Assembly (NCBI RefSeq): GCF_000969905.1 | Contig: NZ_CP009520.1 | Span: 4,402,001 to 4,466,000 of the forward strand | Length of the DNA stretch: 64,000 nucleotides | From: Methanosarcina vacuolata Z-761 | GTDB taxonomy: Archaea; Halobacteriota; Methanosarcinia; Methanosarcinales; Methanosarcinaceae | Reading direction: 5' to 3' | Shown here: piece by piece, positions 1-64,000 of the stretch | Numbering within the stretch: the stretch's first letter is position 1 | Layout: each line of letters starts with the position of its first letter | The notes under the pieces: generated by a model | The model's input: only the letters and a program-made list of their open reading frames with translations | The model's database searches: none | Told to the model about the DNA's origin: nothing | Translations under genes and position numbers: made by a program

Positions 1-678
1 ATCACTGATACAGTGAACAGAGTTGCCGAAGGAGGAGCAAATGCCGTCCTTATGCAGAAAGGAATGGTAAAATACGGGCACAGAGGATACGGCCACGATA
101 TAGGCCTTATTGTGCATATAAGTGGTTCTTCTTCCCTGAGTCCGGACCCCAATGCTAAAGTGCAGGTCTGTACAGTAGAGGAAGTCATTAAGATGGGAGC
201 CGATGCCGTTTCTATGCATATCAACGTCGGCTCTGAAACCGAAGCTGACCAGCTCGAGCAGCTAGGTAAAATTTCCAGAGACTGTACGGAATGGGGAATG
301 CCTCTCCTTACTATGATGTACCCCAGAGGTAAAAAGATCACAAATCCTCACGACCCTGTAAATGTAGCGCACGCTGCAAGGATCGGGGCCGAGCTCGGTG
401 CTGATGTTGTAAAAACGGTATACACCGGAGACCCCGATAGCTTCAGAGACGTTGTAAGAGGCTGCCCTGTACCTGTAGTTATCGCAGGAGGACCTAAAAC
501 CTCAACGGATCTGGAACTCCTGGAGATGATTGACGGGGCGATGGAAGCAGGAGCCAGAGGTGCTGCAATTGGAAGAAATGTTTTCCAGCATAAAGACCCT
601 GTTAGACTCACCCGGGCTATTTGCGAAATAGTACATCATAGAAGGCCTGTAGAAGAAGCCCTCGAACAGCTAAAGTGA
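1..678 (+). CDS. aroA': 2-amino-3,7-dideoxy-D-threo-hept-6-ulosonate synthase (ADH synthase), 5'-truncated
   Basis: This cytoplasmic class I aldolase of the DeoC/FBA family makes the C7 amino-sugar precursor that replaces DAHP in the archaeal shikimate route. The frame is open from base 1, so the true start lies outside the window; about 225 residues are visible against a usual 265-270. Recognisable family signatures are [10 protein letters not shown] near the visible start, the MMYPRGK segment, the VKTVYTGD lysine region (Schiff-base Lys) and the C-terminal GGPKT and GRNVFQH phosphate-binding loops. It lies 88 bp upstream of the next pathway enzyme on the same strand. The assignment rests on close resemblance to the Methanocaldococcus MJ0400 type. 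Confidence 0.93.
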
Positions 679-766
679 GAGCTAGATATTGAAAAGCAAG
701 ACCAGAACCCGAAACAGAAGTTAAAAAAGGGAAAAGGCCTGAGTAAAAACAGAAAATATACAGGGG

Positions 767-1918
767 TTGAAGCCTTTGAAGAAGAAAAGCGTGTGGATAA
801 AAGCCGATGAAGGCGGATGGGAACAACAGAAAGAAAGAATCACGACAGGCCTTGAATCAGGAGCTGACTGCGTACTTGTAAACCCAGGAGATGTCGGAAA
901 AACCAGGGAACTGGGAAGTATTCCAGTAGCAACCTTTGGCCGTGACAATAAATCCGGGGCTGAGATTATTGTCGTTGGGAAGAGAGGAGAAGGCGACGGG
1001 ACGAAACCTTTACCCCTTGAAACTCAAGGTTCTCTTGACATAAACGCAGCAACCCTTCTCAGGGATAAAGGGGTGGCTGTTGGCGGATATGTCATAATCA
1101 AAGACAAACGCTACGAGCAATTTGCAGCCGAACTCGGAAAGGTATGCGACTTCCTGATTGTGACAGGCACGGACTGGAAGGTTATTCCTCTGGAAAACCT
1201 GATAGCTGAGCTTCAGCGTTATGACGTAAAAATAATTTTTGGGGTAAAGAGTGCTGAAGAAGCAAAGCTGGCCTTCCAGACCCTTGAGACCGGAGCAGAC
1301 GGCGTCCTTCTTGACAGTGGGAACATCCAGGAAATAAAAGATACCATCCAGGCTGCAAGGGAGCTGGAAAACGAAAGTGCTGAGCTTGAGTCTGCAGTTG
1401 TAACCCGGGTCGAGCCTCTTGGAATGGGAGATAGAGTCTGTGTGGACACATGCAATCTCATGCAAAAGGGGGAAGGCATGCTCATAGGTTCTCAGGCAAG
1501 CGGGATGTTCCTTGTAAATTCCGAATCTGATGACAGCCCATATGTGGCAGCCCGCCCATTCAGGGTAAATGCAGGTGCGGTTCACTCTTATATAAAAATT
1601 GGAGATAAAACCCGCTACCTCTCGGAGCTCCAAACCGGAGATACGGTAACCATAATCGATTCAAAAGGGAGACAGAGAGAAGGTTTTGTGGGCAGAGTTA
1701 AGATAGAAAGCCGTCCTCTCATGCTTATTGAAGCAAAAGCAGGTAATCGTATTCTGAGCGCAATCCTGCAAAATGCCGAAACTATCAAGCTGGTCGGAAA
1801 AGACGGAAATCCGATTTCAGTCGCCAAACTCAAGAAAGGCGATGAGGTTCTGGTCCGCCTGGAAGAGGGAGCCAGGCATTTCGGTAAAAAAATTGAAGAG
1901 ACAATTATAGAGAAATGA
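767..1918 (+). CDS. aroB': 3-dehydroquinate synthase II
   Basis: This enzyme converts the ADH synthase product into 3-dehydroquinate by oxidative deamination and cyclisation, using NAD. It is the archaeal replacement for AroB. The 383-residue length fits the MJ1249 family. The N-terminal KADEGGW segment and the C-terminal half (residues about 205-383), with RVEPLGMGDRVCVDTCNLM and the VGSQASGMFLV-like stretch, are characteristic. The start used here is a TTG preceded by a G-rich stretch; the first in-frame ATG is well inside the conserved region. It sits between ADH synthase and aroD on the same strand, and the gap to aroD holds a purine-rich tandem repeat. Confidence 0.92.
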   Translation: MKPLKKKSVWIKADEGGWEQQKERITTGLESGADCVLVNPGDVGKTRELGSIPVATFGRDNKSGAEIIVVGKRGEGDGTKPLPLETQGSLDINAATLLRDKGVAVGGYVIIKDKRYEQFAAELGKVCDFLIVTGTDWKVIPLENLIAELQRYDVKIIFGVKSAEEAKLAFQTLETGADGVLLDSGNIQEIKDTIQAARELENESAELESAVVTRVEPLGMGDRVCVDTCNLMQKGEGMLIGSQASGMFLVNSESDDSPYVAARPFRVNAGAVHSYIKIGDKTRYLSELQTGDTVTIIDSKGRQREGFVGRVKIESRPLMLIEAKAGNRILSAILQNAETIKLVGKDGNPISVAKLKKGDEVLVRLEEGARHFGKKIEETIIEK

Positions 1919-1945
1919 CCTCCTAAAAAGGAAAAATCCTGAAAA

Positions 1946-2087
1946 GAAACGATTGCCAGCGGGAAACAAAAACCAGAAAAAGAAACGGTTATCAGCGGAA
2001 AAACGGAAAAAGAAACGGCCATCAGCGGAAAAACGAAAAACGGAAAAAGAAACGGTCATCAGCGGAAAACAAAAACCGGAGAAAACA
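1946..2087 (+). repeat. Purine-rich imperfect tandem repeat in the aroB'-aroD gap
   Basis: Four imperfect copies of a unit beginning GAAACGGTCATCAGCGG start at about 1946, 1982, 2012 and 2049, with spacings of 36, 30 and 37 bases. The last copy runs into the aroD ribosome binding site. The repeat happens to be open in the aroD frame, which produces a false lysine-rich N-terminal extension of about 45 residues. Confidence 0.85.
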
Positions 2088-2849
2088 ATGATTCATATTG
2101 GTCAGCTTGACCTTGAGAAAAAAGCTGCCGTTGTCGCAGTAATCCTTGAAAAACCTCTTGAAACTTCAAGAAAGGCCGCCAAAATGGGGGCCGACCTTCT
2201 CGAAATCCGGCTGGATTTACTTGGAATCAGGGACCTTGAAACAGCTGTAGAAACAATCCGAAAAGTAAAATCCGAAACCGGACTTCCGGTAATCCTCACA
2301 AATCGCTCAATTAAGGAAGGAGGGAAATGGGAAGGAAGAGAAGACGACAGAATTGAACTTCTTACAAATCTCTTTTCTACGAATCTCATTTCCCTGAAAG
2401 ACGGCATTTCCCTGAAAGATGGGCCAGATGCAGTAGACATCGAGCTCTCTGCCGGAAGAGAAGCAAGAGACCAGGTAATAAAAGCGGCAAAAGCCTGCGG
2501 AAAAACCGTAATCGTTTCTTCCCATGACTTTTCAAAAACTCCGGCTTTCCAAGAAATGAAAACTATTCTGGAAGAAGCATTCCTGGCAGGGGCAGATATC
2601 GCGAAACTTGCTGTTATGCCGCAATCGAGAAGAGACGTACTTGACCTGTTAAGAGTTGCACTGGATGCCATGGAGACAGGAAACGCTGTATGTACGATCG
2701 CTATGGGCAAGCTTGGAAAACATACAAGGGTAATTGCTCCTTTCTACGGTTCGGTCCTGACATATGCGGCTGTTGATAGTGAAGTTTCTGCCGCTCCCGG
2801 GCAATTTCAGGTGGATGAAATAAAGAAGATATTGGAGCTGCTCGAATGA
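2088..2849 (+). CDS. aroD: 3-dehydroquinate dehydratase, type I
   Basis: This enzyme dehydrates 3-dehydroquinate to 3-dehydroshikimate by a Schiff-base mechanism. Type I signatures are present: the EIRLDLL substrate-binding strand, the catalytic His in SSHDF and the Schiff-base Lys in IAKLAV. I chose the ATG at 2088 because it follows a CCGGAG ribosome binding site and gives the usual length of about 253 residues. The frame is open upstream only across a lysine-rich tandem repeat. The stop overlaps the aroE start as ATGA, which implies translational coupling. An eight-residue near-repeat (ISLKDG twice) near residue 100 is a small internal duplication. Confidence 0.93.
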   Translation: MIHIGQLDLEKKAAVVAVILEKPLETSRKAAKMGADLLEIRLDLLGIRDLETAVETIRKVKSETGLPVILTNRSIKEGGKWEGREDDRIELLTNLFSTNLISLKDGISLKDGPDAVDIELSAGREARDQVIKAAKACGKTVIVSSHDFSKTPAFQEMKTILEEAFLAGADIAKLAVMPQSRRDVLDLLRVALDAMETGNAVCTIAMGKLGKHTRVIAPFYGSVLTYAAVDSEVSAAPGQFQVDEIKKILELLE

Positions 2850-3688
2850 AGCGAGTTTTTGGCGTATTTGGAGACCCTATAGCCCATTCCCTTTCTCCTG
2901 CAATGCATAACGCAGCTTTTTCAGCCCTTGGGATGGACTGTATTTATCACGCTTTCAGGGTAAAACCCGAAAAACTGGAAAAAGCAATTCTTGGGGCTGA
3001 AGCTATGGGGTTTGGAGGGCTCAATCTGACAGTACCCTTAAAAGAGGTAGCTTTGAAACTTGACTGCATAAAACCGGACCCACTTGCCGAAAAAATAGGA
3101 GCTGTAAACACTGTCGTTTTCGGGGAAACCGGAGAAATAAAAGGGTACAACACGGATGGATTAGGAGCAAAACAGGCACTTCAGAATTCTGCAGTGGAAA
3201 TAGAGGGGTCTAAAATCGTAGTTGCAGGAGCAGGGGGGGCAGCAAGATCCATTGCTTTTCAGCTTGCAGCCGATGGCGCTGAAATCATAATAGTAAACCG
3301 GACCGAAGAAAGAGCAATTGAGCTTGCAAAAGATATCTCAACTGCCGCCATTTCTGGAAACGTAACTGGAAGAGGGCTCTCCGGATTAAAAGAACTGTTG
3401 CAGGATGCCAATATTCTGATCAACACCACGACTCTTGGAATGCACCCGAACACAGAAACTACAATTGCCACAGCAGAAGATCTTCACCCTGACCTTACTG
3501 TTTTTGATATTGTCTATAATCCTCTGGAAACCAGGCTCTTAAGAGAAGCAAAAGCCTCAGGCGCAAAGACTGTGAGTGGAGTCTTAATGCTTGTCTATCA
3601 GGGAGCTGAAGCTTTCAAACTCTGGACAGGAATCGAACCTCCAGTTGAACTTATGAAAAAAACGGTTCTGGAGGCTTTGCAGGCTTGA
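2846..3688 (+). CDS. aroE: shikimate dehydrogenase
   Basis: This enzyme reduces 3-dehydroshikimate to shikimate with NADPH. At 280 residues it is of normal size. The N-terminal substrate domain shows SLSPAMHN and the NLTVPLK motif with the catalytic lysine. The NTDG motif supplies the catalytic aspartate, and GAGGAARS is the glycine-rich loop of the nucleotide-binding domain. The start overlaps the aroD stop, and the stop overlaps a candidate TTG start of tyrA, so aroD, aroE and tyrA are probably one polycistron. Confidence 0.95.
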   Translation: MKRVFGVFGDPIAHSLSPAMHNAAFSALGMDCIYHAFRVKPEKLEKAILGAEAMGFGGLNLTVPLKEVALKLDCIKPDPLAEKIGAVNTVVFGETGEIKGYNTDGLGAKQALQNSAVEIEGSKIVVAGAGGAARSIAFQLAADGAEIIIVNRTEERAIELAKDISTAAISGNVTGRGLSGLKELLQDANILINTTTLGMHPNTETTIATAEDLHPDLTVFDIVYNPLETRLLREAKASGAKTVSGVLMLVYQGAEAFKLWTGIEPPVELMKKTVLEALQA

Positions 3689-5151
3689 GTGTTAATATGA
3701 AACCAGGGAATCAGGCCAATACAGATCAAAACCCTGAAAAAACAAAGGTGCTGATCCTTGGCGGAACTGGGGAGATGGGACAATGGTTTACCCGTTTTTT
3801 CAAAGAAAAAGGCTACGAAGTTACAGTCTGGGGAAAAGGTGGGAAAACCGAGATTGCAAAGAAATTAGAAGTTCCTTTTGCCTTAAATCTTGAAGAAGCT
3901 ATTCCGGGAAGTGACATAGTAATAGTCTCGGTGCCTATCAATGTAACTGAAGAGACTATTGCGGAATTTGCCCCAAAAATGAAGGCTGGAAGTCTCCTTA
4001 TGGACTTTACTTCCATTAAAGTAAAGCCTGTGGAAGCTATGAAAAAATTCGCCCCTTCAGATGTGGAGATTCTCGGCACACATCCAATGTTTGGCCCAAC
4101 AATTCCCACTATCAGAGGGCAAACTGTCATTCTCGTCCCTGTAAAGGGGCGTTCAGAGAAGTGGTTTCCGGTAATAAGAGAGCTTTTTGAGGAAGGAGGG
4201 GCGCATGTTGAAATTACTACTGCGGACGAGCATGATAGGCTTGTTTCGGTTGTGCAGGGGCTTACCCATTTTGCCTATATTACTATAGGAACGACAATTG
4301 ACCGGTTAGATTTCGATATAAAAAAATCTAGAAAATTCGTAAGCCCGGTCTACGCCATAATGCTGGACTTTGTAGGCAGGATTCTTGGCCAGAACCCCTA
4401 TCTGTATGCCCTCATCCAGATGGAAAATCCCGGAGTGCTGGAGGTTCATGACGCATTTATCAGGGAATGTGAAGAGCTCTCCAGGCTGGTGCGAGCCCAT
4501 GACGAAGAAAGTTTTGTGAAAAAAATGAAATCTGCTGCTCGTAAGTACGGAGATACGGCTCATGCCCTGCGTAAATCGGACAAACTGATTAATTCCAGAA
4601 TAACTGAATACGAGACAATCCTGAACTCTGTTGGAAAGGTCTGTGGTTTTTCCCATTTTTATTCCGGAAAAATCCACGTAGGCACCCTGGAAAAGGCAGG
4701 ACCGGATGAGATCGTTCTTACAAAGCTGGTATCAAAAGGCACCTCCCCCCATATAAAAAACAAATTTGTAAAACTCAAGCTTGAAAATCTTCGCATGCTT
4801 TCGGAATCAGAATTGTGGGAATGGAGAAAAGAAAACCTTGAACATTCCACAAGGGATATTTCAGTCCTTATCCCTGACGGGGCTGACCCTGCAGTTATAC
4901 TTAACGCTATAAATACTAACAAACAACTTGCAGCCTGCGAAATAAGTGATATCTATAAAGGGGAAGATTATAAGGAATTTAACCGGATAGAAACTGAAAA
5001 AGAAAAAGAAGAATTAAAAAGGCTCGGAGTTACTTACAGGATAACGGTTTTTGGGGATTGTGATGCTAATTCTGTCGAATATGATGTTACATCGCTCCTT
5101 TGCGGCCTTGGGTGCAGAATAAGAGAGAAAAATCTGAAGCAGAAAAGATGA
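3685..5151 (+). CDS. tyrA: prephenate dehydrogenase with C-terminal extension
   Basis: This enzyme oxidatively decarboxylates prephenate to 4-hydroxyphenylpyruvate for tyrosine. A Rossmann fold opens with GGTGEMGQWF near residue 30. GTHPMFGPT and the VQGLTHFAYI histidine segment are typical of the TyrA catalytic domain, followed by the all-helical dimerisation region. Residues from about 380 to 488 form an additional small domain that I cannot name with certainty; it may be a regulatory ACT-like fold. The TTG at 3685 has a GGAGG ten bases upstream and overlaps the aroE stop; an ATG at 3697 is the alternative start. This is the last gene of the aromatic cluster. Confidence 0.9.
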   Translation: MSVNMKPGNQANTDQNPEKTKVLILGGTGEMGQWFTRFFKEKGYEVTVWGKGGKTEIAKKLEVPFALNLEEAIPGSDIVIVSVPINVTEETIAEFAPKMKAGSLLMDFTSIKVKPVEAMKKFAPSDVEILGTHPMFGPTIPTIRGQTVILVPVKGRSEKWFPVIRELFEEGGAHVEITTADEHDRLVSVVQGLTHFAYITIGTTIDRLDFDIKKSRKFVSPVYAIMLDFVGRILGQNPYLYALIQMENPGVLEVHDAFIRECEELSRLVRAHDEESFVKKMKSAARKYGDTAHALRKSDKLINSRITEYETILNSVGKVCGFSHFYSGKIHVGTLEKAGPDEIVLTKLVSKGTSPHIKNKFVKLKLENLRMLSESELWEWRKENLEHSTRDISVLIPDGADPAVILNAINTNKQLAACEISDIYKGEDYKEFNRIETEKEKEELKRLGVTYRITVFGDCDANSVEYDVTSLLCGLGCRIREKNLKQKR

Positions 5152-5248
5152 AAACCCCTTTCTCTTTATACATCCTCCTTATAAGTCCGCGTTGTCTGTA
5201 TAAATAAAGAGAGAAAGTAATATAAACAATAAAAAAAAAGATAGTGTA

Positions 5249-6799
5249 ATGTCCGGAGTTAGATGGAGAGTCTCTCTTTTATTTGCGCTTATCACTCTTT
5301 CTATATTTTTTTCACTTCTTGCAAATAGTGATAGGTTTATGGAATTCAGTGGAAATGTAACATACACACAAACCGGAACTGGGAGTTTAAACAATTCAAT
5401 CATAAATCTCACAAATAGGCTGGAAGCCGACAATCATGAAGCGAGACTGAATGCTGCAGCTGAACTTGGGGAGATTGGCAGACCTGCGGCAAATAATCTT
5501 GTTGACAAAATAGCGTCAAATAATTCGAGTTCGGAAGAAATAAACAGTTACATGCTTCTCGCACTTCTTGAAACCGGAGATGACAGGGCAGAAAATATCC
5601 TTTCCGAAAACTTTGAGAAAATTGGGGCTTCGAATAATGCCACAAACGAGAGCAAAGCTGAAGAATGGAAACAAGGGATCTCAGAAGAAACTCTGCAAGC
5701 CATAGAAGCAAAAGATACAGCCACAAGAAAGTACATTGCAGATTCCATTGCTATGGACTCAGCCAGGGCGGGGGACAGGGGAGAAACAAACGCTTTTGAG
5801 AGGGCTCTTAAATCAGAAACACAGAATTCAAGTATCTATGTTCCTTTTGCGCTTTCAGACTTTGGACCTGAAGAACCAGGAAGTGAAACCGAAAAACTTC
5901 TTAAAGCTCTTAAAAGCAATAAAGGAAGCACAAGAGTTGCAGCTATGATGGCTCTTGGAGAAATGAGAGAAGAAGCGGCAGTAGATCCCATAATTGGAAT
6001 TCTAACGAAAGATTATCCGCCAGTACAAGCCAGTGCAGCAATTGCACTTGGAAAGATCGGGGATGAAAGGGCAGTAGAAGTTCTAAGAAAAGAAATGAAA
6101 GATGGCGATAACGAATATGTTAAAGGCAGCTCCGCAATTGCGCTTGCGAGGATAGGGGACGAAAATTCAGTACCCTATATTATAGATAGGCTGAGAGACC
6201 AGAGAATCAAAGTAAGAAGTAGTGCGGCTCTTGCACTCGGAGAAATAGGAAACGAGACCGCAGTAGAACCCCTAATAGAAATCCTGAAAACCGGAAAGAG
6301 TACAGAAGGGCAAAAGAGTACTTCCTTGAATGCAAACCCTGATGTCCGAAAAAGCGCCATCCTTGCCCTTGGAGAAATAGGGAGCACTAACTCTAGTGAA
6401 ATTTTAATCGGCATAATTACCGATAAAGAAGAAGAGCTTGAAGTCAGAACAGCGGCAGCTTCAGCCCTGGGGAATATAAAAGATCCAAAAGCTGTAGAAA
6501 CGCTCAAACAGACGTTTGCTGACAAAACTATGGATGCAAATATTAGAAATGCGGCTTTTCTAGCGCTCAGCAAAACAAGAGACCAGGAAACTGTAGGAAT
6601 GCTTGTAGGAAAACTGGGAGATGAAGAATTTGGGGCTATCGCAAGAGAAGCTCTCATAGATCAGGGGGAACTGGCTGTTGGTCCCCTTATAGAAAATTTG
6701 AAAACGGAAGACAAGAAAATTAGAGCTGAAACAGCCTTAATTCTTATTGAAATTGGGGATCAGAGGGCAGTTACGCCTCTTATTGAGGCTTATAAGTAA
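5249..6799 (+). CDS. membrane-anchored HEAT-repeat (PBS lyase-like) protein
   Basis: The N-terminus has one hydrophobic segment (residues about 7-26) that could be a signal anchor. The rest is a solenoid of PBS-lyase-type HEAT repeats, clearest from about residue 225 to the end. Each repeat follows the pattern AALALGEIGNETAVEPLIEIL. Such repeats are protein-interaction scaffolds and carry no obvious catalytic residues. The predicted topology puts the solenoid outside the cell if the N-terminal segment is an anchor. It stands alone, downstream of the aromatic cluster, with its own upstream AT-rich region. The specific function is unknown. Confidence 0.8.
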   Translation: MSGVRWRVSLLFALITLSIFFSLLANSDRFMEFSGNVTYTQTGTGSLNNSIINLTNRLEADNHEARLNAAAELGEIGRPAANNLVDKIASNNSSSEEINSYMLLALLETGDDRAENILSENFEKIGASNNATNESKAEEWKQGISEETLQAIEAKDTATRKYIADSIAMDSARAGDRGETNAFERALKSETQNSSIYVPFALSDFGPEEPGSETEKLLKALKSNKGSTRVAAMMALGEMREEAAVDPIIGILTKDYPPVQASAAIALGKIGDERAVEVLRKEMKDGDNEYVKGSSAIALARIGDENSVPYIIDRLRDQRIKVRSSAALALGEIGNETAVEPLIEILKTGKSTEGQKSTSLNANPDVRKSAILALGEIGSTNSSEILIGIITDKEEELEVRTAAASALGNIKDPKAVETLKQTFADKTMDANIRNAAFLALSKTRDQETVGMLVGKLGDEEFGAIAREALIDQGELAVGPLIENLKTEDKKIRAETALILIEIGDQRAVTPLIEAYK

Positions 6800-6871
6800 C
6801 TTTAAGGAATGATTCAAGTATAATATCAAGGTATTTGTTGCCAAGAATCATTATTAAGATGCTGAAATTAC

Positions 6872-7441
6872 TTATGATAAACTGCCTTTTATAAGCATCG
6901 TGGCTGTAATTATATAAAAAGCATTAATTATAGATTCTCCTATGAAAACCCCAAGGAGACACTTGAATACATTTATTCTTAGGCTGGACACAATGTAGAC
7001 GATCAAATTTGTGGGAACCATAGGAAAAAAACTCCATCCAACAATCAAAGGGAGTTCTTTATCCACGAGTTTGGATTTCATTTTATGGGTATATTTACTG
7101 TACTTTGTTTCAAGATAAACGTCGCATTCAAGGTATCTGGAGAAATAATATACTATTGTAGCAGAGGTCATTACACCAGCCATGTTTACTACAAATAGTT
7201 TAATTGGATTGAATATGAGTGTCCCTACAAGTATAAGTGGTGAGGGCATAAATACCACTCTTTGAAATGAAAGGAGAAGGTAATAAATTATAGGAGTTTC
7301 AACAGGATAATTTGCAGCGGTTTCTTCCAGGAATGAAAAGCTTAATTTTTCTGGAAATAATAGGTATGTAGTCATACCTCCGAGAATAATAATTATCCAC
7401 AGGTAAAAAGTGATCTTTTTAAAATTCATTTGAAGCCCCAT
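6872..7441 (-). CDS. VTT/DedA-like (TVP38/TMEM64-type) integral membrane protein
   Basis: This 189-residue protein has about five hydrophobic segments. The central FMPSPLILVGTLIFNP segment and the later FFPMVPTNLIVYIVSSLRI re-entrant-like segment fit the VTT (SNARE-associated) family, whose members are implicated in lipid scrambling and membrane homeostasis. The start overlaps the end of the upstream gene by 16 bases. An AGGAG lies directly before the first ATG, while a second ATG 12 bases downstream has more normal spacing. The local composition is visibly more AT-rich than in the aromatic cluster. The family call is by pattern only. Confidence 0.65.
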   Translation of the reverse strand: MGLQMNFKKITFYLWIIIILGGMTTYLLFPEKLSFSFLEETAANYPVETPIIYYLLLSFQRVVFMPSPLILVGTLIFNPIKLFVVNMAGVMTSATIVYYFSRYLECDVYLETKYSKYTHKMKSKLVDKELPLIVGWSFFPMVPTNLIVYIVSSLRINVFKCLLGVFIGESIINAFYIITATMLIKGSLS

Positions 7442-7905
7442 TCTCCTGTATGTCGTTCACCTTTAGATCTGTGGAGTTTAATCCGCTTGTGTTTTGGATC
7501 TGATAAGTCCAGTTGCCGAGTGTTTTTATAGACCAGATTCATGTACTTATTGATTCCATAAATCGTATACCTAGATTTATCGTTAGGATCCTGGATATCA
7601 TAAGTGATCATGAATATTCTTTCTTTTTTGTTTTCTGTCCCATAGTGGCTTTCAAAAAGCTTTATAAAATCGTCTTCTGGGGTTAGTGAAATATTAAAAA
7701 ATTCAGATGCAAATTCTTCTTTCGAATAGGCTTGAAAATTTACTGTGCCAGAATCTATGTCATTAAATTTAATCAATGAATTCGCAAATAAATTCATGAA
7801 TAACGGGTTTGAAAATATCAAGAAACCGAATATAAAAGTGAGTAGAGAAAAGGTCAAAAAAGTATAAAAAGCAATTTTTAAGTATTTTTTTATTTTTTCG
7901 GCCAT
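7426..7905 (-). CDS. small membrane-anchored protein of unknown function
   Basis: This 159-residue protein has one strong hydrophobic segment near residues 10-33, after a lysine-rich start, and a polar remainder rich in Lys, Asp and aromatic residues. The predicted form is an N-terminally anchored extracytoplasmic domain. No family was recognised. It overlaps the start of the VTT-type gene downstream on the same strand, so the two are probably co-translated. It is divergent from the metallophosphoesterase gene across about 110 bp. Confidence 0.6.
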   Translation of the reverse strand: MAEKIKKYLKIAFYTFLTFSLLTFIFGFLIFSNPLFMNLFANSLIKFNDIDSGTVNFQAYSKEEFASEFFNISLTPEDDFIKLFESHYGTENKKERIFMITYDIQDPNDKSRYTIYGINKYMNLVYKNTRQLDLSDPKHKRIKLHRSKGERHTGEWGFK

Positions 7906-8017
7906 TAGATTCAGTTAATTGTACCATTTATATAAACTCAGTGTCTCAAAACATTAATTAGATTACAATGGATGCCCAAACAATTGTCTTGAGATTATTA
8001 TTTATTTCAGTAATCTA

Positions 8018-9079
8018 ATGAATTCTCAAATGAAGCAAGCTTATATAGTTATCTCAGATGTACATTTAGGCAACGGGGAATGCAATCATAAAGATTTTTG
8101 TGATTTCCTTGAGTGGGTGCATGGCTTGGAAAAACAGTCTGAGGTTATAAAATGCAAGGATAAAAAAATAACAATTAAAACTCCTGATAAAATAATTCTC
8201 TTAGGGGATATCTTGGATTTGTGGAATCCAAAGAATAGTGACAGAAATAACATTATAAAAGATGTTATGAAGCCTTTTTATTTACTTACTAATATTAATT
8301 GCGACAAAATATATGTAGTTGGCAACCATGACGATTCTTTGGGCGAACTTGAAGGAAAGGGTGATTTTGATGTTTTAAATAATGGAAAAAAAATTGTTAT
8401 TTACAATAGGCATTATCCTAAAAAAGATAAGAAATCTGGTAAAGCACACGGTATTAAAATTGGAAACAAATCATATTTTTTTCTCCATGGTCATCAATTT
8501 GATAAAAATCAAGCTATTTTAAAGCATGTCAATAGAATCTGGAATCCCATTAATTGGTTCCAAGATCTTTTCAATGTCAAATTTACTAAAAAATACTGGA
8601 AAGCAAATTTTGCTATATTTTTAGGCTTGTTAATTTGTGATAAATACTTTTTAATGAGAGAATTTCCACAACCTGATTTTTTTGATAATCTGAGTTGGGC
8701 TATGATTATTGGCTTTTTTGCATTGAGTTCGATTCCTGGTATTGTTGCCAATACTCAAGGAATAATTTACAACTCCACGAAACCTAGGGATAAGACTGTA
8801 GAACAAGTCATTAAAGATAAGTATTACCAGAAAAACAGGGAAACTATAGATGCAGATGTTGTTGTTTTCGGTCATACTCATTTTGCAAGCTCTTATGAGC
8901 TAAAGACAGAAACAGGGAAGAAATTATTTCTTAATAGCGGGTGCTGGGTTGGGTCAGACATCGAATATAATGGAATAACGTGTTATGCAAATACGTTTCT
9001 ATACCTAGATGAGAGCGGGGCATATATCATGACATGGCGTGGCTCTGGTAATATCGAATGTATTGAAGCTTTTACATAA
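8018..9079 (+). CDS. calcineurin-like metallophosphoesterase with internal membrane segments
   Basis: All five metal-binding motifs of the family are visible: SDVHLG near residue 15, GDILDLW near 70, GNHD near 105, the HGHQ segment near 165 and GHTHFA near 290. Two hydrophobic stretches (residues about 196-214 and 227-247) sit between motifs four and five, so the enzyme is likely membrane-bound. The layout recalls LpxH-like pyrophosphatases, but archaea lack lipid A and the substrate is unknown. A location beside a VTT-type membrane protein would suit a lipid-linked phosphate, which is inference. Base composition is AT-rich like its neighbours. Confidence 0.8.
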   Translation: MNSQMKQAYIVISDVHLGNGECNHKDFCDFLEWVHGLEKQSEVIKCKDKKITIKTPDKIILLGDILDLWNPKNSDRNNIIKDVMKPFYLLTNINCDKIYVVGNHDDSLGELEGKGDFDVLNNGKKIVIYNRHYPKKDKKSGKAHGIKIGNKSYFFLHGHQFDKNQAILKHVNRIWNPINWFQDLFNVKFTKKYWKANFAIFLGLLICDKYFLMREFPQPDFFDNLSWAMIIGFFALSSIPGIVANTQGIIYNSTKPRDKTVEQVIKDKYYQKNRETIDADVVVFGHTHFASSYELKTETGKKLFLNSGCWVGSDIEYNGITCYANTFLYLDESGAYIMTWRGSGNIECIEAFT

Positions 9080-9269
9080 AATGAAGTATGTAGAGTGATA
9101 TGTCAGAGATTGAACAGAGTTATCTTTTTTATTGACGCATATTTTTACTACAAAAACTATGCATTTTCTCGTCCTAGCTTCTATTTTTACAGAATTTTGG
9201 TGCACTGCCTTGAGGTTTATTCGATTTTAACTTGATCGCTGAAGCCCTCTCCAAAATTATTTTCCGATC

Positions 9270-9280
9270 CTTATATATAC
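9270..9280 (+). promoter_or_regulatory. TATA box for taw1
   Basis: The stretch CTTATATATAC is a good archaeal TATA element. It lies only 15-25 bases before the ATG at 9295, so initiation of transcription would fall at about the ATG at 9295 or 9304. The mRNA may therefore be leaderless, and the upstream in-frame TTG at 9232 cannot be the start. Confidence 0.55.
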
Positions 9281-9294
9281 CACAAAGATTTAAT

Positions 9295-10332
9295 ATGCGG
9301 AAAATGCCGCTGGAAGAAAAAAAAGAAAATACCTGGGAAGATTTCCTCGAAGTTCCGGAAAAAAACAGGGGGGAAGATACTGCTTTGCTTCCTTTTGACA
9401 TCCCTGATTTAAAAACTCTCCTGAAAAAACAGGGCTATGCTCTGGCAGGCCGCCACTCAGCTGTTAAGACCTGTCTCTGGCTAAGGCACGCTATGAATGG
9501 CCAGGGCTTTTGCTATAAATCGAAATTCTATGGAGTTCAGTCTCATCGCTGCCTTCAGATGACTCCAACACTTATGTGCAACCAGCGCTGTCTTTTTTGC
9601 TGGCGTCCGACTGAGGTCCCTGTTCCTGCACCCGAGGAATGGGATTCACCTGAGAAGATAGTGGAAGAAAGTATTGCCTGTCAGCGTAAGCTAATTACCG
9701 GCTTTGGTGGTTCTCCTAATGCACTGAAGGAACGCTGGCTTGAGGGCAATGAGCCGAATAATGTTGCAATTTCCCTGTCTGGAGAACCAACCTTTTACCC
9801 TTATCTCCCTGAACTTATCGAGGAGTACGAAAAAAGAGGTTTTACGACTTTTCTTGTCACAAACGGCACAGTCCCCGAAATGCTTGCAAAGGTTTCCCCT
9901 TCCCAGCTCTATATGAGTCTTGACGCCCCAGATATTGAGACTTACCTGAAAGTCTGCCAACCCAGGTCGCCTGCTTTATGGGAAAAGATCAATGAATCTC
10001 TGTCCCTGATGAAGCAGAAAAAATCAAGGACAGTCATCCGAACAACCCTTGTGAAAGGTGAAAACCTGTTCAAGCCTGAGGCTTATGCCAGGCTAATAGA
10101 AAAAGCCTCCCCTGACTTTGTGGAGATAAAAGCATATATGCATCTGGGCTTCTCAAGACTCAGGCTTGACCGCTCTGCAATGCCTACTCATGAAGAGGTC
10201 CTCGAGTTCTCACAGGAACTTGCAAAACATCTTGGATATGAAATCGCAGATGAATCTGAAATCAGCAGAGTAGTCTTGTTATCAAAGGATGGGAGAAAAT
10301 CTCCTGTCAAAAAAGTTTCCGGCCTTGACTAA
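9295..10332 (+). CDS. taw1: tRNA 4-demethylwyosine synthase (radical SAM)
   Basis: This radical SAM enzyme builds the tricyclic imidazopurine of 4-demethylwyosine at G37 of tRNA-Phe from N1-methylguanosine and pyruvate. The cluster-binding motif is CNQRCLFC at about residue 99. SLSGEPTFYP is the SAM-binding GEP-type region, and the C-terminus contains the KAYMHLG segment typical of TYW1/Taw1. The start at ATG 9295 (or 9304) is preferred over an upstream TTG because a TATA box lies inside the longer frame. It is monocistronic by position. Confidence 0.92.
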   Translation: MRKMPLEEKKENTWEDFLEVPEKNRGEDTALLPFDIPDLKTLLKKQGYALAGRHSAVKTCLWLRHAMNGQGFCYKSKFYGVQSHRCLQMTPTLMCNQRCLFCWRPTEVPVPAPEEWDSPEKIVEESIACQRKLITGFGGSPNALKERWLEGNEPNNVAISLSGEPTFYPYLPELIEEYEKRGFTTFLVTNGTVPEMLAKVSPSQLYMSLDAPDIETYLKVCQPRSPALWEKINESLSLMKQKKSRTVIRTTLVKGENLFKPEAYARLIEKASPDFVEIKAYMHLGFSRLRLDRSAMPTHEEVLEFSQELAKHLGYEIADESEISRVVLLSKDGRKSPVKKVSGLD

Positions 10333-10792
10333 ATTCAAGTTTTTGATCTTAGTACCAGTAGCATCCAATGTGGAGACACAGAATGGTTTTTATATATTAA
10401 TCGACATATAAAATACGTTTGGGGATAGAAACAAATATAAACTCATGTTTCATTTAGGGGTATAACTCCAAGATGGACTTATCCAGTTTTATAGTTATAT
10501 ATACAGTTTGAGTAAAATTATGTCTCACATCTAGTGATATCAACAGAGCACGAAATAGGAAAAGTTTACGTAGCAAAGGAGCCGTCTTTTTCCGGAATTT
10601 CTGAGTGTCTTTCCCGGATTCGAAGTGTCGGTTCTTCTGGCAGCGTACTCTTACTCTTAGTTTCTTGTGTTCAGAGCGGTTTAATTTATCAATCCAGATC
10701 AAAAAGACAATCTCAAATTCAATAAAGGATTCAACCTCAAACCTGCCAGAAATACCAAAATTTTGCTATTATCTTTACGGGGAACATTTAAA
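10333..10792. other. AT-rich intergenic region taw1-prf1
   Basis: About 460 bases with no supportable gene. TATA-like stretches occur at about 10388-10395 and 10495-10503, and short open frames on both strands lack ribosome binding sites. The region probably carries the prf1 promoter and leader. Confidence 0.5.
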
Positions 10793-12040
10793 ATGGCTGA
10801 ACAATCTGCACACGAAAAGTACGAATTTAAAAAGAAGCTTGAAAGCCTGAGGGACAAAAAAGGAAGAAGCACTGAATTAATTTCTCTTTATATCCCTGCT
10901 GACAAGCAGATTTTTGATGTTACGAACCAGTTGAAAGACGAACACGGACAGGCTGCAAATATCAAGTCCAAACTTACCAGGACTAACGTACAGGGAGCCA
11001 TCGAATCTCTTCTTTCGAGGCTCAGATATCTTAACAAGGTCCCTGAAAACGGGATCGTTTATTTCACAGGAGCCGTGGATATCGGGGCTAATAAGACGAA
11101 CATGGAGAGCGAAGTAATTATCCCTCCGGAACCCATTACTGTTTATAAATATCATTGCGACTCCTCTTTCTTTCTTGAACCCTTAGAGGAAATGCTCAAG
11201 GATAAAGGCACCTTTGGGCTTCTGGTGCTTGACCGAAGAGAAGCTACAGTAGGGCTTCTTGTCGGAAAAAGGATTCAGGCTTTCCGCAATCTTACCTCAA
11301 CAGTTCCGGGAAAACAGAGGAAAGGTGGTCAGAGTTCTCATCGTTTCCAGCAGCTCAGGTTAATTGCTATCCATGATTTCTATAAGAGGATAGGAGACGC
11401 CGCAGATGATATTTTCCTCGCCGTTGAGCCTAAAGATCTCAAAGGTATCCTGATAGGAGGTCCTTCTCCTACAAAGGAAGAGTTCTACGCCGGGGAATTT
11501 CTGCACCACGAGCTTATGAGAAAGATCCTTGGACTCTTTGATACGGCTTACACTGACGAATCAGGGCTCTCGGAACTTGTGAATGCTGCCGCAGATAAGC
11601 TCCAGGACCTTGAGCTCATGGGACAGAAGAACGCTGTCAGGGCCTTCTTCAAAGAACTTATTTCCGACTCAGGCAAAGTAGCCTATGGGGAAACTCAGGT
11701 ACGGGCAAACCTTGAAATCAATTCTGTGGAAGTGCTCCTGCTTTCCGAAGATCTGCGAGCTGAAAGGGTAACCACGAAGTGCAGTGTTTGCGGATATGAA
11801 AATAAGTGGACACGGCGCTGGAAACCCGGAGAATCTGCACCTACAGCCGGGAACTGCCCGAACTGTGGAGCTTCCCTTGAAGTTACGGATGTTACCGACA
11901 TCGTTGACGAGCTCTCAGCCCTTGCTGACAAAAGCAATGCAAAAGTTATTTTCGTGTCTACAGACTTTGACGAAGGCTCGCAACTTATGAATGCTTTCGG
12001 AGGCATTGCTGCAATTCTCAGGTACAGTACTGGAGTCTGA
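10793..12040 (+). CDS. prf1: peptide chain release factor aRF1
   Basis: This factor recognises stop codons and triggers peptidyl-tRNA hydrolysis. At 415 residues it has the standard archaeal length. NIKS is at residues 56-59 and YxCxxxF at 120-126; together these form the stop-codon-reading site. GGQ is at 178-180. The C-terminal domain carries a CxxC...CxxC zinc motif. The ATG at 10793 is preferred because the ten residues upstream are not part of the family. In Methanosarcina this factor competes with pyrrolysyl-tRNA at UAG, which matters for the amber codon at 17388. Only one copy was seen here. Confidence 0.96.
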   Translation: MAEQSAHEKYEFKKKLESLRDKKGRSTELISLYIPADKQIFDVTNQLKDEHGQAANIKSKLTRTNVQGAIESLLSRLRYLNKVPENGIVYFTGAVDIGANKTNMESEVIIPPEPITVYKYHCDSSFFLEPLEEMLKDKGTFGLLVLDRREATVGLLVGKRIQAFRNLTSTVPGKQRKGGQSSHRFQQLRLIAIHDFYKRIGDAADDIFLAVEPKDLKGILIGGPSPTKEEFYAGEFLHHELMRKILGLFDTAYTDESGLSELVNAAADKLQDLELMGQKNAVRAFFKELISDSGKVAYGETQVRANLEINSVEVLLLSEDLRAERVTTKCSVCGYENKWTRRWKPGESAPTAGNCPNCGASLEVTDVTDIVDELSALADKSNAKVIFVSTDFDEGSQLMNAFGGIAAILRYSTGV

Positions 12041-12134
12041 TTTCACTCTGACTCCCATCAAATACTTCCCATCAATATTTTTCGTCCAATAATTATTACC
12101 CAATACTTTTTTAATTAAACCGTCCTTAGATCAC

Positions 12135-12340
12135 TGGATCAAAATTAGTAAATTAAAGCTATTGAATTAAAATCCGTAAATCAAATTTAGTGAATTAAAA
12201 CTGTTAGATTAAGTTTAGTGAATAAAATTTAGTAAAGTGAGATTAGTGAACCAAAATTAAACTTAGTAAATTAAACTCAGTAAATTAAACTCAGTAAATT
12301 AAACTCAGTAAATTAAACTCAGTAAATTAAACTTAGTAAA
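12135..12340 (+). repeat. 14-bp tandem repeat upstream of argS
   Basis: Five near-perfect copies of TAAATTAAACTCAG run from about 12267 to 12336, preceded by more than 100 bases of degenerate versions of the same unit. This array fills most of the 346-base gap between prf1 and argS, which otherwise shows no gene. Confidence 0.85.
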
Positions 12341-12386
12341 CTCAAGGCTATCACATTGTTTTCGTAGTTTTTACAGGTGATTTATC

Positions 12387-14096
12387 TTGTTCCTGGAACT
12401 AAAAGCTCAGGCTACATCAATCTTAAAAGACGCTATCCAAAAGGCCGGACTTGAAATTGAAGATTCCGAACTTTATTTCGAAACCTCATCTTACGCTGAC
12501 CTCGCAAGCAGGGCCGCTTTCAGACTGGCAAGTCTGTACAGGCAAAACCCGAAAGAATTAGCAGCCCGTATTGTTTCTGCAGTTGAAATTCCGGATGGTT
12601 CGTACATAGGAGAAGTAAGTGCTGCTGGCCCTTACATTAACTTCCATGCTAGCAGGCGCTATCTGGACATAACGGTTACTACAGTCCTTAAAGAGAAGGA
12701 GAAATTTGGCTGTGGAGCTCCAAAGGATAAAATTTTACTTGAGCACACCTCAGCAAACCCGAATGGTCCCCTGCATGTAGGCCACATCCGAAACTCCATT
12801 ATCGGAGACACTCTTGCCCGCATTCTCAGAAGAGCAGGATATGACGTGGAAGTACAGTATTATGTCAACGATATGGGCCGCCAGATTGCAGTAGTTTCCT
12901 GGGCGTGCGAACGCTTTGAGCTTGACCTTTCCAGAAAATCCGACTCTGCCATTGCTGATGTGTATATCAAAGCCAATGTCGAGCTGGATAAAAACCCGGA
13001 GTATGTAAAGGAAATCGACGCTCTGATGGAAAAGGTAGAAATAGGGGATGTCAAGACAATCGACAGTTTTTACAAGGCAGTTTCTCTGGCGGTTTCCGGG
13101 ATCAAGGAGACCTTACTTCGTTTAAATGTTGTCCATGATAAATTTGTCAGTGAATCAACTTTCCTTAAATCCGGCGCAGTACATGATATTGTCGAGCGGA
13201 TCAAAGCAACCGGAAGGACAAAAACAGACAAAGGTGCCCTCGTAGTAGACCTTTCGGACTACGGGTTTAAAAAAACCCTTGTTATCCAGCGTTCAAACGG
13301 CACTTCTCTTTACACAACCAGAGATCTTGCTTACCATGAATGGAAAGCCGGACAGGCAGACCGCATAATCGATGTCTTCGGAGCTGACCACAAGCTGATT
13401 TCAGGCCAGCTAAGGGCTACGCTGAACTCAATCGGGATCAAGGAACCTGAGGTTGTTATCTTCGAGTTTGTCTCCCTCCCTGAAGGTTCAATGAGCACCC
13501 GCCGTGGGCAGTTCATAAGTGCAGATGATCTATTTGACAGGGTTACGGAAGCTGCCCTTGAGCAGGTCGAAACCCGCCGTCCTGAAACCTCTGAAGAGTT
13601 CAAGAAGCAGGTTGCGGAAATGGTCGGAATTGGCGCGGTAAGATACGATATAGTAAGAGTCTCCCCGGAAAAGTCCACAGTTTTCAACTGGAAAGAGGCA
13701 CTGGACTTTGAGAAACAGGGTGCTCCTTATATCCAATACTCCCATGCCCGCGCCTGCAGTATTCTCGAAAAAGCAAAAGAAGAAGCAGCCTGGGACCCCT
13801 CGGCAGAAATAGATTCTTCTCTGCTTGTTGAAGATACTGAAATCGATCTTATCAAGAAGATGGCGTCATTTGACAGCATAATCGACCTTGCAGCCCGCGA
13901 ACTCAAGCCTCATGTGCTTGCAATCTACGCCCGCGAACTGGCAGATGCTTTTAACCAGTTCTACCGCTTTGTCCCTGTAATTGCTGCCGAGGACGAAAAA
14001 GTCAGGGCTTCAAGACTGGCTCTTGTGAACTGCGCAAGGATTGTGCTTGCAAACTCGCTTGACACGCTTGGAATTGCAGCGCCTGAATCTATGTAA
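12387..14096 (+). CDS. argS: arginyl-tRNA synthetase
   Basis: This class Ia synthetase charges tRNA-Arg. The N-terminal tRNA-binding (Add-1) domain covers residues about 1-110. The HIGH-type signature is HVGH at residues 130-133. SMSTRRG takes the place of KMSKS, as in many ArgRS enzymes. The DALR anticodon-binding domain is at the C-terminus. The start is a TTG with AGGTGA about seven bases upstream; no ATG gives a complete N-terminal domain. A long pyrimidine tract follows the stop. Confidence 0.95.
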   Translation: MFLELKAQATSILKDAIQKAGLEIEDSELYFETSSYADLASRAAFRLASLYRQNPKELAARIVSAVEIPDGSYIGEVSAAGPYINFHASRRYLDITVTTVLKEKEKFGCGAPKDKILLEHTSANPNGPLHVGHIRNSIIGDTLARILRRAGYDVEVQYYVNDMGRQIAVVSWACERFELDLSRKSDSAIADVYIKANVELDKNPEYVKEIDALMEKVEIGDVKTIDSFYKAVSLAVSGIKETLLRLNVVHDKFVSESTFLKSGAVHDIVERIKATGRTKTDKGALVVDLSDYGFKKTLVIQRSNGTSLYTTRDLAYHEWKAGQADRIIDVFGADHKLISGQLRATLNSIGIKEPEVVIFEFVSLPEGSMSTRRGQFISADDLFDRVTEAALEQVETRRPETSEEFKKQVAEMVGIGAVRYDIVRVSPEKSTVFNWKEALDFEKQGAPYIQYSHARACSILEKAKEEAAWDPSAEIDSSLLVEDTEIDLIKKMASFDSIIDLAARELKPHVLAIYARELADAFNQFYRFVPVIAAEDEKVRASRLALVNCARIVLANSLDTLGIAAPESM

Positions 14097-14210
14097 AGAT
14101 TTTTCCCCTTTTTTTCCTTTTTCTTCTCGATCTTTCCTTTTTCCCCTCTTTTTTCCTTTTTTCCCCTCGATCTTTCCTTTCTTTTTTTTCTTCAGTCTTA
14201 CTTTTTGTTT
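14097..14210 (+). terminator. Long pyrimidine-tract terminator after argS
   Basis: More than 100 bases of almost pure T and C directly follow the argS stop codon. It includes several runs of six or more T and a repeated CTCGATCTTTCCTTT element. Oligo-T tracts terminate archaeal transcription without needing a hairpin. Confidence 0.7.
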
Positions 14211-14370
14211 TGCTATTTATGTGGATGTACGAGTTTAATACTTCCTGGGCACCTTCTAGAGACACTGGCTATTGAAAATCAGTTCTCCAATCCTGTACAG
14301 AAGGCCTTAAGAAAAATATAAAATCTTTTGCAGCAAAAAGGATAATTTACAAGTACTGCTGCAGGATATT

Positions 14371-14781
14371 ATGACAACGATAAACGAAGCTTTTCGGATG
14401 TTCTTGAATGAACAGGAAGGCAACTTGAAACCTGATACCTTCCTGGACCTTGAAGATGTGATCCTTCTTTACGAGGAATTCCTTGAATTCAGTGCAGAAG
14501 ATTCTTTTTCTGAAGAAGACAGAGAACTTTATAATACCCGGCACGAAAACGAAAACAGGAGTTACTGCGACATTTTCGGCCCTGAGCATCTCACCCCATC
14601 AGGAATTAAAGAATTCCTCGATGATTATGTAGTTGAGGTAGGAGGAGGCAAGAAGTTTATAGGTACAGCCGCGAAAGTCATTGAAAAATTCTTTGAATGG
14701 GCTCAGGAAAAAGGTTACATTGACGAGAAGGCTTTAGAAGTAAACAGCGAAGTTCTCAGGAAATATAAGAAAAGGTACTGA
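14371..14781 (+). CDS. paralog 1 of an integrase-N-domain-like family (short form)
   Basis: This 136-residue acidic protein is homologous to the next three genes over its whole length. The helical pattern near the N-terminus (AFRMFLNEQEGNLKPDTFLD and onward) resembles the SAM-like core-binding domain of tyrosine recombinases, but no catalytic domain is present. The later W-(A/L)-x-EKGYI segment is shared by all copies. It lacks the roughly 100-residue C-terminal beta-rich domain of its relatives, and nothing resembling that domain follows the stop, so the copy is C-terminally truncated. Function unknown. Confidence 0.65.
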   Translation: MTTINEAFRMFLNEQEGNLKPDTFLDLEDVILLYEEFLEFSAEDSFSEEDRELYNTRHENENRSYCDIFGPEHLTPSGIKEFLDDYVVEVGGGKKFIGTAAKVIEKFFEWAQEKGYIDEKALEVNSEVLRKYKKRY

Positions 14782-15100
14782 TGTTGCGTAACTAGCAAAA
14801 TGTCGTAAAAATCAATCGCAATTATTCAGAATCGTTAAATCCTTGAGGGTTGACGAGACAGTAAACAATGTGTTGAAGAAATTTTTTCTGAAATAGAGGC
14901 TTGAAAAGCCTGCTTTCAGGTAGTCCTTTTCCTTTTTTGCTCATTCTGTTAATCCCGTTAATTCTGTGGATTCCATTTATTTCGGTTATTTATTAAACAT
15001 TTTGAATTTATTTATCCTTGGAAAGGGAGTAGGTCGGAAACTCTCAAAAGCAGGGCAAAATCTTGAAAAATTGGAAAAACAATTCTCTTATAGAACTGCC
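14782..15100. other. Intergenic region between paralogs 1 and 2
   Basis: About 320 bases. A short perfect inverted repeat (AGGCTT/AAGCCT) at about 14897-14911 is followed by a pyrimidine-rich stretch and may end transcription of paralog 1. No gene was seen. Confidence 0.45.
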
Positions 15101-15814
15101 ATGAAAACGATAGATGAAGCTTTTCGGGAATTTTTAAAAGAGCAAAAAAGAGAGTTGAGTCCCAGGACACATCGGGACTATGAAAATTTAATCTCTCTTT
15201 TTGAGGAATATCTCGATGTTTGTGCTTCTGATGACCTTTATGAAGAGGATCAGGAACTCTATAAAGAGAAGCATAAGAACGAGCATAAAGAATACTGCCA
15301 GATTTTTGACCTTGCGTATATTGTGCCTTCAGATATTGAATATTTCCTTGAGGATTATCTAATTAATGATTTTGGAGGGAGCGCGGCTTTCGTTGAAACT
15401 TCGCGGCGTTTTTTCCGTAAATTCCTGCCCTGGGCTTATGAAAAAGACTACCTTGATCCAGAGCATTATAGTGAACTTGCTAAGGTTGTAGGGAATATAA
15501 GAAAAAAAGGGAAAAAGACTGCTTCTCAAGTTCAGAAATTTGGCAGTTTGCTCTGCGATTATGTGGACGCACATCCGGCTGAGGAGAGTCCAGAGTGGAA
15601 AGAGGGAGATTTTGAGATCAGGAGAGTCGAACCCGGAAAGTTATGGGTAGAGGATTATCTGGACCCTTACATCGAAATCGGGCCTGTTAAGGTTTCGGAA
15701 GAAGTGAGTTCGCTGGCAAAGACAGGCTGGTACCTTAATTTCGGAATAGTAAAAGTCGGGGACTTCTGGCAGATAGTATATGTAGAGGGAGTTTCGTCCC
15801 GCTGTCCTTATTGA
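15101..15814 (+). CDS. paralog 2 of the integrase-N-domain-like family
   Basis: This 237-residue protein was started at the ATG at 15101, which aligns with the starts of the sister genes; the frame upstream is open but unrelated. Residues about 1-140 are the helical SAM-like region. Residues about 150-237 are a second domain with the family signature EPGKLWVEDYLD, a VSEE(V/I)SS motif and a terminal W-x-I. No catalytic residues of recombinases (Arg, His, Tyr) are present. No recognised function. Confidence 0.7.
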   Translation: MKTIDEAFREFLKEQKRELSPRTHRDYENLISLFEEYLDVCASDDLYEEDQELYKEKHKNEHKEYCQIFDLAYIVPSDIEYFLEDYLINDFGGSAAFVETSRRFFRKFLPWAYEKDYLDPEHYSELAKVVGNIRKKGKKTASQVQKFGSLLCDYVDAHPAEESPEWKEGDFEIRRVEPGKLWVEDYLDPYIEIGPVKVSEEVSSLAKTGWYLNFGIVKVGDFWQIVYVEGVSSRCPY

Positions 15815-15902
15815 AAAGCTCGGCACTTTCTGGAATTATTGAATATCTCCGGGATTTTTAAAAGAAAAAGAATATCAAAGAACGGGAGGTAAGGTCGATA
15901 AA

Positions 15903-16613
15903 ATGAAAACGACAGTCAGTAGGTCAATTCATGAAATTCTGAGGGAATTCCTGGCTGAACAGGAAGCCCGCCTGAGCTCTAAAACCTATTCTGGATATGA
16001 AGAGGCAATTTCTTTTTTCAGGACATATCTCAATAACTTCGGGCATCAGCACTTGAATAGGGCTGAGACTGAAAGATATGAAAAACTTGAAGCTTCCGAA
16101 GACAAGCAGTTCTGGGACATTTTTGGCCCTGAACACCTTCGCTCTTCGGAAATCTCTGATTTTCTGGCCGATTTCATGGTCAGAAAGGTTGCAGGCAGCA
16201 GGACCCTTATGGAAACAACAGGCAGGGTCATGTATAAACTGGTCAAATGGCTGCATGAAAAAGGTTACATGCCTGATAAAGAATATGAAGAAGCGGCTGA
16301 AAACGTAAAAGAACTCAAAACCGCCCTCCCGTTAGTTGGAGAAGTTACTGACCTGATCTGTGATTATGTAGAGCGACATCCGGTTGAAACCCGGTATACC
16401 AGTGACCTTGATGCATATTTCGATATCGTAAAAATCGAGCCTGGAAAGCTCTGGCTTGAAGACTACCTGGAATCAGGAAAACGCGTCGGGCCGGTTGTCG
16501 TTTCTGAGGAAATCAGTTCAAAGTGCAAAGTTGGCTGGACGGTGTCCCTCTGGGTTGCAAAAACGGGAAAGGTCTGGAGGATTCTCGAAAGTGGGAATGT
16601 GCTGCCCCGATGA
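15903..16613 (+). CDS. paralog 3 of the integrase-N-domain-like family
   Basis: This 236-residue protein has a strong ribosome binding site (GGGAGGTAAGG). The two-part architecture matches paralogs 2 and 4. The C-terminal signature is EPGKLWLEDYLESG, then VVSEEISSKCKVGWTV, then AKTGKVWRILESGNVLP. It is the most complete member and is useful as the reference for judging the amber codon in paralog 4 and the decayed copy at 17.8 kb. The lysine of AKTG is the position occupied by UAG in paralog 4. Confidence 0.72.
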   Translation: MKTTVSRSIHEILREFLAEQEARLSSKTYSGYEEAISFFRTYLNNFGHQHLNRAETERYEKLEASEDKQFWDIFGPEHLRSSEISDFLADFMVRKVAGSRTLMETTGRVMYKLVKWLHEKGYMPDKEYEEAAENVKELKTALPLVGEVTDLICDYVERHPVETRYTSDLDAYFDIVKIEPGKLWLEDYLESGKRVGPVVVSEEISSKCKVGWTVSLWVAKTGKVWRILESGNVLPR

Positions 16614-16733
16614 GAAGAAAGTCCAGTTTTGTATTCTAACGGCCTATAAAGAGCCAATATGAGTTCTTCATGCCAATTTTTAAGATCGATGATTTACTTT
16701 AGTTTAATTAAAAGATTGTAAATAGGAAATGCC

Positions 16734-17390
16734 ATGAAAAGTACGAAAGAAAAGACTCTACAGAAAGTTTTTCAGGAATTTCTGGCTGAGCAGCAGAGCG
16801 TCCTGAAGCCTCAGACCTATTCAGGAAGTAAACTTGCGATCAACTATTTCGAGCGTTATCTCAATGGCTATGGATCTGAAAATCTGACAGAGACGGAACT
16901 GGAGAGATACGAAGAGCTGTCTGAAGGCAAAGGAAAGGAATATTGTGAGATCTTTGGCCCCAGTCATCTCGGGCTCAAGGAAATGGAGTCTTTTCTCGGC
17001 CTTTTTATGGTTTTGAGGGTTGAAGCCAGTAAAAACTTCCTGGCTATTGTGGGAAGGGTTATGCACAAACTGGTGAAGTGGCTGCACGAGAAAGGGTATC
17101 TGGCTGACGGTGATTATAAAATAATGGACAGGAGAGTAAAAGAACTCAAGGCCGACCTCCCTATAGCGGTAGAAGTAAATGGCCTGATGTCTGAATATGC
17201 TGCAAAGTCTCCACGTGGGAAATACACGGAAGAGCTGAAAAGCCGCTTCACCATCAAAAAAATCGAGCCCGGAAAATTGTGGCTTGAGGATTTAATGGGC
17301 CCAGGAAAACTTACAGGGCCTGCTCTCGTTTCCGAAGGAATCAGTTCCATGTGCAAGACCGGCTGGACTGTAGTGCTCTGGATAGGGTAG
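16734..17390 (+). CDS. paralog 4 of the integrase-N-domain-like family, ending at an amber codon (possible pyrrolysine readthrough to 17450)
   Basis: There are 218 residues up to a TAG at 17388-17390. Without the TAG the frame continues for 19 more codons, to a TGA at 17448-17450, and the added residues (TGSVWKVIDSTVVYP and onward) match the conserved C-terminal end of paralogs 2 and 3. The TAG therefore falls inside the conserved domain, at the position of Lys in the AKTG motif. Because Methanosarcina inserts pyrrolysine at UAG, the full product may be 238 residues with Pyl at position 219. A recent nonsense mutation is the simpler alternative. Confidence 0.7.
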   Translation: MKSTKEKTLQKVFQEFLAEQQSVLKPQTYSGSKLAINYFERYLNGYGSENLTETELERYEELSEGKGKEYCEIFGPSHLGLKEMESFLGLFMVLRVEASKNFLAIVGRVMHKLVKWLHEKGYLADGDYKIMDRRVKELKADLPIAVEVNGLMSEYAAKSPRGKYTEELKSRFTIKKIEPGKLWLEDLMGPGKLTGPALVSEGISSMCKTGWTVVLWIG

Positions 17391-17450
17391 ACAGGAAGTG
17401 TGTGGAAGGTAATTGATAGTACGGTTGTGTATCCTATTACTGAATACTGA

Positions 17451-17764
17451 CTTTCTGATCCTTTTTTGCTTTTTCTTCTCTTTTTCACTCTTTTTTGCCT
17501 TTTCTTACTTTTTTCACTTTATATTGTCTTTTTTGCCTTTTTTCACTCTTTCGTGCTCTTTTCAGTCTTATTTTTTCTGTTCTCCAGTCAAATGCCTGTA
17601 AACACTATCAAATAGAGCTCTCTTAAATATATCACCAAAATCTCTATCATCATTGATTTTTCTGGATACTTTGACTGCTATCAATTAGCATTATAGCTTT
17701 ACTTTCATTTCAAACTTCCAACAATTTAGTCAACTGCTTATAATGTAGTTGAGACCATCAATAA
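17451..17764. other. T-rich gap between paralog 4 and the decayed copy
   Basis: About 310 bases. The first 130 are dominated by long T and C runs of the kind that follow archaeal genes and probably terminate transcription. The rest is AT-rich with no gene. Confidence 0.5.
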
Positions 17765-17998
17765 CTTGAAAATCCTGTTAAAAATTATTCTGAAACTCTG
17801 GATGATTTCTTCATTATTACCGAGATTAAAACCGGAAAACTCTGGTTTGAGAGTTATTCGGAAGGGAAAAATATTGGGCCTGTGCTTGTTTCAGAAAAAA
17901 TCAGTTCCATGTGCAAGGTGGGTTGGACTATTTGCCTCCTGATTGCAAAAACAGGGAACAACTGGAGGGTTCTGGAAAGCGGGAACATGTATCCTTAA
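17765..17998 (+). pseudogene. decayed fifth copy: C-terminal fragment of the same family
   Basis: About 77 codons are open and align with the C-terminal domain of paralogs 2-4, from the (H/N)PV region through KTGKLWFESY, VSEKISSMCKVGWT and AKTGNNWRVLESGNMYP to a TAA stop. The N-terminal half is missing and there is no start codon or ribosome binding site. The TAG position of paralog 4 is AAA (Lys) here. The fragment shows that the array once had at least five members. Confidence 0.75.
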
Positions 17999-18136
17999 TT
18001 GATATTTGATTGAAAAATCTTTTTTTAAAAAATTTCATCATGCTACGTAATACTCTTTTTTACCATTGGTACCAAGCGACTGATTAAGCGACTGATTAAG
18101 CGACTGATTATTTGTAAACTGAATAGTCACAAGCTA

Positions 18137-18150
18137 TAAATTATAATTTA
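18137..18150 (+). promoter_or_regulatory. TATA-like element before the DUF6398-like gene
   Basis: An AT-only stretch (TATAATTTATATTA) lies about 30-40 bases before the ATG at 18178, and AGAGGATAA forms the ribosome binding site. Confidence 0.4.
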
Positions 18151-18177
18151 TATTATTTGATATTCAGAGGATAAACT

Positions 18178-18690
18178 ATGACCAACCGCGAACTTGTGCA
18201 ACAAAAGAAAGAAACTCTTATCCAGATGACAGATGGATTTGCAGACAGCTACCTTGATGAAAACTATAAAATGCTGTGTCAAAAACTAATCAATAAAATG
18301 AGCCGGAAAAGGCAGGTCCCTTTTCTTTCAGGAAAGCTGGAGATATGGGCTGCTGCAGTAGTTTATGCGCTTGGGCAGATCAATTTTCTTTTTGATAAAA
18401 ATTTTGAGCCCTATGTAAGTGCTACCGATCTCTGTGATTATTTTGGGACAAACCAGAGCACAACCTCTCAGAAAGCAAAGAAAATCCGCGATATGTTCAA
18501 AATGAGATATTTTAATGAGGAGTTCTCTACTGAAAGGATGAAAAATGATAATCCTTTGAATGAATTCGTAATGATCAATGGGTTTGTTGTTCCTATTTCT
18601 ACTGTTATGAAAATATTGGAGGAAACAGAAGAAGAGTTGCTGAAAGAACTTGAACTGGAAGACGAAGATCTTGAAACTGAAGAAAAATGA
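18178..18690 (+). CDS. DUF6398-like protein
   Basis: This 170-residue soluble protein has a strong AGAGGAT ribosome binding site. The segment EIWAAAVVYALGQINFLFD (residues about 57-75) and the following HTH-like stretch (TDLCDYFGTNQSTTSQKAKKIRDM) match the pattern I associate with DUF6398. The last 25 residues are almost all Glu, Leu and Asp. Function is unknown. The HTH-like region may bind DNA, but that is inference. It sits between the paralog array and a toxin relic. Confidence 0.7.
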   Translation: MTNRELVQQKKETLIQMTDGFADSYLDENYKMLCQKLINKMSRKRQVPFLSGKLEIWAAAVVYALGQINFLFDKNFEPYVSATDLCDYFGTNQSTTSQKAKKIRDMFKMRYFNEEFSTERMKNDNPLNEFVMINGFVVPISTVMKILEETEEELLKELELEDEDLETEEK

Positions 18691-18726
18691 GTTCAGGTCC
18701 CATTTCCCATTTCGTCAACTACACTG

Positions 18727-18988
18727 AGAATCTTCATTATTTTTGTATATTCTAATCGATTTAGATATTTTTCTCAGTTTCTTTCTATAGATCGCCAGCT
18801 GGCAAAGCGTATTTTTCGTAAGGTCTCTGAGCTGAAGGAGGACCCATTTCGCTATGTAACAAAACTGGTCGGGTCTCCAAATTACCAGTTGAGGGTCGGG
18901 GACTATAAGAGTGATTCTAGAGATTCAGGGTAGCTGCTTGAAAATACTCGTGCTTAAAATTGGGCACCGACGGGATATCTACAAATAA
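18727..18988 (+). pseudogene. RelE/ParE-type toxin, frameshifted relic
   Basis: Two overlapping frames together encode a RelE-like protein. The first gives IDRQLAKRIFRKVSEL, then EDPFRYVTKLVG and YQLRVGDY. After one extra A in the run at about 18907, the second frame continues RVILEIQG, then LKILVLKIGHRRDIYK, followed by TAA. The GDYRV...KIGHRRDIYK ending is diagnostic of the RelE family. No normal start codon and no antitoxin gene were found next to it. Removing one base restores a frame through the conserved core. Confidence 0.8.
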
Positions 18989-19002
18989 AATCTTTTTTGC
19001 TT

Positions 19003-19086
19003 TTACTTTGAATCCTTTACTTTGAATTCTTTACTTTGAATTCTTTACTTTGAATTCTCTATTTTGACTTATTTATTTTGAATTTT
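19003..19086 (+). repeat. 14-bp tandem repeat before the first MetE-like gene
   Basis: Four near-perfect and two degenerate copies of TTACTTTGAATTCT, spaced 14 bases apart. Confidence 0.8.
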
Positions 19087-19141
19087 TAGCTCAAATCAAT
19101 TCCAATACTTATAATACTTGATACTGTCTTACATAAGAGGT

Positions 19142-20188
19142 ATGCAGGACATTATTTTTACTGATGGAGGCAGCCTTCCTACGCCCGAGGGTATTACAAG
19201 GGAATGGATAAAGACTGCGGCTGAAAACCGGGACGAAGATGAAAAACTTTTTTCTATTGTAAGAGAGGCTTTCCGGAGGAAAATCGATGTGGGACTGCAT
19301 GTTCCCACTTATCCTCAGTTCAGGGATATGATAGGACAGTTTCTGGACATTATCAAAGACGAAAAAAACTGTTATGAACCTTATTTACTGAAAGAGGAAA
19401 ATGCAAAAATCCTCGAGCTGGAGATCATTGACGAGGTTGCAAAACAGTACAGGGAAGAAACAGGAGAAACGCTTGAAGTCAGGGTTTGTATTGCAGGACC
19501 AACAGACCTATACCTCCAGGCCTTCGGGGCAACGGGTTATGCTGACGCTTATCATATCCTTGCACTGGATATTGAAGATTTCATAAAACAGGCGTTTTTA
19601 GCTGCGAAAAATTTCAAAATAAAGATCATAGCCCTGGATGAGCCAAGCCTCGGGATAAATGACAGAATCCAATTTTCTGATGCCGACATCGTCTCTGCTC
19701 TCACCGTCGCTTCCACTTACGCCCGGAAACAGGGAGCTGATGTGGGAATTCACCTTCATTCGCCGTTAAAATACAAACTTGTCTGCGAGACCCCTATTAA
19801 TGTTATCGGTTTTGAATACGCGGCAACTCCTTCTTATCTGAACCTCCTGGATAAAAAAGTGCTTGAGGATTCAGACACCTATATCAGGCTCGGAGTCTCG
19901 AGAACCGATATTTCCAGTCTTATTGGCATTGTCAATGAAACGTATGGGGTTAATGTCTGGAAGGAAAAGGAGTATATGCAAAAAATCGTTACTGACCTGG
20001 AAACTCCGGCAGTTGTAAAAAAGAGGCTTGAAACGGCTTATTCTGCCCTTGGAGACCGGATAAAATATGCAAGTCCGGACTGCGGGCTGGCTTTCTGGCC
20101 GGACCAGGAGCTTGCCTTTAAACTTCTTGAGAATACCGCAAAAGGCATTAACGAGTTTAATGAAGAGAAGAGAAAACAGGAAGAGTAA
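19142..20188 (+). CDS. MetE C-terminal-domain (core methionine synthase-like) methyltransferase, copy 1
   Basis: This protein is homologous to the C-terminal catalytic half of cobalamin-independent methionine synthase, and its 348 residues suit the stand-alone core enzymes of archaea, which move a methyl group from a corrinoid donor to a thiol such as homocysteine. The barrel has AGPTDLYL and LDEPSLG. The usual zinc-ligand positions appear as HLH (GIHLHSP, residues about 202-208), the Glu of GFEYA and the Cys of SPDCGL. The second ligand is normally Cys, so HxH is unusual. The ATG at 19142 has AGAGGT upstream. Donor and acceptor are not known from sequence. Confidence 0.78.
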   Translation: MQDIIFTDGGSLPTPEGITREWIKTAAENRDEDEKLFSIVREAFRRKIDVGLHVPTYPQFRDMIGQFLDIIKDEKNCYEPYLLKEENAKILELEIIDEVAKQYREETGETLEVRVCIAGPTDLYLQAFGATGYADAYHILALDIEDFIKQAFLAAKNFKIKIIALDEPSLGINDRIQFSDADIVSALTVASTYARKQGADVGIHLHSPLKYKLVCETPINVIGFEYAATPSYLNLLDKKVLEDSDTYIRLGVSRTDISSLIGIVNETYGVNVWKEKEYMQKIVTDLETPAVVKKRLETAYSALGDRIKYASPDCGLAFWPDQELAFKLLENTAKGINEFNEEKRKQEE

Positions 20189-20189
20189 A

Positions 20190-20283
20190 TCTTTCTAATA
20201 TTTCTTTTTAATATTTCTGTTTAATGTTCGATCTTTCTAATATTCGATCGTTTTAATGTTCGATCTTTCTAATATTCGAACAA
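20190..20283 (+). repeat. Imperfect tandem repeat between the MetE-like genes
   Basis: About 95 bases built of TCTTTCTAATATT and GTTCGATC motifs in alternating order, beginning right after the stop codon of the first gene. Confidence 0.7.
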
Positions 20284-20388
20284 TTGAATAACAGAACAAA
20301 ATTTTATTTTTTCTTAATTTTTTCTGTTTTTTTATATTTTATCTGTCTTTCCAATAACGCTAAATCCTTACAGGTCTACTAAGAGGAT

Positions 20389-21423
20389 ATGGAAGAAATC
20401 ATCTTTGACGATATTGGGAGTTATCCCCTTCCTGACGGAGTCAGTAAGGAATGGGTCCAAAGTGCCTTTAAAACGAGAACCGAAGATGAGAAACTCTTTA
20501 CGGTAATCAATGACGCCTTTCAGCAGAAAATAGATGCAGGTGTTAATGTTCCTACCTATCCTCAGTATCAGGATATGAATGAACAGTTCCTGAAGGTTAT
20601 TAGAGACTCTAATTGCTGTGACGGCCCCTTTGAGGTAAAACTTGAATGTGCCAGGATTGAGGAGCTTGAGGCTATAGAGACGGTTGCAAAAGCCTATAAG
20701 GAACGATTCGGAGAAACACTCAAGGTTCGGGTCTGTGTAACCGGTCCAACTGAACTTTACCTGAAGGAATTTGGAGGCACACGGTATACGGATATCTATT
20801 CTATTTTTGCAAAAAGCGTGAATAATTTTGTAAGAAACTCCATGAGATCTGCAAAAAATTTCAAGATTGCAGCGGTTTCTATTGATGAACCAAGTATAGG
20901 GCTGAATCCTGAGCTTGCTTTTGATGAGAACGATATTATTTCTGCCCTTACCAGCGCCTCAAAAGCAGCCAGCAAATGGGGAGCCGACGTACAGATTCAC
21001 CTTCATTCTCCTCTCTACTATAATATTGCCTGTCAGGTCCCCACAATAAACGTCATAGGAGTAGAATCCGCAGGCACGCCATCTTACCTGGAATTGATAG
21101 ACAAGAAAACTCTGGAGGACACAGATTGCTTCCTGAGGCTTGGGATCGCAAGAACTGATGTCTATACCCTGGCAGGAATCATTAGTGAAAAGTACTGTAC
21201 TAACGTCTGGAAAGAGCAGCAATACCTTCCAGAAATTGTTAGCGGACTTGAGACCCCGGCTACTATAACTAAAAGGCTGAAGGTTTATTACAGGCGTTTT
21301 GGCAACCTGATAAAGTATGTGGGTCCTGACTGCGGGCTGGGCTCCTGGCCTAACCAGAAAATAGCATTTATATTGCTTTCCAATATATCTCAGGGTATAA
21401 GGGATTTCAGGGAATCTCTCTAA
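20389..21423 (+). CDS. MetE C-terminal-domain methyltransferase, copy 2
   Basis: A paralog of the preceding gene, aligning along its full 344 residues. It keeps TGPTELYL, SIDEPSIGL, the HLHSP zinc-site motif, the Glu of GVESAG and the Cys of GPDCGL. It therefore has the same HxH variant. The start has AAGAGGAT immediately upstream. The pair is a tandem duplication old enough that the proteins differ at many positions, so they probably serve different methyl donors or acceptors. The same strand and a 200-base gap allow, but do not prove, co-transcription. Confidence 0.78.
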   Translation: MEEIIFDDIGSYPLPDGVSKEWVQSAFKTRTEDEKLFTVINDAFQQKIDAGVNVPTYPQYQDMNEQFLKVIRDSNCCDGPFEVKLECARIEELEAIETVAKAYKERFGETLKVRVCVTGPTELYLKEFGGTRYTDIYSIFAKSVNNFVRNSMRSAKNFKIAAVSIDEPSIGLNPELAFDENDIISALTSASKAASKWGADVQIHLHSPLYYNIACQVPTINVIGVESAGTPSYLELIDKKTLEDTDCFLRLGIARTDVYTLAGIISEKYCTNVWKEQQYLPEIVSGLETPATITKRLKVYYRRFGNLIKYVGPDCGLGSWPNQKIAFILLSNISQGIRDFRESL

Positions 21424-21701
21424 CCCCTGAATTTTTAATTGACTTTTATATTAAGTTCATCCCGAAAATCCACACCTGAAAAGTCCATGACTTGAGAAAT
21501 CAGGCTATTTTTCTTATTCCAGTGGAAACTTTACTATAAGTTTTAAATTCTAAAAATTAGGCGATAGATATTAAAACACAGTGGAAATAAAGGGGTATTT
21601 TTATAATGTGTAAGATTTACATTGTTGAACTGATAAATCAATAGCATTAAGGTTTAATGCTATAACCTCAACTGTTTTACTTCAATTATCAGGATTTTTA
21701 A
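21424..21701. other. AT-rich gap between converging genes
   Basis: About 280 bases between the second MetE-like gene and the ribbon-helix-helix gene. Nothing recognisable was seen. Confidence 0.4.
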
Positions 21702-21872
21702 TCACTTCTCAAGTCTCCCATGCCTTCTATCGATCTCGTCCATCATGTCCAGCATTTTTCGAATAGCGGTTCTGATAGCATCAGATTGACTGACAAATTT
21801 TTTGTTATCTCCCACATGCCTGTTAAGGTCATCCAGAAGTTCTTGAGGGATTTCAACACTTACTTTTGGCAT
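21702..21872 (-). CDS. ribbon-helix-helix (CopG-like) DNA-binding protein
   Basis: A very small protein (56 residues from the ATG at 21872, or 61 from an ATG at 21887). The N-terminal beta strand KVSVEIPQELLDDL and the following SQSDAIRTAIRKML helix are the ribbon-helix-helix pattern. Such proteins bind DNA as dimers and are often autoregulators or antitoxins. No toxin gene is adjacent. An array of 14-bp repeats lies just upstream and could hold its operator. Confidence 0.8.
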   Translation of the reverse strand: MPKVSVEIPQELLDDLNRHVGDNKKFVSQSDAIRTAIRKMLDMMDEIDRRHGRLEK

Positions 21873-21923
21873 TAGAGCTGCACCCATTGAGATGTTCTAT
21901 ATATTTAAAGTTTATTTGGAAAT

Positions 21924-22008
21924 TGATTTTTAACAACTGATTTTTAACAACTGATTTTTAACAACTGATTTTTAACAACTGATTTTTAACAATTGATTTT
22001 TAACAATT
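21924..22008 (+). repeat. 14-bp tandem repeat upstream of the RHH gene
   Basis: Six copies of TGATTTTTAACAAC, spaced exactly 14 bases apart, with the last two changed to TGATTTTTAACAAT. They lie 50-135 bases upstream of the ribbon-helix-helix gene start. Confidence 0.9.
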
Positions 22009-22337
22009 GTTATAAGCTATTTTTAGCAATTACTATTTTTAGCAATTAATCATTTCCAAACATGCAACTGATATTTTAATAAGGAGCCCATCCTAAAACT
22101 AATTTCACCGTCAAATTAGTAAAATGTCAAAATTATTTTCGTGATTCGAAAATTTACTGATTATTGCGGATATGGGATTCAGAGTAATTTTGAGTTTTAG
22201 GGTCAGCTTATTATCAAATTATTGAGAGTATAACCTAAAATTAGTAAAATGATGCCTAAAATCAGTGAAAGAATATCTAAAATAAGTGAAATATACCCAT
22301 AATCAGTTAAAGAATTCTCAAAAATAGATAACGATAG
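22009..22337. other. AT-rich gap between the 14-bp repeat and tRNA-Lys
   Basis: About 330 bases. Degenerate repeats of AAATCAGTGAAA or AAATTAGTAAAA type occur at 22225-22330. No gene was seen. Confidence 0.4.
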
Positions 22338-22411
22338 CGGGCCCGAAGGGATTTGAACCCCCGGCCTATGGATTAAGAGTCCATCGCTCTGCCTGACTAA
22401 GCTACGGGCCC
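22338..22411 (-). tRNA. tRNA-Lys (anticodon CTT)
   Basis: A 74-base cloverleaf on the minus strand. The acceptor stem is GGGCCCG paired with CGGGCCC, followed by discriminator G, with no encoded CCA. The anticodon stem is ATGGA/TCCAT around loop CTCTTAA, giving anticodon CTT. The T loop is TTCAAAT. No intron was seen. Confidence 0.95.
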
Positions 22412-22452
22412 ACGCATTGTTATTATCATTAAATGAGCGATTCTCACAATGG

Positions 22453-22468
22453 AGTTTTAAATATTTAT
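22453..22468 (-). promoter_or_regulatory. Box A (TATA) for tRNA-Lys
   Basis: Read on the minus strand, CTTATAAATATTTAAA lies about 45 bases upstream of the mature tRNA 5' end, the expected range for an archaeal tRNA promoter. Confidence 0.55.
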
Positions 22469-22738
22469 AAGTTTCGGCACAATCCCTTATCCTTCTAATC
22501 TTTTTGAAATAAAACCCTAATTTTATGGAGTCTATTCAGGCTTTCTCAAGAAAACACTTCATCAAAAATAGTTAGATTTAATAGAGAAATATCTTTTTAT
22601 TCAGAATAATTTTATTTTTTTGATGAATTGTCCTTATTTATATATCTTTGAAATTAGAAACCAGAAGTCTGACAACCAGGGATTGAACATTTTCCAAACT
22701 TCATTATTTTCCTTTTTTAATAGATAATAAAGCAAAAC

Positions 22739-22749
22739 GTTATATACAA
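22739..22749 (+). promoter_or_regulatory. TATA box of the TRAM gene array with a long leader
   Basis: GTTATATACAA is a good archaeal TATA element. The expected start near 22770 leaves an untranslated leader of about 185 bases before the first TRAM gene. Long leaders are usual for cold-shock-type RNA chaperone genes. Confidence 0.55.
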
Positions 22750-22957
22750 GCGGATATGAGTATGACCAATTAATTGACTTATCCGAAGCTCTGTTGGGGA
22801 TCAATTAATCAAATAGATTAAGTAGAGAATAGATTAAGTAGAATGTGTACTTCCTGAATTTGGGTTATCAAGTTTGGTTTGTCAAGTACTGCTTTTACTC
22901 TTTTCTGTCGATAGAGCTTTCTTAAGCTGATTAATAGAAGTTAAAGGAATGAATGTA

Positions 22958-23164
22958 ATGTTTAGAGATGAACGTGCTCCTGTGCCCATTGAAGAGGGCG
23001 AAACCTACAATGTAACTATTCAGGATATTGCTCGCCAGGGAGACGGCATTGCCCGTATCGAAGGTTTTGTAGTTTTTGTCCCGAATACGAGTGTTGGCGA
23101 TGAAGTCCAGATTAAGATCGAAAGAGTGCTTCCCAAATTTGCATTTGCAAGCATTGTAGAGTAA
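22958..23164 (+). CDS. TRAM domain RNA-binding protein 1
   Basis: A 68-residue stand-alone TRAM domain, a small beta-barrel that binds RNA; archaeal members act as RNA chaperones comparable to bacterial Csp proteins. The core motif DIARQGDGIARIEGFVVFVP, a conserved GD(E/K)V and the terminal LPKFAFAS are shared by four tandem genes. An ATG at 22949 is in frame, but the one at 22958 keeps the spacing to AAAGGAATGA seen in the sister genes. This is the most diverged of the four at the N-terminus. Confidence 0.92.
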   Translation: MFRDERAPVPIEEGETYNVTIQDIARQGDGIARIEGFVVFVPNTSVGDEVQIKIERVLPKFAFASIVE

Positions 23165-23228
23165 ATGTGGGATAAAATAACTGCGTTAAATTAAAGTTAA
23201 ATTCAGTAAATTAAAGGAATGATTTTTC

Positions 23229-23435
23229 ATGTTCAGAGAAGAAAGTCGCTCAGTCCCTGTCGAAGAGGGCGAAGTTTACGATGTAACAATTCAGGACATT
23301 GCTCGTCAGGGAGACGGCATCGCTCGCATTGAGGGTTTTGTAGTCTTTGTCCCAGGCACCAAAGTTGGAGATGAAGTCCGGATTAAAGTCGAAAGGGTTC
23401 TTCCCAAGTTTGCATTTGCAAGCGTTGTCGAGTAA
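23229..23435 (+). CDS. TRAM domain RNA-binding protein 2
   Basis: A 68-residue TRAM domain protein. It differs from copy 3 at a single residue (Val versus Ile before FVP). Its upstream segment, from AAATTCAGTAAATTAAAGG to the ATG, is also the same, so copies 2 and 3 come from a recent duplication of a 262-base unit. Function as for copy 1. Confidence 0.93.
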   Translation: MFREESRSVPVEEGEVYDVTIQDIARQGDGIARIEGFVVFVPGTKVGDEVRIKVERVLPKFAFASVVE

Positions 23436-23490
23436 ATGCAGAAAATAAAGTAACCACGTTAAATTCAGTAAATTAAAGGAATGATTTTTC

Positions 23491-23697
23491 ATGTTCAGAG
23501 AAGAAAGTCGCTCAGTCCCTGTCGAAGAGGGCGAAGTTTACGATGTAACAATTCAGGACATTGCTCGTCAGGGAGACGGCATCGCACGTATTGAAGGTTT
23601 TGTTATCTTTGTCCCGGGCACCAAAGTTGGAGATGAAGTCCGGATTAAAGTTGAAAGGGTTCTTCCCAAATTTGCATTTGCAAGCGTTGTCGAGTAA
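23491..23697 (+). CDS. TRAM domain RNA-binding protein 3
   Basis: A 68-residue TRAM domain protein, nearly the same as copy 2 in both coding and upstream sequence. The duplicate shows a few silent changes, for example in the GCACGTATTGAAGG stretch, which is shared with copy 4 rather than copy 2. This hints at gene conversion among copies. Confidence 0.93.
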   Translation: MFREESRSVPVEEGEVYDVTIQDIARQGDGIARIEGFVIFVPGTKVGDEVRIKVERVLPKFAFASVVE

Positions 23698-23749
23698 ATG
23701 CAGGAAATAAACCATATCAACTTCAATGAAGTCATTAGGAATGGTTTTC

Positions 23750-23956
23750 ATGTTCAGAGATGAAAGTAGCTCTGTTCCTGTTGAAGAGGGCGAAGTTTAC
23801 GATGTAACTATCCAGGATATCGCTCGCCAGGGAGACGGCATTGCACGTATTGAAGGTTTTGTTATCTTTGTCCCGGGCACCAAAGTTGACGATAAAGTCC
23901 GGATTAAAATCGAAAGGGTTCTTCCCAAATACGGTTTCGCCAGTCTCGTTGAATAA
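23750..23956 (+). CDS. TRAM domain RNA-binding protein 4
   Basis: A 68-residue TRAM domain protein, started at the ATG at 23750 to match its sisters; a longer in-frame start at 23726 adds only non-conserved residues. It carries DDKV where the others have GDEV, and KYGFASLVE at the end instead of KFAFASVVE, so the RNA-facing edge may differ slightly. A hairpin terminator follows. Confidence 0.92.
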   Translation: MFRDESSSVPVEEGEVYDVTIQDIARQGDGIARIEGFVIFVPGTKVDDKVRIKIERVLPKYGFASLVE

Positions 23957-23982
23957 GCAGGTCATTTAAAAAGAGAAAAACC

Positions 23983-24025
23983 GAGACTGAAAAATGATAT
24001 CTATATCTAATCTTCAGTCTCTTTT
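23983..24025 (+). terminator. Hairpin terminator after the TRAM array
   Basis: A nine-base perfect inverted repeat (GAGACTGAA/TTCAGTCTC) with a 21-base AT-rich loop is followed by TTTT. It lies 27 bases after the last TRAM stop. Confidence 0.75.
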
Positions 24026-24433
24026 CCATTCACAGATATTATAATCTCCGGATATTCTATTACCGCGTACATTCCGAATACCTGCCAATTTAAGAAAATA
24101 ATCACTTGATACTGGCCGTTTGGTTAATGGCTGACCATTATAATTATACTTTTGTGATTTTAAATTGTACAAATCAGACTACGTTTTTCGCTGTTTCTAT
24201 CGATTATATTTTTCAGCTTACTTTGACAGGACAATATTTTTGCGATTTTTAGCATGTCGTTTATGCTTTAATTGTTTGTTCATGGCGTCTGATAGTGAAC
24301 ATTCGATGCTGTTAAATAATAGATATTCAATCATATTTTGGAAATTTAATTGACAAAGTTTTTGTAAATGCCTTGCAGAATAAGTATTTGCTTTATATCT
24401 ATAACCGGGGAAAGTATCCCGGAGTGATCTCTA
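24026..24433. other. AT-rich gap with promoter for the bactofilin-like gene
   Basis: About 400 bases, very AT-rich. A TATA-like TTTATATCTATA at about 24391-24402 stands 30-40 bases before the next start codon. A 62-codon frame at 24165 is judged spurious. Confidence 0.45.
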
Positions 24434-24862
24434 ATGATTCGTTTTATCAAGTACCACCCCAGATCCAATACTTATGTCATTGAAAAACGAGCTTTTCTTG
24501 ATGAGGATCTTACTCTGGATGGCAATGTAATCGTCGGGCAGGAAGTGAAGTTCTGGAAGAACCTCACAGTAACTGGTAAGCTTGAACTCGGAAAAGGTTC
24601 GGTTATTAGAGGCAATGTAAAAGCTAGAAGTGCTCTTGTCTGTTCTAAGGCAAAAATTCTGGGCAATATCGAAACAGCTTCTGAGCTTGTCCTTCTCGAT
24701 AAAGCTAAAATAAATACCGCAGCCTGCCAGGGAGATATCCACGTCAGGCCTGGGTGCGTTCTTGACTTCGTAAAAGCAGACGGCACGCTTGAACTTATTG
24801 GAAAAGTTCTTGTCAGGAAAGTCGCGCCATTAACGAAAGTGATTATCCGGGCTGAAGAATAA
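24434..24862 (+). CDS. bactofilin/polymer-forming cytoskeletal-like protein
   Basis: This 142-residue protein is made of short hydrophobic repeats typical of a parallel beta-helix, such as GNVIVGQEVKF, GKLELGKGSVIRGNVKA and AKILGNIETASELVL. This is the bactofilin or left-handed-helix acyltransferase pattern. The small size without catalytic His or an LpxA-like hexapeptide register favours a structural, self-polymerising role. It is monocistronic, convergent with the ABC transporter operon. Confidence 0.65.
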   Translation: MIRFIKYHPRSNTYVIEKRAFLDEDLTLDGNVIVGQEVKFWKNLTVTGKLELGKGSVIRGNVKARSALVCSKAKILGNIETASELVLLDKAKINTAACQGDIHVRPGCVLDFVKADGTLELIGKVLVRKVAPLTKVIIRAEE

Positions 24863-24945
24863 TCGAGAGTTTCCAGTGAACATTTAACTTTTTCTTTACC
24901 CCTTCGCACGGTGGCTTTATCTCCTTTTTGCCAAAGTCATAGACT

Positions 24946-25710
24946 TTACCTGTGAAATCTTTCTTCTTCCAGAAGTCTCAGGATGCGGTCTCTTAAACGG
25001 TTAACCTCTTGACTTGTCCTGGAGCGCGGGCGGGGCAGGTCAACTTTTACAATCTCTTTTATTCTTCCCGGTCTTGCGGTCATGACCACTATCCTGTCCG
25101 CGAGAACAACCGCTTCATCCACACTATGAGTTACGAAGAGGAAGGTCACGTGTTTTTGTTCCCATATCTTCAGAAGTTCATCCTGAAGGATATTTCTAGT
25201 CTGAGCATCCAGGGCCCCAAAAGGCTCATCCATAAGAAGGACTTCGGGCTCGTTGGCAAGGGCTCTTGCAATGGCTGCACGCTGCTGCATACCTCCGGAG
25301 AGTTCGTATGGATAGCTATTTTTGAACTGCTCCAGGCCCACAAGGTCTATATATTTCTCCACCTGCTTCCTGGCTTCAGTCTTACTAATTCCCTGCATTT
25401 CAAGTCCAAAAGTAATGTTATCGATGACTGTTCTCCAGGGAAATAGAGAATATTGCTGAAAGACCATACCTCTTTTGGGGTCCGGGCCAGTTATAGGGAC
25501 TCCGTTCAGTGTAATTTCTCCTGAAGTCTGGGTTTCAAGTCCAGCAGTAATGCGTAGCAGAGTGGTCTTCCCACAGCCGGACGGTCCCAGAAGGCAGATA
25601 AACTCTCCATCTTCTACATCAAAGCTCACATCGTGTAAAGCTTCAGTGCCTACATTCTCTTCTTTTTTAGTAAAGATACGTGAAACATTTTTTACACTTA
25701 CTCTGCCCAT
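24946..25710 (-). CDS. ABC transporter ATP-binding protein, NitT/TauT family
   Basis: This 254-residue ATPase energises the adjacent importer. Walker A is GPSGCGKTT near residue 43, the Q-loop is FQQYSLFPW, the signature is LSGGMQQR, Walker B is LLMDEPFGALD and the switch His is THSVDEAV. It belongs to the SsuB/TauB/NrtD group that moves sulfonates, nitrate or related anions. It starts one base after the permease stop, so the two are coupled. Confidence 0.93.
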   Translation of the reverse strand: MGRVSVKNVSRIFTKKEENVGTEALHDVSFDVEDGEFICLLGPSGCGKTTLLRITAGLETQTSGEITLNGVPITGPDPKRGMVFQQYSLFPWRTVIDNITFGLEMQGISKTEARKQVEKYIDLVGLEQFKNSYPYELSGGMQQRAAIARALANEPEVLLMDEPFGALDAQTRNILQDELLKIWEQKHVTFLFVTHSVDEAVVLADRIVVMTARPGRIKEIVKVDLPRPRSRTSQEVNRLRDRILRLLEEERFHR

Positions 25711-25711
25711 C

Positions 25712-26497
25712 TTATACCACAGTTCCTGATGTCCATCTCAGTAATTTTGCGTCTACATAATATCTGAAGAAACGGTCAATTAAAAGACCAACAAATCCGA
25801 GCAGCAACATATAAACAAGTACGAAATCCATCCTGTGCATGTAGTAATTGTGCCATATCTCATATCCGAGTCCGCTGTCGCTTCCCATCATTTCTGCAGC
25901 TACAAGGCACATCCAACCTACACCCATGGCAATCCTGATTCCTGCAACAATTGAGGGCATGGCTGAGGGAATTGCAATATAACGTATAAGGTCCATGTTT
26001 CGGGTACAGCCAAGAACTCTTGCGGCTTCAACATAAACCTTCGGTACGTTCTTAAAGCCTGTATATGTATTAATGATAATTGGAAAAACCATTCCTACAA
26101 ACACAACAAAACCTGCGGCCTGGTGGGTAAGCCCAAACCATATGATGGCAAAGGGAATCCAGGCAATAGGAGGGATAGGACGCAGTATCTCTATTATAGG
26201 GTCAGCTGCTCTGTTTATTTTCTTGAACCATCCCATAGCTATTCCCAGGGGAATTCCAATTACAAAAGCGCCAGCAATACCAATTGAAAAGTTAATTAGG
26301 CTAGTAGATACATCTGTAAAAATTAGCCCACTCTTTACAATTGCAGAAAAAGAAATTATCACATCATAAAAACTAGGCAGCTTAAATTTATTCTGTACAA
26401 TCACGTCTGCTGCAAGCTGCCATATTGCAATTGCAACTATGAGAGATAACGCTTCAACGCCTTTTTCTTTAACTGTTTTTATGAAGTTAACGTTCAT
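25712..26497 (-). CDS. ABC transporter permease, NitT/TauT family
   Basis: This 261-residue membrane protein has about six hydrophobic segments. The EAA loop reads EAARVLGCTRNMDLIRYIAIPSA, the contact with the ATPase. The IPPIAWIPFAIIWFG and GMVFPIIINTYTG stretches are typical of SsuC/TauC permeases. It lies between the binding-protein and ATPase genes. A strong hairpin in the 143-base gap to the binding protein may lower its expression relative to the binding protein. Confidence 0.93.
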   Translation of the reverse strand: MNVNFIKTVKEKGVEALSLIVAIAIWQLAADVIVQNKFKLPSFYDVIISFSAIVKSGLIFTDVSTSLINFSIGIAGAFVIGIPLGIAMGWFKKINRAADPIIEILRPIPPIAWIPFAIIWFGLTHQAAGFVVFVGMVFPIIINTYTGFKNVPKVYVEAARVLGCTRNMDLIRYIAIPSAMPSIVAGIRIAMGVGWMCLVAAEMMGSDSGLGYEIWHNYYMHRMDFVLVYMLLLGFVGLLIDRFFRYYVDAKLLRWTSGTVV

Positions 26498-26555
26498 GTC
26501 TAATTAAAAGAATTCTTACCTTTTTATCTTTCCGGCAGACTTCATTTTTCAGAAA

Positions 26556-26608
26556 AAATAAGGGTTCAATTGCCTTCTATAAAGCCGAAGCAGTTGAACC
26601 CTTTATTT
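26556..26608 (-). terminator. Hairpin between binding-protein and permease genes
   Basis: Two arms of about 17-18 bases (AAATAAGGGTTCAATTGC and its near-perfect complement) enclose a short loop. Being inside an operon, it probably attenuates or stabilises the upstream transcript, a common way to produce excess binding protein. Confidence 0.65.
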
Positions 26609-26640
26609 AGAGTTCTCTTTTTCTTCAGTTACTCTTATTT

Positions 26641-27669
26641 TTAGTTCTCACTCATGACTTTATCATAGAAACTTGTGTCAAAGATTTCTTCCTTGGTCAG
26701 AGATTTCGGAATATACCCAAGGTCATGCTGAACCTTTGAGTAATTGACAGCTGAGTCTTCAATCAAGGTTGGATCTGTGATCCATGCACCATCCCATTCC
26801 TTAAGAGATTCCTTTACAGTGTCAAGATCCTCTGTAGTCTTATTTGAAAAAATCTGAGCAGCTTCGTCCACATGTTCCTGATTATACTTGGTTGCCTTAA
26901 TATGGGTCTTTACAATCTGCTCCACAATATCGGGGTGCTCCCTGATAAGTTTTCCACTTACGACAAGTACACAGCAAGAATGATTTGCTTCCATCTCTCC
27001 AGACTGCACTATAGTACGCCCAATATTTTCCTTTTCTACAACTGCCGGAGAGGGATGAGGCAGAAACACAGCATCAACCTGTTTAGCTGAAATAGCGGTG
27101 ACAGCATCTCCTGGAGTCATTCCAAGGATTTTCACATCTTTATCAGGATCAAGTCCGTTTTCCTTGAGCCAGTTTCTGAGCAGGGTATCCTGAATAGTTC
27201 CTGGTGGGTAAGTAGCGATCTTAAGGCCCTTTAAGTCTTGAGGGCTTTTGTAGTTGTATTCGTTACGAAGAACAAGACTTGAACCGTTTATCTGGACAGG
27301 CGCAACAATCTTTGCGTCAAGGCCCTGGCTGAGAGCTGTAATTACAGGAGCTGACCCTACATAGGCGGCATCCAGGTCTCCAGCCAGCATAGCCTGCATT
27401 TCAGGGGCTCCTGTAGGAAACTGGTATTCATTAATTTTCGTAATTCCATATGGTGCAAGGTCTTCTTTCCACCATCCTTTTTCAGCCGCAGTCATATATG
27501 CGATCTGATGGGTGCTTGGCTGATAACCAATATTCAGCTCAGTAATTGTAGTGGTCTCTTCAGGTCCGGTTTCGTTCTCAGATACATTTCCTTTATTGGA
27601 TGCACAGCCGGATACGAAAATAGATGCGACCAACAAGAAAGTAAGTATAAGTATGCCTAGTTTTTTCAA
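26641..27669 (-). CDS. ABC transporter substrate-binding lipoprotein, NitT/TauT (SsuA/NMT1-like) family
   Basis: This 342-residue protein has a lipoprotein signal (VSGC, Cys at 22) and a Ser/Glu/Thr-rich linker, so it is anchored outside the membrane. The mature part has the type II periplasmic-binding fold typical of sulfonate, nitrate or pyrimidine-precursor binding proteins, with LNIGYQPSTHQ at the start and GLKIATYPPGT near the hinge. The start is TTG with a strong GAGGTGG ribosome binding site. The ligand is unknown. The upstream region carries an array of palindrome-containing repeats and a divergent regulator. Confidence 0.9.
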   Translation of the reverse strand: MKKLGILILTFLLVASIFVSGCASNKGNVSENETGPEETTTITELNIGYQPSTHQIAYMTAAEKGWWKEDLAPYGITKINEYQFPTGAPEMQAMLAGDLDAAYVGSAPVITALSQGLDAKIVAPVQINGSSLVLRNEYNYKSPQDLKGLKIATYPPGTIQDTLLRNWLKENGLDPDKDVKILGMTPGDAVTAISAKQVDAVFLPHPSPAVVEKENIGRTIVQSGEMEANHSCCVLVVSGKLIREHPDIVEQIVKTHIKATKYNQEHVDEAAQIFSNKTTEDLDTVKESLKEWDGAWITDPTLIEDSAVNYSKVQHDLGYIPKSLTKEEIFDTSFYDKVMSEN

Positions 27670-27710
27670 AGTTCCACCTCAATTAATCCTTACAACTGGT
27701 AATAGTCCTG

Positions 27711-27962
27711 CTGATAATTATCCATGTGCTGATAATTATCCATGTGCTGATAATTATCCATGTGCTGATAATTATCCATGTGCTGATAATTACCATGTGC
27801 TGATAATTATCCATGTGTTGATAATTAATCATGCACTGATAATCTGTATTGATAATTATCCATGTACTGACAGTAGTCCATATACTGATAATCAATCATG
27901 TACTGATAATCTGTATTGATAATTACCATGTACTGACAATAGTCCATATACTGATAATGAAC
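27711..27962 (+). repeat. 18-bp tandem repeat carrying a GATAATTATC palindrome
   Basis: About 15 copies of a unit like CTGATAATTATCCATGTG, spaced mostly 18 bases apart, starting 42 bases upstream of the binding-protein gene. The central GATAATTATC is a perfect ten-base palindrome in most of the gene-proximal copies. The distal part shows a 68-base higher-order repeat (27835 versus 27903) made of four units. The remaining gap up to the divergent regulator is plain AT-rich DNA with TATA-like stretches around 28165-28225. Confidence 0.9.
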
Positions 27963-28327
27963 CATATAAAATGATAACTTTCATTACTACTTTCATTACT
28001 AAATACTGTTTGAAATCGAGATTTCCTATCGAAAAATCACAGACTTTTATCTTTTTTGTCAGCTTTCCATAAACTCTTTTGCAAGAGAGTTTGTACTTCT
28101 CCAGAAGAATCCCGGTAAAAATAAAAAGTAAATATCTAACGGTATATTAATATTTTTACAATTTCCTATATATATTATCTCAAAGTAGCCTTGATTATAT
28201 CCCAAATGTATTAATATATCGGGATATATTTCTCATTAAGGACTAAATTTCCTGTGAAATGTAGATTAAAATGTACATTATTTTTTGTTGTTTAAAACTC
28301 TTTACAGGACTTAAAAGGTTGAATTTT

Positions 28328-28849
28328 ATGAATGTTGCAGACAAAGTTATCAAATCCGCATTTGAATCCGATGAAGTTTTTCAAAAAACGCTTTCCACTG
28401 TAATAAAAGAGGATCTTAACCTCACTGCTGTGGATTTCGCGAAAAAAGCGAATATCCCGCCGAGTACTCTTTACAAGATCCTGTCAGGGAACCGGGACCC
28501 CAACATTAAAACTCTCCGCCAGATAGTGAAAACTATCCGCGATATTAAAGAAACAGATAGTGGAGATTTTATAGCTGTGATTGCAGCTCGCTCGGTGCTT
28601 GACAACATAGTAGAAACAAAGAAAAAGATAGCTGGTAGGCTGGTCACAATAAGGGAATATTCGGCAACCTCAATGGAAGAAGCCATAATAGCAGCCGTTA
28701 ACGCTGAAAGAGATGGAGCAAAAGCCCTTGTTTGCGCCCCTATAGTGAGCCCGACAGTGGAAAAGATCCTCAACATTCCAGTAACAACCATTATTCCAAA
28801 GAACAGCCTTATAGACGCCATTGAACTTGCGCTCAAAAAGATGGAGTAA
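28328..28849 (+). CDS. XRE-type HTH transcriptional regulator with C-terminal sensor-like domain
   Basis: This 173-residue protein was started at the ATG at 28328, which has AGGTTGA upstream. Residues about 30-70 are an HTH (VDFAKKANIPPSTLYKILSGN). The C-terminal 80 residues (SMEEAIIAAVNAERDGAKALVCAPIV and on) look like an alpha/beta ligand-sensing domain, reminiscent of the PrpR N-terminal sensor. It is divergent from the ABC importer and is the likely regulator of that operon through the repeat array, which is inference from position. Confidence 0.8.
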   Translation: MNVADKVIKSAFESDEVFQKTLSTVIKEDLNLTAVDFAKKANIPPSTLYKILSGNRDPNIKTLRQIVKTIRDIKETDSGDFIAVIAARSVLDNIVETKKKIAGRLVTIREYSATSMEEAIIAAVNAERDGAKALVCAPIVSPTVEKILNIPVTTIIPKNSLIDAIELALKKME

Positions 28850-28993
28850 AACTGCATAGAGTGCTAGAAATAAATGCTGCGTCGCGTGGAACAAAAAGTT
28901 TCCTGAAATAAAAGATACTGAATATCTGTCAGCAAAACCCTGAAAGACTGCTGAACGTAAATCAAATTTGAACTGTTCTAAAAATAGGAAGAA

Positions 28994-29016
28994 CCCGCGT
29001 TTTGGGTTAACGCGGG
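28994..29016. terminator. Bidirectional hairpin terminator
   Basis: A perfect eight-base GC-rich stem (CCCGCGTT/AACGCGGG) with a seven-base loop lies between the convergent regulator and S-layer genes and is flanked by T-rich sequence. Confidence 0.8.
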
Positions 29017-29068
29017 AATTTTAAGTTATATTCTCTTTTGTTTTTGAATTTTTTGTTTTCCTGTAGCT

Positions 29069-32000
29069 TTATTTCTTTGGTTTCACCGAGTTAATAAGTT
29101 CTTTTACCTGTTCAGATAGCTTTGACATGTCTCCGCCACCCTTGGTGAAGTAATAAGCAGCTCCACCGATTATTAACAGGACAATGAATCCAAGAATATA
29201 GAGCATTAAGGAAGATTTTTCCTTTACAGTGTAGGTTGAGTTTTCTCCTCCAATTTCAACCTTGTAGGTTCCCGGAACCTCTTCTGCATGCTCAAAGGTT
29301 ACAGTGGTATTGTTCCCAATGCCCAGGGAAACGTCTTTTGAGTCACTTATGTTTCCGTTAATAAGCAACTCCACACTTTCATTTCCTGCAGCATTGCCTG
29401 TATTTTCGACACTAACTGAGATTGTCGTATCCTTACCTGCACTTACCTCTAAAGGATCGATTACCAGGTTTGAGTATGTGTAGTTAGCTTCCAAATCTTT
29501 TACTTTTACATTTATTTCCTGGTCTTCGAATCCTTCTTTTGTTAAGCCCAGTTCAAGAGTGCCTCTTTTATCTGTCTTATAGGTAGCTTTTCCGCTGGAA
29601 TCTGTTTGACCAATGATTTTTCCGTCAATCGATACGTTTGCACCATCAATTGGATCGCCGCCGATTGACTTGACAGCTTCAATGTTCAGGGTATCGCCTA
29701 CATAAACTGTCTCAGGTGAAACATTAACTGTCATTTCCTCTTTTGGAGCACTGACATTAATATTTTTATTTGCAGTTTTGTAGTCATCCTTTTCTGCAGT
29801 TATCTTCAAAGTTCCGACGTCTTTGGCTGTATACTCAACAACTCCATCACCATCGGTTTCGCCTACACTACTTTCGTTAACCGAAACATTAGCGCCTTTT
29901 ATAGATTCATTACCAGCAGTTACTTCGATATCAAACGAATTTCCGGCATAAATCTTATCAGGAACACTTATTTTCAGGGAATTGTTGTCGCTTCCATTAC
30001 CGCCGGTTTCAACTTCCACGAAGGGGTAGAACCTGAGAGTATCGTCATTAGCAGTCTTGAAACTGACATTGCCCATTATCTCGGAGGTTTCATCTTTTCC
30101 AAGACCGATGCTATCATCGTTTTTCATTATAATGCCACTTTCAGAGACGCTTGTGACCTCCATATCGCCAAAAGTATCTCCATTATTGATTTCGGTGTAC
30201 TGGTCCGAGAGCTGGAAGATTCCCTGTACAAAGACAGCAGAGGTCTCACTTCCTTGGAAAACCGTGCCGAAATGGACTATAATCAGCGGTACGTTTTCCG
30301 CGTCTCCAAGATCAGTTTCATAGACATAGTCATCGCCCGAGCTGAGGAATGCCTCGTCTACTACATCACCATCTTTTTCAAGCTGAACCCAGACAGATTC
30401 TCCATTGACATCGACTTCTTTGATATTCAAAGAATAACCCTCTTCAAGGGTAAGGGCAGAACCTGAATCCATAGACCTTTTGTCGTCGCTGTCTGTAAGG
30501 ACTTTACAGAGAATATTATCCGAAAGAAGGCTCACATCATCAACAGCTCCTTCAACGGAACCATCAGTATACCCGGCAAAGTACTTGTCTGCCATGAAAC
30601 CAATAACTGTGAAATTGCCCCATTCGTCGTGATCAAAATCAACCGCCTGTGGTGTTGATTTGTAGACAAGGTTATCTGCAGGTATATTCCTGCCGTCAAG
30701 CTCTTCTACTGTAAGATTTTCAGTCCCAATTCCCTCATCTATGTTGTAATAGAAACCTTCAAAGTTAAAGGGCGTCCAGCTAGGGAGTGAATCACCATCG
30801 ATATCCTCATCATAGACAGTCCCGCGAAGCTCGTATGTACCGGCTTCCGAGGTGTCAAGTATCGGGGCAAAGCGCAGTGTATCATCATCAGCTACCTGAA
30901 TCTGTATTTTACCCATAAGGTCTACTGTGTCTCCCTTATCAAATCCGACGCTATCATCATTCTCCATCTTTATTTCACTGCTGCTAACGGAAGTTACTTC
31001 CATTTCCCCAAAAGTATCTCCGTTTTCAACTTCTACATAATCATCCGAAATCTGGAAGAGACCCTGTATGAAGACAGCAGAGGTTTCAGCTCCTTCAAAA
31101 ACCGTGCCTATATGGGCAATGATTATGGGCACATCTTCTGAGTCTCCAAGATCAGTTTCATAGACATAGTCGTCGCCCGATTTGAGGAATGCTTCGTCTA
31201 CTACATCACCATCTTTTTCAAGCTGGACCCAGACAGATTCTCCATTGACATCAACTTCCACGATATTCAGTGAATATCCTTCTTCGAGAACAAGAGAATC
31301 TCCGGCGTTTGCTGATTTTTTATCGTCAGTGTCTATGAGAATCTTGGAAAGAACCCCATCAGAAATAGGGCTGATGTCATCTCCTATAACTGTGGAATTA
31401 TTTTCAGTATAGCCTGCAAAGTATTTCTCTGCCATGAACCCGATTATCTGATATGAACCCCATTTACTGTATTCAAAATCAGTCTCAGTAGGTTTTGTGG
31501 AGTACTCAATATTTCCTGATTTTATGCTGCTACCTATATCTGTAATGGTCATTTCTTCTGAGGATACTCCGGAATCAAGATCATAGTAGAAGCCTGAGTA
31601 ACTCTGGGCAGTCCATGTGTAAGTTGTGGGCATTCCTTTTTCCCAGATCCTATTCCCAGTTGAATTATCTGTAGAAGACCCGACGCTTACAGTCCATGTT
31701 TTTGTCGAATCATCGTAAGTACCATTAGGATCACTTACCACTGCCTTGAGGGTATAATTTCCTGCACTGTCTTCTTCAAAGTCGTATGAAGAAGAGGTTA
31801 CACTTTCATCTTTTTTCTTTGATTCGCTATCAACAAGCCACTCAACATTAATATCCTGGTCGTCCGTGCTGGAGTTGACCTGGAAAGTTTTAGATGCTCC
31901 TTTATCGACTGAAACAGTTCCTTCGGAGGGGTCAACATTAACAGATAATCCTCCGACCGTTGATATTTTCCATTTCCAGGATTTTTCTACACTGCCATTT

Positions 32001-32557
32001 TCGTTTTCTGCACTCATTTTAATTGTATGCATGCCCTGTGTTGCAGAAGTATTGATATATGATGAATCAGTGACAGAATTGTTTTCCTGAACCTGGACAT
32101 CATCAACATACCATGTCATATTTGAAGTCTGGCTAATAGTTGCATTAAATTTTCTTGATTGTCCTACGTTATTGTTAACGGTTGTGTATGAAGGGAAAAA
32201 TGATGTGATTTGCGGTACATCCGACCCTCCGGTTACACTCCAGGTTCTACTCCCTCCAGTTGACTGAACAATCGCTTTGACGTCGTATGTACCTTGCGTA
32301 ACGGTGTGATTGAGGGTAGAGGTATTCGTTGCACTATCATACGATGTTTCGGAAACATTGCTTCCATCAATCTGCCAGTCAATAGTTGCTGACTCGTTTG
32401 TTTGAATGCTAAAATCTTGAATCTCGCCGACTGTCTTATTGACCGTCGCATTGTCTCCAGGCGATGCTGCTATTATACTCGGAGCTGCAGCTGCAGTTCC
32501 GCAAAATAGCCCTAGCACCAGAATTGCTGTAAATATTTGTAAACTAGCTTTTTTCAT
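29069..32557 (-). CDS. large S-layer family protein with two Methanosarcina S-layer domains
   Basis: This 1162-residue secreted protein has a signal peptide (residues 1-24, ending AAAA). Residues about 25-290 hold three Ig/PKD-like repeats. Residues about 305-575 and 590-860 are two copies of the duplicated Methanosarcinales S-layer domain, each with FYY(D/N)(L/I)D, SGDDYVYETDLGD and VWVQLEKDGDVV. Two carboxypeptidase-regulatory-like beta domains follow, then a CARDB-like domain, then a transmembrane helix (about 1125-1147) and a Lys-rich tail. The major S-layer proteins of the genus are much shorter, so this is probably an accessory envelope protein. The start has AGAAGGAT upstream. Confidence 0.88.
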   Translation of the reverse strand: MKKASLQIFTAILVLGLFCGTAAAAPSIIAASPGDNATVNKTVGEIQDFSIQTNESATIDWQIDGSNVSETSYDSATNTSTLNHTVTQGTYDVKAIVQSTGGSRTWSVTGGSDVPQITSFFPSYTTVNNNVGQSRKFNATISQTSNMTWYVDDVQVQENNSVTDSSYINTSATQGMHTIKMSAENENGSVEKSWKWKISTVGGLSVNVDPSEGTVSVDKGASKTFQVNSSTDDQDINVEWLVDSESKKKDESVTSSSYDFEEDSAGNYTLKAVVSDPNGTYDDSTKTWTVSVGSSTDNSTGNRIWEKGMPTTYTWTAQSYSGFYYDLDSGVSSEEMTITDIGSSIKSGNIEYSTKPTETDFEYSKWGSYQIIGFMAEKYFAGYTENNSTVIGDDISPISDGVLSKILIDTDDKKSANAGDSLVLEEGYSLNIVEVDVNGESVWVQLEKDGDVVDEAFLKSGDDYVYETDLGDSEDVPIIIAHIGTVFEGAETSAVFIQGLFQISDDYVEVENGDTFGEMEVTSVSSSEIKMENDDSVGFDKGDTVDLMGKIQIQVADDDTLRFAPILDTSEAGTYELRGTVYDEDIDGDSLPSWTPFNFEGFYYNIDEGIGTENLTVEELDGRNIPADNLVYKSTPQAVDFDHDEWGNFTVIGFMADKYFAGYTDGSVEGAVDDVSLLSDNILCKVLTDSDDKRSMDSGSALTLEEGYSLNIKEVDVNGESVWVQLEKDGDVVDEAFLSSGDDYVYETDLGDAENVPLIIVHFGTVFQGSETSAVFVQGIFQLSDQYTEINNGDTFGDMEVTSVSESGIIMKNDDSIGLGKDETSEIMGNVSFKTANDDTLRFYPFVEVETGGNGSDNNSLKISVPDKIYAGNSFDIEVTAGNESIKGANVSVNESSVGETDGDGVVEYTAKDVGTLKITAEKDDYKTANKNINVSAPKEEMTVNVSPETVYVGDTLNIEAVKSIGGDPIDGANVSIDGKIIGQTDSSGKATYKTDKRGTLELGLTKEGFEDQEINVKVKDLEANYTYSNLVIDPLEVSAGKDTTISVSVENTGNAAGNESVELLINGNISDSKDVSLGIGNNTTVTFEHAEEVPGTYKVEIGGENSTYTVKEKSSLMLYILGFIVLLIIGGAAYYFTKGGGDMSKLSEQVKELINSVKPKK

Positions 32558-32719
32558 GTTCTATCCTTCTGAACCTTGTGCATAAATTATTATGAATTTA
32601 GTCAGTTTCTCCTGAGACTTGCTCGATTTTTGTAAGTTTTTTGGGCTTATCAATCAAGAGTTTCTAAATTTTCGTCTCTCTAATCCAGGCTTTTGTTTCA
32701 CAGGGGTAATTATTGTTAA

Positions 32720-33742
32720 TCAGGAGGATCTATCAACAGCTTCGGCTTTTAACTGCTGGTATCCTCTCTGCTCTATAGTTATAAGGTTGCATTCTGGAGA
32801 TTCGAGCACAATGCCTGCTTCATACTTTGTACATTCTCCTATAACGACTAAGTTACATATATTTTGTACTTTTTTGATCTTTTGTGGATCAATTGTAATA
32901 AGAAGTTCGAAATCTCCACCCGTGTAAAGGGCAAATTCCCTTAGCTTGTCCGGATTTGAAGCAAATTTCCGGACTTCCACGAGGATAGGAAGGGCATTTT
33001 CCCGGACCCTGAAGCCCACACGGCTCTGCCTGGAAAAGTCGTAAAGGGACATTGCAAGGCCGTCACTCGTATCCATCATAGACGTGACTGCTCCGGACTC
33101 AGCCAGCATCCTTGCTTCTTTCGTGCGCGGGACAGGCTCAAAAAGTGCATTCAGGACAGTTTCGCTCACAGGCTTGCGAGACTGAAGGGCCTCCAGAGCT
33201 GCTCCTGCTGACCCTGTATAACCTGTGACACAGACAAGGTCACCTGGTCTTGCTCCACGCCGAAGAAGGAGCTGGTCTTTTTTCACTCTGCCAAGTGCCG
33301 TCCCTGTAATTGTCAGTTCTGCGTGAGTATCAAGATCGCCTCCTATAATCGTAGTTCCGCAGAATTCGGCACATGCCTGCATACCTTTTGCAAGGGCTTC
33401 AACAAAAGCAATTTCGGTATCTGCAGGCATCCCAATTGCCATAACAAGCCCTATGGGCTCTGCACCCATGGCTGCAATGTCACTGAGGTTTACGGCTGCT
33501 GACATCCAGCCCATCTGCCAGGGCGTCATCTCTTCCGGAAAATCAGTAGTCCTATGCAGCATATCGGTGGTAACAACCAGGCAGTCTTCGCCTTTCAGGT
33601 CAAGGACGGCGCAGTCATCCGAACCTGCGCCTATAAGGATTCCTTCCTGTCCTTTCTCCCTGCCGTCAGGTGCTTTGAAAATCTCAGATAAAATGGAGAT
33701 TAGAGCGCGCTCTCCAACTGAAGATACTTTTGTGTTTTTCAT
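32720..33742 (-). CDS. thiL: thiamine-monophosphate kinase
   Basis: This enzyme phosphorylates thiamine monophosphate to the diphosphate cofactor. At 340 residues it has the PurM-like fold with GSDDCAVL near residue 40, VTTDMLHRTTDFP, NLSDIAAMGAEP and GGDLDTH (the metal- and phosphate-binding motifs), and a C-terminal TGGDFELL. Normal length. No ribosome binding site is visible, so the transcript may be leaderless. It lies upstream of the S-layer gene on the same strand, with a 162-base gap. Confidence 0.93.
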   Translation of the reverse strand: MKNTKVSSVGERALISILSEIFKAPDGREKGQEGILIGAGSDDCAVLDLKGEDCLVVTTDMLHRTTDFPEEMTPWQMGWMSAAVNLSDIAAMGAEPIGLVMAIGMPADTEIAFVEALAKGMQACAEFCGTTIIGGDLDTHAELTITGTALGRVKKDQLLLRRGARPGDLVCVTGYTGSAGAALEALQSRKPVSETVLNALFEPVPRTKEARMLAESGAVTSMMDTSDGLAMSLYDFSRQSRVGFRVRENALPILVEVRKFASNPDKLREFALYTGGDFELLITIDPQKIKKVQNICNLVVIGECTKYEAGIVLESPECNLITIEQRGYQQLKAEAVDRSS

Positions 33743-34176
33743 GGTTTTTTTGAAAAAGATGATTTTTGTTTTCCTTTCTAGATAAATGCACTCTGTGAAC
33801 CAAAAATACTGAGTTTCTCTCCTTTATTTAATTTGTGTAACACATAAAGTAATACAAAAATTTTAATAGTTCTCACCGAACCATTTTCGGTACTGAGAAA
33901 GACGTTTTCTCAAAAAGTCTATTTTTTTCCACGAGCATTGAATAAATAAATTTTCTCAAATAAATTTCTTAAGGGCTTCACATTTGCCTTTTATCTCTAG
34001 GGATGTATAAGACTTTTGTAAACTTCAAATTCATTTGAACTTAAAACATGTTTTTCTGTAGGACTCTAAAAGAGAATAGTTTACACTTTATTCACAATGC
34101 AGACAAAAAAGAAAAGTACAAAAAGAAAAAAACGAATTAATATCCATAAACTGTCAGAGCGGGTCAGAAAACATTA

Positions 34177-34345
34177 TGCTGGATTCTGCAAGATTATGGC
34201 ACATCAGATCAGGCCAGATCAGAAAACATTAGATGCTGGATTCTGCAAGATTATGTCACATAAGATCAGAAAACATTAGGTGCTGGATTCTGCAAGATTA
34301 TGTCACATAAGATCAGAAAACATTAGGTGCTGGATTCTGCAAGAT
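34177..34345 (+). repeat. 47-bp tandem repeat
   Basis: Copies of a unit beginning TGCTGGATTCTGCAAGATTA start at 34177, 34234, 34281 and 34328; the last three are spaced exactly 47 bases and the first carries a ten-base insertion. The array runs straight into the 66-bp repeat, which shares the AGATTATGTCA(C/T)A core. The 430 bases between thiL and this array show no gene. Confidence 0.88.
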
Positions 34346-34530
34346 TATGTCATACAGAATCAGAGATCACTTCGTCTCCGCTTTCTCTTGTTCTTATTGA
34401 TTCCATCAGATTATGTCATACAGAATCAGAGATCACTTCGTCGCCACTTTCTCTTGTTCTTATTGATTCCATCAGATTATGTCATACAGAATCAGAGATC
34501 ATTTCATCTCCGCTTTCTCTTGTTCTTATT
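34342..34530 (+). repeat. 66-bp tandem repeat including the 3' end of nrdG
   Basis: Copies start at 34342, 34408 and 34474, spaced exactly 66 bases. The third copy contains the nrdG stop codon and last 15 or so codons. The first two are downstream duplicates of that gene end with a few base changes. Confidence 0.9.
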
Positions 34531-35264
34531 CTCACATTTTCCAGAAAACTTTTTGCGATTTTTCCCAGTTCATATAGTTCATCCCTTTCCAGAACCCGCA
34601 GCTCTCTTAAATTTTCCTGCAAGCTATGTTCCGGAATACCCTGCTGCAATACATAGGTAAGTTCTCTATTTTTCATATGTTTCGAGATCCAGGCAGCTAT
34701 ACGGGCTATTTCTTCCCTGCTTCCGATAAAATCTCTAATTAATGTTGTCCGAAGTTCCAGTTCTAAGCCGCAGGAATCTGCAATCTCAAGCGTTTTTATT
34801 ACAGATGCAGTTATCGGTTCTGGAGTCTCTTTCACAGCTTCTGATTTTTTGAAGCCCGTAACTTTCCCATAAAGTTCGGGATCGTCCGGGGGAGCTTTTA
34901 TATCTATAAAAAATTTATCAACTAGCTTTCTTTTAACCAGTTCATTTGCCATTTCAGGGTAGCAGCCGTTTGTATGAATTCCAATTGCAAGCTCCATTTC
35001 TCTCGCAAATTCAGCAAGAGGAATAACTGCTTCCTGCATCAGAGGTTCTCCTCCTGAAAATACAACTGCACTTACAAAGGGTTTCGATTCTTTAATCTGC
35101 TTTTCCACGAATTCCAATTCTACAGGGTTAAACCCCTGGAGGTAGGGATGGTTCTGGCAGTAGGGGCAGCGAAGCGGGCATCCCCGAAAAAAGATAGTAA
35201 CTGCCGCCCTCCCTTTCCAGTCCACGGTAGAGAGCGGGACAGTACCTGCGTAGTTTACTTTCAT
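34482..35264 (-). CDS. nrdG: anaerobic ribonucleotide reductase activating radical SAM protein
   Basis: This enzyme uses SAM and a 4Fe-4S cluster to place the glycyl radical on NrdD. The cluster motif CPLRCPYC is at residues 29-36, followed by the GGEP motif (VVFSGGEPLM). The 260 residues are longer than bacterial NrdG and match the PflA-like form found beside archaeal nrdD. It lies 48 bases downstream of nrdD on the same strand. The last codons are tandemly duplicated downstream. Confidence 0.88.
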   Translation of the reverse strand: MKVNYAGTVPLSTVDWKGRAAVTIFFRGCPLRCPYCQNHPYLQGFNPVELEFVEKQIKESKPFVSAVVFSGGEPLMQEAVIPLAEFAREMELAIGIHTNGCYPEMANELVKRKLVDKFFIDIKAPPDDPELYGKVTGFKKSEAVKETPEPITASVIKTLEIADSCGLELELRTTLIRDFIGSREEIARIAAWISKHMKNRELTYVLQQGIPEHSLQENLRELRVLERDELYELGKIAKSFLENVRIRTRESGDEMISDSV

Positions 35265-35312
35265 GACCTACGTTCTCACGCTTTTATGTATAAAAAAGGA
35301 TTAAAGGAACCC

Positions 35313-37697
35313 TTATCTGAGTTCCCTTGTGCTGTATCGTTTTCTGTCCAGAAGTTCCTGGCGCTTGCCTTTGTTCCAGCCTTCAACCGATTGAAGGTAT
35401 CCTGTGATCCTTGAGAGATGCTGCACATTTTCAGATTTACACTTCGGGCATCTGTCCAGCAGCCCATCGGCTACGTATCCTTCGTCAGTGCATACGGTCA
35501 TGTCCTTGGTAAAAGCAAAGTAACCTGTCTGGGTGTTCTTTGCTATATGCATAGCAAGCTCCTGAAGGCCGTCAGGGTCCGGCTGTCCTTCTCCAAGCCA
35601 GACATGCATGATATTTCCGCCGTCCACAATCGGGAAGAAAGTATGTTCGTACTTTATTCTTTCAGGTAGAGATATATCTGCACCAACGGTAACATGAGTT
35701 CCATTAGTATAGTAGATTGGCAGGTCATGCGTCTGATTCAACTCACTCTTTGCGGCTTCCAAATTCCCTTTAATTGTGAACTCGGCCTTGTCGGCATATT
35801 CCTTATGCAAGAGGTCCGAGACTGCGAAACGCTGAGCTGTCGTTTCCGCAGGCGTTCTTGCAAGAGCAATCTCCATGCCGGTTTCTTTTGAAAGCTTTTG
35901 AGCGTGCATTTTCATTTCAAACATGGCCCTGATAGCAAGCTTATAAGCAGCAGGAGACTCATGGATCTGGAAACCTGTATGGTACTGAACCATTTCATTG
36001 ATCCCTACCACTCCGATAGTATAAACCAGGCTTTCGAAGTCCACAGCTATGGCCCCTTTTTCCTCTGTATTAGGATCTTTGGGATGCTGGGCTGCAAAGG
36101 GAATCCTGTTTTTCTTAATCAGACCATTCATCCATCTGCGCTTGATCTTGAAAACTTCCACTCCCTTATTCATCAGGGTCTTGAGCTCATTGAACAGTTT
36201 TTCATCATTATGTTCAGCCCTGTATGCGGCCCTTGGGCAGTTTAAAGACAGGACCATCCATGAGCCCATTGAAAAGTGTTTTCCATTCCTGAAATGAAGT
36301 TTGTCATCGAACTCTTTATCATCAGTAGGGTTTGCAGAAAACTGATACGCACAACATTGATAACATGAAATTCCTTCTCCTGCGCCCCTGTACTCCGGAA
36401 GCTGATTATCAAAGTAAGGAGTCCCGAATTTAGCAGCCAGCTCGAAGGTCATCCTGTATAACTCTTTGTAAGTCGGAAGCTCAGGGTGAGCTATGTTGAA
36501 TTCTTTGTTTTCTTCCATAAAGTCAGGTTCAATGGAAATTTCGGGCTTTGGGAAGCTGAAAGGTTTGCCCCAGGCATCCCCTTCGAGCATAACATCCATA
36601 AGAGCCTTGAACCCGAGGCGGACTTCCTTTTCGAATTCCCCATAGGTTCTGAGAGGGGCCTGCTTGCCGTCCCAGACCTTACCCTTAGCAACAATCGGAA
36701 TGTTTCTCCAGAGCTTTGGGACACCAGGGGAAAGCTGCACGGATGAAAAGACAGTCTGTCCGCCTCTTGCACACATCATCTGCATCATTTCATAGACGAA
36801 CATTTGCATAAGCTGTCTTATCTCGGTTTCGGACTTGCCTTCCAGATATGGAGCCATGAAAGTTAGGAAATTGTAAAAACCCTGCCCACCTGCAAAATTG
36901 GTCTGAGCCGAACCCATAGCTTTTACCGCATGAAGGAAAGCTACCTCGGCATTCTTTGCAGGTTTTGCCACGCTTGATTGAGTTCCCACTCCGTCAGGCA
37001 TGAGTCCATAATAAAAAAAGTAACGGAGATCCCAGTCCTGGCAAAATGGTCTTGTGCCCATATATTCAAGGTCATGGATATGGAAATCCCCATTGAGGTG
37101 AAGGTCGGAAAGCTCTTTTGGCATTAGAAGGAGATTTTGCTCCTTGGACATTTTGTCAGCTTTTCTTTTATGTGAGGTTTCGGCGTTGTTCAGCTGGTTT
37201 GCATTATCATTTGCCTCAAAACCGTAACCAGTATCGATTTCGTAGGCATCATAGACCGAAGCTCCGACCCTGGTCATAATGTTTCTCCACTCAACATGCC
37301 CCCTGTCAAGTAGAATATTGTTTACTATTTCCCGGATAAGAGGACCTGAGAGAAACTTGAGATTCATCTTTTTAATGATCTTTTCTGCGTCCTTTGCAAT
37401 CTCAATGGCTTCTTCTTTTGTGATTGAGGGTTTGTTATAGAAAATTTCGCTTAATTTTGTTTCTTTCAGAAGCTGATTTACAATAATGTTCCTGTCCCAG
37501 TTAAGAATGAAACCATCTGTTGTCCTTACCCTGGGGAGAGGAGAGACGGACAGCCCATCAAGGGTTTTTTGCACTGGCTGGTTGTCAGATAACTGGTCAT
37601 TTTTGGGGAGAGGAGAGACGGATAATTCTTCAAGCATCGTTTGGGCTGATTGGTTGTCAGATACCTGGTAATCTGGTAAGAGAATCTCGCTTGTCAT
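35313..37697 (-). CDS. nrdD: anaerobic (class III) ribonucleoside-triphosphate reductase
   Basis: This glycyl-radical enzyme reduces ribonucleotides to deoxyribonucleotides in the absence of oxygen. An ATP-cone regulatory domain occupies residues about 50-150. The catalytic barrel follows, and the glycyl-radical site RITGYL has its Gly at about 766, preceded by Cys pairs for the structural zinc (CPKC). The first 55 residues are an extra, internally duplicated stretch of 24 residues. Class III enzymes of Methanosarcina are reported to take electrons from a glutaredoxin-like partner rather than formate, which fits the adjacent nrdH-like gene. Confidence 0.95.
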   Translation of the reverse strand: MTSEILLPDYQVSDNQSAQTMLEELSVSPLPKNDQLSDNQPVQKTLDGLSVSPLPRVRTTDGFILNWDRNIIVNQLLKETKLSEIFYNKPSITKEEAIEIAKDAEKIIKKMNLKFLSGPLIREIVNNILLDRGHVEWRNIMTRVGASVYDAYEIDTGYGFEANDNANQLNNAETSHKRKADKMSKEQNLLLMPKELSDLHLNGDFHIHDLEYMGTRPFCQDWDLRYFFYYGLMPDGVGTQSSVAKPAKNAEVAFLHAVKAMGSAQTNFAGGQGFYNFLTFMAPYLEGKSETEIRQLMQMFVYEMMQMMCARGGQTVFSSVQLSPGVPKLWRNIPIVAKGKVWDGKQAPLRTYGEFEKEVRLGFKALMDVMLEGDAWGKPFSFPKPEISIEPDFMEENKEFNIAHPELPTYKELYRMTFELAAKFGTPYFDNQLPEYRGAGEGISCYQCCAYQFSANPTDDKEFDDKLHFRNGKHFSMGSWMVLSLNCPRAAYRAEHNDEKLFNELKTLMNKGVEVFKIKRRWMNGLIKKNRIPFAAQHPKDPNTEEKGAIAVDFESLVYTIGVVGINEMVQYHTGFQIHESPAAYKLAIRAMFEMKMHAQKLSKETGMEIALARTPAETTAQRFAVSDLLHKEYADKAEFTIKGNLEAAKSELNQTHDLPIYYTNGTHVTVGADISLPERIKYEHTFFPIVDGGNIMHVWLGEGQPDPDGLQELAMHIAKNTQTGYFAFTKDMTVCTDEGYVADGLLDRCPKCKSENVQHLSRITGYLQSVEGWNKGKRQELLDRKRYSTRELR
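37533..37676 (-). repeat. 72-bp tandem duplication inside the nrdD N-terminus
   Basis: The 72-base spacing between two GGGGAGAGGAGAGACGGA blocks (37533 and 37605) corresponds to 24 codons. The repeated peptide is SDNQ...LSVSPLP, ahead of the ATP cone. Confidence 0.85.
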
Positions 37698-37802
37698 TTT
37701 CTCATCTTCAGTGATTGTCTTAATAATAGAATTTTATAAAATTTGAAGAAATATTCAATTTATTTTTAATTTCAGATCTCTGTTATCACAGGATTTTCTT
37801 CA

Positions 37803-38054
37803 TCACAGGATTTCCTGGATTTTTTCAGGGTTTACTTCTCCTCCACTGAAGAGTTCCTCGTGCGTAAGGAAAGTATCATTGATCTGTAAAACAGGCGCTG
37901 TCACTGTGAAGACCCCATTGAAACGCAGTTCCGTTAGAGCTTCGGGAGTAGACATATCTGCTACCTCAAAAGCAACTGAATGTGCCTCCAGGAAATTTTT
38001 TAATTTATTGCATTTCGGACAGCGTTCCGTTGTATATATGATTATTTTTGCCAT
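37803..38054 (-). CDS. nrdH: glutaredoxin-like reductant (NrdH-type)
   Basis: An 83-residue thioredoxin-fold protein with the redox motif CPKC at residues 13-16, a cis-proline segment (VTAPVLQ) and an ending typical of NrdH/glutaredoxin. It is first in the nrdH-nrdD-nrdG order, 105 bases upstream of nrdD. The likely role is delivery of electrons to NrdD, itself recharged by a ferredoxin-dependent reductase encoded elsewhere. Confidence 0.88.
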   Translation of the reverse strand: MAKIIIYTTERCPKCNKLKNFLEAHSVAFEVADMSTPEALTELRFNGVFTVTAPVLQINDTFLTHEELFSGGEVNPEKIQEIL

Positions 38055-38082
38055 GCTTTACGTCCCTCTGATTTTACTCTAA

Positions 38083-38475
38083 TTCTTAATCTGATTTTTA
38101 GTTAACGTTTCTTGTGTGGGACCCGTTTCTTTATCACATTTTATGTTTATTTTCATTGTCTGCGGGGTGAGCGCGCAGACACAGAACATGTTGCAGCATA
38201 AAACAAAGCCCCACGTGGGTTACCATTCCTCAGCTAACCCTTATAATCCCTACAAATGTATATTTTCAAATATCAGTCATCAATATCGGAAAAGGGCGCA
38301 GCTTCTATAAAGTGACCCCCATGATATCATTTTTTCATTCTACTGAGTGAAAATGACCTTTATTTTCAAGTAAATATTCTAAACGCCCTATCCTTAATAA
38401 TGGTTTTTAACCTCAGGTCTGGATACAGTGAAACCTTCATCTGGATACAATAACACCTTTGTTTTGTATACAAAG
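38083..38475 (-). promoter_or_regulatory. nrd operon upstream region, copy 1 of a duplicated block, with an inserted hairpin-rich segment
   Basis: Bases about 38083-38115 and 38355-38475 each have a counterpart at 39187-39236 and 39238-39325, where they are contiguous. The roughly 240 bases between them here contain an 8-bp stem (TGTCTGCG/CGCAGACA, 38157-38181), a CCCACGTGGG palindrome (38210-38219) and a GGGTTA/TAACCC pair. This is the only GC-rich DNA in the 2-kb gene-poor region. Confidence 0.6.
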
Positions 38476-38808
38476 ACGTTCGATTTGTTACCAGATTTGA
38501 TAACAAATTTAAGGACCCCTGTTTTTGAAAAACAGCCTTCTTCAAGGAGATGATTTCAAGCACAGAAGACGTCAAGGGAATATCCGCAGCCGATTTGCCT
38601 GGTACAGTACGGCTAACATGTATAAGGAATTATTCCTCCAAACATTGAAATTTATAATAAAGAGTCGTGCCCGATATAATTCTGTTAAGTACAGAAAAGG
38701 ACGCGTCTTGTAGCAAAAACTATTATTATAAATAATGAAAACAAGTTAGCTATCTCTCATTCTTACTAACTTTTTAAAAAATAAAAATGTTAGGTTGAGG
38801 TTAAATTT

Positions 38809-38928
38809 TTATTTTTTTCTTTTGAGATGTGCTGTTACTTTTTCATAGACTTCCACTAAAATCTTTATTCCACTTGCTAATTCAACTAAAAGTTTTGCAA
38901 ATTCCATAGCACTAGCTAAACTGATCAT
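38809..38928 (-). CDS. small 39-residue protein, hypothetical
   Basis: The ATG at 38928 follows a near-ideal ribosome binding site, GTAAGGAGAAGC, with normal spacing. The product is an amphipathic helix (SLASAMEFAKLLVELASGIK, then a polar stretch) with a basic tail ending KRKK. Nothing in the family sense was recognised. A frame extending further upstream lacks any ribosome binding site. Alone in a gene-poor region, it could be a small regulatory or membrane-active peptide or the end of a decayed gene. Confidence 0.45.
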   Translation of the reverse strand: MISLASAMEFAKLLVELASGIKILVEVYEKVTAHLKRKK

Positions 38929-39186
38929 GCTTCTCCTTACGTTAATGACTTTGAAAGTTTTTGACGATACAATTTTTAAAAAAAATGTGAATAGCATCAG
39001 CTAAGTCTATGTTATTAATGCGGTATCGACAGCTTTTTATGCCTCAAAGCGATCATATTAGCTTGAAGTAAATAATGATGTTATCCACATCGTTCTATTG
39101 GAGCTTTATAGATTTTACCGGAATCCATAAAGCTCAATTTTGCTTATTTATCTCTCATCCTCCTTTTTCTATGTCTCTAAATGATT

Positions 39187-39325
39187 TTTAATTCTTAATC
39201 TTATTTTTAGTTACCTTTTCTTGCGCGATTTTTTCAGATAAGCATTCTAACTGCCCTATCCTTAATAATGGTTTTTGACCTCAGGTCTGGATACAATAAC
39301 ATTCTTGTTTGGTACACAAAGACCA
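39187..39325 (-). repeat. Copy 2 of the block upstream of nrdH
   Basis: Two blocks matching 38083-38115 and 38355-38475 are adjacent here. The second block shares GCCCTATCCTTAATAATGG and CCTCAGGTCTGGATACA with copy 1. The surrounding sequence from 38930 to 40057 holds no supportable intact gene. A nine-base inverted repeat (GAGCTTTAT/ATAAAGCTC) occurs at about 39109-39144. Confidence 0.75.
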
Positions 39326-39640
39326 ATAAATCCACATGCGTCTTCGGTTAAGTGAGGAATCATGATAAATTGTACCGATTTCCTCAACAGTTCGCAAATA
39401 GTTTAATAAGTTACAAGCTGGAACAGGCATCAATTTCACGTAAATAGGCCAAAATTTAAGGACGGCTCCTAATGCAAAATCAATAGCTTTCAGGCAAGAA
39501 AATTCCTTAACCGATGACTAATGAAGTGGGTTTCTCTAATGCTGAGAGATATTTTTCAAACAGACCTTCCGCAGATGTCTTGAAAAAAAGAACATTTTTC
39601 TGGCTATCGTTTTTGTGCATTTGTTCAATAATTTGCAATT
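39290..39640 (-). pseudogene. possible decayed reading frame of unknown origin
   Basis: On the minus strand about 39 codons are open from roughly 39640 down to 39525 (including LFEKYLSALEKPTSLVIG). A second frame then stays open for about 75 codons down to about 39290 (including FALGAVLKFWPIYVKLMPVP). Neither has a ribosome binding site, and I recognise no family. The sense that they were once one gene is inference only. Confidence 0.25.
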
Positions 39641-40057
39641 ATTATCTCAACTGAAACTTCCAGAAACAGAGGTTAGAATCTTTCAATGAAGTTTGAATAA
39701 GCAGGGTAATTTTCAGAAAAAACGATAGTAAGAAAAATTGTGAAAATTGAATGGACATCTGCAGAAAGTCAGTTCAAAATACATGTATGGCTAATTATAC
39801 AAGATATTGTTCCTAAATGTTCCTAAAAACTCAAAAAATATACCAAATCATCACTCTCATTTTCACGGTACTCTTATGAAATATTTTTTAATGATTAGTA
39901 GAGCTGAGAATCTATATCCGAGCATTTCTTTTATATCCACTTTGTCTTTTTATTCCTCTTAGAAAATCTTTAATTTTCCTGAAAAGGTTGGAAATTACAA
40001 AAAAACGTTATATCATGGGCCAGTTATATTTACCAAGTACAAAAGAGGTGCCACTTC

Positions 40058-40726
40058 ATAGAGAAATTACTATCTTCCGGCTGCAAGCCTCTTGACGAAC
40101 TTCTGGAAGGAGGTTTCGAAAAAGGGATTGTGACTCAAATCTTCGGAGCTGCAGGAACCGGGAAAACAAATATCTGCATCCAGCTTTCAGTGGAATGCGT
40201 AAAACAAGGGCAGAGAGTCATCTTCATAGATACCGAAGGGCTTTCTCCTGTTCGATTCAAGCAGATTGCAGGGGAAAATGCAAAAGAAATAGCTAGAAGT
40301 ATCATTATCTATGAACCCCTGAATTTTGAAGAACAATATGCAGCCGTAAGGGAAGTGGAGAGAATAGCAAGTGAGAATATAGGTCTCGTGATACTCGATT
40401 CTGCAACCTCGTACTACAGGTTCGAGCTTGAAGACGATGAGACAGGCATGAAAAGCCGCAGAGAACTTGCTAGCCAAATAGGATTTTTACATGCTCTTGC
40501 CCGCAAACACGGTTTTGTTGCAGTCATAACCAACCAGGTATATTCCGATATTATCTCAGGAGGGGTGCGCCCGCTTGGCGGTAGTTCCCTAGAACATATT
40601 TCAAAGGCGATTATTCAGCTTGAAAAAACCGGCAAAGGGACCAGGCGCGCTATTCTGTACAAACATCGGTCCTGCCCTGAAGGTTCGAGTGCAGAATTTA
40701 GAATTACAGCCGAAGGGATTCGCTAA
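40058..40726 (+). CDS. radB: DNA repair and recombination protein RadB, apparent AUA start
   Basis: This RecA/Rad51-family ATPase is thought to modulate RadA recombinase and Holliday-junction processing. The conserved N-terminus (IEKLLSSGCKPLDELLEGGFEKG) is fully encoded in frame, but the codon where Met is expected is ATA at 40058, seven bases after GAGGTG. Walker A is GAAGTGKT and Walker B LVILDSAT. From ATA the product is 222 residues, the family length. The first standard start is GTG at 40130, which would remove the conserved first 24 residues. The gene's last 18 bases seed a tandem repeat. Confidence 0.85.
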   Translation: MEKLLSSGCKPLDELLEGGFEKGIVTQIFGAAGTGKTNICIQLSVECVKQGQRVIFIDTEGLSPVRFKQIAGENAKEIARSIIIYEPLNFEEQYAAVREVERIASENIGLVILDSATSYYRFELEDDETGMKSRRELASQIGFLHALARKHGFVAVITNQVYSDIISGGVRPLGGSSLEHISKAIIQLEKTGKGTRRAILYKHRSCPEGSSAEFRITAEGIR

Positions 40727-40935
40727 GTCGAAGAAATTAGATAAACTGAAGAAATTAAAGAAGTTGAAGAAATTAAATAAGCTGAAGAGATTAGATAAGC
40801 TGAAAAAATCCGCTAAACTGAAGAAATTCAATAAACCGAAGAGATTCAACAAACTGAAGAGATTCAACAAACCGAAGAGATTCAACAAACCGAAGAGATT
40901 CAACAAACTAAAGAGATTCGATAAACCGAATTAAG
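40709..40935 (+). repeat. 18-bp tandem repeat beginning with the radB stop codon
   Basis: About 12 units of the type CYGAAGARATTMAAYAAR, spaced exactly 18 bases from about 40710 (the AEGIR-stop end of radB) to 40930. It is open in another frame as a six-residue (K-K/R-L/F-x-K-L/P) repeat and also open on the minus strand, which creates false genes on both strands. Confidence 0.9.
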
Positions 40936-41056
40936 AAATCGGAAAAAAGCTCTTAGAATAACCATTTAATACTCATTCTGGACAGAAAAACTTAAAACTC
41001 CCGGTACTTCCGGGGGTTTGTAGAATTCCTTTTTACAGGAATCTCTTACCAGAATT

Positions 41057-42157
41057 TTAACGTTCTCTGGTTCCAGATATAAATTCTTCAGTCCGCCTGT
41101 AAGCTTCATCGTCAGTGTACTGAATCGCCGGATGTTTCATAAAGTAGGAAGCCGGGGAATACAACACGCCTCCTATCCCGCGGTCAAGAGCCAGTTTGCA
41201 GCATCGGATGGCATCGATGACCACACCTCCGGAATTAGGAGAGTCTTCGACGGAAAGCCGGAGTTCAAGGTTCATAGGCACATCGCCAAAAAGCTTGCCT
41301 TCCATTCTCAGGAAGCAAATCTTATTGTCCTTTTGCCAGGCTACGTAATCGCTAGGTCCGATGTGGATATTGTCGTCATCAAGCTTCCTGGAAAGGACGG
41401 ATTGAACAGCTTCGGTCTTTGATTCCCTTTTGGAAGCAAGCCTGTTCCTGTTGAGCATATTAAGAAAGTCCGTGTTTCCCCCAGTATTGAGCTGATATGT
41501 TCTCTCGAGTTTTACGCCTCGTTTTTCAAAAAGGTCTGCAAGAATCCTGTGCGTGATAGTAGCCCCAAGCTGAGCTTTGACATCATCGCCAATGATTGGA
41601 ATATTCTTTTCCTCAAATCTTTTTGCCCATTCTGGATTGCTTGCGATGAAAACAGGCATATTATTTATGAAAGCCACACCTGCTTCAAGGGCACACTCGG
41701 CATAAAAACGGACTGCTTCTTCAGAACCTACGGGAAGGTAATTGAGAAGCATATCGGCACCCGAGTTTTTAATTTCATTCACGATATCGGCTTTTGTGGA
41801 TTCCTGTTCCTTGCTGACAACAAAAGTTTGACTTTCCTTATAGTTCTTCATATGGTCAGAGACCCCGTCGAGAACCCTGCCCATTTTAACCTTCACACCT
41901 GTGGATGGAACATCAGGACAAAAAACCGCTGTGCAGTTCGGGGGAGCAAAGATGGCCTCAGATACGTCTTTTCCCACTTTTCTGGCATCAATGTCAAAGG
42001 CAGCAACAACTTTAATATCGCCAGGTTTATAGCCTCCAATTTCCCTGTGCATCAGTCCAATTGGCTCTTTATCGTCGAGTTTATAGTACTCAATGCCCTG
42101 TATCAAAGAGCTTGCACAGTTCCCGATTCCTGCAATTGCTATTTTTATTTTTGTCAT
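41057..42157 (-). CDS. ino1: inositol-3-phosphate synthase
   Basis: This enzyme converts glucose-6-phosphate to inositol-phosphate with NAD, the first step to inositol lipids (archaeal archaetidylinositol) and related solutes. At 366 residues it is the short archaeal form. The Rossmann motif is GIGNCASSL at residues 10-18. LNYLPVGSEEA, GDDVKAQLGAT and the LNTGGNTDFLNM segment are diagnostic. The start has GGAGAG upstream. It is monocistronic, convergent with radB. Confidence 0.93.
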   Translation of the reverse strand: MTKIKIAIAGIGNCASSLIQGIEYYKLDDKEPIGLMHREIGGYKPGDIKVVAAFDIDARKVGKDVSEAIFAPPNCTAVFCPDVPSTGVKVKMGRVLDGVSDHMKNYKESQTFVVSKEQESTKADIVNEIKNSGADMLLNYLPVGSEEAVRFYAECALEAGVAFINNMPVFIASNPEWAKRFEEKNIPIIGDDVKAQLGATITHRILADLFEKRGVKLERTYQLNTGGNTDFLNMLNRNRLASKRESKTEAVQSVLSRKLDDDNIHIGPSDYVAWQKDNKICFLRMEGKLFGDVPMNLELRLSVEDSPNSGGVVIDAIRCCKLALDRGIGGVLYSPASYFMKHPAIQYTDDEAYRRTEEFISGTRER

Positions 42158-42695
42158 AAGCGCTTACTCTCCGATGAATACCCAGATTCTCATAAACCGC
42201 ATTAATGAAATGAATATCTCGTATGATTTTTGAATCTATAGATTCAAGGATTTACGGATTCAAGGTCCATGAAGTTTAATAATTAATATTTCTGAAAATT
42301 AAGACTTCTTGTATTTTAGCTATGGATTTTAAGTCTTGTCTTATTTGCTCTGTTACTCTATAAATCTATTATTTGTAAGTTTGCTTCTATGAAAAAAGAG
42401 ATTGCTTTATTTATATCTCACGTGTTGCTTATTCCCCAAACAAAGTTTTTATTATGAATGCTGGTTGCCAGAAGCATGATCTGCCGCATTTTTTCCGGTT
42501 ATTCTAAGGTTTAAGAATTATCTTTAATATAATTAATTTTAACTTTCTTCAATTACTCAGATAATGAAAGGAAAGAGTAACGATATGAGAGTCACGAGAC
42601 ATGTCAGTTGAATAGGTTTTTATCTTATGGGGAGCTTGAAAGAAAAGCGGAAATTTTTCCGGCAGAATCTGACGTTTACATCGGAAAGTGATCAA
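42158..42695. other. AT-rich gap between divergent ino1 and mtnA
   Basis: About 540 bases carrying both promoters. TTTATTTATATCTCA at 42407-42421 is a plausible TATA element on the plus strand. No gene was seen. Confidence 0.45.
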
Positions 42696-43715
42696 ATGAG
42701 GACAATTGACTGGAAGGAAGAGTCCAACTCTGTGGTGCTGGTAGACCAGACCCTTCTCCCTAAAGAGTACAGGATAATAGAATGTAAAACACTGAGTTCT
42801 CTCTGTGAAGCTATCAAATCTCTCAGGGTAAGAGGTGCGCCTGCTCTCGGTGCAGCAGGAGGTTTTGGGATTGCCCTTGCAGCTTTCCTGAGTGGGGCTA
42901 GAGATTTTGAAACAATAATAAGAGACCTTAATGTCGCGGGAAAAACTCTTAAGTCAACACGCCCTACGGCAGTAAACCTTAGCTGGGGTGTCGATAGAGT
43001 TCTGAAAGCGGTTTCAGATGCCTTTGATGTTCAGGGAGTCCGGGAAATTGCCCTCCAGGAAGCCATGGATATTGCGGAAGAAGATGTAACCACTAACAAG
43101 TTAATAGGTGAATCCGGGGCAAAACTCCTGAAGGACGGAGACACCGTACTTACACACTGCAATGCAGGCAGGCTAGCCTGCGTTGACTGGGGCACAGCTC
43201 TTGGGGTTGTGCGCTCGGCTATTGCTGAAGGCAAAGAGATAAAGGTTATTGCCTGTGAGACCAGGCCGCTGAACCAGGGAAGCAGAATCACTGCATGGGA
43301 GCTGATGCAGGATAAAATTCCAGTAACACTTATTTCGGATTCTATGGCTGGATGGGTAATGCAGCAGGGGCTTGTAGACAGCGTGCTTGTAGGAGCTGAC
43401 AGGATCACTCAGGATGTCGTTTTCAATAAAATAGGTACTTATTCCCTCTCCATTCTTGCAAAAGAGCATGAAATTCCTTTCTACGTAGCAGCCCCAGCCT
43501 CTACTTTCGATTTCAATGGCTGGGAAGGCAGTGTAAAGATAGAAATGCGAGATCCTGATGAGTTGCGCTTTTTCGGATCGGAACAACTTGCCCCAAAAGA
43601 TGTAGAAGTTTACAACCCTGCTTTTGACGCAACTCCTATGGAAAACATAACTGCGGTAATTACTGAGAAAGGAGTGTTTTACCCGCCCTTCCTCCTGGAC
43701 GAAGTACTTGTTTGA
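42696..43715 (+). CDS. mtnA: S-methyl-5-thioribose-1-phosphate isomerase (MtnA/aIF2B-like)
   Basis: This enzyme converts methylthioribose-1-phosphate to the ribulose form in methylthioadenosine salvage, and related archaeal enzymes act on other ribose-1-phosphates. Residues are numbered from the ATG at 42696. The catalytic Cys is in THCNAG (about 155) and the catalytic Asp in GADRI (about 235). RVRGAPALG is the conserved N-terminal motif. GTGATC lies before this ATG; an upstream ATG at 42627 would add 23 non-conserved residues. Length is 339. The stop codon sits inside the first unit of a 15-bp repeat. Confidence 0.9.
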   Translation: MRTIDWKEESNSVVLVDQTLLPKEYRIIECKTLSSLCEAIKSLRVRGAPALGAAGGFGIALAAFLSGARDFETIIRDLNVAGKTLKSTRPTAVNLSWGVDRVLKAVSDAFDVQGVREIALQEAMDIAEEDVTTNKLIGESGAKLLKDGDTVLTHCNAGRLACVDWGTALGVVRSAIAEGKEIKVIACETRPLNQGSRITAWELMQDKIPVTLISDSMAGWVMQQGLVDSVLVGADRITQDVVFNKIGTYSLSILAKEHEIPFYVAAPASTFDFNGWEGSVKIEMRDPDELRFFGSEQLAPKDVEVYNPAFDATPMENITAVITEKGVFYPPFLLDEVLV

Positions 43716-43840
43716 GAAACACTTGTTTGAGAAACACTTGTTTGAGAAACACTTGTTTGAGAAACACTTGTTTGAGAAACACTTGTTTGAGAAACACTTG
43801 TTTGAGAAACACTTGTTTGAGAAGGACCTGCTTCAAGAGC
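43706..43840 (+). repeat. 15-bp tandem repeat beginning with the mtnA stop codon
   Basis: Eight perfect copies of ACTTGTTTGAGAAAC start at 43706 and recur every 15 bases to 43811, with one degenerate copy after. The TGA in the first unit is the mtnA stop. Confidence 0.95.
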
Positions 43841-43945
43841 GTGAATTATCTCCACCTTTTCAGAATCCAATTATTAGACATTTCTCTGCTGGATTTATAT
43901 ATCAGAACTGTAAATTATGTGATAATTACCAAATTTAAGAGGAAA

Positions 43946-44095
43946 TTTAACAGTTATTTAATAGTTGATTAACAGTTATTTAATAGCTGATTAAAATATT
44001 TAATAACTGATTAACAGTTATTTAATAGTTGATTAACAGTTATTTAATAGTTAATTAATGGTTATTTAATAGTCAATTAACAGTTATGTTAAATT
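43946..44095 (+). repeat. 22-bp imperfect tandem repeat
   Basis: About six imperfect copies of AGTTATTTAATAGTTGATTAAC lie between mtnA and the Sec61-beta gene. The rest of this gap shows only the TATA element of the next gene. Confidence 0.8.
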
Positions 44096-44172
44096 TCTGA
44101 TTTTCGACTGTTAATTTCAAGATAATCTTAATTATTATCCAGAAAACCTATTGTAGGCAAATATAGGTAACG

Positions 44173-44182
44173 AAATTATATC
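44173..44182 (+). promoter_or_regulatory. TATA box for the Sec61-beta gene
   Basis: AAATTATATC lies 32-41 bases before the ATG at 44214. Confidence 0.5.
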
Positions 44183-44213
44183 CCAATCAATGCGTTCATA
44201 CAGGTGTTAACAC

Positions 44214-44381
44214 ATGGCTAAAAAATCAGGTTCCGGGCTCCAGTCTTCTGCAGGGCTCATGCGCTATTATGAAGCAGATAAAAATGCAGTTCAAGTCCAG
44301 CCCAAGGTAGTGCTTATTATCGGTGCCATTACTGGCATTGCAGTATTATTCTTAAGTGCTGTAAATGGTTTCTGGCCGTAA
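44214..44381 (+). CDS. secG: preprotein translocase subunit Sec61-beta (SecG)
   Basis: This third subunit of the archaeal SecYE-beta channel has 55 residues. A polar start (MAKKSGSGLQSSAGLMRYYE), the conserved acidic stretch and the AVQVQPKVVL motif come before a single transmembrane helix (residues about 32-50), ending NGFWP. AGGTG lies upstream as ribosome binding site. The hydrolase gene follows after 26 bases on the same strand and may be co-transcribed. Confidence 0.93.
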   Translation: MAKKSGSGLQSSAGLMRYYEADKNAVQVQPKVVLIIGAITGIAVLFLSAVNGFWP

Positions 44382-44407
44382 CCGCAATTTTTTTTGGCAG
44401 GGTTTCC

Positions 44408-45379
44408 TTGAGCAGGCAGAATTCAGGAAAAAAAGAAAGTAAACGCAAGGCTTCTTCAGGGACAAGAATCTCCAAGCCCACAATTTTTCTTCTGGGTTTT
44501 CTTCTTATACTTATGGGTTTTTTTGGAGTCCTGTATAATCCTTCTAACTCTACAGGTGATGAGGCGCCCTGGAAGGTTTCGGAAGCAGGGATTCTATCTT
44601 TCCCAGATAGAGAAAAGCCAGTATTCACAGCTCAGGAAATCGAAGATGTATACGCTCCTGAAAGCTCGGATACTTTAAAACTGCTGTCTTTTGAAAGCAA
44701 AGGGGAAAAAATCCAGGCTCTCTTAAGAATTCCTGCAAATTCATCTTCTTCTCTTGGCCTTGTTCTGTTGCCCGGAGCAGGGATTAGCAAAGAAGCCGAA
44801 CAGGGTCTAGCTGTGGAACTCTCTAAAATGGGATATGCAACTCTCACGCTTGACCAGCGCAATCTGGGCGGCATAAATATAGAAAAAGATCTTGAACTTT
44901 TCAAAGCCGGCCTTGAGCCCGTAGAATATAACATGATTTATGACGCTCTTAAAGCCTCAGATGTACTTGCAGCTCAACCTGAAATTAACCCGGAAAAGCT
45001 TGCAATCCTTGGAGAAAGTAACGGTGGAAGATTTGCAGTCCTTGCCTGCGCTCTTAATCCTTCCCTTAAAGGAGTTATCGGTATCAGCACTGCGGGGTAC
45101 GGCACTGAAGAAATTGATTCTTCCCTTGCAAGTGATTCTGAAGCTTATCAGTTCTATCGTTCAATTGATCCGGATACCTATCTCTCTACCCTGCCGCCTG
45201 CAAAATTAGTGCTGATTCATTCTTCTAATGACCCGGTAATCTCCCACGATCTGGCGCTCCGGACCTTTGATCTTGCAAAAGAGCCAAAAGCGATGTATAA
45301 TGTTACTGAGGCAACGCACGGATATACGGCCTCAATGCGCCCTTATCTTGAAAAAGAACTTGCCCTTCTTTTGAACTAA
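44408..45379 (+). CDS. membrane-anchored alpha/beta hydrolase (dienelactone-hydrolase-like)
   Basis: This 323-residue protein has a basic N-terminus and one transmembrane helix (residues about 22-44), then an extracytoplasmic or cytoplasmic alpha/beta hydrolase domain. The nucleophile elbow is GESNG, the acid is probably the Asp of SSNDP and the base the His of ATHGY. The oxyanion region is LLPGAG. The substrate is unknown. The start is a TTG without a clear ribosome binding site, so the exact N-terminus is uncertain. It follows the Sec61-beta gene by 26 bases. Confidence 0.82.
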   Translation: MSRQNSGKKESKRKASSGTRISKPTIFLLGFLLILMGFFGVLYNPSNSTGDEAPWKVSEAGILSFPDREKPVFTAQEIEDVYAPESSDTLKLLSFESKGEKIQALLRIPANSSSSLGLVLLPGAGISKEAEQGLAVELSKMGYATLTLDQRNLGGINIEKDLELFKAGLEPVEYNMIYDALKASDVLAAQPEINPEKLAILGESNGGRFAVLACALNPSLKGVIGISTAGYGTEEIDSSLASDSEAYQFYRSIDPDTYLSTLPPAKLVLIHSSNDPVISHDLALRTFDLAKEPKAMYNVTEATHGYTASMRPYLEKELALLLN

Positions 45380-45432
45380 ATAACAAGGGCTTAATACCCA
45401 GTTGAATTTATTGAAACAAGAGTATCTTGCAT

Positions 45433-47592
45433 ATGAAAAGTATTTTGGGTATGAAAACTTCTCAGCCGCTCTCAAGCCTGCGGGAAATTCATGGAATCGG
45501 TGAACGGGTAGCCGATAGGCTGATTGAGCATTTCGGAACTGAAGAGGCGGCTCTTCAGGCTATTTGCGAGGGTGATATAGCTTCGCTTTCTGAAGTCAAC
45601 GGGATCAGCCGCAATTTTGCCCTTTCCCTTGCCCGGTATGCCAAGTCCAGGGCTGAAGGCTGCTCAATTTCCGATTTTCTCAGGACAAAAGAAGCCCTGA
45701 GTCTTTATTCTCACCTGCTTGAGCTGATAAAAAGTTTTGCCCATACAACGCATGCCAGGGATAAGCTAAACCTTTTTTACCCATTACCTGCTTCGCGCAT
45801 GGATCTTATCCAGGAGAGACAGGCTTTCGTAAGAGAGTATCTTGAACTGGGAAATGCATTCCCCGAGAATTCCGAATTTCTTAAATTGCTTACTAGAGTC
45901 AGTGAACTTAGGCCTGTTCCCGGGAACCTGAGAGTCAGGGACCGGATAATTCTTTGCGGAGATTCAAAGACCCTTGAAGCAGCCAGAGAAAAGTTCCAGG
46001 GCTTCTTGCCTGTACAGGCTGTAGAAAACCTATCGGAATTCGTGGATCTTGCAAGAGGTTATTCCAGCGTAATTGTTTTTGATGATACTTATCTTGGTTT
46101 TGATCTACCTGAAGACATTGAACCCGAATATTTCCATGACCTTTCCAGAGCTGAACTCTGGCAGGTCTTGCCTGAAAAAGAACTGGCGTTTTTTGCACGG
46201 AATCTTGACTGTATCCACGCCTGCCTGAGTATCGTATCAGCTCTCCGCTCAGAAAACTTTGAGCTCTTTGAGGAGTTTTCAAAAGAGAAGCTTGATACAC
46301 TCGATACCGCACTCTCAAAGCTCGGTGAGGATGGTAAACCTGTTGAAGGTTTTGACCCTGAACTTGACAGGCTCGGAGCAGCCCTGCAAAACCTGGACCC
46401 CACATTGACTTTGGCCCTGAATGAGGCTAACCAGCGCATGAACCATGCCCTTGAGGCAAGCTCGCTTACTCTAAGCGGGCAGGAACTTGTCAGGCTTGTG
46501 AGCGGGGGAATGGAGGTTAAAGACCTTCTTACAAAGGAACTTAATAGAATCTATAAAACTGAAACTGAAACCGTCAAAGAAGAGCTTGCTGAAAAGTTAG
46601 GGCTTCAAAAGCAAGAAAAACTAATGCTTGATTCACTTTTTCCTGATGAAATTTCCTACCCTCTATATGCAGAACAGTCCCAGTTGCAGCTTCTCAGGCA
46701 AAAGTTGAACAATAGCCTTGAGAAAACAAGGCTTGCCAGGAAAAGGGAACTTGCAAAAACGCTTTCAGGTTTTCACCAGCCTGTAGAAAAACTTGTCAGG
46801 AAAGTTCTGGATTTTGACCTTGGCTTTTCAATTTCCTGTTTTTCAACAAAATTCCATCTTAATCTGCCCGAGCTGATTCCCGAAATCGGAATAGGTTTTA
46901 CAGACGGAGAAAACCTCTTTTTAAAAGCTCGTTATGGAAAGATCGATCCTATCAGTTATTCCATCGGAAAAACCGGATTTTCCCCGGCAGGCCTGGAAAA
47001 CAGGGTTGTGCTCTTGAGTGGAGTAAACTCAGGCGGTAAGACTTCCCTGCTCGAGCTCCTTGCCCAATGCGTAATTCTTGGGTACATGGGCTTTCCGGTT
47101 CCTGCAAAAAAACTTGAACTCGGGCCTGTAGAGGAATTCTACTATTTTGGAAAATCAAAAGGAACTCTCGATGCAGGAGCTTTCGAGACTACCCTCAAGC
47201 AATTCTCGGTGCTCTCCGAAGCCTCAGAAAAACTGGTGCTTGCGGACGAACTGGAATCGATCACTGAGCCTGGAGCTTCTGCACGAATTATAGCAGGAAT
47301 TCTTGAATATCTGTCCAGAAATGAACAGAGTCTTGGAGTTTTTGTCTCTCATCTTTCGGAACTTATCCTTGAAAATACCGGAACGGAAGTAAGAGTAGAT
47401 GGGATTGAGGCAGATGGACTGGACTCCAACCTTGAGCTAATCGTAAACCGGAATCCTGTATACAACCGTATTGCTCGAAGCACTCCCGAGCTGATTGTGG
47501 AACGGCTGTTCAGAAAGACCACTGGAAAAGAGCAGGAGTTTTACTCACATTTAAAGGATAAATTTAAAACTGGCTCAAAAGTAAACCTTTAG
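45433..47592 (+). CDS. archaeal MutS-related ATPase with N-terminal helix-hairpin-helix
   Basis: About 719 residues. Residues about 15-75 contain two helix-hairpin-helix motifs (IHGIGERVADRLIEHFG and VNGISRNFALSLA). The C-terminal third is a MutS-type ATPase: Walker A LSGVNSGGKTSLL at about 529 and Walker B KLVLADELESITEP, then a SHLSEL switch. The middle lever region is helical. The mismatch-sensing domains of true MutS are absent, so it probably acts in recombination or DNA-structure processing. ATG 45433 or 45451 are candidate starts. It ends in TAG, with 40 open codons of low similarity to anything beyond. Confidence 0.85.
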   Translation: MKSILGMKTSQPLSSLREIHGIGERVADRLIEHFGTEEAALQAICEGDIASLSEVNGISRNFALSLARYAKSRAEGCSISDFLRTKEALSLYSHLLELIKSFAHTTHARDKLNLFYPLPASRMDLIQERQAFVREYLELGNAFPENSEFLKLLTRVSELRPVPGNLRVRDRIILCGDSKTLEAAREKFQGFLPVQAVENLSEFVDLARGYSSVIVFDDTYLGFDLPEDIEPEYFHDLSRAELWQVLPEKELAFFARNLDCIHACLSIVSALRSENFELFEEFSKEKLDTLDTALSKLGEDGKPVEGFDPELDRLGAALQNLDPTLTLALNEANQRMNHALEASSLTLSGQELVRLVSGGMEVKDLLTKELNRIYKTETETVKEELAEKLGLQKQEKLMLDSLFPDEISYPLYAEQSQLQLLRQKLNNSLEKTRLARKRELAKTLSGFHQPVEKLVRKVLDFDLGFSISCFSTKFHLNLPELIPEIGIGFTDGENLFLKARYGKIDPISYSIGKTGFSPAGLENRVVLLSGVNSGGKTSLLELLAQCVILGYMGFPVPAKKLELGPVEEFYYFGKSKGTLDAGAFETTLKQFSVLSEASEKLVLADELESITEPGASARIIAGILEYLSRNEQSLGVFVSHLSELILENTGTEVRVDGIEADGLDSNLELIVNRNPVYNRIARSTPELIVERLFRKTTGKEQEFYSHLKDKFKTGSKVNL

Positions 47593-48135
47593 AGAAATTT
47601 CAGTGAATTTCCTAAATATATTAATAGAAAATTTACCTGGAAACTTCCAATCTTTTCTTGTAATCTTCCAGTACTTTTTCCTTCTGACGTAGGATCTCTT
47701 TTTTGTTTTTGTCAATAATTGGCTTCAAGAGATAATATTATAAATCTTTAGTTCTATATACTAATAAATAGTAGTGAGTTGGAGGAGATTCCTTAGATCC
47801 CTGAAATCCAGCCGATACAAAAGTTTATATATGTTTTGGTGTCAATGCATGTCCGACAACTTAATAAGGAGATTGCGCTTCCCTTATGTAAGGAATTCAA
47901 AACTCTAATCGGCTAACAAGGTTGATGTTGTCAAGGAAAAAGTTCTCTAAGGCTAACTATATGCTAAGTTGTTTGAGTGAACCCGGGGGATATCTTCTTT
48001 TCAACCCAGTAAAACCGGGTGACAATCAAGTAATGAAATTGAACATGAGATCTACAGAGATCCTATCTTCAGATCTTTTATTATTTTTAAAGACGAGTCT
48101 GAATAAATGCAAAACCCAGGTCACGCGTGATAGCA
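47593..48135. other. Gap and leader region upstream of ppk
   Basis: About 540 bases. TTTATATATG at 47824-47833 is a good TATA element and implies a leader of about 280 bases before ppk. On the minus strand at 47633-47728 a short frame (PIIDKNKKEILRQKEKVLED and on) looks coding, like the tail of a lost coiled-coil protein, but has no context. An 83-codon plus-strand frame at 47922 lacks support. Confidence 0.45.
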
Positions 48136-50322
48136 ATGGAGCGGAACTTCCCCATTCAGTGTGCAGATTTTGATAGGCTGATGATGGATAACGTTGAAGG
48201 AACTCGGGTAGAAGTTTCCGGTATGCCTGACCTAAGCGATCCATGTTTATATACGGACCGCGAGTACAGCTGGCTTCAGTTCAATGACAGAGTACTCGAA
48301 GAGGCTTTTGATGATCGCAATCCTCTGCTTGAAAGAGTCAAGTTTCTTTCGATCTTTGGAAGTAATCTTGATGAATTTTTCATGGTCAGGGTTTCAGGCG
48401 TCGAGAAAAGAATAGTGGAAGCTATGAAAGAGGATCAGACAGATGAAACAGCGCAGGAACAGCTCCGCGTCATCCGGGAAGAGCTTCTCAGGCAGCTTCC
48501 TCTCAATGACAGTTGCTGGAATGAAATGCTTGAGCCTGCTCTCAGGAAAGAAGGAATTGAAGTCCTTAATTACTTTGAACTTTCTAAGAAGGAAAGAGAA
48601 AAGTTGAGAGATTATTTCGAGAGAAATATTTTCCCTTTACTTACTCCTCTCGGTTTTGATTCAGGACATCCTTTCCCTCATATTTCCAACCTCAGCCTTA
48701 ACCTTGCAGTATTAATTGATGATCCGGATTACGGGGAACGTTTTGCCAGGGTCAAGATCCCTCCGATGTTTATGCGACTAATCGTTGTTCCTGAAGGAGA
48801 ACAGGAGAAAATAACTTTCAGTCTGGAAGATCTGAAAAAAGGGCGTTTTGTCTGGCTTGAACAGCTTATCGCTGCAAACCTTGACCTCCTGTTTCCCGGA
48901 CAGCGCATCCTTGGAGCTTATCCGTTCAGAATCACACGCGATGCAGACCTTGGGTTTGATGAGGATGGAGACAAAGATCTTTTGACCGCTGTAAAACAGA
49001 GAGTCGGAAGGAACTACTTTGGGTCGGTTGTCAGACTTGAGACCGACTATACAATGCCAATAAAAGTCTCGGATATTCTTCTTAAGAACCTGGAACTTTC
49101 TCCTTCCCTTATGTTCAGGTCTGCAGCTCCGCTAGGACTTTCAAATCTTATTAAACTTGCACAGATCAACCGTCCTGACCTTAAGTATGAACCTTTCGAG
49201 CCAAAAAAACATTCCCAGCTAGCAAACAGGGAGAAAATTTTTACAACTCTGAAAAAACGAGATGTTCTTCTCTATCATCCATATGACAGTTTCGAATCTG
49301 TAATTGATTTCGTGGAAGAGGCTGCCGACGATCCTGATGTTCTGGCAATCAAAATGACCCTTTACAGGGTGGATGATAATTCCAGAATAATTCAGGCCCT
49401 TATGAAAGCTGCAGACCGGAGAAAGCAGGTAGCAGTTCTTGTGGAGCTTAAAGCTCGTTTCGATGAGGAGAACAATATAGGCTGGGCAAAAGAACTTGAG
49501 CGCAAAGGGGTTCATGTAGCTTACGGCTTCCCGGGACGTAAGACTCATGCCAAGATGTGCCTGGTAGTCAGAGCCGAAAAAGAAGGTATCAGGTATTATG
49601 TGCACATGAGTACAGGTAATTATAACGCAGCCACAGGAAAGCTGTATACCGATATGGGCTACTTCACAAGTGATCCATGCATAGGTAAAGATGTCTCTGA
49701 CCTTTTTAATGCCCTTACCGGATATTCACGAAAGGATCATTATATCAAACTCCTTGTAGCTCCCCAGACTCTAAGACATCAGATTTTGGAGCGCATCAGG
49801 CGTGAAATTGATCTTCACGAAAAATGTGGGAACGGGCACCTTATCTTCAAGATGAATTCCCTTGTGGACTACCAGTGCATCCGGGAACTTTACAGGGCTT
49901 CTCAGGCCGGAGTGAAGGTAGACCTTATTATCCGGGGAATTTGCTGCCTCAGGCCAGGTATTATTGGACTCAGTGAAAATATCAGGGTTACCTCAATAGT
50001 TGGCCGTTTTCTCGAACATTCCAGGATATATTATTTCAGGAACGGAGGAAAAGAAGAGATCCTTATGGGAAGTGCAGATCTTATGCCTCGCAACCTGGAC
50101 AACAGGGTAGAAACTCTCTTTCCGGTATCTGCCGAATATATTCCTGTCTTGAGAGATGTGATCCTTGGCATTCACCTCAAAGATAATGTAAAAGCTCGCC
50201 TTCTGCTTCCTAATGGCAAGACTGAGAGAATCTACCCGCAGCCTGAAGAAGAAGAACTGGACTCTCAGTTGTGGATGCTTGAGAATAGCAGAAGCTGGGA
50301 TTTAAGCTTTAAGAAAGACTGA
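48136..50322 (+). CDS. ppk: polyphosphate kinase
   Basis: This enzyme reversibly transfers the ATP gamma-phosphate to polyphosphate. At about 728 residues it has all four PPK1 regions: N-terminal REYSWLQFNDRVLEEA, the head domain, the phospholipase-D-like C1 domain with the autophosphorylated His in KTHAK, and the HMSTGNYN and NLDNRVE motifs. The ATG at 48136 has GTGAT just upstream; a GTG at 48127 is an alternative. A compact hairpin plus T-run follows the stop. Two further polyphosphate-related genes lie within 12 kb. Confidence 0.94.
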   Translation: MERNFPIQCADFDRLMMDNVEGTRVEVSGMPDLSDPCLYTDREYSWLQFNDRVLEEAFDDRNPLLERVKFLSIFGSNLDEFFMVRVSGVEKRIVEAMKEDQTDETAQEQLRVIREELLRQLPLNDSCWNEMLEPALRKEGIEVLNYFELSKKEREKLRDYFERNIFPLLTPLGFDSGHPFPHISNLSLNLAVLIDDPDYGERFARVKIPPMFMRLIVVPEGEQEKITFSLEDLKKGRFVWLEQLIAANLDLLFPGQRILGAYPFRITRDADLGFDEDGDKDLLTAVKQRVGRNYFGSVVRLETDYTMPIKVSDILLKNLELSPSLMFRSAAPLGLSNLIKLAQINRPDLKYEPFEPKKHSQLANREKIFTTLKKRDVLLYHPYDSFESVIDFVEEAADDPDVLAIKMTLYRVDDNSRIIQALMKAADRRKQVAVLVELKARFDEENNIGWAKELERKGVHVAYGFPGRKTHAKMCLVVRAEKEGIRYYVHMSTGNYNAATGKLYTDMGYFTSDPCIGKDVSDLFNALTGYSRKDHYIKLLVAPQTLRHQILERIRREIDLHEKCGNGHLIFKMNSLVDYQCIRELYRASQAGVKVDLIIRGICCLRPGIIGLSENIRVTSIVGRFLEHSRIYYFRNGGKEEILMGSADLMPRNLDNRVETLFPVSAEYIPVLRDVILGIHLKDNVKARLLLPNGKTERIYPQPEEEELDSQLWMLENSRSWDLSFKKD

Positions 50323-50350
50323 GAAAAGAATTTCTTCTTTTCTTTTTTCC
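50323..50350 (+). terminator. Hairpin terminator after ppk
   Basis: A perfect eight-base stem (GAAAAGAA/TTCTTTTC) with a four-base loop runs into TTTTTT, directly after the ppk stop. Confidence 0.75.
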
Positions 50351-50527
50351 TTACTTTTTTCACCTGTTTTATCCTGAAATAATTTCGCTTTGAAACTGTT
50401 TTACTTATATTCATCTTAAGGATGTGCCAGTTGTGTTTACTGACATATAGGCAAAAAGTGATAACATGAAACAAAAAATTTGACGAATGGGCATAAAAAG
50501 CTGTTATAAAGGCATCATACTTATATA

Positions 50528-50923
50528 TTATTCCTTCAGAGTCCCGACAACAGGATATTTCTTTAATATTTCAGCCCCGTGTGGTGTCCTGTCCAATTCT
50601 TCAGTTATATCTTTTCCTGCAGGGCATCCTTCATGATTGTCATCTTTCCAAAGATAACTATCAGAAGAGACATCATAGACCTGACCTTGATAAGCGACAT
50701 ATATCGTTTCATTTGTACCGTCGTACTTTGCGAGTTCTTCAACGGTATATTCTTTTATTCCTGGCTCTGTCACATTTTGTGTTTCAGTTGTGTCCTCTCC
50801 ATTTGGATTATCTGCATCAGCTTGAGTTACAGCCTTTTCTGGAGTTACCAGTTCATTTCCCACGCATCCTGTTGCGAGGAACATGCAACACAAAACTAGC
50901 AATATAATTAGTTTTTTTCTCAT
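50528..50923 (-). CDS. cytochrome b5-like heme/steroid-binding domain lipoprotein
   Basis: Started at the inner ATG at 50923 (131 residues). A lipoprotein signal ends in LATGC, with Cys at 20. A Thr/Glu/Asp-rich linker follows, then a cytochrome b5-like domain (about residues 58-131) with YTVEELAKYDG, YVAYQGQVYDVS, W-x-DDNHEGCPAGKDIT and the terminal TPHG...L..YPVVG. The His residues of the DDNHEG and TPHG motifs could bind heme, although members of this class often bind small hydrophobic ligands. It would sit on the outer face of the membrane. Confidence 0.82.
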   Translation of the reverse strand: MRKKLIILLVLCCMFLATGCVGNELVTPEKAVTQADADNPNGEDTTETQNVTEPGIKEYTVEELAKYDGTNETIYVAYQGQVYDVSSDSYLWKDDNHEGCPAGKDITEELDRTPHGAEILKKYPVVGTLKE

Positions 50924-50954
50924 TATTTTACCCATCCAATATCTGGTACTGTAT

Positions 50955-51073
50955 TTGTTCCTGATCTCAATTTGTTCCTGATCTCAATTTGTTCCGGATC
51001 TCAATTTGTTCCTGATTTCAATTTGTTCCGGATCTCAATTTGTTCCGGATCTCAATTTGTTCCGGATCTCAAT
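50955..51073 (+). repeat. 17-bp tandem repeat upstream of the cytochrome b5-like gene
   Basis: Seven copies of TTGTTCCKGATCTCAAT, spaced exactly 17 bases. They lie within 150 bases upstream of the start of the minus-strand lipoprotein gene. The 550 bases from here to the next gene are AT-rich, with dense TATA-like sequence at 51530-51560 and no other recognisable feature. Confidence 0.9.
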
Positions 51074-51640
51074 TCATGTAGTTGATATCTAAATAGTTGT
51101 TAAGTTGTCAATCTATTGTTTTAGTTAGCTTATTGACTTGTAAGTCTAGAGTGTTAATCGTCTGAAAAAGAGATAAACATACTTACCGAATAGAGGTAAT
51201 AAAAGCAGTTTGATTAAGCTTTATAATTCAGTTAATCTTGAAATAAAGCTTAATTATGGATTTTTAAATTCAAGAAAAATTTTTATGTAGAGTTATACTA
51301 TGTGTTTCGTTTTTACATTGATGAATCATGGTTATCGAAGGAAAAATAATATATGCGCTTAAAAAGACGGAGATTAGGCTGTAAAACAATAGTTACCAAA
51401 GAGTAATTGATTTTGTTAGTTTACTTTATAAGTTTATCGGACATCCTGGTTTTAGAAAAAATAAGACTATTTGCTTGAAAAATAAAAACCGTATGCTAGG
51501 CATCTTTGATAAAATTTAGATATTAACCGTTAAATATTATATATTTTATATATAATATAATAATATTGGTCGCTTTAATATGAGAACTATTAATCAAAAT
51601 ATTTATATTTCTATCTTCCTACATCTTTTTTGATGATTTT

Positions 51641-52138
51641 ATGACGACCTCATATAATGAAAACACAGACCAGGAAGTTAATTTGACTCCTCCAGAACAA
51701 GAATATATTGTTGAACTTTTGAAAGATGATTTTGTTTGTACCCAAAGTGCTTCATCTTCAATATCAACTGAGGAAGATGTAGAACTGCTAGAATTCACCG
51801 AAGCATCTGAAAACATCTTTGAAATATCCTTAACAGGAATCTCCATAGTGAAAGGACAAACAAGATATAATAAAGCATACGTAGGCTCAAAAGCACTTTA
51901 TCTTGACATATCTTTGAGTTGGGGAAGTGCGAGAAATATCCTGAGCCTTACTATATATTCTCCTACAGGCGTCTCTTATGGGGCTTATAAACCACAATCA
52001 GGCTCAAATTCAATAGTCTTACGTGTAAGACCAAAAACAGGGACATATCTACAAGGAGGATACTGGAAACTCAACGTGTTCGGAGCATCAATCAGTGGAA
52101 CTGAGTACTATACGCTTAAAGCTGCCTATCATACCTAA
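51641..52138 (+). CDS. PPC-domain-like secreted protein, signal peptide apparently frameshifted
   Basis: This 165-residue product starts at ATG 51641. Residues about 75-165 look like a pre-peptidase C-terminal beta-sandwich (YLDISLSWGSARNILSLTIYSP, GGYWKLNVFG, YTLKAAY). Such domains are normally secreted, yet this start gives no signal peptide. Upstream, a hydrophobic start from ATG 51580 (MRTINQNIYISIFLHLF) is in another frame and would join after loss of one T from the six-T run at about 51626-51631. The downstream wHTH gene overlaps its end by 44 bases. Confidence 0.6.
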   Translation: MTTSYNENTDQEVNLTPPEQEYIVELLKDDFVCTQSASSSISTEEDVELLEFTEASENIFEISLTGISIVKGQTRYNKAYVGSKALYLDISLSWGSARNILSLTIYSPTGVSYGAYKPQSGSNSIVLRVRPKTGTYLQGGYWKLNVFGASISGTEYYTLKAAYHT

Positions 52139-52889
52139 GCTTCAAAATGTAGTAATTCTTTTTTTATTATTTATCTTTTTAATAGCAACAGCTGAGGCTA
52201 CGGAATATACTGTAGAACCCATTTCAAGTGATCAATTTGGGGTTCCAATTAATGGAGAAAAGGTTGTAGAAGTTCAAGTTATCGAAATACCCTACTGGCA
52301 GTTTCTTTTGTGGCTGGTCACAGTGAACATCTTAGCGGCAGTTGACTTACTATATTCTAAAAGAATAATTTTCTCAATAGCGGGATATAAAATTGTAAAC
52401 TCTAAAAACGTACTTGACAATCCCAGCCGTCTTAACATCTACACCTATATTAAAACCAATCCTGGAGCATATATTAGTGAGATTGTAGGAAATGTCGGTT
52501 TAGACAGGGAAAGTATAAAATATCACATAAAAGCCCTTGAAGCTCAGAACAAAATCGAAGCCTATAGAGAGGGTGGGAAGACAAGATTCTTCGAAAATAA
52601 TTTTACTTATAATGAGAAAGAGATAAGAGTTATTTCTGTCCTTCAGAACGTAATGAATCAAAGAATTATTGCAGAAATATTAACTTGTAATTGTAATACA
52701 AATATTGCTCTTGCACGTGAACTTGGAGTTTCTAGGGCTACAATCAGCTGGTATATAAAAAATCTCAGAGAAATTGGCCTTATAACAGAAACAAAAGAAG
52801 GAAGAAATACGATTTACAGAATAAATCATGTATATGAACTCGTTGTTGAAAAACATATTAAGCAGTTACAGAGCTCTTACAATAACTAG
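52095..52889 (+). CDS. membrane-anchored regulator with two winged-helix domains
   Basis: This 264-residue protein has a signal-like hydrophobic segment (residues about 17-33), a short external stretch, a second hydrophobic helix (about 69-90) and then two winged-helix domains. The first is in residues about 112-160 (AYISEIVGNVGLDRESIKYH) and the second about 190-245 (IALARELGVSRATISWYIKNL). The topology suggests a one-component membrane sensor of a type common in Methanosarcina. The GTG start has GGAGC upstream and overlaps the preceding secreted-domain gene, suggesting a sensor-partner pair. It ends in TAG. Confidence 0.8.
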   Translation: MELSTIRLKLPIIPKLQNVVILFLLFIFLIATAEATEYTVEPISSDQFGVPINGEKVVEVQVIEIPYWQFLLWLVTVNILAAVDLLYSKRIIFSIAGYKIVNSKNVLDNPSRLNIYTYIKTNPGAYISEIVGNVGLDRESIKYHIKALEAQNKIEAYREGGKTRFFENNFTYNEKEIRVISVLQNVMNQRIIAEILTCNCNTNIALARELGVSRATISWYIKNLREIGLITETKEGRNTIYRINHVYELVVEKHIKQLQSSYNN

Positions 52890-53278
52890 TGTCGAGTCAA
52901 CCGCAAAACGTCGTATAAAACCGATTATTTACTTTTTTTCTAGAACATTTTCCAATATATGTTACTGACCGCCCTTTCTTTTTTGGTTCTATTTCGGATA
53001 TTTACGGGCATATTGTACTTAATTCCTCTTTTTCGGTTATTTTTCTGGCTCTTCGTTGTTTTGTGTGGATATCCTCATAATATTCTCATAAAAACCAATA
53101 CGGTCTTGAGTTGAAAATCATCTTATCCATACGGAATAGCGGAGGGCCATTTTCTGGCATTACCGATTCTGATCTCTCAGGAGGGTTCAAGATTTGACTC
53201 AATTACAAAATTAGTCTTCTGTTTACGGGTTTCAACAATTCACCTTCACTAAACAAAATAAAATCCGGTAAAAAATTA
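52890..53278. other. Intergenic region between converging genes
   Basis: About 390 bases between the wHTH gene and the CARDB protein gene, T-rich in the first part. No gene, repeat or clear hairpin was seen. Confidence 0.4.
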
Positions 53279-55174
53279 TTAGATTTTTTTCTTTATCACA
53301 AAGTATTCCACAAGAATCAAGAACAGGGGCAGAGAAATTGCCAGAACTATTTTGGCTTTCCCCATAGGATTTTCGGTTTTGCCATCCGTTTCTGCGCTTC
53401 CGTTGAAGGCGCTCGTGTTTGTTTCACCATTCCAGCTTCTTAACACTTCCTCTTCTGCTAGTCCATTGACTTCCGATATCTTTTCCGTATCTGTGGAATA
53501 ACTGGTTATTGCAAAGCAGGAGAAACCAGGTGTTTTCGATTTAAAATAAACGTAATCCGTATCTTCTTTTACTTTTTCGGTATCTAGACGCTCCCAGCCT
53601 TCGTTATACCATTGAAGAATTATCTGGGACTGACTAATGTTATTCTCTTCAAGCCATGACTTTTCAACTTTGAACTCTATAAACCCATTTTCAAAATAAT
53701 TGGCGACTCCTGCTCCATAATTTCCTACCCAGATATTCACATATTTATATATCTTACCAGAAGGGGCTCCTGAGACAAAAGTAGATTTATCTTTGAGCAT
53801 TTCTACAGTTGTAATTGTCTTCTTTAATGTCTTTAGTGGGTCAAATTCGATATATGTAATGCATGTGGCACCTTCCAGAAAATCGAACTTGATATGATAG
53901 CCACTTTGAACGTTCCCGGTGGCAAGCTCCTTTGCCTCTACATTGCTTACTGGTTCTTTAGAAAGACTGACGCCTCCTGAACCGCCGCTGGAAGATCCTG
54001 AACTCTTACTTCCGGAGCCGCTGCTGGAGGAACCTGAACTTTCACTTCCTCCGTCATCGCTTGAAACTGTTTCTTTATATACGGTTGCGGTTTTTGTGAA
54101 CTCATTATTGGTTTCATTGCTTTCAGATACAACGCTTCCTGAATCTGCGGTTGCTTTCACTTCGATTTGCCCTTCGTTTCCGGGAGTCCAGAAAAAAGTG
54201 CCTGTTCCGGCCTCACCTGCTGCAAGAGCTAGTATCGTTGTAACTCCGGTATAACTTTCATTGTTTCCCTTGATGTCATACTTAATTTCACTGCTTTCAG
54301 CAGCTGCAGAACCATTATTCTTCACTGTTACCGTAAAGGTTATATTCTCCCCAGGATGCGGTTCTTCAGGACTCAGAGAAATCGATTCTATTTTCAGGTC
54401 TGGAAGCTCACGTTTTACGCTTATGGTTTTTGACATTTCATTGTTGTCTTCATTACTTTCACTAATGATATTCCCAGAATCTGCGACCGCTGTTACACTC
54501 ATGTTCTCTTCATTGCCAGGAGTCAGCGAAAATCCTGTAATTGTACTTTCTCCCGCTGAAAGTTCAGGGATAGAGAGTTCTCCTGAAGTTCCGTTACTAC
54601 TGTATTTTGCAGTACTATTACTGGCAGTTGCCTCTCCCACATTCTTTATTTTCAAAGTAAAGTTCAGAAGTTTTCCGGTTTCAGGTTGTGTTGATGATTC
54701 TGGATACAGGTCTTCAATTATCAGATCCGGAAGTGAGTCCTGTACTATATCCACAGAAATTTCTTTCTCACTATTCTCTACGTTTTCTAAAGAAACCTTT
54801 ATTGTTACAGTTCCTTCATTGTCAGGAGTTGTCCAGGTGTGGGAAATTAATATTTCTGATCCAGCCTCTATTGCCGGGACTTCTTCTTTTTCTTCGGTTT
54901 CATCAATGATATATATTATATTCGTTGGCTCTGAGGTTTTATTTCCTGTGTTTTTAACTAATGAATTAATAACAACCGTACTGTCGGGTTTTGGATAATC
55001 AGGATCAGTGGAGAGTTTTTCCAATATAAGATTGGAGGTTAATGTACTATTTGTTGAATTTCCGTTGTCTGCAAATTGTCCATCTGCAGCAGATACTATA
55101 CAGGGCATTAATCCAGGAATTATTACTAGTGCTAATAATACAGAAATTAAAGAATTTAAAAAATGAGATTTCAT
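53279..55174 (-). CDS. CARDB-repeat and PGF-pre-PGF domain surface protein
   Basis: This 631-residue secreted protein has a signal peptide (residues 1-30). Three CARDB domains follow at about 45-145, 150-255 and 262-370, each ending in a (S)ESNE(D/T)NNE motif. Then comes a Ser/Gly-rich linker, and a PGF-pre-PGF domain at about 405-560 with YIEFDPLKTLK and W-x-GNYG. A C-terminal transmembrane helix (about 605-625) ends KKK. It is an envelope-anchored adhesin-like or scaffold protein. No partner gene is adjacent. Confidence 0.85.
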   Translation of the reverse strand: MKSHFLNSLISVLLALVIIPGLMPCIVSAADGQFADNGNSTNSTLTSNLILEKLSTDPDYPKPDSTVVINSLVKNTGNKTSEPTNIIYIIDETEEKEEVPAIEAGSEILISHTWTTPDNEGTVTIKVSLENVENSEKEISVDIVQDSLPDLIIEDLYPESSTQPETGKLLNFTLKIKNVGEATASNSTAKYSSNGTSGELSIPELSAGESTITGFSLTPGNEENMSVTAVADSGNIISESNEDNNEMSKTISVKRELPDLKIESISLSPEEPHPGENITFTVTVKNNGSAAAESSEIKYDIKGNNESYTGVTTILALAAGEAGTGTFFWTPGNEGQIEVKATADSGSVVSESNETNNEFTKTATVYKETVSSDDGGSESSGSSSSGSGSKSSGSSSGGSGGVSLSKEPVSNVEAKELATGNVQSGYHIKFDFLEGATCITYIEFDPLKTLKKTITTVEMLKDKSTFVSGAPSGKIYKYVNIWVGNYGAGVANYFENGFIEFKVEKSWLEENNISQSQIILQWYNEGWERLDTEKVKEDTDYVYFKSKTPGFSCFAITSYSTDTEKISEVNGLAEEEVLRSWNGETNTSAFNGSAETDGKTENPMGKAKIVLAISLPLFLILVEYFVIKKKI

Positions 55175-55897
55175 TTTAACTGGCCTCCTCCCTTATCAGT
55201 GTCACGAATTAGTTGCAAATTTGAAGTCAAATTTTTGCGTAGGATGGGAAAATTGACCTTCAGATATGGAATTGCTACATTATAACTTCTTGATATCTAT
55301 GATTTATAGCATGAAAGTTCTTTCAAGTACTTTCATTTCTTTGTGCCTATTATTCGAAGAATTTTATGTGTGTTAGCATGAAAATACTGCCATCTGCGAG
55401 TACTTTCATTGGTTGTGCATGTTATTCAAAGAGTATCATGCTCGTTTAGTTAAACTGACACACTGCCCAAAAAACAAAATGATAAAACTAAAAACTAAAT
55501 TTTTGCAGCCTTAATGTGTCTATAAACTTAAATGGCATCTAGTTTATATTAATACAGGGGTTCCTGCCCGCTAGTTCGACACGAAATATAAAAATCATTA
55601 TAAATTTGTACATATACGCGTTTTTTCAATAATAACTGGCTTAATTTTTCCTTAATCAAAATACAAAAAAGCCTGAAAAAGAGCTCTCTTAATATTTTTT
55701 ATATATTATGTATATAAATAATCAATTGTTACATTATATAGAAAGGACGTGTACAGAAATAATAACGATTACAAATTTTCGGCACACTGCCAAATACTCT
55801 AAAATAGAATAAAAATATGAACTAATAATGCGAAGCTTATTTTGAGTTTCTCGATTCCTTCGAGAAAAACGAAAAACAGGGCTTTCAGGTGGTAATA
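55175..55897. other. Intergenic region between the CARDB protein and ppx
   Basis: About 720 bases carrying divergent promoters. A degenerate direct repeat of about 65 bases occurs at 55311-55370 and 55376-55443 (both contain GAGTACTTTCATT-like and TTATTC(G/A)AAGA motifs). TATA-rich sequence occurs at 55690-55740. No gene was seen. Confidence 0.45.
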
Positions 55898-57547
55898 ATG
55901 GAACCCGAGAAAATCTCCGAAGGCAGAGTTGTTGCGTTTATCGATATAGGCACTAACTCTATCCGGCTTCTCCTGGTCCGGATCAATCCCAATGGGTCTT
56001 ACCTGCCCCTGACTAAGCAGAAGGAAACAGTCAGGCTCGGGGACGGAGAATTCATAGACAGGATTCTGCAGCCAAAGGCAATGGAACGCGCAGTTGTTGT
56101 CTGTAAAAAATTCATGGAACTTGCCAGGGCCTACAGGGCAGAAGAGGTCATAGCTGTGGCTACCTCGGCAACGCGAGATGCGAGTAATAAGGTTCAGCTT
56201 CTCGAAATGTTAAAACAGGAGGCAAACCTGGAAGTCTGTACGATTTCCGGAACTGAGGAAGCTCGCCTCATTTACCTCGGGGTTTCAAGCGGGCTTCGGC
56301 TCGGGAACTCAAAAGCCCTGTTCATAGATATCGGAGGCGGGAGCACTGAAGTATCAGTAGGGGACCAGACCCAGTGTTATTATCTTTATTCCTTTAACCT
56401 TGGAGCGGTCAGGCTGACAAATATATTTCTACCGGACGAAACAGGGCCTGTTTCCGAGGAACAGTATGAGCAGATTAAATCCTACATTCGGCACAAAATT
56501 GCAGATATAATAAAAGATCTTTCCGAGTACGATATCAGCTGTTCAATTGGAAGCTCGGGAACAATTGAAAACCTTGCCAGGATCTCTTTTGTCTACCTGC
56601 GCAAAACAACCAGTGAAAGCTTTGAGAAACTGGAGTATGAAGACCTGAAGAAAATAGTCAGGGCAATGTGCGCCATACCCCTGGAAGAGCGGCGCAAATT
56701 CCCGGGAATCAATGCACAAAGAGCAGATATTATTATCGCAGGGGCTGCAATTATTGAGACTTTTATGGAAGAGATGGGGCTTTCAGAAATCAGGATAAGT
56801 AAACGCGGGCTTCGAGAGGGGCTGCTTGTAGACTATATCTCAAAGAGTGAATTCTCCTACATGATTACGCAGATGTCTGTAAGAAAACGCAGTATCATGC
56901 AGCTTGGGCTTACCTGCAATTTCGATGAAGAACATGCTCATATCGTTACCAGACTTGCCCTTGAACTCTTTGACAGTATTCAGGCACTTGGGATTTATAA
57001 GTTCAGAGAAGGGGAAAGGGAACTTCTTGAATATGGTTCCATCCTGCATGACATAGGGACATTTCTATCATATGATACTCATCAGGCCCATGCCTATCAT
57101 CTGATAAGAGAGAGCAGTCTTCCAGGTTTCCAGCCTGAAGAAATCGAAATAATAGCTAATCTTGCCTATTTCCACAGGAAAAATACGCCTAAAAAGAAAC
57201 ATCCCAATCTTGTCGGGCTTAATAAAGACATAGTAAAAAGTATAAAAGTTCTCAGTGCTCTGCTCCGCATCGCTGAAGGGCTGGACCGTTCTCACAATGG
57301 AGTTGTTTCTCACGTCCGGTTTTACATAGCTTCTACCGACAGCCTGGTCCTGGAAATTCATGCCCAGCGGGAGTGCCAGCTCGAAATCTGGGAGGTAGAG
57401 AAGCAGAAAAAATATTTTGAGAAAATATTCGGATACAATCTTCAGTCTAAAGTCCTTATAAAGCAGGATGCTGGAGTTCCCTTTGTCCTTGAAGGAGACG
57501 CTGAGCTTGAGGAACTTCCAGAGGTCGAAATGTCCTCAAAAAGTTAA
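55898..57547 (+). CDS. ppx: exopolyphosphatase (Ppx/GppA) with C-terminal HD-type domain
   Basis: This enzyme releases phosphate from the ends of polyphosphate; related GppA enzymes act on pppGpp. At about 549 residues, the actin-like fold has DIGTNSIRLLLV near residue 16 and DIGGGSTEVSVG near 144. Residues about 320-500 are the HD-like domain (YGSILHDIGTF, H-x-H). The ATG at 55898 follows AGGTGGT with ideal spacing. It is convergent with the CYTH-CHAD gene. Confidence 0.93.
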   Translation: MEPEKISEGRVVAFIDIGTNSIRLLLVRINPNGSYLPLTKQKETVRLGDGEFIDRILQPKAMERAVVVCKKFMELARAYRAEEVIAVATSATRDASNKVQLLEMLKQEANLEVCTISGTEEARLIYLGVSSGLRLGNSKALFIDIGGGSTEVSVGDQTQCYYLYSFNLGAVRLTNIFLPDETGPVSEEQYEQIKSYIRHKIADIIKDLSEYDISCSIGSSGTIENLARISFVYLRKTTSESFEKLEYEDLKKIVRAMCAIPLEERRKFPGINAQRADIIIAGAAIIETFMEEMGLSEIRISKRGLREGLLVDYISKSEFSYMITQMSVRKRSIMQLGLTCNFDEEHAHIVTRLALELFDSIQALGIYKFREGERELLEYGSILHDIGTFLSYDTHQAHAYHLIRESSLPGFQPEEIEIIANLAYFHRKNTPKKKHPNLVGLNKDIVKSIKVLSALLRIAEGLDRSHNGVVSHVRFYIASTDSLVLEIHAQRECQLEIWEVEKQKKYFEKIFGYNLQSKVLIKQDAGVPFVLEGDAELEELPEVEMSSKS

Positions 57548-57589
57548 GTTAACAATTCTGTATTAGTACAGGTTACTGCATTACGGTTA

Positions 57590-57690
57590 CTGCATTAGTA
57601 CAGATTTTTCACTTACGTTAATACAGATTTTTCACAACGTTAGTACAGATTTTTCACAACGTTAGTACAGATTTTTCACTATGTTTTCAA
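57590..57690 (+). repeat. 22-bp tandem repeat including the 3' end of the CYTH-CHAD gene
   Basis: Units of the type GTACAGATTTTTCACAACGTTA start at 57598, 57621, 57643 and 57665. The last contains the final codons and lies beside the stop (57662-57664) of the minus-strand gene; the others are copies placed downstream of that stop. Confidence 0.88.
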
Positions 57691-60367
57691 TTCTTTCCCT
57701 GAAATTTCCATTACATATCTTTTCCCAGGCATCGGGAAAGGCATTGAGCAGATTCTGGAGTTCTTCTTCTCTGTATACAAGATAGGCTTCGATTCCTTCT
57801 GCACTTCCTTCTGCACCTTCGAAAAATTTATTTTTCCCGGAAGCTTTTTCGCTCTCGACCGAACCCCATTCCCCAGTTCTCAGGTAAGAACCCAGCAGGT
57901 CAAGTGCAATTACTGTATCGTGAAGGTTTCCTAGCTGGTCCTGGAAGGCTTTAAGCTCTTTGATCAGGGTTTTTGAGTCTTCTCCAAGTACGCTCTCAAA
58001 AAATTCAAGGATATAACGCATTCCCTTGACTGCAATCCTGAGCCTGTGCAGGCGTTCAACAGGAAGATAAAGCCCTTCCACCCATTCGGAGTAAGCCCTG
58101 ATATCTGCTAAACGTGCGTAGAGAATTGAAGGAAGAACTTCTCTTACCCTATGGGGTAATGAATCATGTTTTTTGTTAGTCGCAGGAAGTATCAGGGTTT
58201 CTGGAGAGGCAAGTGCATCTGAAAAGTCTCTTTTGAAAGCCAGGTATTTTTCACTGTCCAGATAATCAAGCATGTTTTTCCTGGCTTTTTTTCGCTCTTC
58301 CGTAAGCACTGCAAAAAGAGAATCAAGATCATGTTCATGTTCTGGAGGCAAGGTTTTCAGGTACTTTTCGGCTTTCTCGCGGAAAACGTCCAGGTCCCTG
58401 ACTTCCCCAAGTGAACCAAGCGTTCTCCTGAACCCTTTGAGATGAGGCTCAAGCTGCTCGGAATCAAGATAAGCCTCAAAAACCCTTGCTGCAGCTCTCA
58501 TTCTGCGGACTGCAACCCTCATATCATGCAATTCTTCGATATCCTCCCCTTTTATAGTTCCTTCTTCATGAGAGAGCATACAGGAAAATTGATGGGAAAA
58601 TATTCTGCAGGCAAGCTGCGCCATAGAGTCAGTCGGTTTGATAATTACCTCTCCACCCAGCATACACTTCTTCTTTGCAGCCTGTTTTTCCTTTGCAGCC
58701 TGTTTTTCCTTTGCAGCTTGTTTCTCCTTTGCAGCCTGTTTTTTTTCTAGTCTTTTTTCCTCCTTTACTTGCTTTTTTTCTGGCTTTTTTCCCTCTCCGG
58801 CCTGTTTCTTTGTTTCTATTTCTTTTGTTTCGGATTCTTTTTCAATTATAACTTTTTCGTACTCAGTAGCCTGAGAAAACAGGAGTTTGTTTCCGTAGAG
58901 ATATTTCCAGAGTTTACTTTGTGTCTCAAACTTTTTTGCAGTTTTTTCAGTTACATCCCCTATTATTTCTATATCCAGAACGTTTTCAAGCGACCTTATC
59001 TTTCCTGGCTGGATTTTGAGGGATTCGAAAAGGTCTGCAATTGACACAATAGCTGCAAGCATCAGAGATTTGTTCTGTAGACCTGGAGGCAGCCCCGTGT
59101 GGAATCCTTTCAAGCTTGAGATTAAACTTTTTTCGCTTACGTAATGGCTTACAAAAAGATCCTGAAGTTCAATGATCAGGGTGAGCATTAAAATTTCGTG
59201 AAGCCTGAATCCTTTTACAGGATGTGTTAGAAGAATTTCCCTGCTCATACGTGCGCTCTCGCCAGGAAAAATGGAGTTTCCGATATCCTTCAGGAAGGCT
59301 GCAAGTCCTAGGAGTTTTCTCTCTTCCTGTCCCAGTTCATGGTATACAGACAGACCATCAAAAAGCGTAAGAGCATATTCCCTGCATTTTTCGGTCCGGT
59401 TTTTATTTGCTCCGTAATACTCGAGCAGGCTTTCCGGGTTCCATTGTTTAAATTCTAACGCTTTCTTTTCCTTTTTCGAAATACAACTTTTCCCTGCCTG
59501 GAAATGGAATTCAGGATCTTTTTCTTTGTAGGTTGTAAAAGGAAAAATAAGAAGCCTCTTTTCTTTAAATTCTGAACGCAGAGCTTTTATTTTGTTTTGG
59601 GAAACTCTTAAAAGCGAGCTGAGCTCTTCACAGCTCTGTCCCCTATCAAGTCCCATCAAAATCTGAGCCTGCTTACCATACATGTTTTTCTGGTCTGCAA
59701 GCTGCGCGCAAAAAGCTCTTTCTCTCAGGTTAAGGAAGGTTTTTTCAGGAAGGTTCTCAATGAAAAGAAAAGCTCTTTCGAACTTGGAAAAAGGGCTTTC
59801 TTCCAGGTTGTAATGCTTGAGCAGGAAAAGTCGGATAGTTTCTAGGTCTTCCAAGCTTCCTTCGCTTTTAAGCTCAACTTCAAACTCATTATAGTGCTTT
59901 TCCCTTCCTTTACTTTTCAGGTTTACCCGGTCTAGGTAAGTCTCAGCTATAAGCTTTTTTCCCATTTTTACCTGGCGAATTACCCTTTTCTGTTTGAGGG
60001 ACAGCAGTGGAAAAAGGTCAAATCCTGCCGTAAATTCAAAAATCAGATCTCTAATACGGGAATCAGGACATGCGAGTACTGAGATTCCATCAGGCAGGAA
60101 ACTTACATACTCTTCTCGCCTGTGAGTTCCACCTTCAAAACCTCCCAGGCTTTTAATAGTAACCCAGCTTCCGTCTTCCCCAGATGACTTCCTGACACGC
60201 AGGTAGTAACCCGAAGCCATAATAGCCCGATCCTCAGTATCAAAGAAAATATCCTCATTTAACTGGATTTTCGCTTCCGAAAGAGAGTATGAAGCAAGCT
60301 TTGAAAGGCTTTCAAGGGCCTGAAAATCCGTTTCTTCCATTACCAAAAATTTTGATTCTATCTCCAT
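57662..60367 (-). CDS. CYTH-HD-CHAD multidomain protein, polyphosphate-associated
   Basis: About 901 residues from ATG 60367, which has GGAG upstream. Residues 1-205 form a CYTH triphosphate tunnel domain (EIESKF, then Arg/Lys/Glu-rich strands). An HTH-like stretch follows (about 230-270). Residues 310-510 resemble the HD domain of Ppx/GppA. A Lys/Gln/Ala-rich linker contains four 18-bp repeats (AAKEKQ). The C-terminal 300 residues are a CHAD helical domain with paired His and Arg (ELHDMRVAVRRMRAA, HRLRIAVKGMRY). CHAD domains bind polyphosphate; CYTH may hydrolyse triphosphate. The neighbouring ppk and ppx support this role. Confidence 0.88.
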   Translation of the reverse strand: MEIESKFLVMEETDFQALESLSKLASYSLSEAKIQLNEDIFFDTEDRAIMASGYYLRVRKSSGEDGSWVTIKSLGGFEGGTHRREEYVSFLPDGISVLACPDSRIRDLIFEFTAGFDLFPLLSLKQKRVIRQVKMGKKLIAETYLDRVNLKSKGREKHYNEFEVELKSEGSLEDLETIRLFLLKHYNLEESPFSKFERAFLFIENLPEKTFLNLRERAFCAQLADQKNMYGKQAQILMGLDRGQSCEELSSLLRVSQNKIKALRSEFKEKRLLIFPFTTYKEKDPEFHFQAGKSCISKKEKKALEFKQWNPESLLEYYGANKNRTEKCREYALTLFDGLSVYHELGQEERKLLGLAAFLKDIGNSIFPGESARMSREILLTHPVKGFRLHEILMLTLIIELQDLFVSHYVSEKSLISSLKGFHTGLPPGLQNKSLMLAAIVSIADLFESLKIQPGKIRSLENVLDIEIIGDVTEKTAKKFETQSKLWKYLYGNKLLFSQATEYEKVIIEKESETKEIETKKQAGEGKKPEKKQVKEEKRLEKKQAAKEKQAAKEKQAAKEKQAAKKKCMLGGEVIIKPTDSMAQLACRIFSHQFSCMLSHEEGTIKGEDIEELHDMRVAVRRMRAAARVFEAYLDSEQLEPHLKGFRRTLGSLGEVRDLDVFREKAEKYLKTLPPEHEHDLDSLFAVLTEERKKARKNMLDYLDSEKYLAFKRDFSDALASPETLILPATNKKHDSLPHRVREVLPSILYARLADIRAYSEWVEGLYLPVERLHRLRIAVKGMRYILEFFESVLGEDSKTLIKELKAFQDQLGNLHDTVIALDLLGSYLRTGEWGSVESEKASGKNKFFEGAEGSAEGIEAYLVYREEELQNLLNAFPDAWEKICNGNFRERIENIVKNLY
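58675..58746 (-). repeat. 18-bp coding repeat in the CYTH-CHAD linker
   Basis: Four copies of TTGCAGCCTGTTTTTCCT (plus-strand reading), spaced 18 bases, encode AAKEKQ repeats in a basic, probably helical linker. Confidence 0.9.
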
Positions 60368-60498
60368 ACTCTTTTTCTCCCACCCAAATCCCCAACTTTT
60401 TGTGAAATAGTTTGTCCGAAAGCCTTTTGTAAAATGGTTTGCCTGCAAGCCTTTTTAAAAAAGGCTTGAGTGAAAACCCCCAGAAGGGGGCATGGTTA

Positions 60499-60534
60499 AG
60501 CAAACGATTTAGCAAACGATTTAGCAGACGATTT
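60499..60534 (+). repeat. 12-bp triplicate AGCAAACGATTT
   Basis: Three copies spaced 12 bases, about 130 bases upstream of the CYTH-CHAD start. Confidence 0.8.
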
Positions 60535-61178
60535 CATAAATAAAGACTATAAATTTCGCTCTTTCCAGCACGTCGTTATTTCCTGTAATTAAAGGATTAT
60601 AATTAAGTTAAATGTATAGATGTATGTTTGAAGCTACAATTAAATTAGTTTAGATGCTATAAACCACAGGATTTCGATAGAGTTATTTTTTCTAAATTAT
60701 TCCTCTCCATTGTTTTTATATAATTACTGCTCAAATCCTTATAAATAAATCTAATGTTATTCTTTTTACCTGTTATAGTTTATCAGTGATTGTTACTTTT
60801 CAAACTAATATTAGTTGAATCGTCCTATAAAATTGTTTTAATATTTATTTCCTGAAAATAACTACTTCATCAAATAAAATATCTCGGAAATTAGCCTTTT
60901 CGAGATTCCTGCCCCATATATTTGGTTCATACCACTGATTCTTATTATTGGCTCGAACTAATAGCTTGTATTACTGGCTCATTAATCCGGCTGAAATATT
61001 TCAATTGAGTAACATTGAGTAAACAATTCAAAAAAGCTAAATGCAGTAAAACATATCTACTAAAAATTTAAAAAATATTAGGGAATATTCTCAAAATCCG
61101 GCTTATCAGGAACTTAGTTTATTAATACTAAATCTGAACCGATCTTACTAAATAAAGTTTATTCATGTGAAATCTTGT
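60535..61178. other. AT-rich gene-free region upstream of orc1
   Basis: About 640 bases, very AT-rich. I looked for origin-recognition-box-like G-rich inverted elements and saw none. No gene was seen. Confidence 0.4.
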
Positions 61179-61290
61179 TTGGTTGTTTAGAAATCCTTGC
61201 TTGGTTGTTTAGAAATCCTTGCTTGGTTGTTTAGAAATACTTGCTTAGTTGTTTAGAAATACTTGCTTAGTTGTTTAGAAATCACTTAAT
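61179..61290 (+). repeat. 22-bp tandem repeat upstream of orc1/cdc6
   Basis: Five copies of TTGGTTGTTTAGAAATCCTTGC, spaced exactly 22 bases (61179, 61201, 61223, 61245, 61267). The last two read TTAGTTG. Confidence 0.92.
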
Positions 61291-61469
61291 TCAGAATGCA
61301 GAACCACCTTATTACTGACTTTGTAACTCGGCAATCCAGGTTCCAGACAAAAATACTTTTACAGTCTCGAACTTTCATATTACTGAGCTTTCAATATTAT
61401 CGAAGTTTCAATATTCGAGCTTTCACTTATTAATGATAAATAGATTAATGACTTATGGAGTAACTTCCT

Positions 61470-62591
61470 TTGACAGGTAATGATATACTACTCTGGGATG
61501 AGACCCTATTTAAGGACCCGTCTGTGCTTGAGCCTGACTATCTCCCTGAATATTTTCCTCATAGGGAGTCACAATTAAATGGGCTCAGATTTGCGCTCAA
61601 GCCAGCCCTTCGCGGTATGCGGCCTTTGAATTGTTTGCTTGTAGGTCCTCCCGGAACAGGAAAAACCAGTGCAGTTATGAAGGTATTCGGGGAAGTTGAA
61701 GCCCATGCAACTGGTGTCGTTACTGTTAAAGTTAACTGTCAGATTGACTCCACACGTTTTGCAGTAATGTCCAGGATTTACAGGAAGCTTTTTGGAATCT
61801 CTCCTCCCAACTCGGGAATTGCTTTCAGGAAAATCTTTGAGGCCGTTGTTAATTTTCTAGTCTCTTCGGAGAAAGTTCTGCTTGTTGCTCTGGACGACCT
61901 TAATTATCTCTGCTATGAAGGGCATGCTAATGAAGTAATGTACTCGCTTTTAAGGGCACATGAACAGTACCCCGGAACAAAGATAGGGGTAATTGGAATT
62001 GTAAACGATGCTTCGGACCTCTATTGCCTGGATTCCAGAGTGAATTCGGTATTCTTACCTGAAGATATTCCATTCCCGAGGTATGAAAGTGCCGAAATTC
62101 TTGATATTCTCAAAGACCGGGTAAAATACGGCTTTTATCCTAAAGTGATTTCTGACGAGTTACTTGAACTCGTGGTCTCGTATGTAGAACGGACAGGAGA
62201 CCTCAGGGTTGGAATTGACCTCCTAAAACGTTCTGGTTTTAATGCCGAACGCAGGGGAAGCCGAACAATCTCGTCTGAAGATGTGGAAAAAGCGTATGAA
62301 GCGTCCAAACTGCTTCATCTATGCAGGGGTATCAGCCTCCTTTCAGGGCCAGAGAAACACTTGCTTGAGCTAATAGCAAAAAAAGGAGAAATCCAGGCAG
62401 GTGAACTTTACAAGTCCTTCCATGAATTAACTCAGCTTGGATACACTCGTTTTTATGGAATTGTCAATAAGCTCCAGGTGCTTAACTACATAGATGCGGA
62501 TTTTACCGGCAAGGGCCAGAGAGGCAGAACGAGAATTATAAAAATAAAATTCAGGACTGAGGATGTTCTTAATTGTCTTAAGAAAGATTAA
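61470..62591 (+). CDS. cdc6: Orc1/Cdc6-family replication initiator-like protein
   Basis: A AAA+ ATPase related to archaeal origin-binding proteins. Walker A is GPPGTGKT near residue 59. Walker B reads VALDDLNYL near 135, with DDLN where DEID is typical. Sensor and lid regions follow, and a C-terminal winged helix (about 300-373) ends RGRTRIIKI. At 373 residues it is somewhat shorter than the main initiators. The start is TTG with GGAG about nine bases upstream. It may be a secondary paralog rather than the main initiator, because no origin boxes were visible nearby. Confidence 0.88.
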   Translation: MTGNDILLWDETLFKDPSVLEPDYLPEYFPHRESQLNGLRFALKPALRGMRPLNCLLVGPPGTGKTSAVMKVFGEVEAHATGVVTVKVNCQIDSTRFAVMSRIYRKLFGISPPNSGIAFRKIFEAVVNFLVSSEKVLLVALDDLNYLCYEGHANEVMYSLLRAHEQYPGTKIGVIGIVNDASDLYCLDSRVNSVFLPEDIPFPRYESAEILDILKDRVKYGFYPKVISDELLELVVSYVERTGDLRVGIDLLKRSGFNAERRGSRTISSEDVEKAYEASKLLHLCRGISLLSGPEKHLLELIAKKGEIQAGELYKSFHELTQLGYTRFYGIVNKLQVLNYIDADFTGKGQRGRTRIIKIKFRTEDVLNCLKKD

Positions 62592-62670
62592 GCCCCAAAC
62601 ACGCCAACCCGTAATGAATTGCGGAGAATCCCGGCTTATATGTTTAAAATTATCTTTTATCCGATGTTTT

Positions 62671-62784
62671 TAGTTCCATTTTTTAGTTCCATTTTTTAGT
62701 TCCATTTTTTAGTTCCATTTTTTAGTTCCATTTTTTAGTTCCATTTTTTAGTTCCATTTTTTAGTTCCATTTTTTAGTTCCATT
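62671..62784 (+). repeat. 13-bp tandem repeat downstream of orc1/cdc6
   Basis: Nine copies of TAGTTCCATTTTT, spaced exactly 13 bases, starting 80 bases after the stop codon. Confidence 0.95.
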
Positions 62785-62865
62785 TATACTTCGTATTCTA
62801 TTTCCTGATTAATCGATATCAAAGGGCATCTTAAAGTGGAAGGGTATATAGATAATTAAGAGTGT

Positions 62866-62915
62866 AAACTACCTCCCCCCTCCGTCGGAGTCGAGGAAGG
62901 GGACTTACTGCCTGG
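62866..62915 (-). other. GC-rich hairpin island
   Basis: In otherwise AT-rich DNA, about 45 bases hold six C in a row, the palindrome CTCCGTCGGAG (62880-62890) and a GAGGAAGGGG arm that can pair with the C-run. The form recalls the structured right end of IS200/IS605/IS1341-type elements, but no transposase or tnpB is nearby. The rest of the gap to the thermosome gene is purine-rich with no gene. Confidence 0.45.
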
Positions 62916-63103
62916 AAGTAAAACAGTTTTTTGCTTATTATAATACCTTAAAAGCTTTCAAAAGAACTGAATATAGGCTGAAATGAGACTGAAAATAAGC
63001 TAAAAAGGGGCTGAAAAGGGCAAAAGAAGCTGAAAAAGGAGCGAAATAAACGGAAAAGAAGCTGAAAAGAGATATAAAAAGAGGATTAAACGAAATCTAA
63101 AAA

Positions 63104-63176
63104 CAAGCCTGAAAAATGAGAACGGAGATTCACATGGATTTCCGGGAAAACCGAAAATACATGTTTTTCAGGCTTG
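63104..63176 (-). terminator. Long inverted repeat, probable thermosome terminator
   Basis: A 13-base perfect inverted repeat (CAAGCCTGAAAAA/TTTTTCAGGCTTG) is separated by about 47 bases that contain a further CATG...CATG pair. On the minus strand the right arm is followed by a T-run (CTTGTTTTTAG), about 100 bases downstream of the thermosome stop. Confidence 0.65.
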
Positions 63177-63277
63177 AAATCTTTCCCGACTAAATATTTT
63201 AAAAAAGGAGCAGTGAGAAAAATGCACCTTTTTTGGGTTTAGCCAGTACTTGATTTATCGTCTTATTTTTCAGGAAT

Positions 63278-64000
63278 TTACATCATTCCTGGGGGCATTC
63301 CGCCCATTCCGCCCATTCCTGGAGGCATTCCACCTGGCATTCCGCCCATTTCTTCAGGGCTTGCTGCACGGGTAGAAGCTATGATATCGTCAATCCTGAG
63401 AATCATAACTGCAGACTCGGTAGCTGCATTGATAACCTGGGTCTTGACTCTGAGGGGTTCTACTACGAAGTTTTCCCACATGTCAACGACTTTGCCTTCG
63501 AAAACATCGAGTCCTGCGGTCTTTACACCTTTCTCGTGCTGAGAACGAAGCTCCATAAGCATGTCAATGGGGTCAAGCCCTGCATTTTCTGCAAGAGTCC
63601 TCGGAATAACTTCGAGAGCTTCGGCATAGGCTTTGACTGCAAGCTGTTCTCTGCCTTCAAGGGTTGCTGCGTATTCCTGGAGCCTCAGTGCAACCTCAAC
63701 TTCAGGGGAACCGCCGCCTGCAACAAGCTTTCCGTCCTCGATTGCAACTCCAACCACACGAAGTGCATCCTCAAGAGCGCTGGTGATACTGTCAACTACA
63801 TGCTCTGTGCCGCCGCGCAGCAGGATTGTTACAGCCTTCGGGTTGTCGCAGCCTGTGACAAAGGTCATGCTGTCGCCGCCAACCTTCTTCTCTTCGACGA
63901 GGCCTGCATATCCGAGGTCTTCGGGAGTAATTTCATCCATGTTAGTGATGAGTTTGCCGCCTGTTGCTCTTGCGAGCTTTTCCATGTCGCTCTTTTTAAC
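63278..64000 (-). CDS. thsA: thermosome subunit (group II chaperonin), 5'-truncated
   Basis: The C-terminal 240 residues of an archaeal chaperonin subunit, which assembles into a double-ring ATP-driven folding chamber. The frame is open to the window edge. Visible are the apical-domain end ([20 protein letters not shown]), the intermediate and equatorial segments ([25 protein letters not shown], ATPase Asp-containing region) and the characteristic Gly-Met-rich tail (GGMPPGMM). It is probably one of several thermosome genes in the genome. Confidence 0.95.

What the first reader, a model, noticed from the sequence alone, without database searches (positions are those of the whole stretch)
16734..17450. 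In-frame UAG inside a conserved domain: candidate pyrrolysine codon outside the methylamine methyltransferases
Paralog 4 stops at TAG 17388-17390, but the same frame continues 19 codons to TGA 17448. Those codons match the conserved C-terminus of paralogs 2 and 3 and of the decayed copy (T-G-x-x-W-x-(V/I), then a P near the end). The residue aligned with the TAG is Lys in paralog 3 and the relic (AKTG). A Lys AAG to TAG change is one base and Pyl is a Lys derivative, so readthrough would restore a full-length protein. It could equally be a fresh nonsense mutation.
Basis: partly seen in the sequence, partly recalled or inferred. Interest (0 to 1): 0.7.

Follow-up and report, generated by a model that had tools for sequence, protein, structure and literature searches.

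The report
Amber nonsense mutation, perhaps incidental pyrrolysine
In one Methanosarcina genome a lysine codon in an accessory gene has become the stop codon TAG; the cell can probably read it now and then as pyrrolysine, but it looks like a chance mutation in a gene group that often decays, not an adopted use of the 22nd amino acid.

Summary
The frame starting at 16734 stops at TAG 17388-17390, runs on for 19 codons to TGA 17448, and the tail is homologous to relatives. The TAG replaces one of the most conserved residues of the domain: Lys in nearly every relative, encoded AAG in five of six orthologues of this gene. The encoded protein is predicted as a recombinase-type core-binding domain plus an OB fold; termination at TAG would remove the last OB strand. 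The genome has pylTSBCD and mtmB with TAG, so some pyrrolysine readthrough is plausible. Nothing supports a selected pyrrolysine. TAG occurs only here; six orthologues in other species have Lys (5) or Asn (1). The gene lies in a tandem array that decays repeatedly, with sister copies broken by TAA, TGA, TAG, frameshifts and deletions; one orthologue has a Lys-to-TAA change. There is no PYLIS match. The tail shows no detectable purifying selection on this branch, although that test is weak. From AAG the only stop one base away is TAG, so the stop's identity is not evidence. Best reading: a neutral nonsense mutation, incidentally decoded at times, like Thg1 of M. acetivorans. Sister strains and peptides could not be checked.

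The parts
16734..17390 (+). Paralogue 4 as it terminates at TAG (218 aa)
17388..17390 (+). In-frame TAG in place of a conserved Lys codon (AAG in five of six orthologues), in strand beta4 of the OB fold
17391..17450 (+). 19 conserved codons (end of the beta4/beta5 hairpin, beta5, tail) and TGA stop
17217..17447 (+). C-terminal OB-fold domain (residues 162-238), interrupted by the TAG
   Evidence: AlphaFold2 model pLDDT 92.2; VIA-align Z about 6 to SSB and cold-shock domains
16734..17204 (+). N-terminal tyrosine-recombinase core-binding (SAM-like) domain, residues 1-157; no catalytic domain in the ORF
   Evidence: VIA-align Z 12.5 to 3nrw, 9.6 to lambda integrase; Pfam PF13102 on paralogue 2
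14371..14781 (+). Paralogue 1 (core-binding part only)
15101..15814 (+). Paralogue 2
15903..16613 (+). Paralogue 3
17768..17998 (+). Relic of paralogue 5 (C-terminal part only), a decayed neighbour
   Evidence: full-length in the Ant1 genome (L037 5957-6640)

Best explanation
A single AAG-to-TAG change turned a conserved Lys codon into amber in one copy of an accessory, repeatedly decaying gene array next to argS. Release-factor termination would give a 218-aa protein lacking the last OB strand and probably non-functional (inferred). Because the cell has charged tRNA-Pyl during methylamine growth, a share of ribosomes probably insert pyrrolysine and finish at TGA 17448, giving a 238-aa protein (inferred from known biology). 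The TAG is neutral or slightly harmful; pyrrolysine has no selected role in this protein.
For: TAG only in this genome. Orthologues: AAG Lys in M. acetivorans-size G001, G110, G111, G113 and the broken Ant1 copy; Asn in the G024 remnant. Paralogue 4 is missing or reduced to fragments at the argS locus of all but the window and G001 among the Methanosarcina loci examined. Array members are broken by all three stops: TAA at a Glu site in G003 paralogue 3, one TAA and three TGA in G003 paralogue 2, Lys-to-TAA plus frameshift in Ant1 paralogue 4, TAG in remnants of G023 and G024. No PYLIS match, and the downstream fold is ordinary (z -1.3). Codon models with paralogue 3 as outgroup: omega 0.53 on the window branch against 0.22 elsewhere (p about 0.04), 1.03 in the tail on that branch, omega = 1 on the branch not rejected. 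Decoding capacity.
Against: Apart from the TAG the reading frame is intact and its branch is no longer than that of the M. acetivorans orthologue (0.34 against 0.36), so it has not been a pseudogene for long. The omega signal is marginal and vanishes without the outgroup. No sister strain, RNA or peptide data were available.
Confidence: 0.77

Rival explanations
1. Functional pyrrolysine: UAG is regularly read as pyrrolysine, the full-length protein is what the cell uses, and the TAG is kept by selection, perhaps linking expression to methylamine growth.
For: Intact Pyl machinery; intact frame on both sides; the invariant G and W after TAG are kept in the tail.
Against: TAG confined to one genome and Lys in the orthologues; tail shows no detectable purifying selection on this branch; no PYLIS match, though PYLIS is not required (PMC8211752).
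Confidence: 0.07
2. The 218-aa truncated protein is the functional product; the core-binding domain suffices, as in paralogue 1, which lacks the OB domain.
For: Paralogue 1 is a conserved stand-alone core-binding protein next to argS; window-branch omega upstream of TAG is about 0.5.
Against: TAG cuts inside the OB fold and leaves four of its five strands, which is not a clean domain loss.
Confidence: 0.1
3. Sequencing or assembly error at 17388; the real codon is AAG.
For: One base separates TAG from AAG and only one genome is available.
Against: Isolated substitution errors are rare in a near-complete two-contig assembly; reads were not available.
Confidence: 0.04

Closest known systems
Thg1 (tRNA-His guanylyltransferase) of Methanosarcina acetivorans, pyrrolysine by neutral evolution (Heinemann 2009, cited in PMC2933860)
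   Same: Single-species in-frame amber in an ordinary gene of a Pyl-decoding archaeon whose homologues lack it; not needed for activity.
   Different: In Thg1 pyrrolysine was physically observed; here readthrough is only inferred, the site is a nearly invariant Lys, and the gene is an accessory member of a decaying array.
MtmB/MtbB/MttB methylamine methyltransferases
   Same: In-frame TAG within a continuous frame.
   Different: There the TAG is conserved across genomes and catalytic; here it is unique to one genome and the protein is unrelated.
Ordinary nonsense-mutated pseudogenes of the same array (G003 paralogues 2 and 3; Ant1 paralogue 4)
   Same: Same gene family and locus, in-frame nonsense codons.
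   Different: Those carry TAA or TGA, which cannot be Pyl, and two of the three have further lesions; the window copy has a single TAG.

Membership tests
Pyrrolysine-containing protein | Host has tRNA-Pyl, PylS and Pyl biosynthesis | tested here: met
   pylS 409.6 bits, tRNA-Pyl (cta), ORFs in pylBCD order, two mtmB genes with TAG
Pyrrolysine-containing protein | Frame and homology continue beyond TAG to a non-TAG stop | tested here: met
   19 codons to TGA, none of 200,000 shuffles as good
Pyrrolysine-containing protein | TAG conserved in orthologues (expected if selected; not met by Thg1 either) | tested here: not met
   Five AAG and one AAC in six orthologues
Pyrrolysine-containing protein | Purifying selection downstream of TAG since it arose | tested here: inconclusive
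   Tail omega about 1.0 on the window branch with outgroup, uninformative without; 19 codons
Pyrrolysine-containing protein | Pyrrolysine observed in the protein | not testable with these tools
   Needs mass spectrometry
PYLIS-bearing mRNA | Rfam PYLIS match or unusual stable structure after UAG | tested here: not met
   No Rfam PYLIS match at E<=5; fold z -1.32
Tyrosine recombinase | SAM-like core-binding domain | tested here: met
   3nrw Z 12.5, lambda integrase Z 9.6
Tyrosine recombinase | C-terminal catalytic domain | tested here: not met
   Residues 162-238 form an OB-like fold instead

The most novel reading that the evidence does not exclude
UAG 17388 is efficiently read as pyrrolysine and the Pyl form of this putative DNA-binding OB-fold protein is selected, giving a methylamine-dependent switch between truncated and full-length protein.
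Probability: 0.06. Interest if true: 0.65.

Novelty: new member of a known kind. Interest (0 to 1): 0.24.

Why it matters
It is a small natural test case for how a cell that reads UAG both ways tolerates amber mutations: a near-invariant lysine in a predicted beta strand becomes UAG, and Pyl readthrough could mask the damage for a while. If so, Pyl-decoding archaea would lose genes to TAG more slowly than to TAA or TGA, which can be tested across strains. As a case of a new pyrrolysine protein it is weak.

Tried and rejected
Conserved tail as proof of readthrough: rejected, a recent nonsense mutation leaves the same conservation. PYLIS element: none found. Base rate of in-frame stops from 400 kb of this genome against a relative: the few hits were two single TAA and one single TGA in the window's genome, at least one of them in a low-complexity tail, and no single TAG; too few and too noisy to say whether TAG is over-represented. 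Plasmid and viral copies of the family: none found. NCBIfam and PHROGs: no family. Foldseek on the whole model gave no match at E<=0.001; the domain calls rest on VIA-align. A sister strain (a Kolksee plasmid matches at 98.9%) could not be searched because its chromosome is not held. The Thg1 and archaeal termination papers are not held and are cited through reviews.

Full report
The frame from ATG 16734 reads 218 codons to TAG 17388-17390, then TGSVWKVIDSTVVYPITEY and TGA 17448-17450. In the relatives the TAG column is Lys (21 of 23; Arg in two), and the G and W after it are invariant in the first alignment. Tail similarity to the orthologue in G001 (5,751,492 bp, the size I remember for M. 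acetivorans C2A) is far above chance.

The genome is a Methanosarcina: its small contig matches a Methanosarcina sp. Kolksee plasmid at 98.9%, and its genus-mates include a contig titled Methanosarcina sp. Ant1. I think it is M. vacuolata, from memory of genome sizes. It has pylS, tRNA-Pyl, ORFs in the order expected for pylB, pylC and pylD, and two mtmB genes with in-frame TAG. UAG can thus be decoded. No cis element is strictly required for Pyl insertion; it is thought to compete with termination (PMC8211752; PMC9499178).

The gene is the fourth of a tandem array between argS and a 170-aa ORF. The AlphaFold2 model (pLDDT 92.2, 11 sequences) gives a helical N-terminal domain resembling tyrosine-recombinase core-binding domains (3nrw Z 12.5; lambda integrase Z 9.6) and a C-terminal beta-beta-beta-alpha-beta-beta domain resembling OB folds (SSB, cold shock; Z about 6), with no recombinase catalytic domain. 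Residue 219, the TAG, lies in strand 212-220, and strand 223-233 would be lost on termination. A role in DNA binding is inferred from fold only.

Comparison across genomes decides most. Orthologues of this copy form a clade (support 1.0). The codon is AAG in G001, G110, G111, G113 and the broken Ant1 copy, AAC in the G024 remnant, TAG only in the window. Paralogue 4 is absent from the argS locus of the M. barkeri-like genomes G002, G003, G004, G005 and G029, and the array decays repeatedly: deletions that appear to fuse paralogues 3 and 5 in G004 and G029, TAA in paralogue 3 of G003, four stops in its paralogue 2, TAA and a frameshift in Ant1 paralogue 4, TAG in the G023 and G024 remnants. TAA and TGA cannot be pyrrolysine, so nonsense decay is ordinary here. 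From AAG the only stop one base away is TAG, so its identity carries no information.

With paralogue 3 as outgroup, omega is 0.53 on the window branch against 0.22 elsewhere (2 delta lnL 4.1, p about 0.04); the tail on that branch has omega 1.03, above its background (2 delta lnL 4.5, p about 0.03). Omega = 1 over the whole branch is not rejected (2 delta lnL 3.0, 2 df). Without the outgroup nothing can be resolved. This leans toward relaxed constraint and gives no support for selection on the tail, but it is weak. The window copy has 6 changes at family-conserved columns, TAG included, against 1-3 in the other orthologues. No PYLIS was found.

The known precedent is Thg1 of M. acetivorans: an amber acquired in that species only, translatable as pyrrolysine and not needed for activity (PMC2933860). 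A 2013 survey lists further candidates it regards as neutral drift (PMC3639795). The present case works like Thg1 at best, and membership as a proven pyrrolysine protein is not shown. Verdict: a recent, probably neutral nonsense mutation with possible incidental Pyl readthrough; ordinary, with a modest use as a natural experiment.

Noticed in passing
14371-18000: Tandem array of core-binding plus OB-fold proteins beside argS with birth, fusion and decay across Methanosarcina and a sister genus; no curated family in NCBIfam or PHROGs.
   Followed up: partly
L035 5939-5430: In G004 the 170-aa ORF that follows the array has an in-frame TAG at codon 16 (Gln in the window), directly followed by a codon that is ATG in the window's copy.
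   Followed up: no
L051 7020-8135: The pylB ORF of this genome reads through one TAG near its end, as expected if pylB itself ends in TAG as reported for M. mazei and M. acetivorans.
   Followed up: no
45427-47592 and 52095-52889: Two other long window ORFs end in TAG, with in-frame extensions of 41 and 17 codons; conservation not tested.
   Followed up: no
22337-22411: The window's only tRNA gene found is tRNA-Lys(ctt), whose anticodon reads AAG.
   Followed up: no
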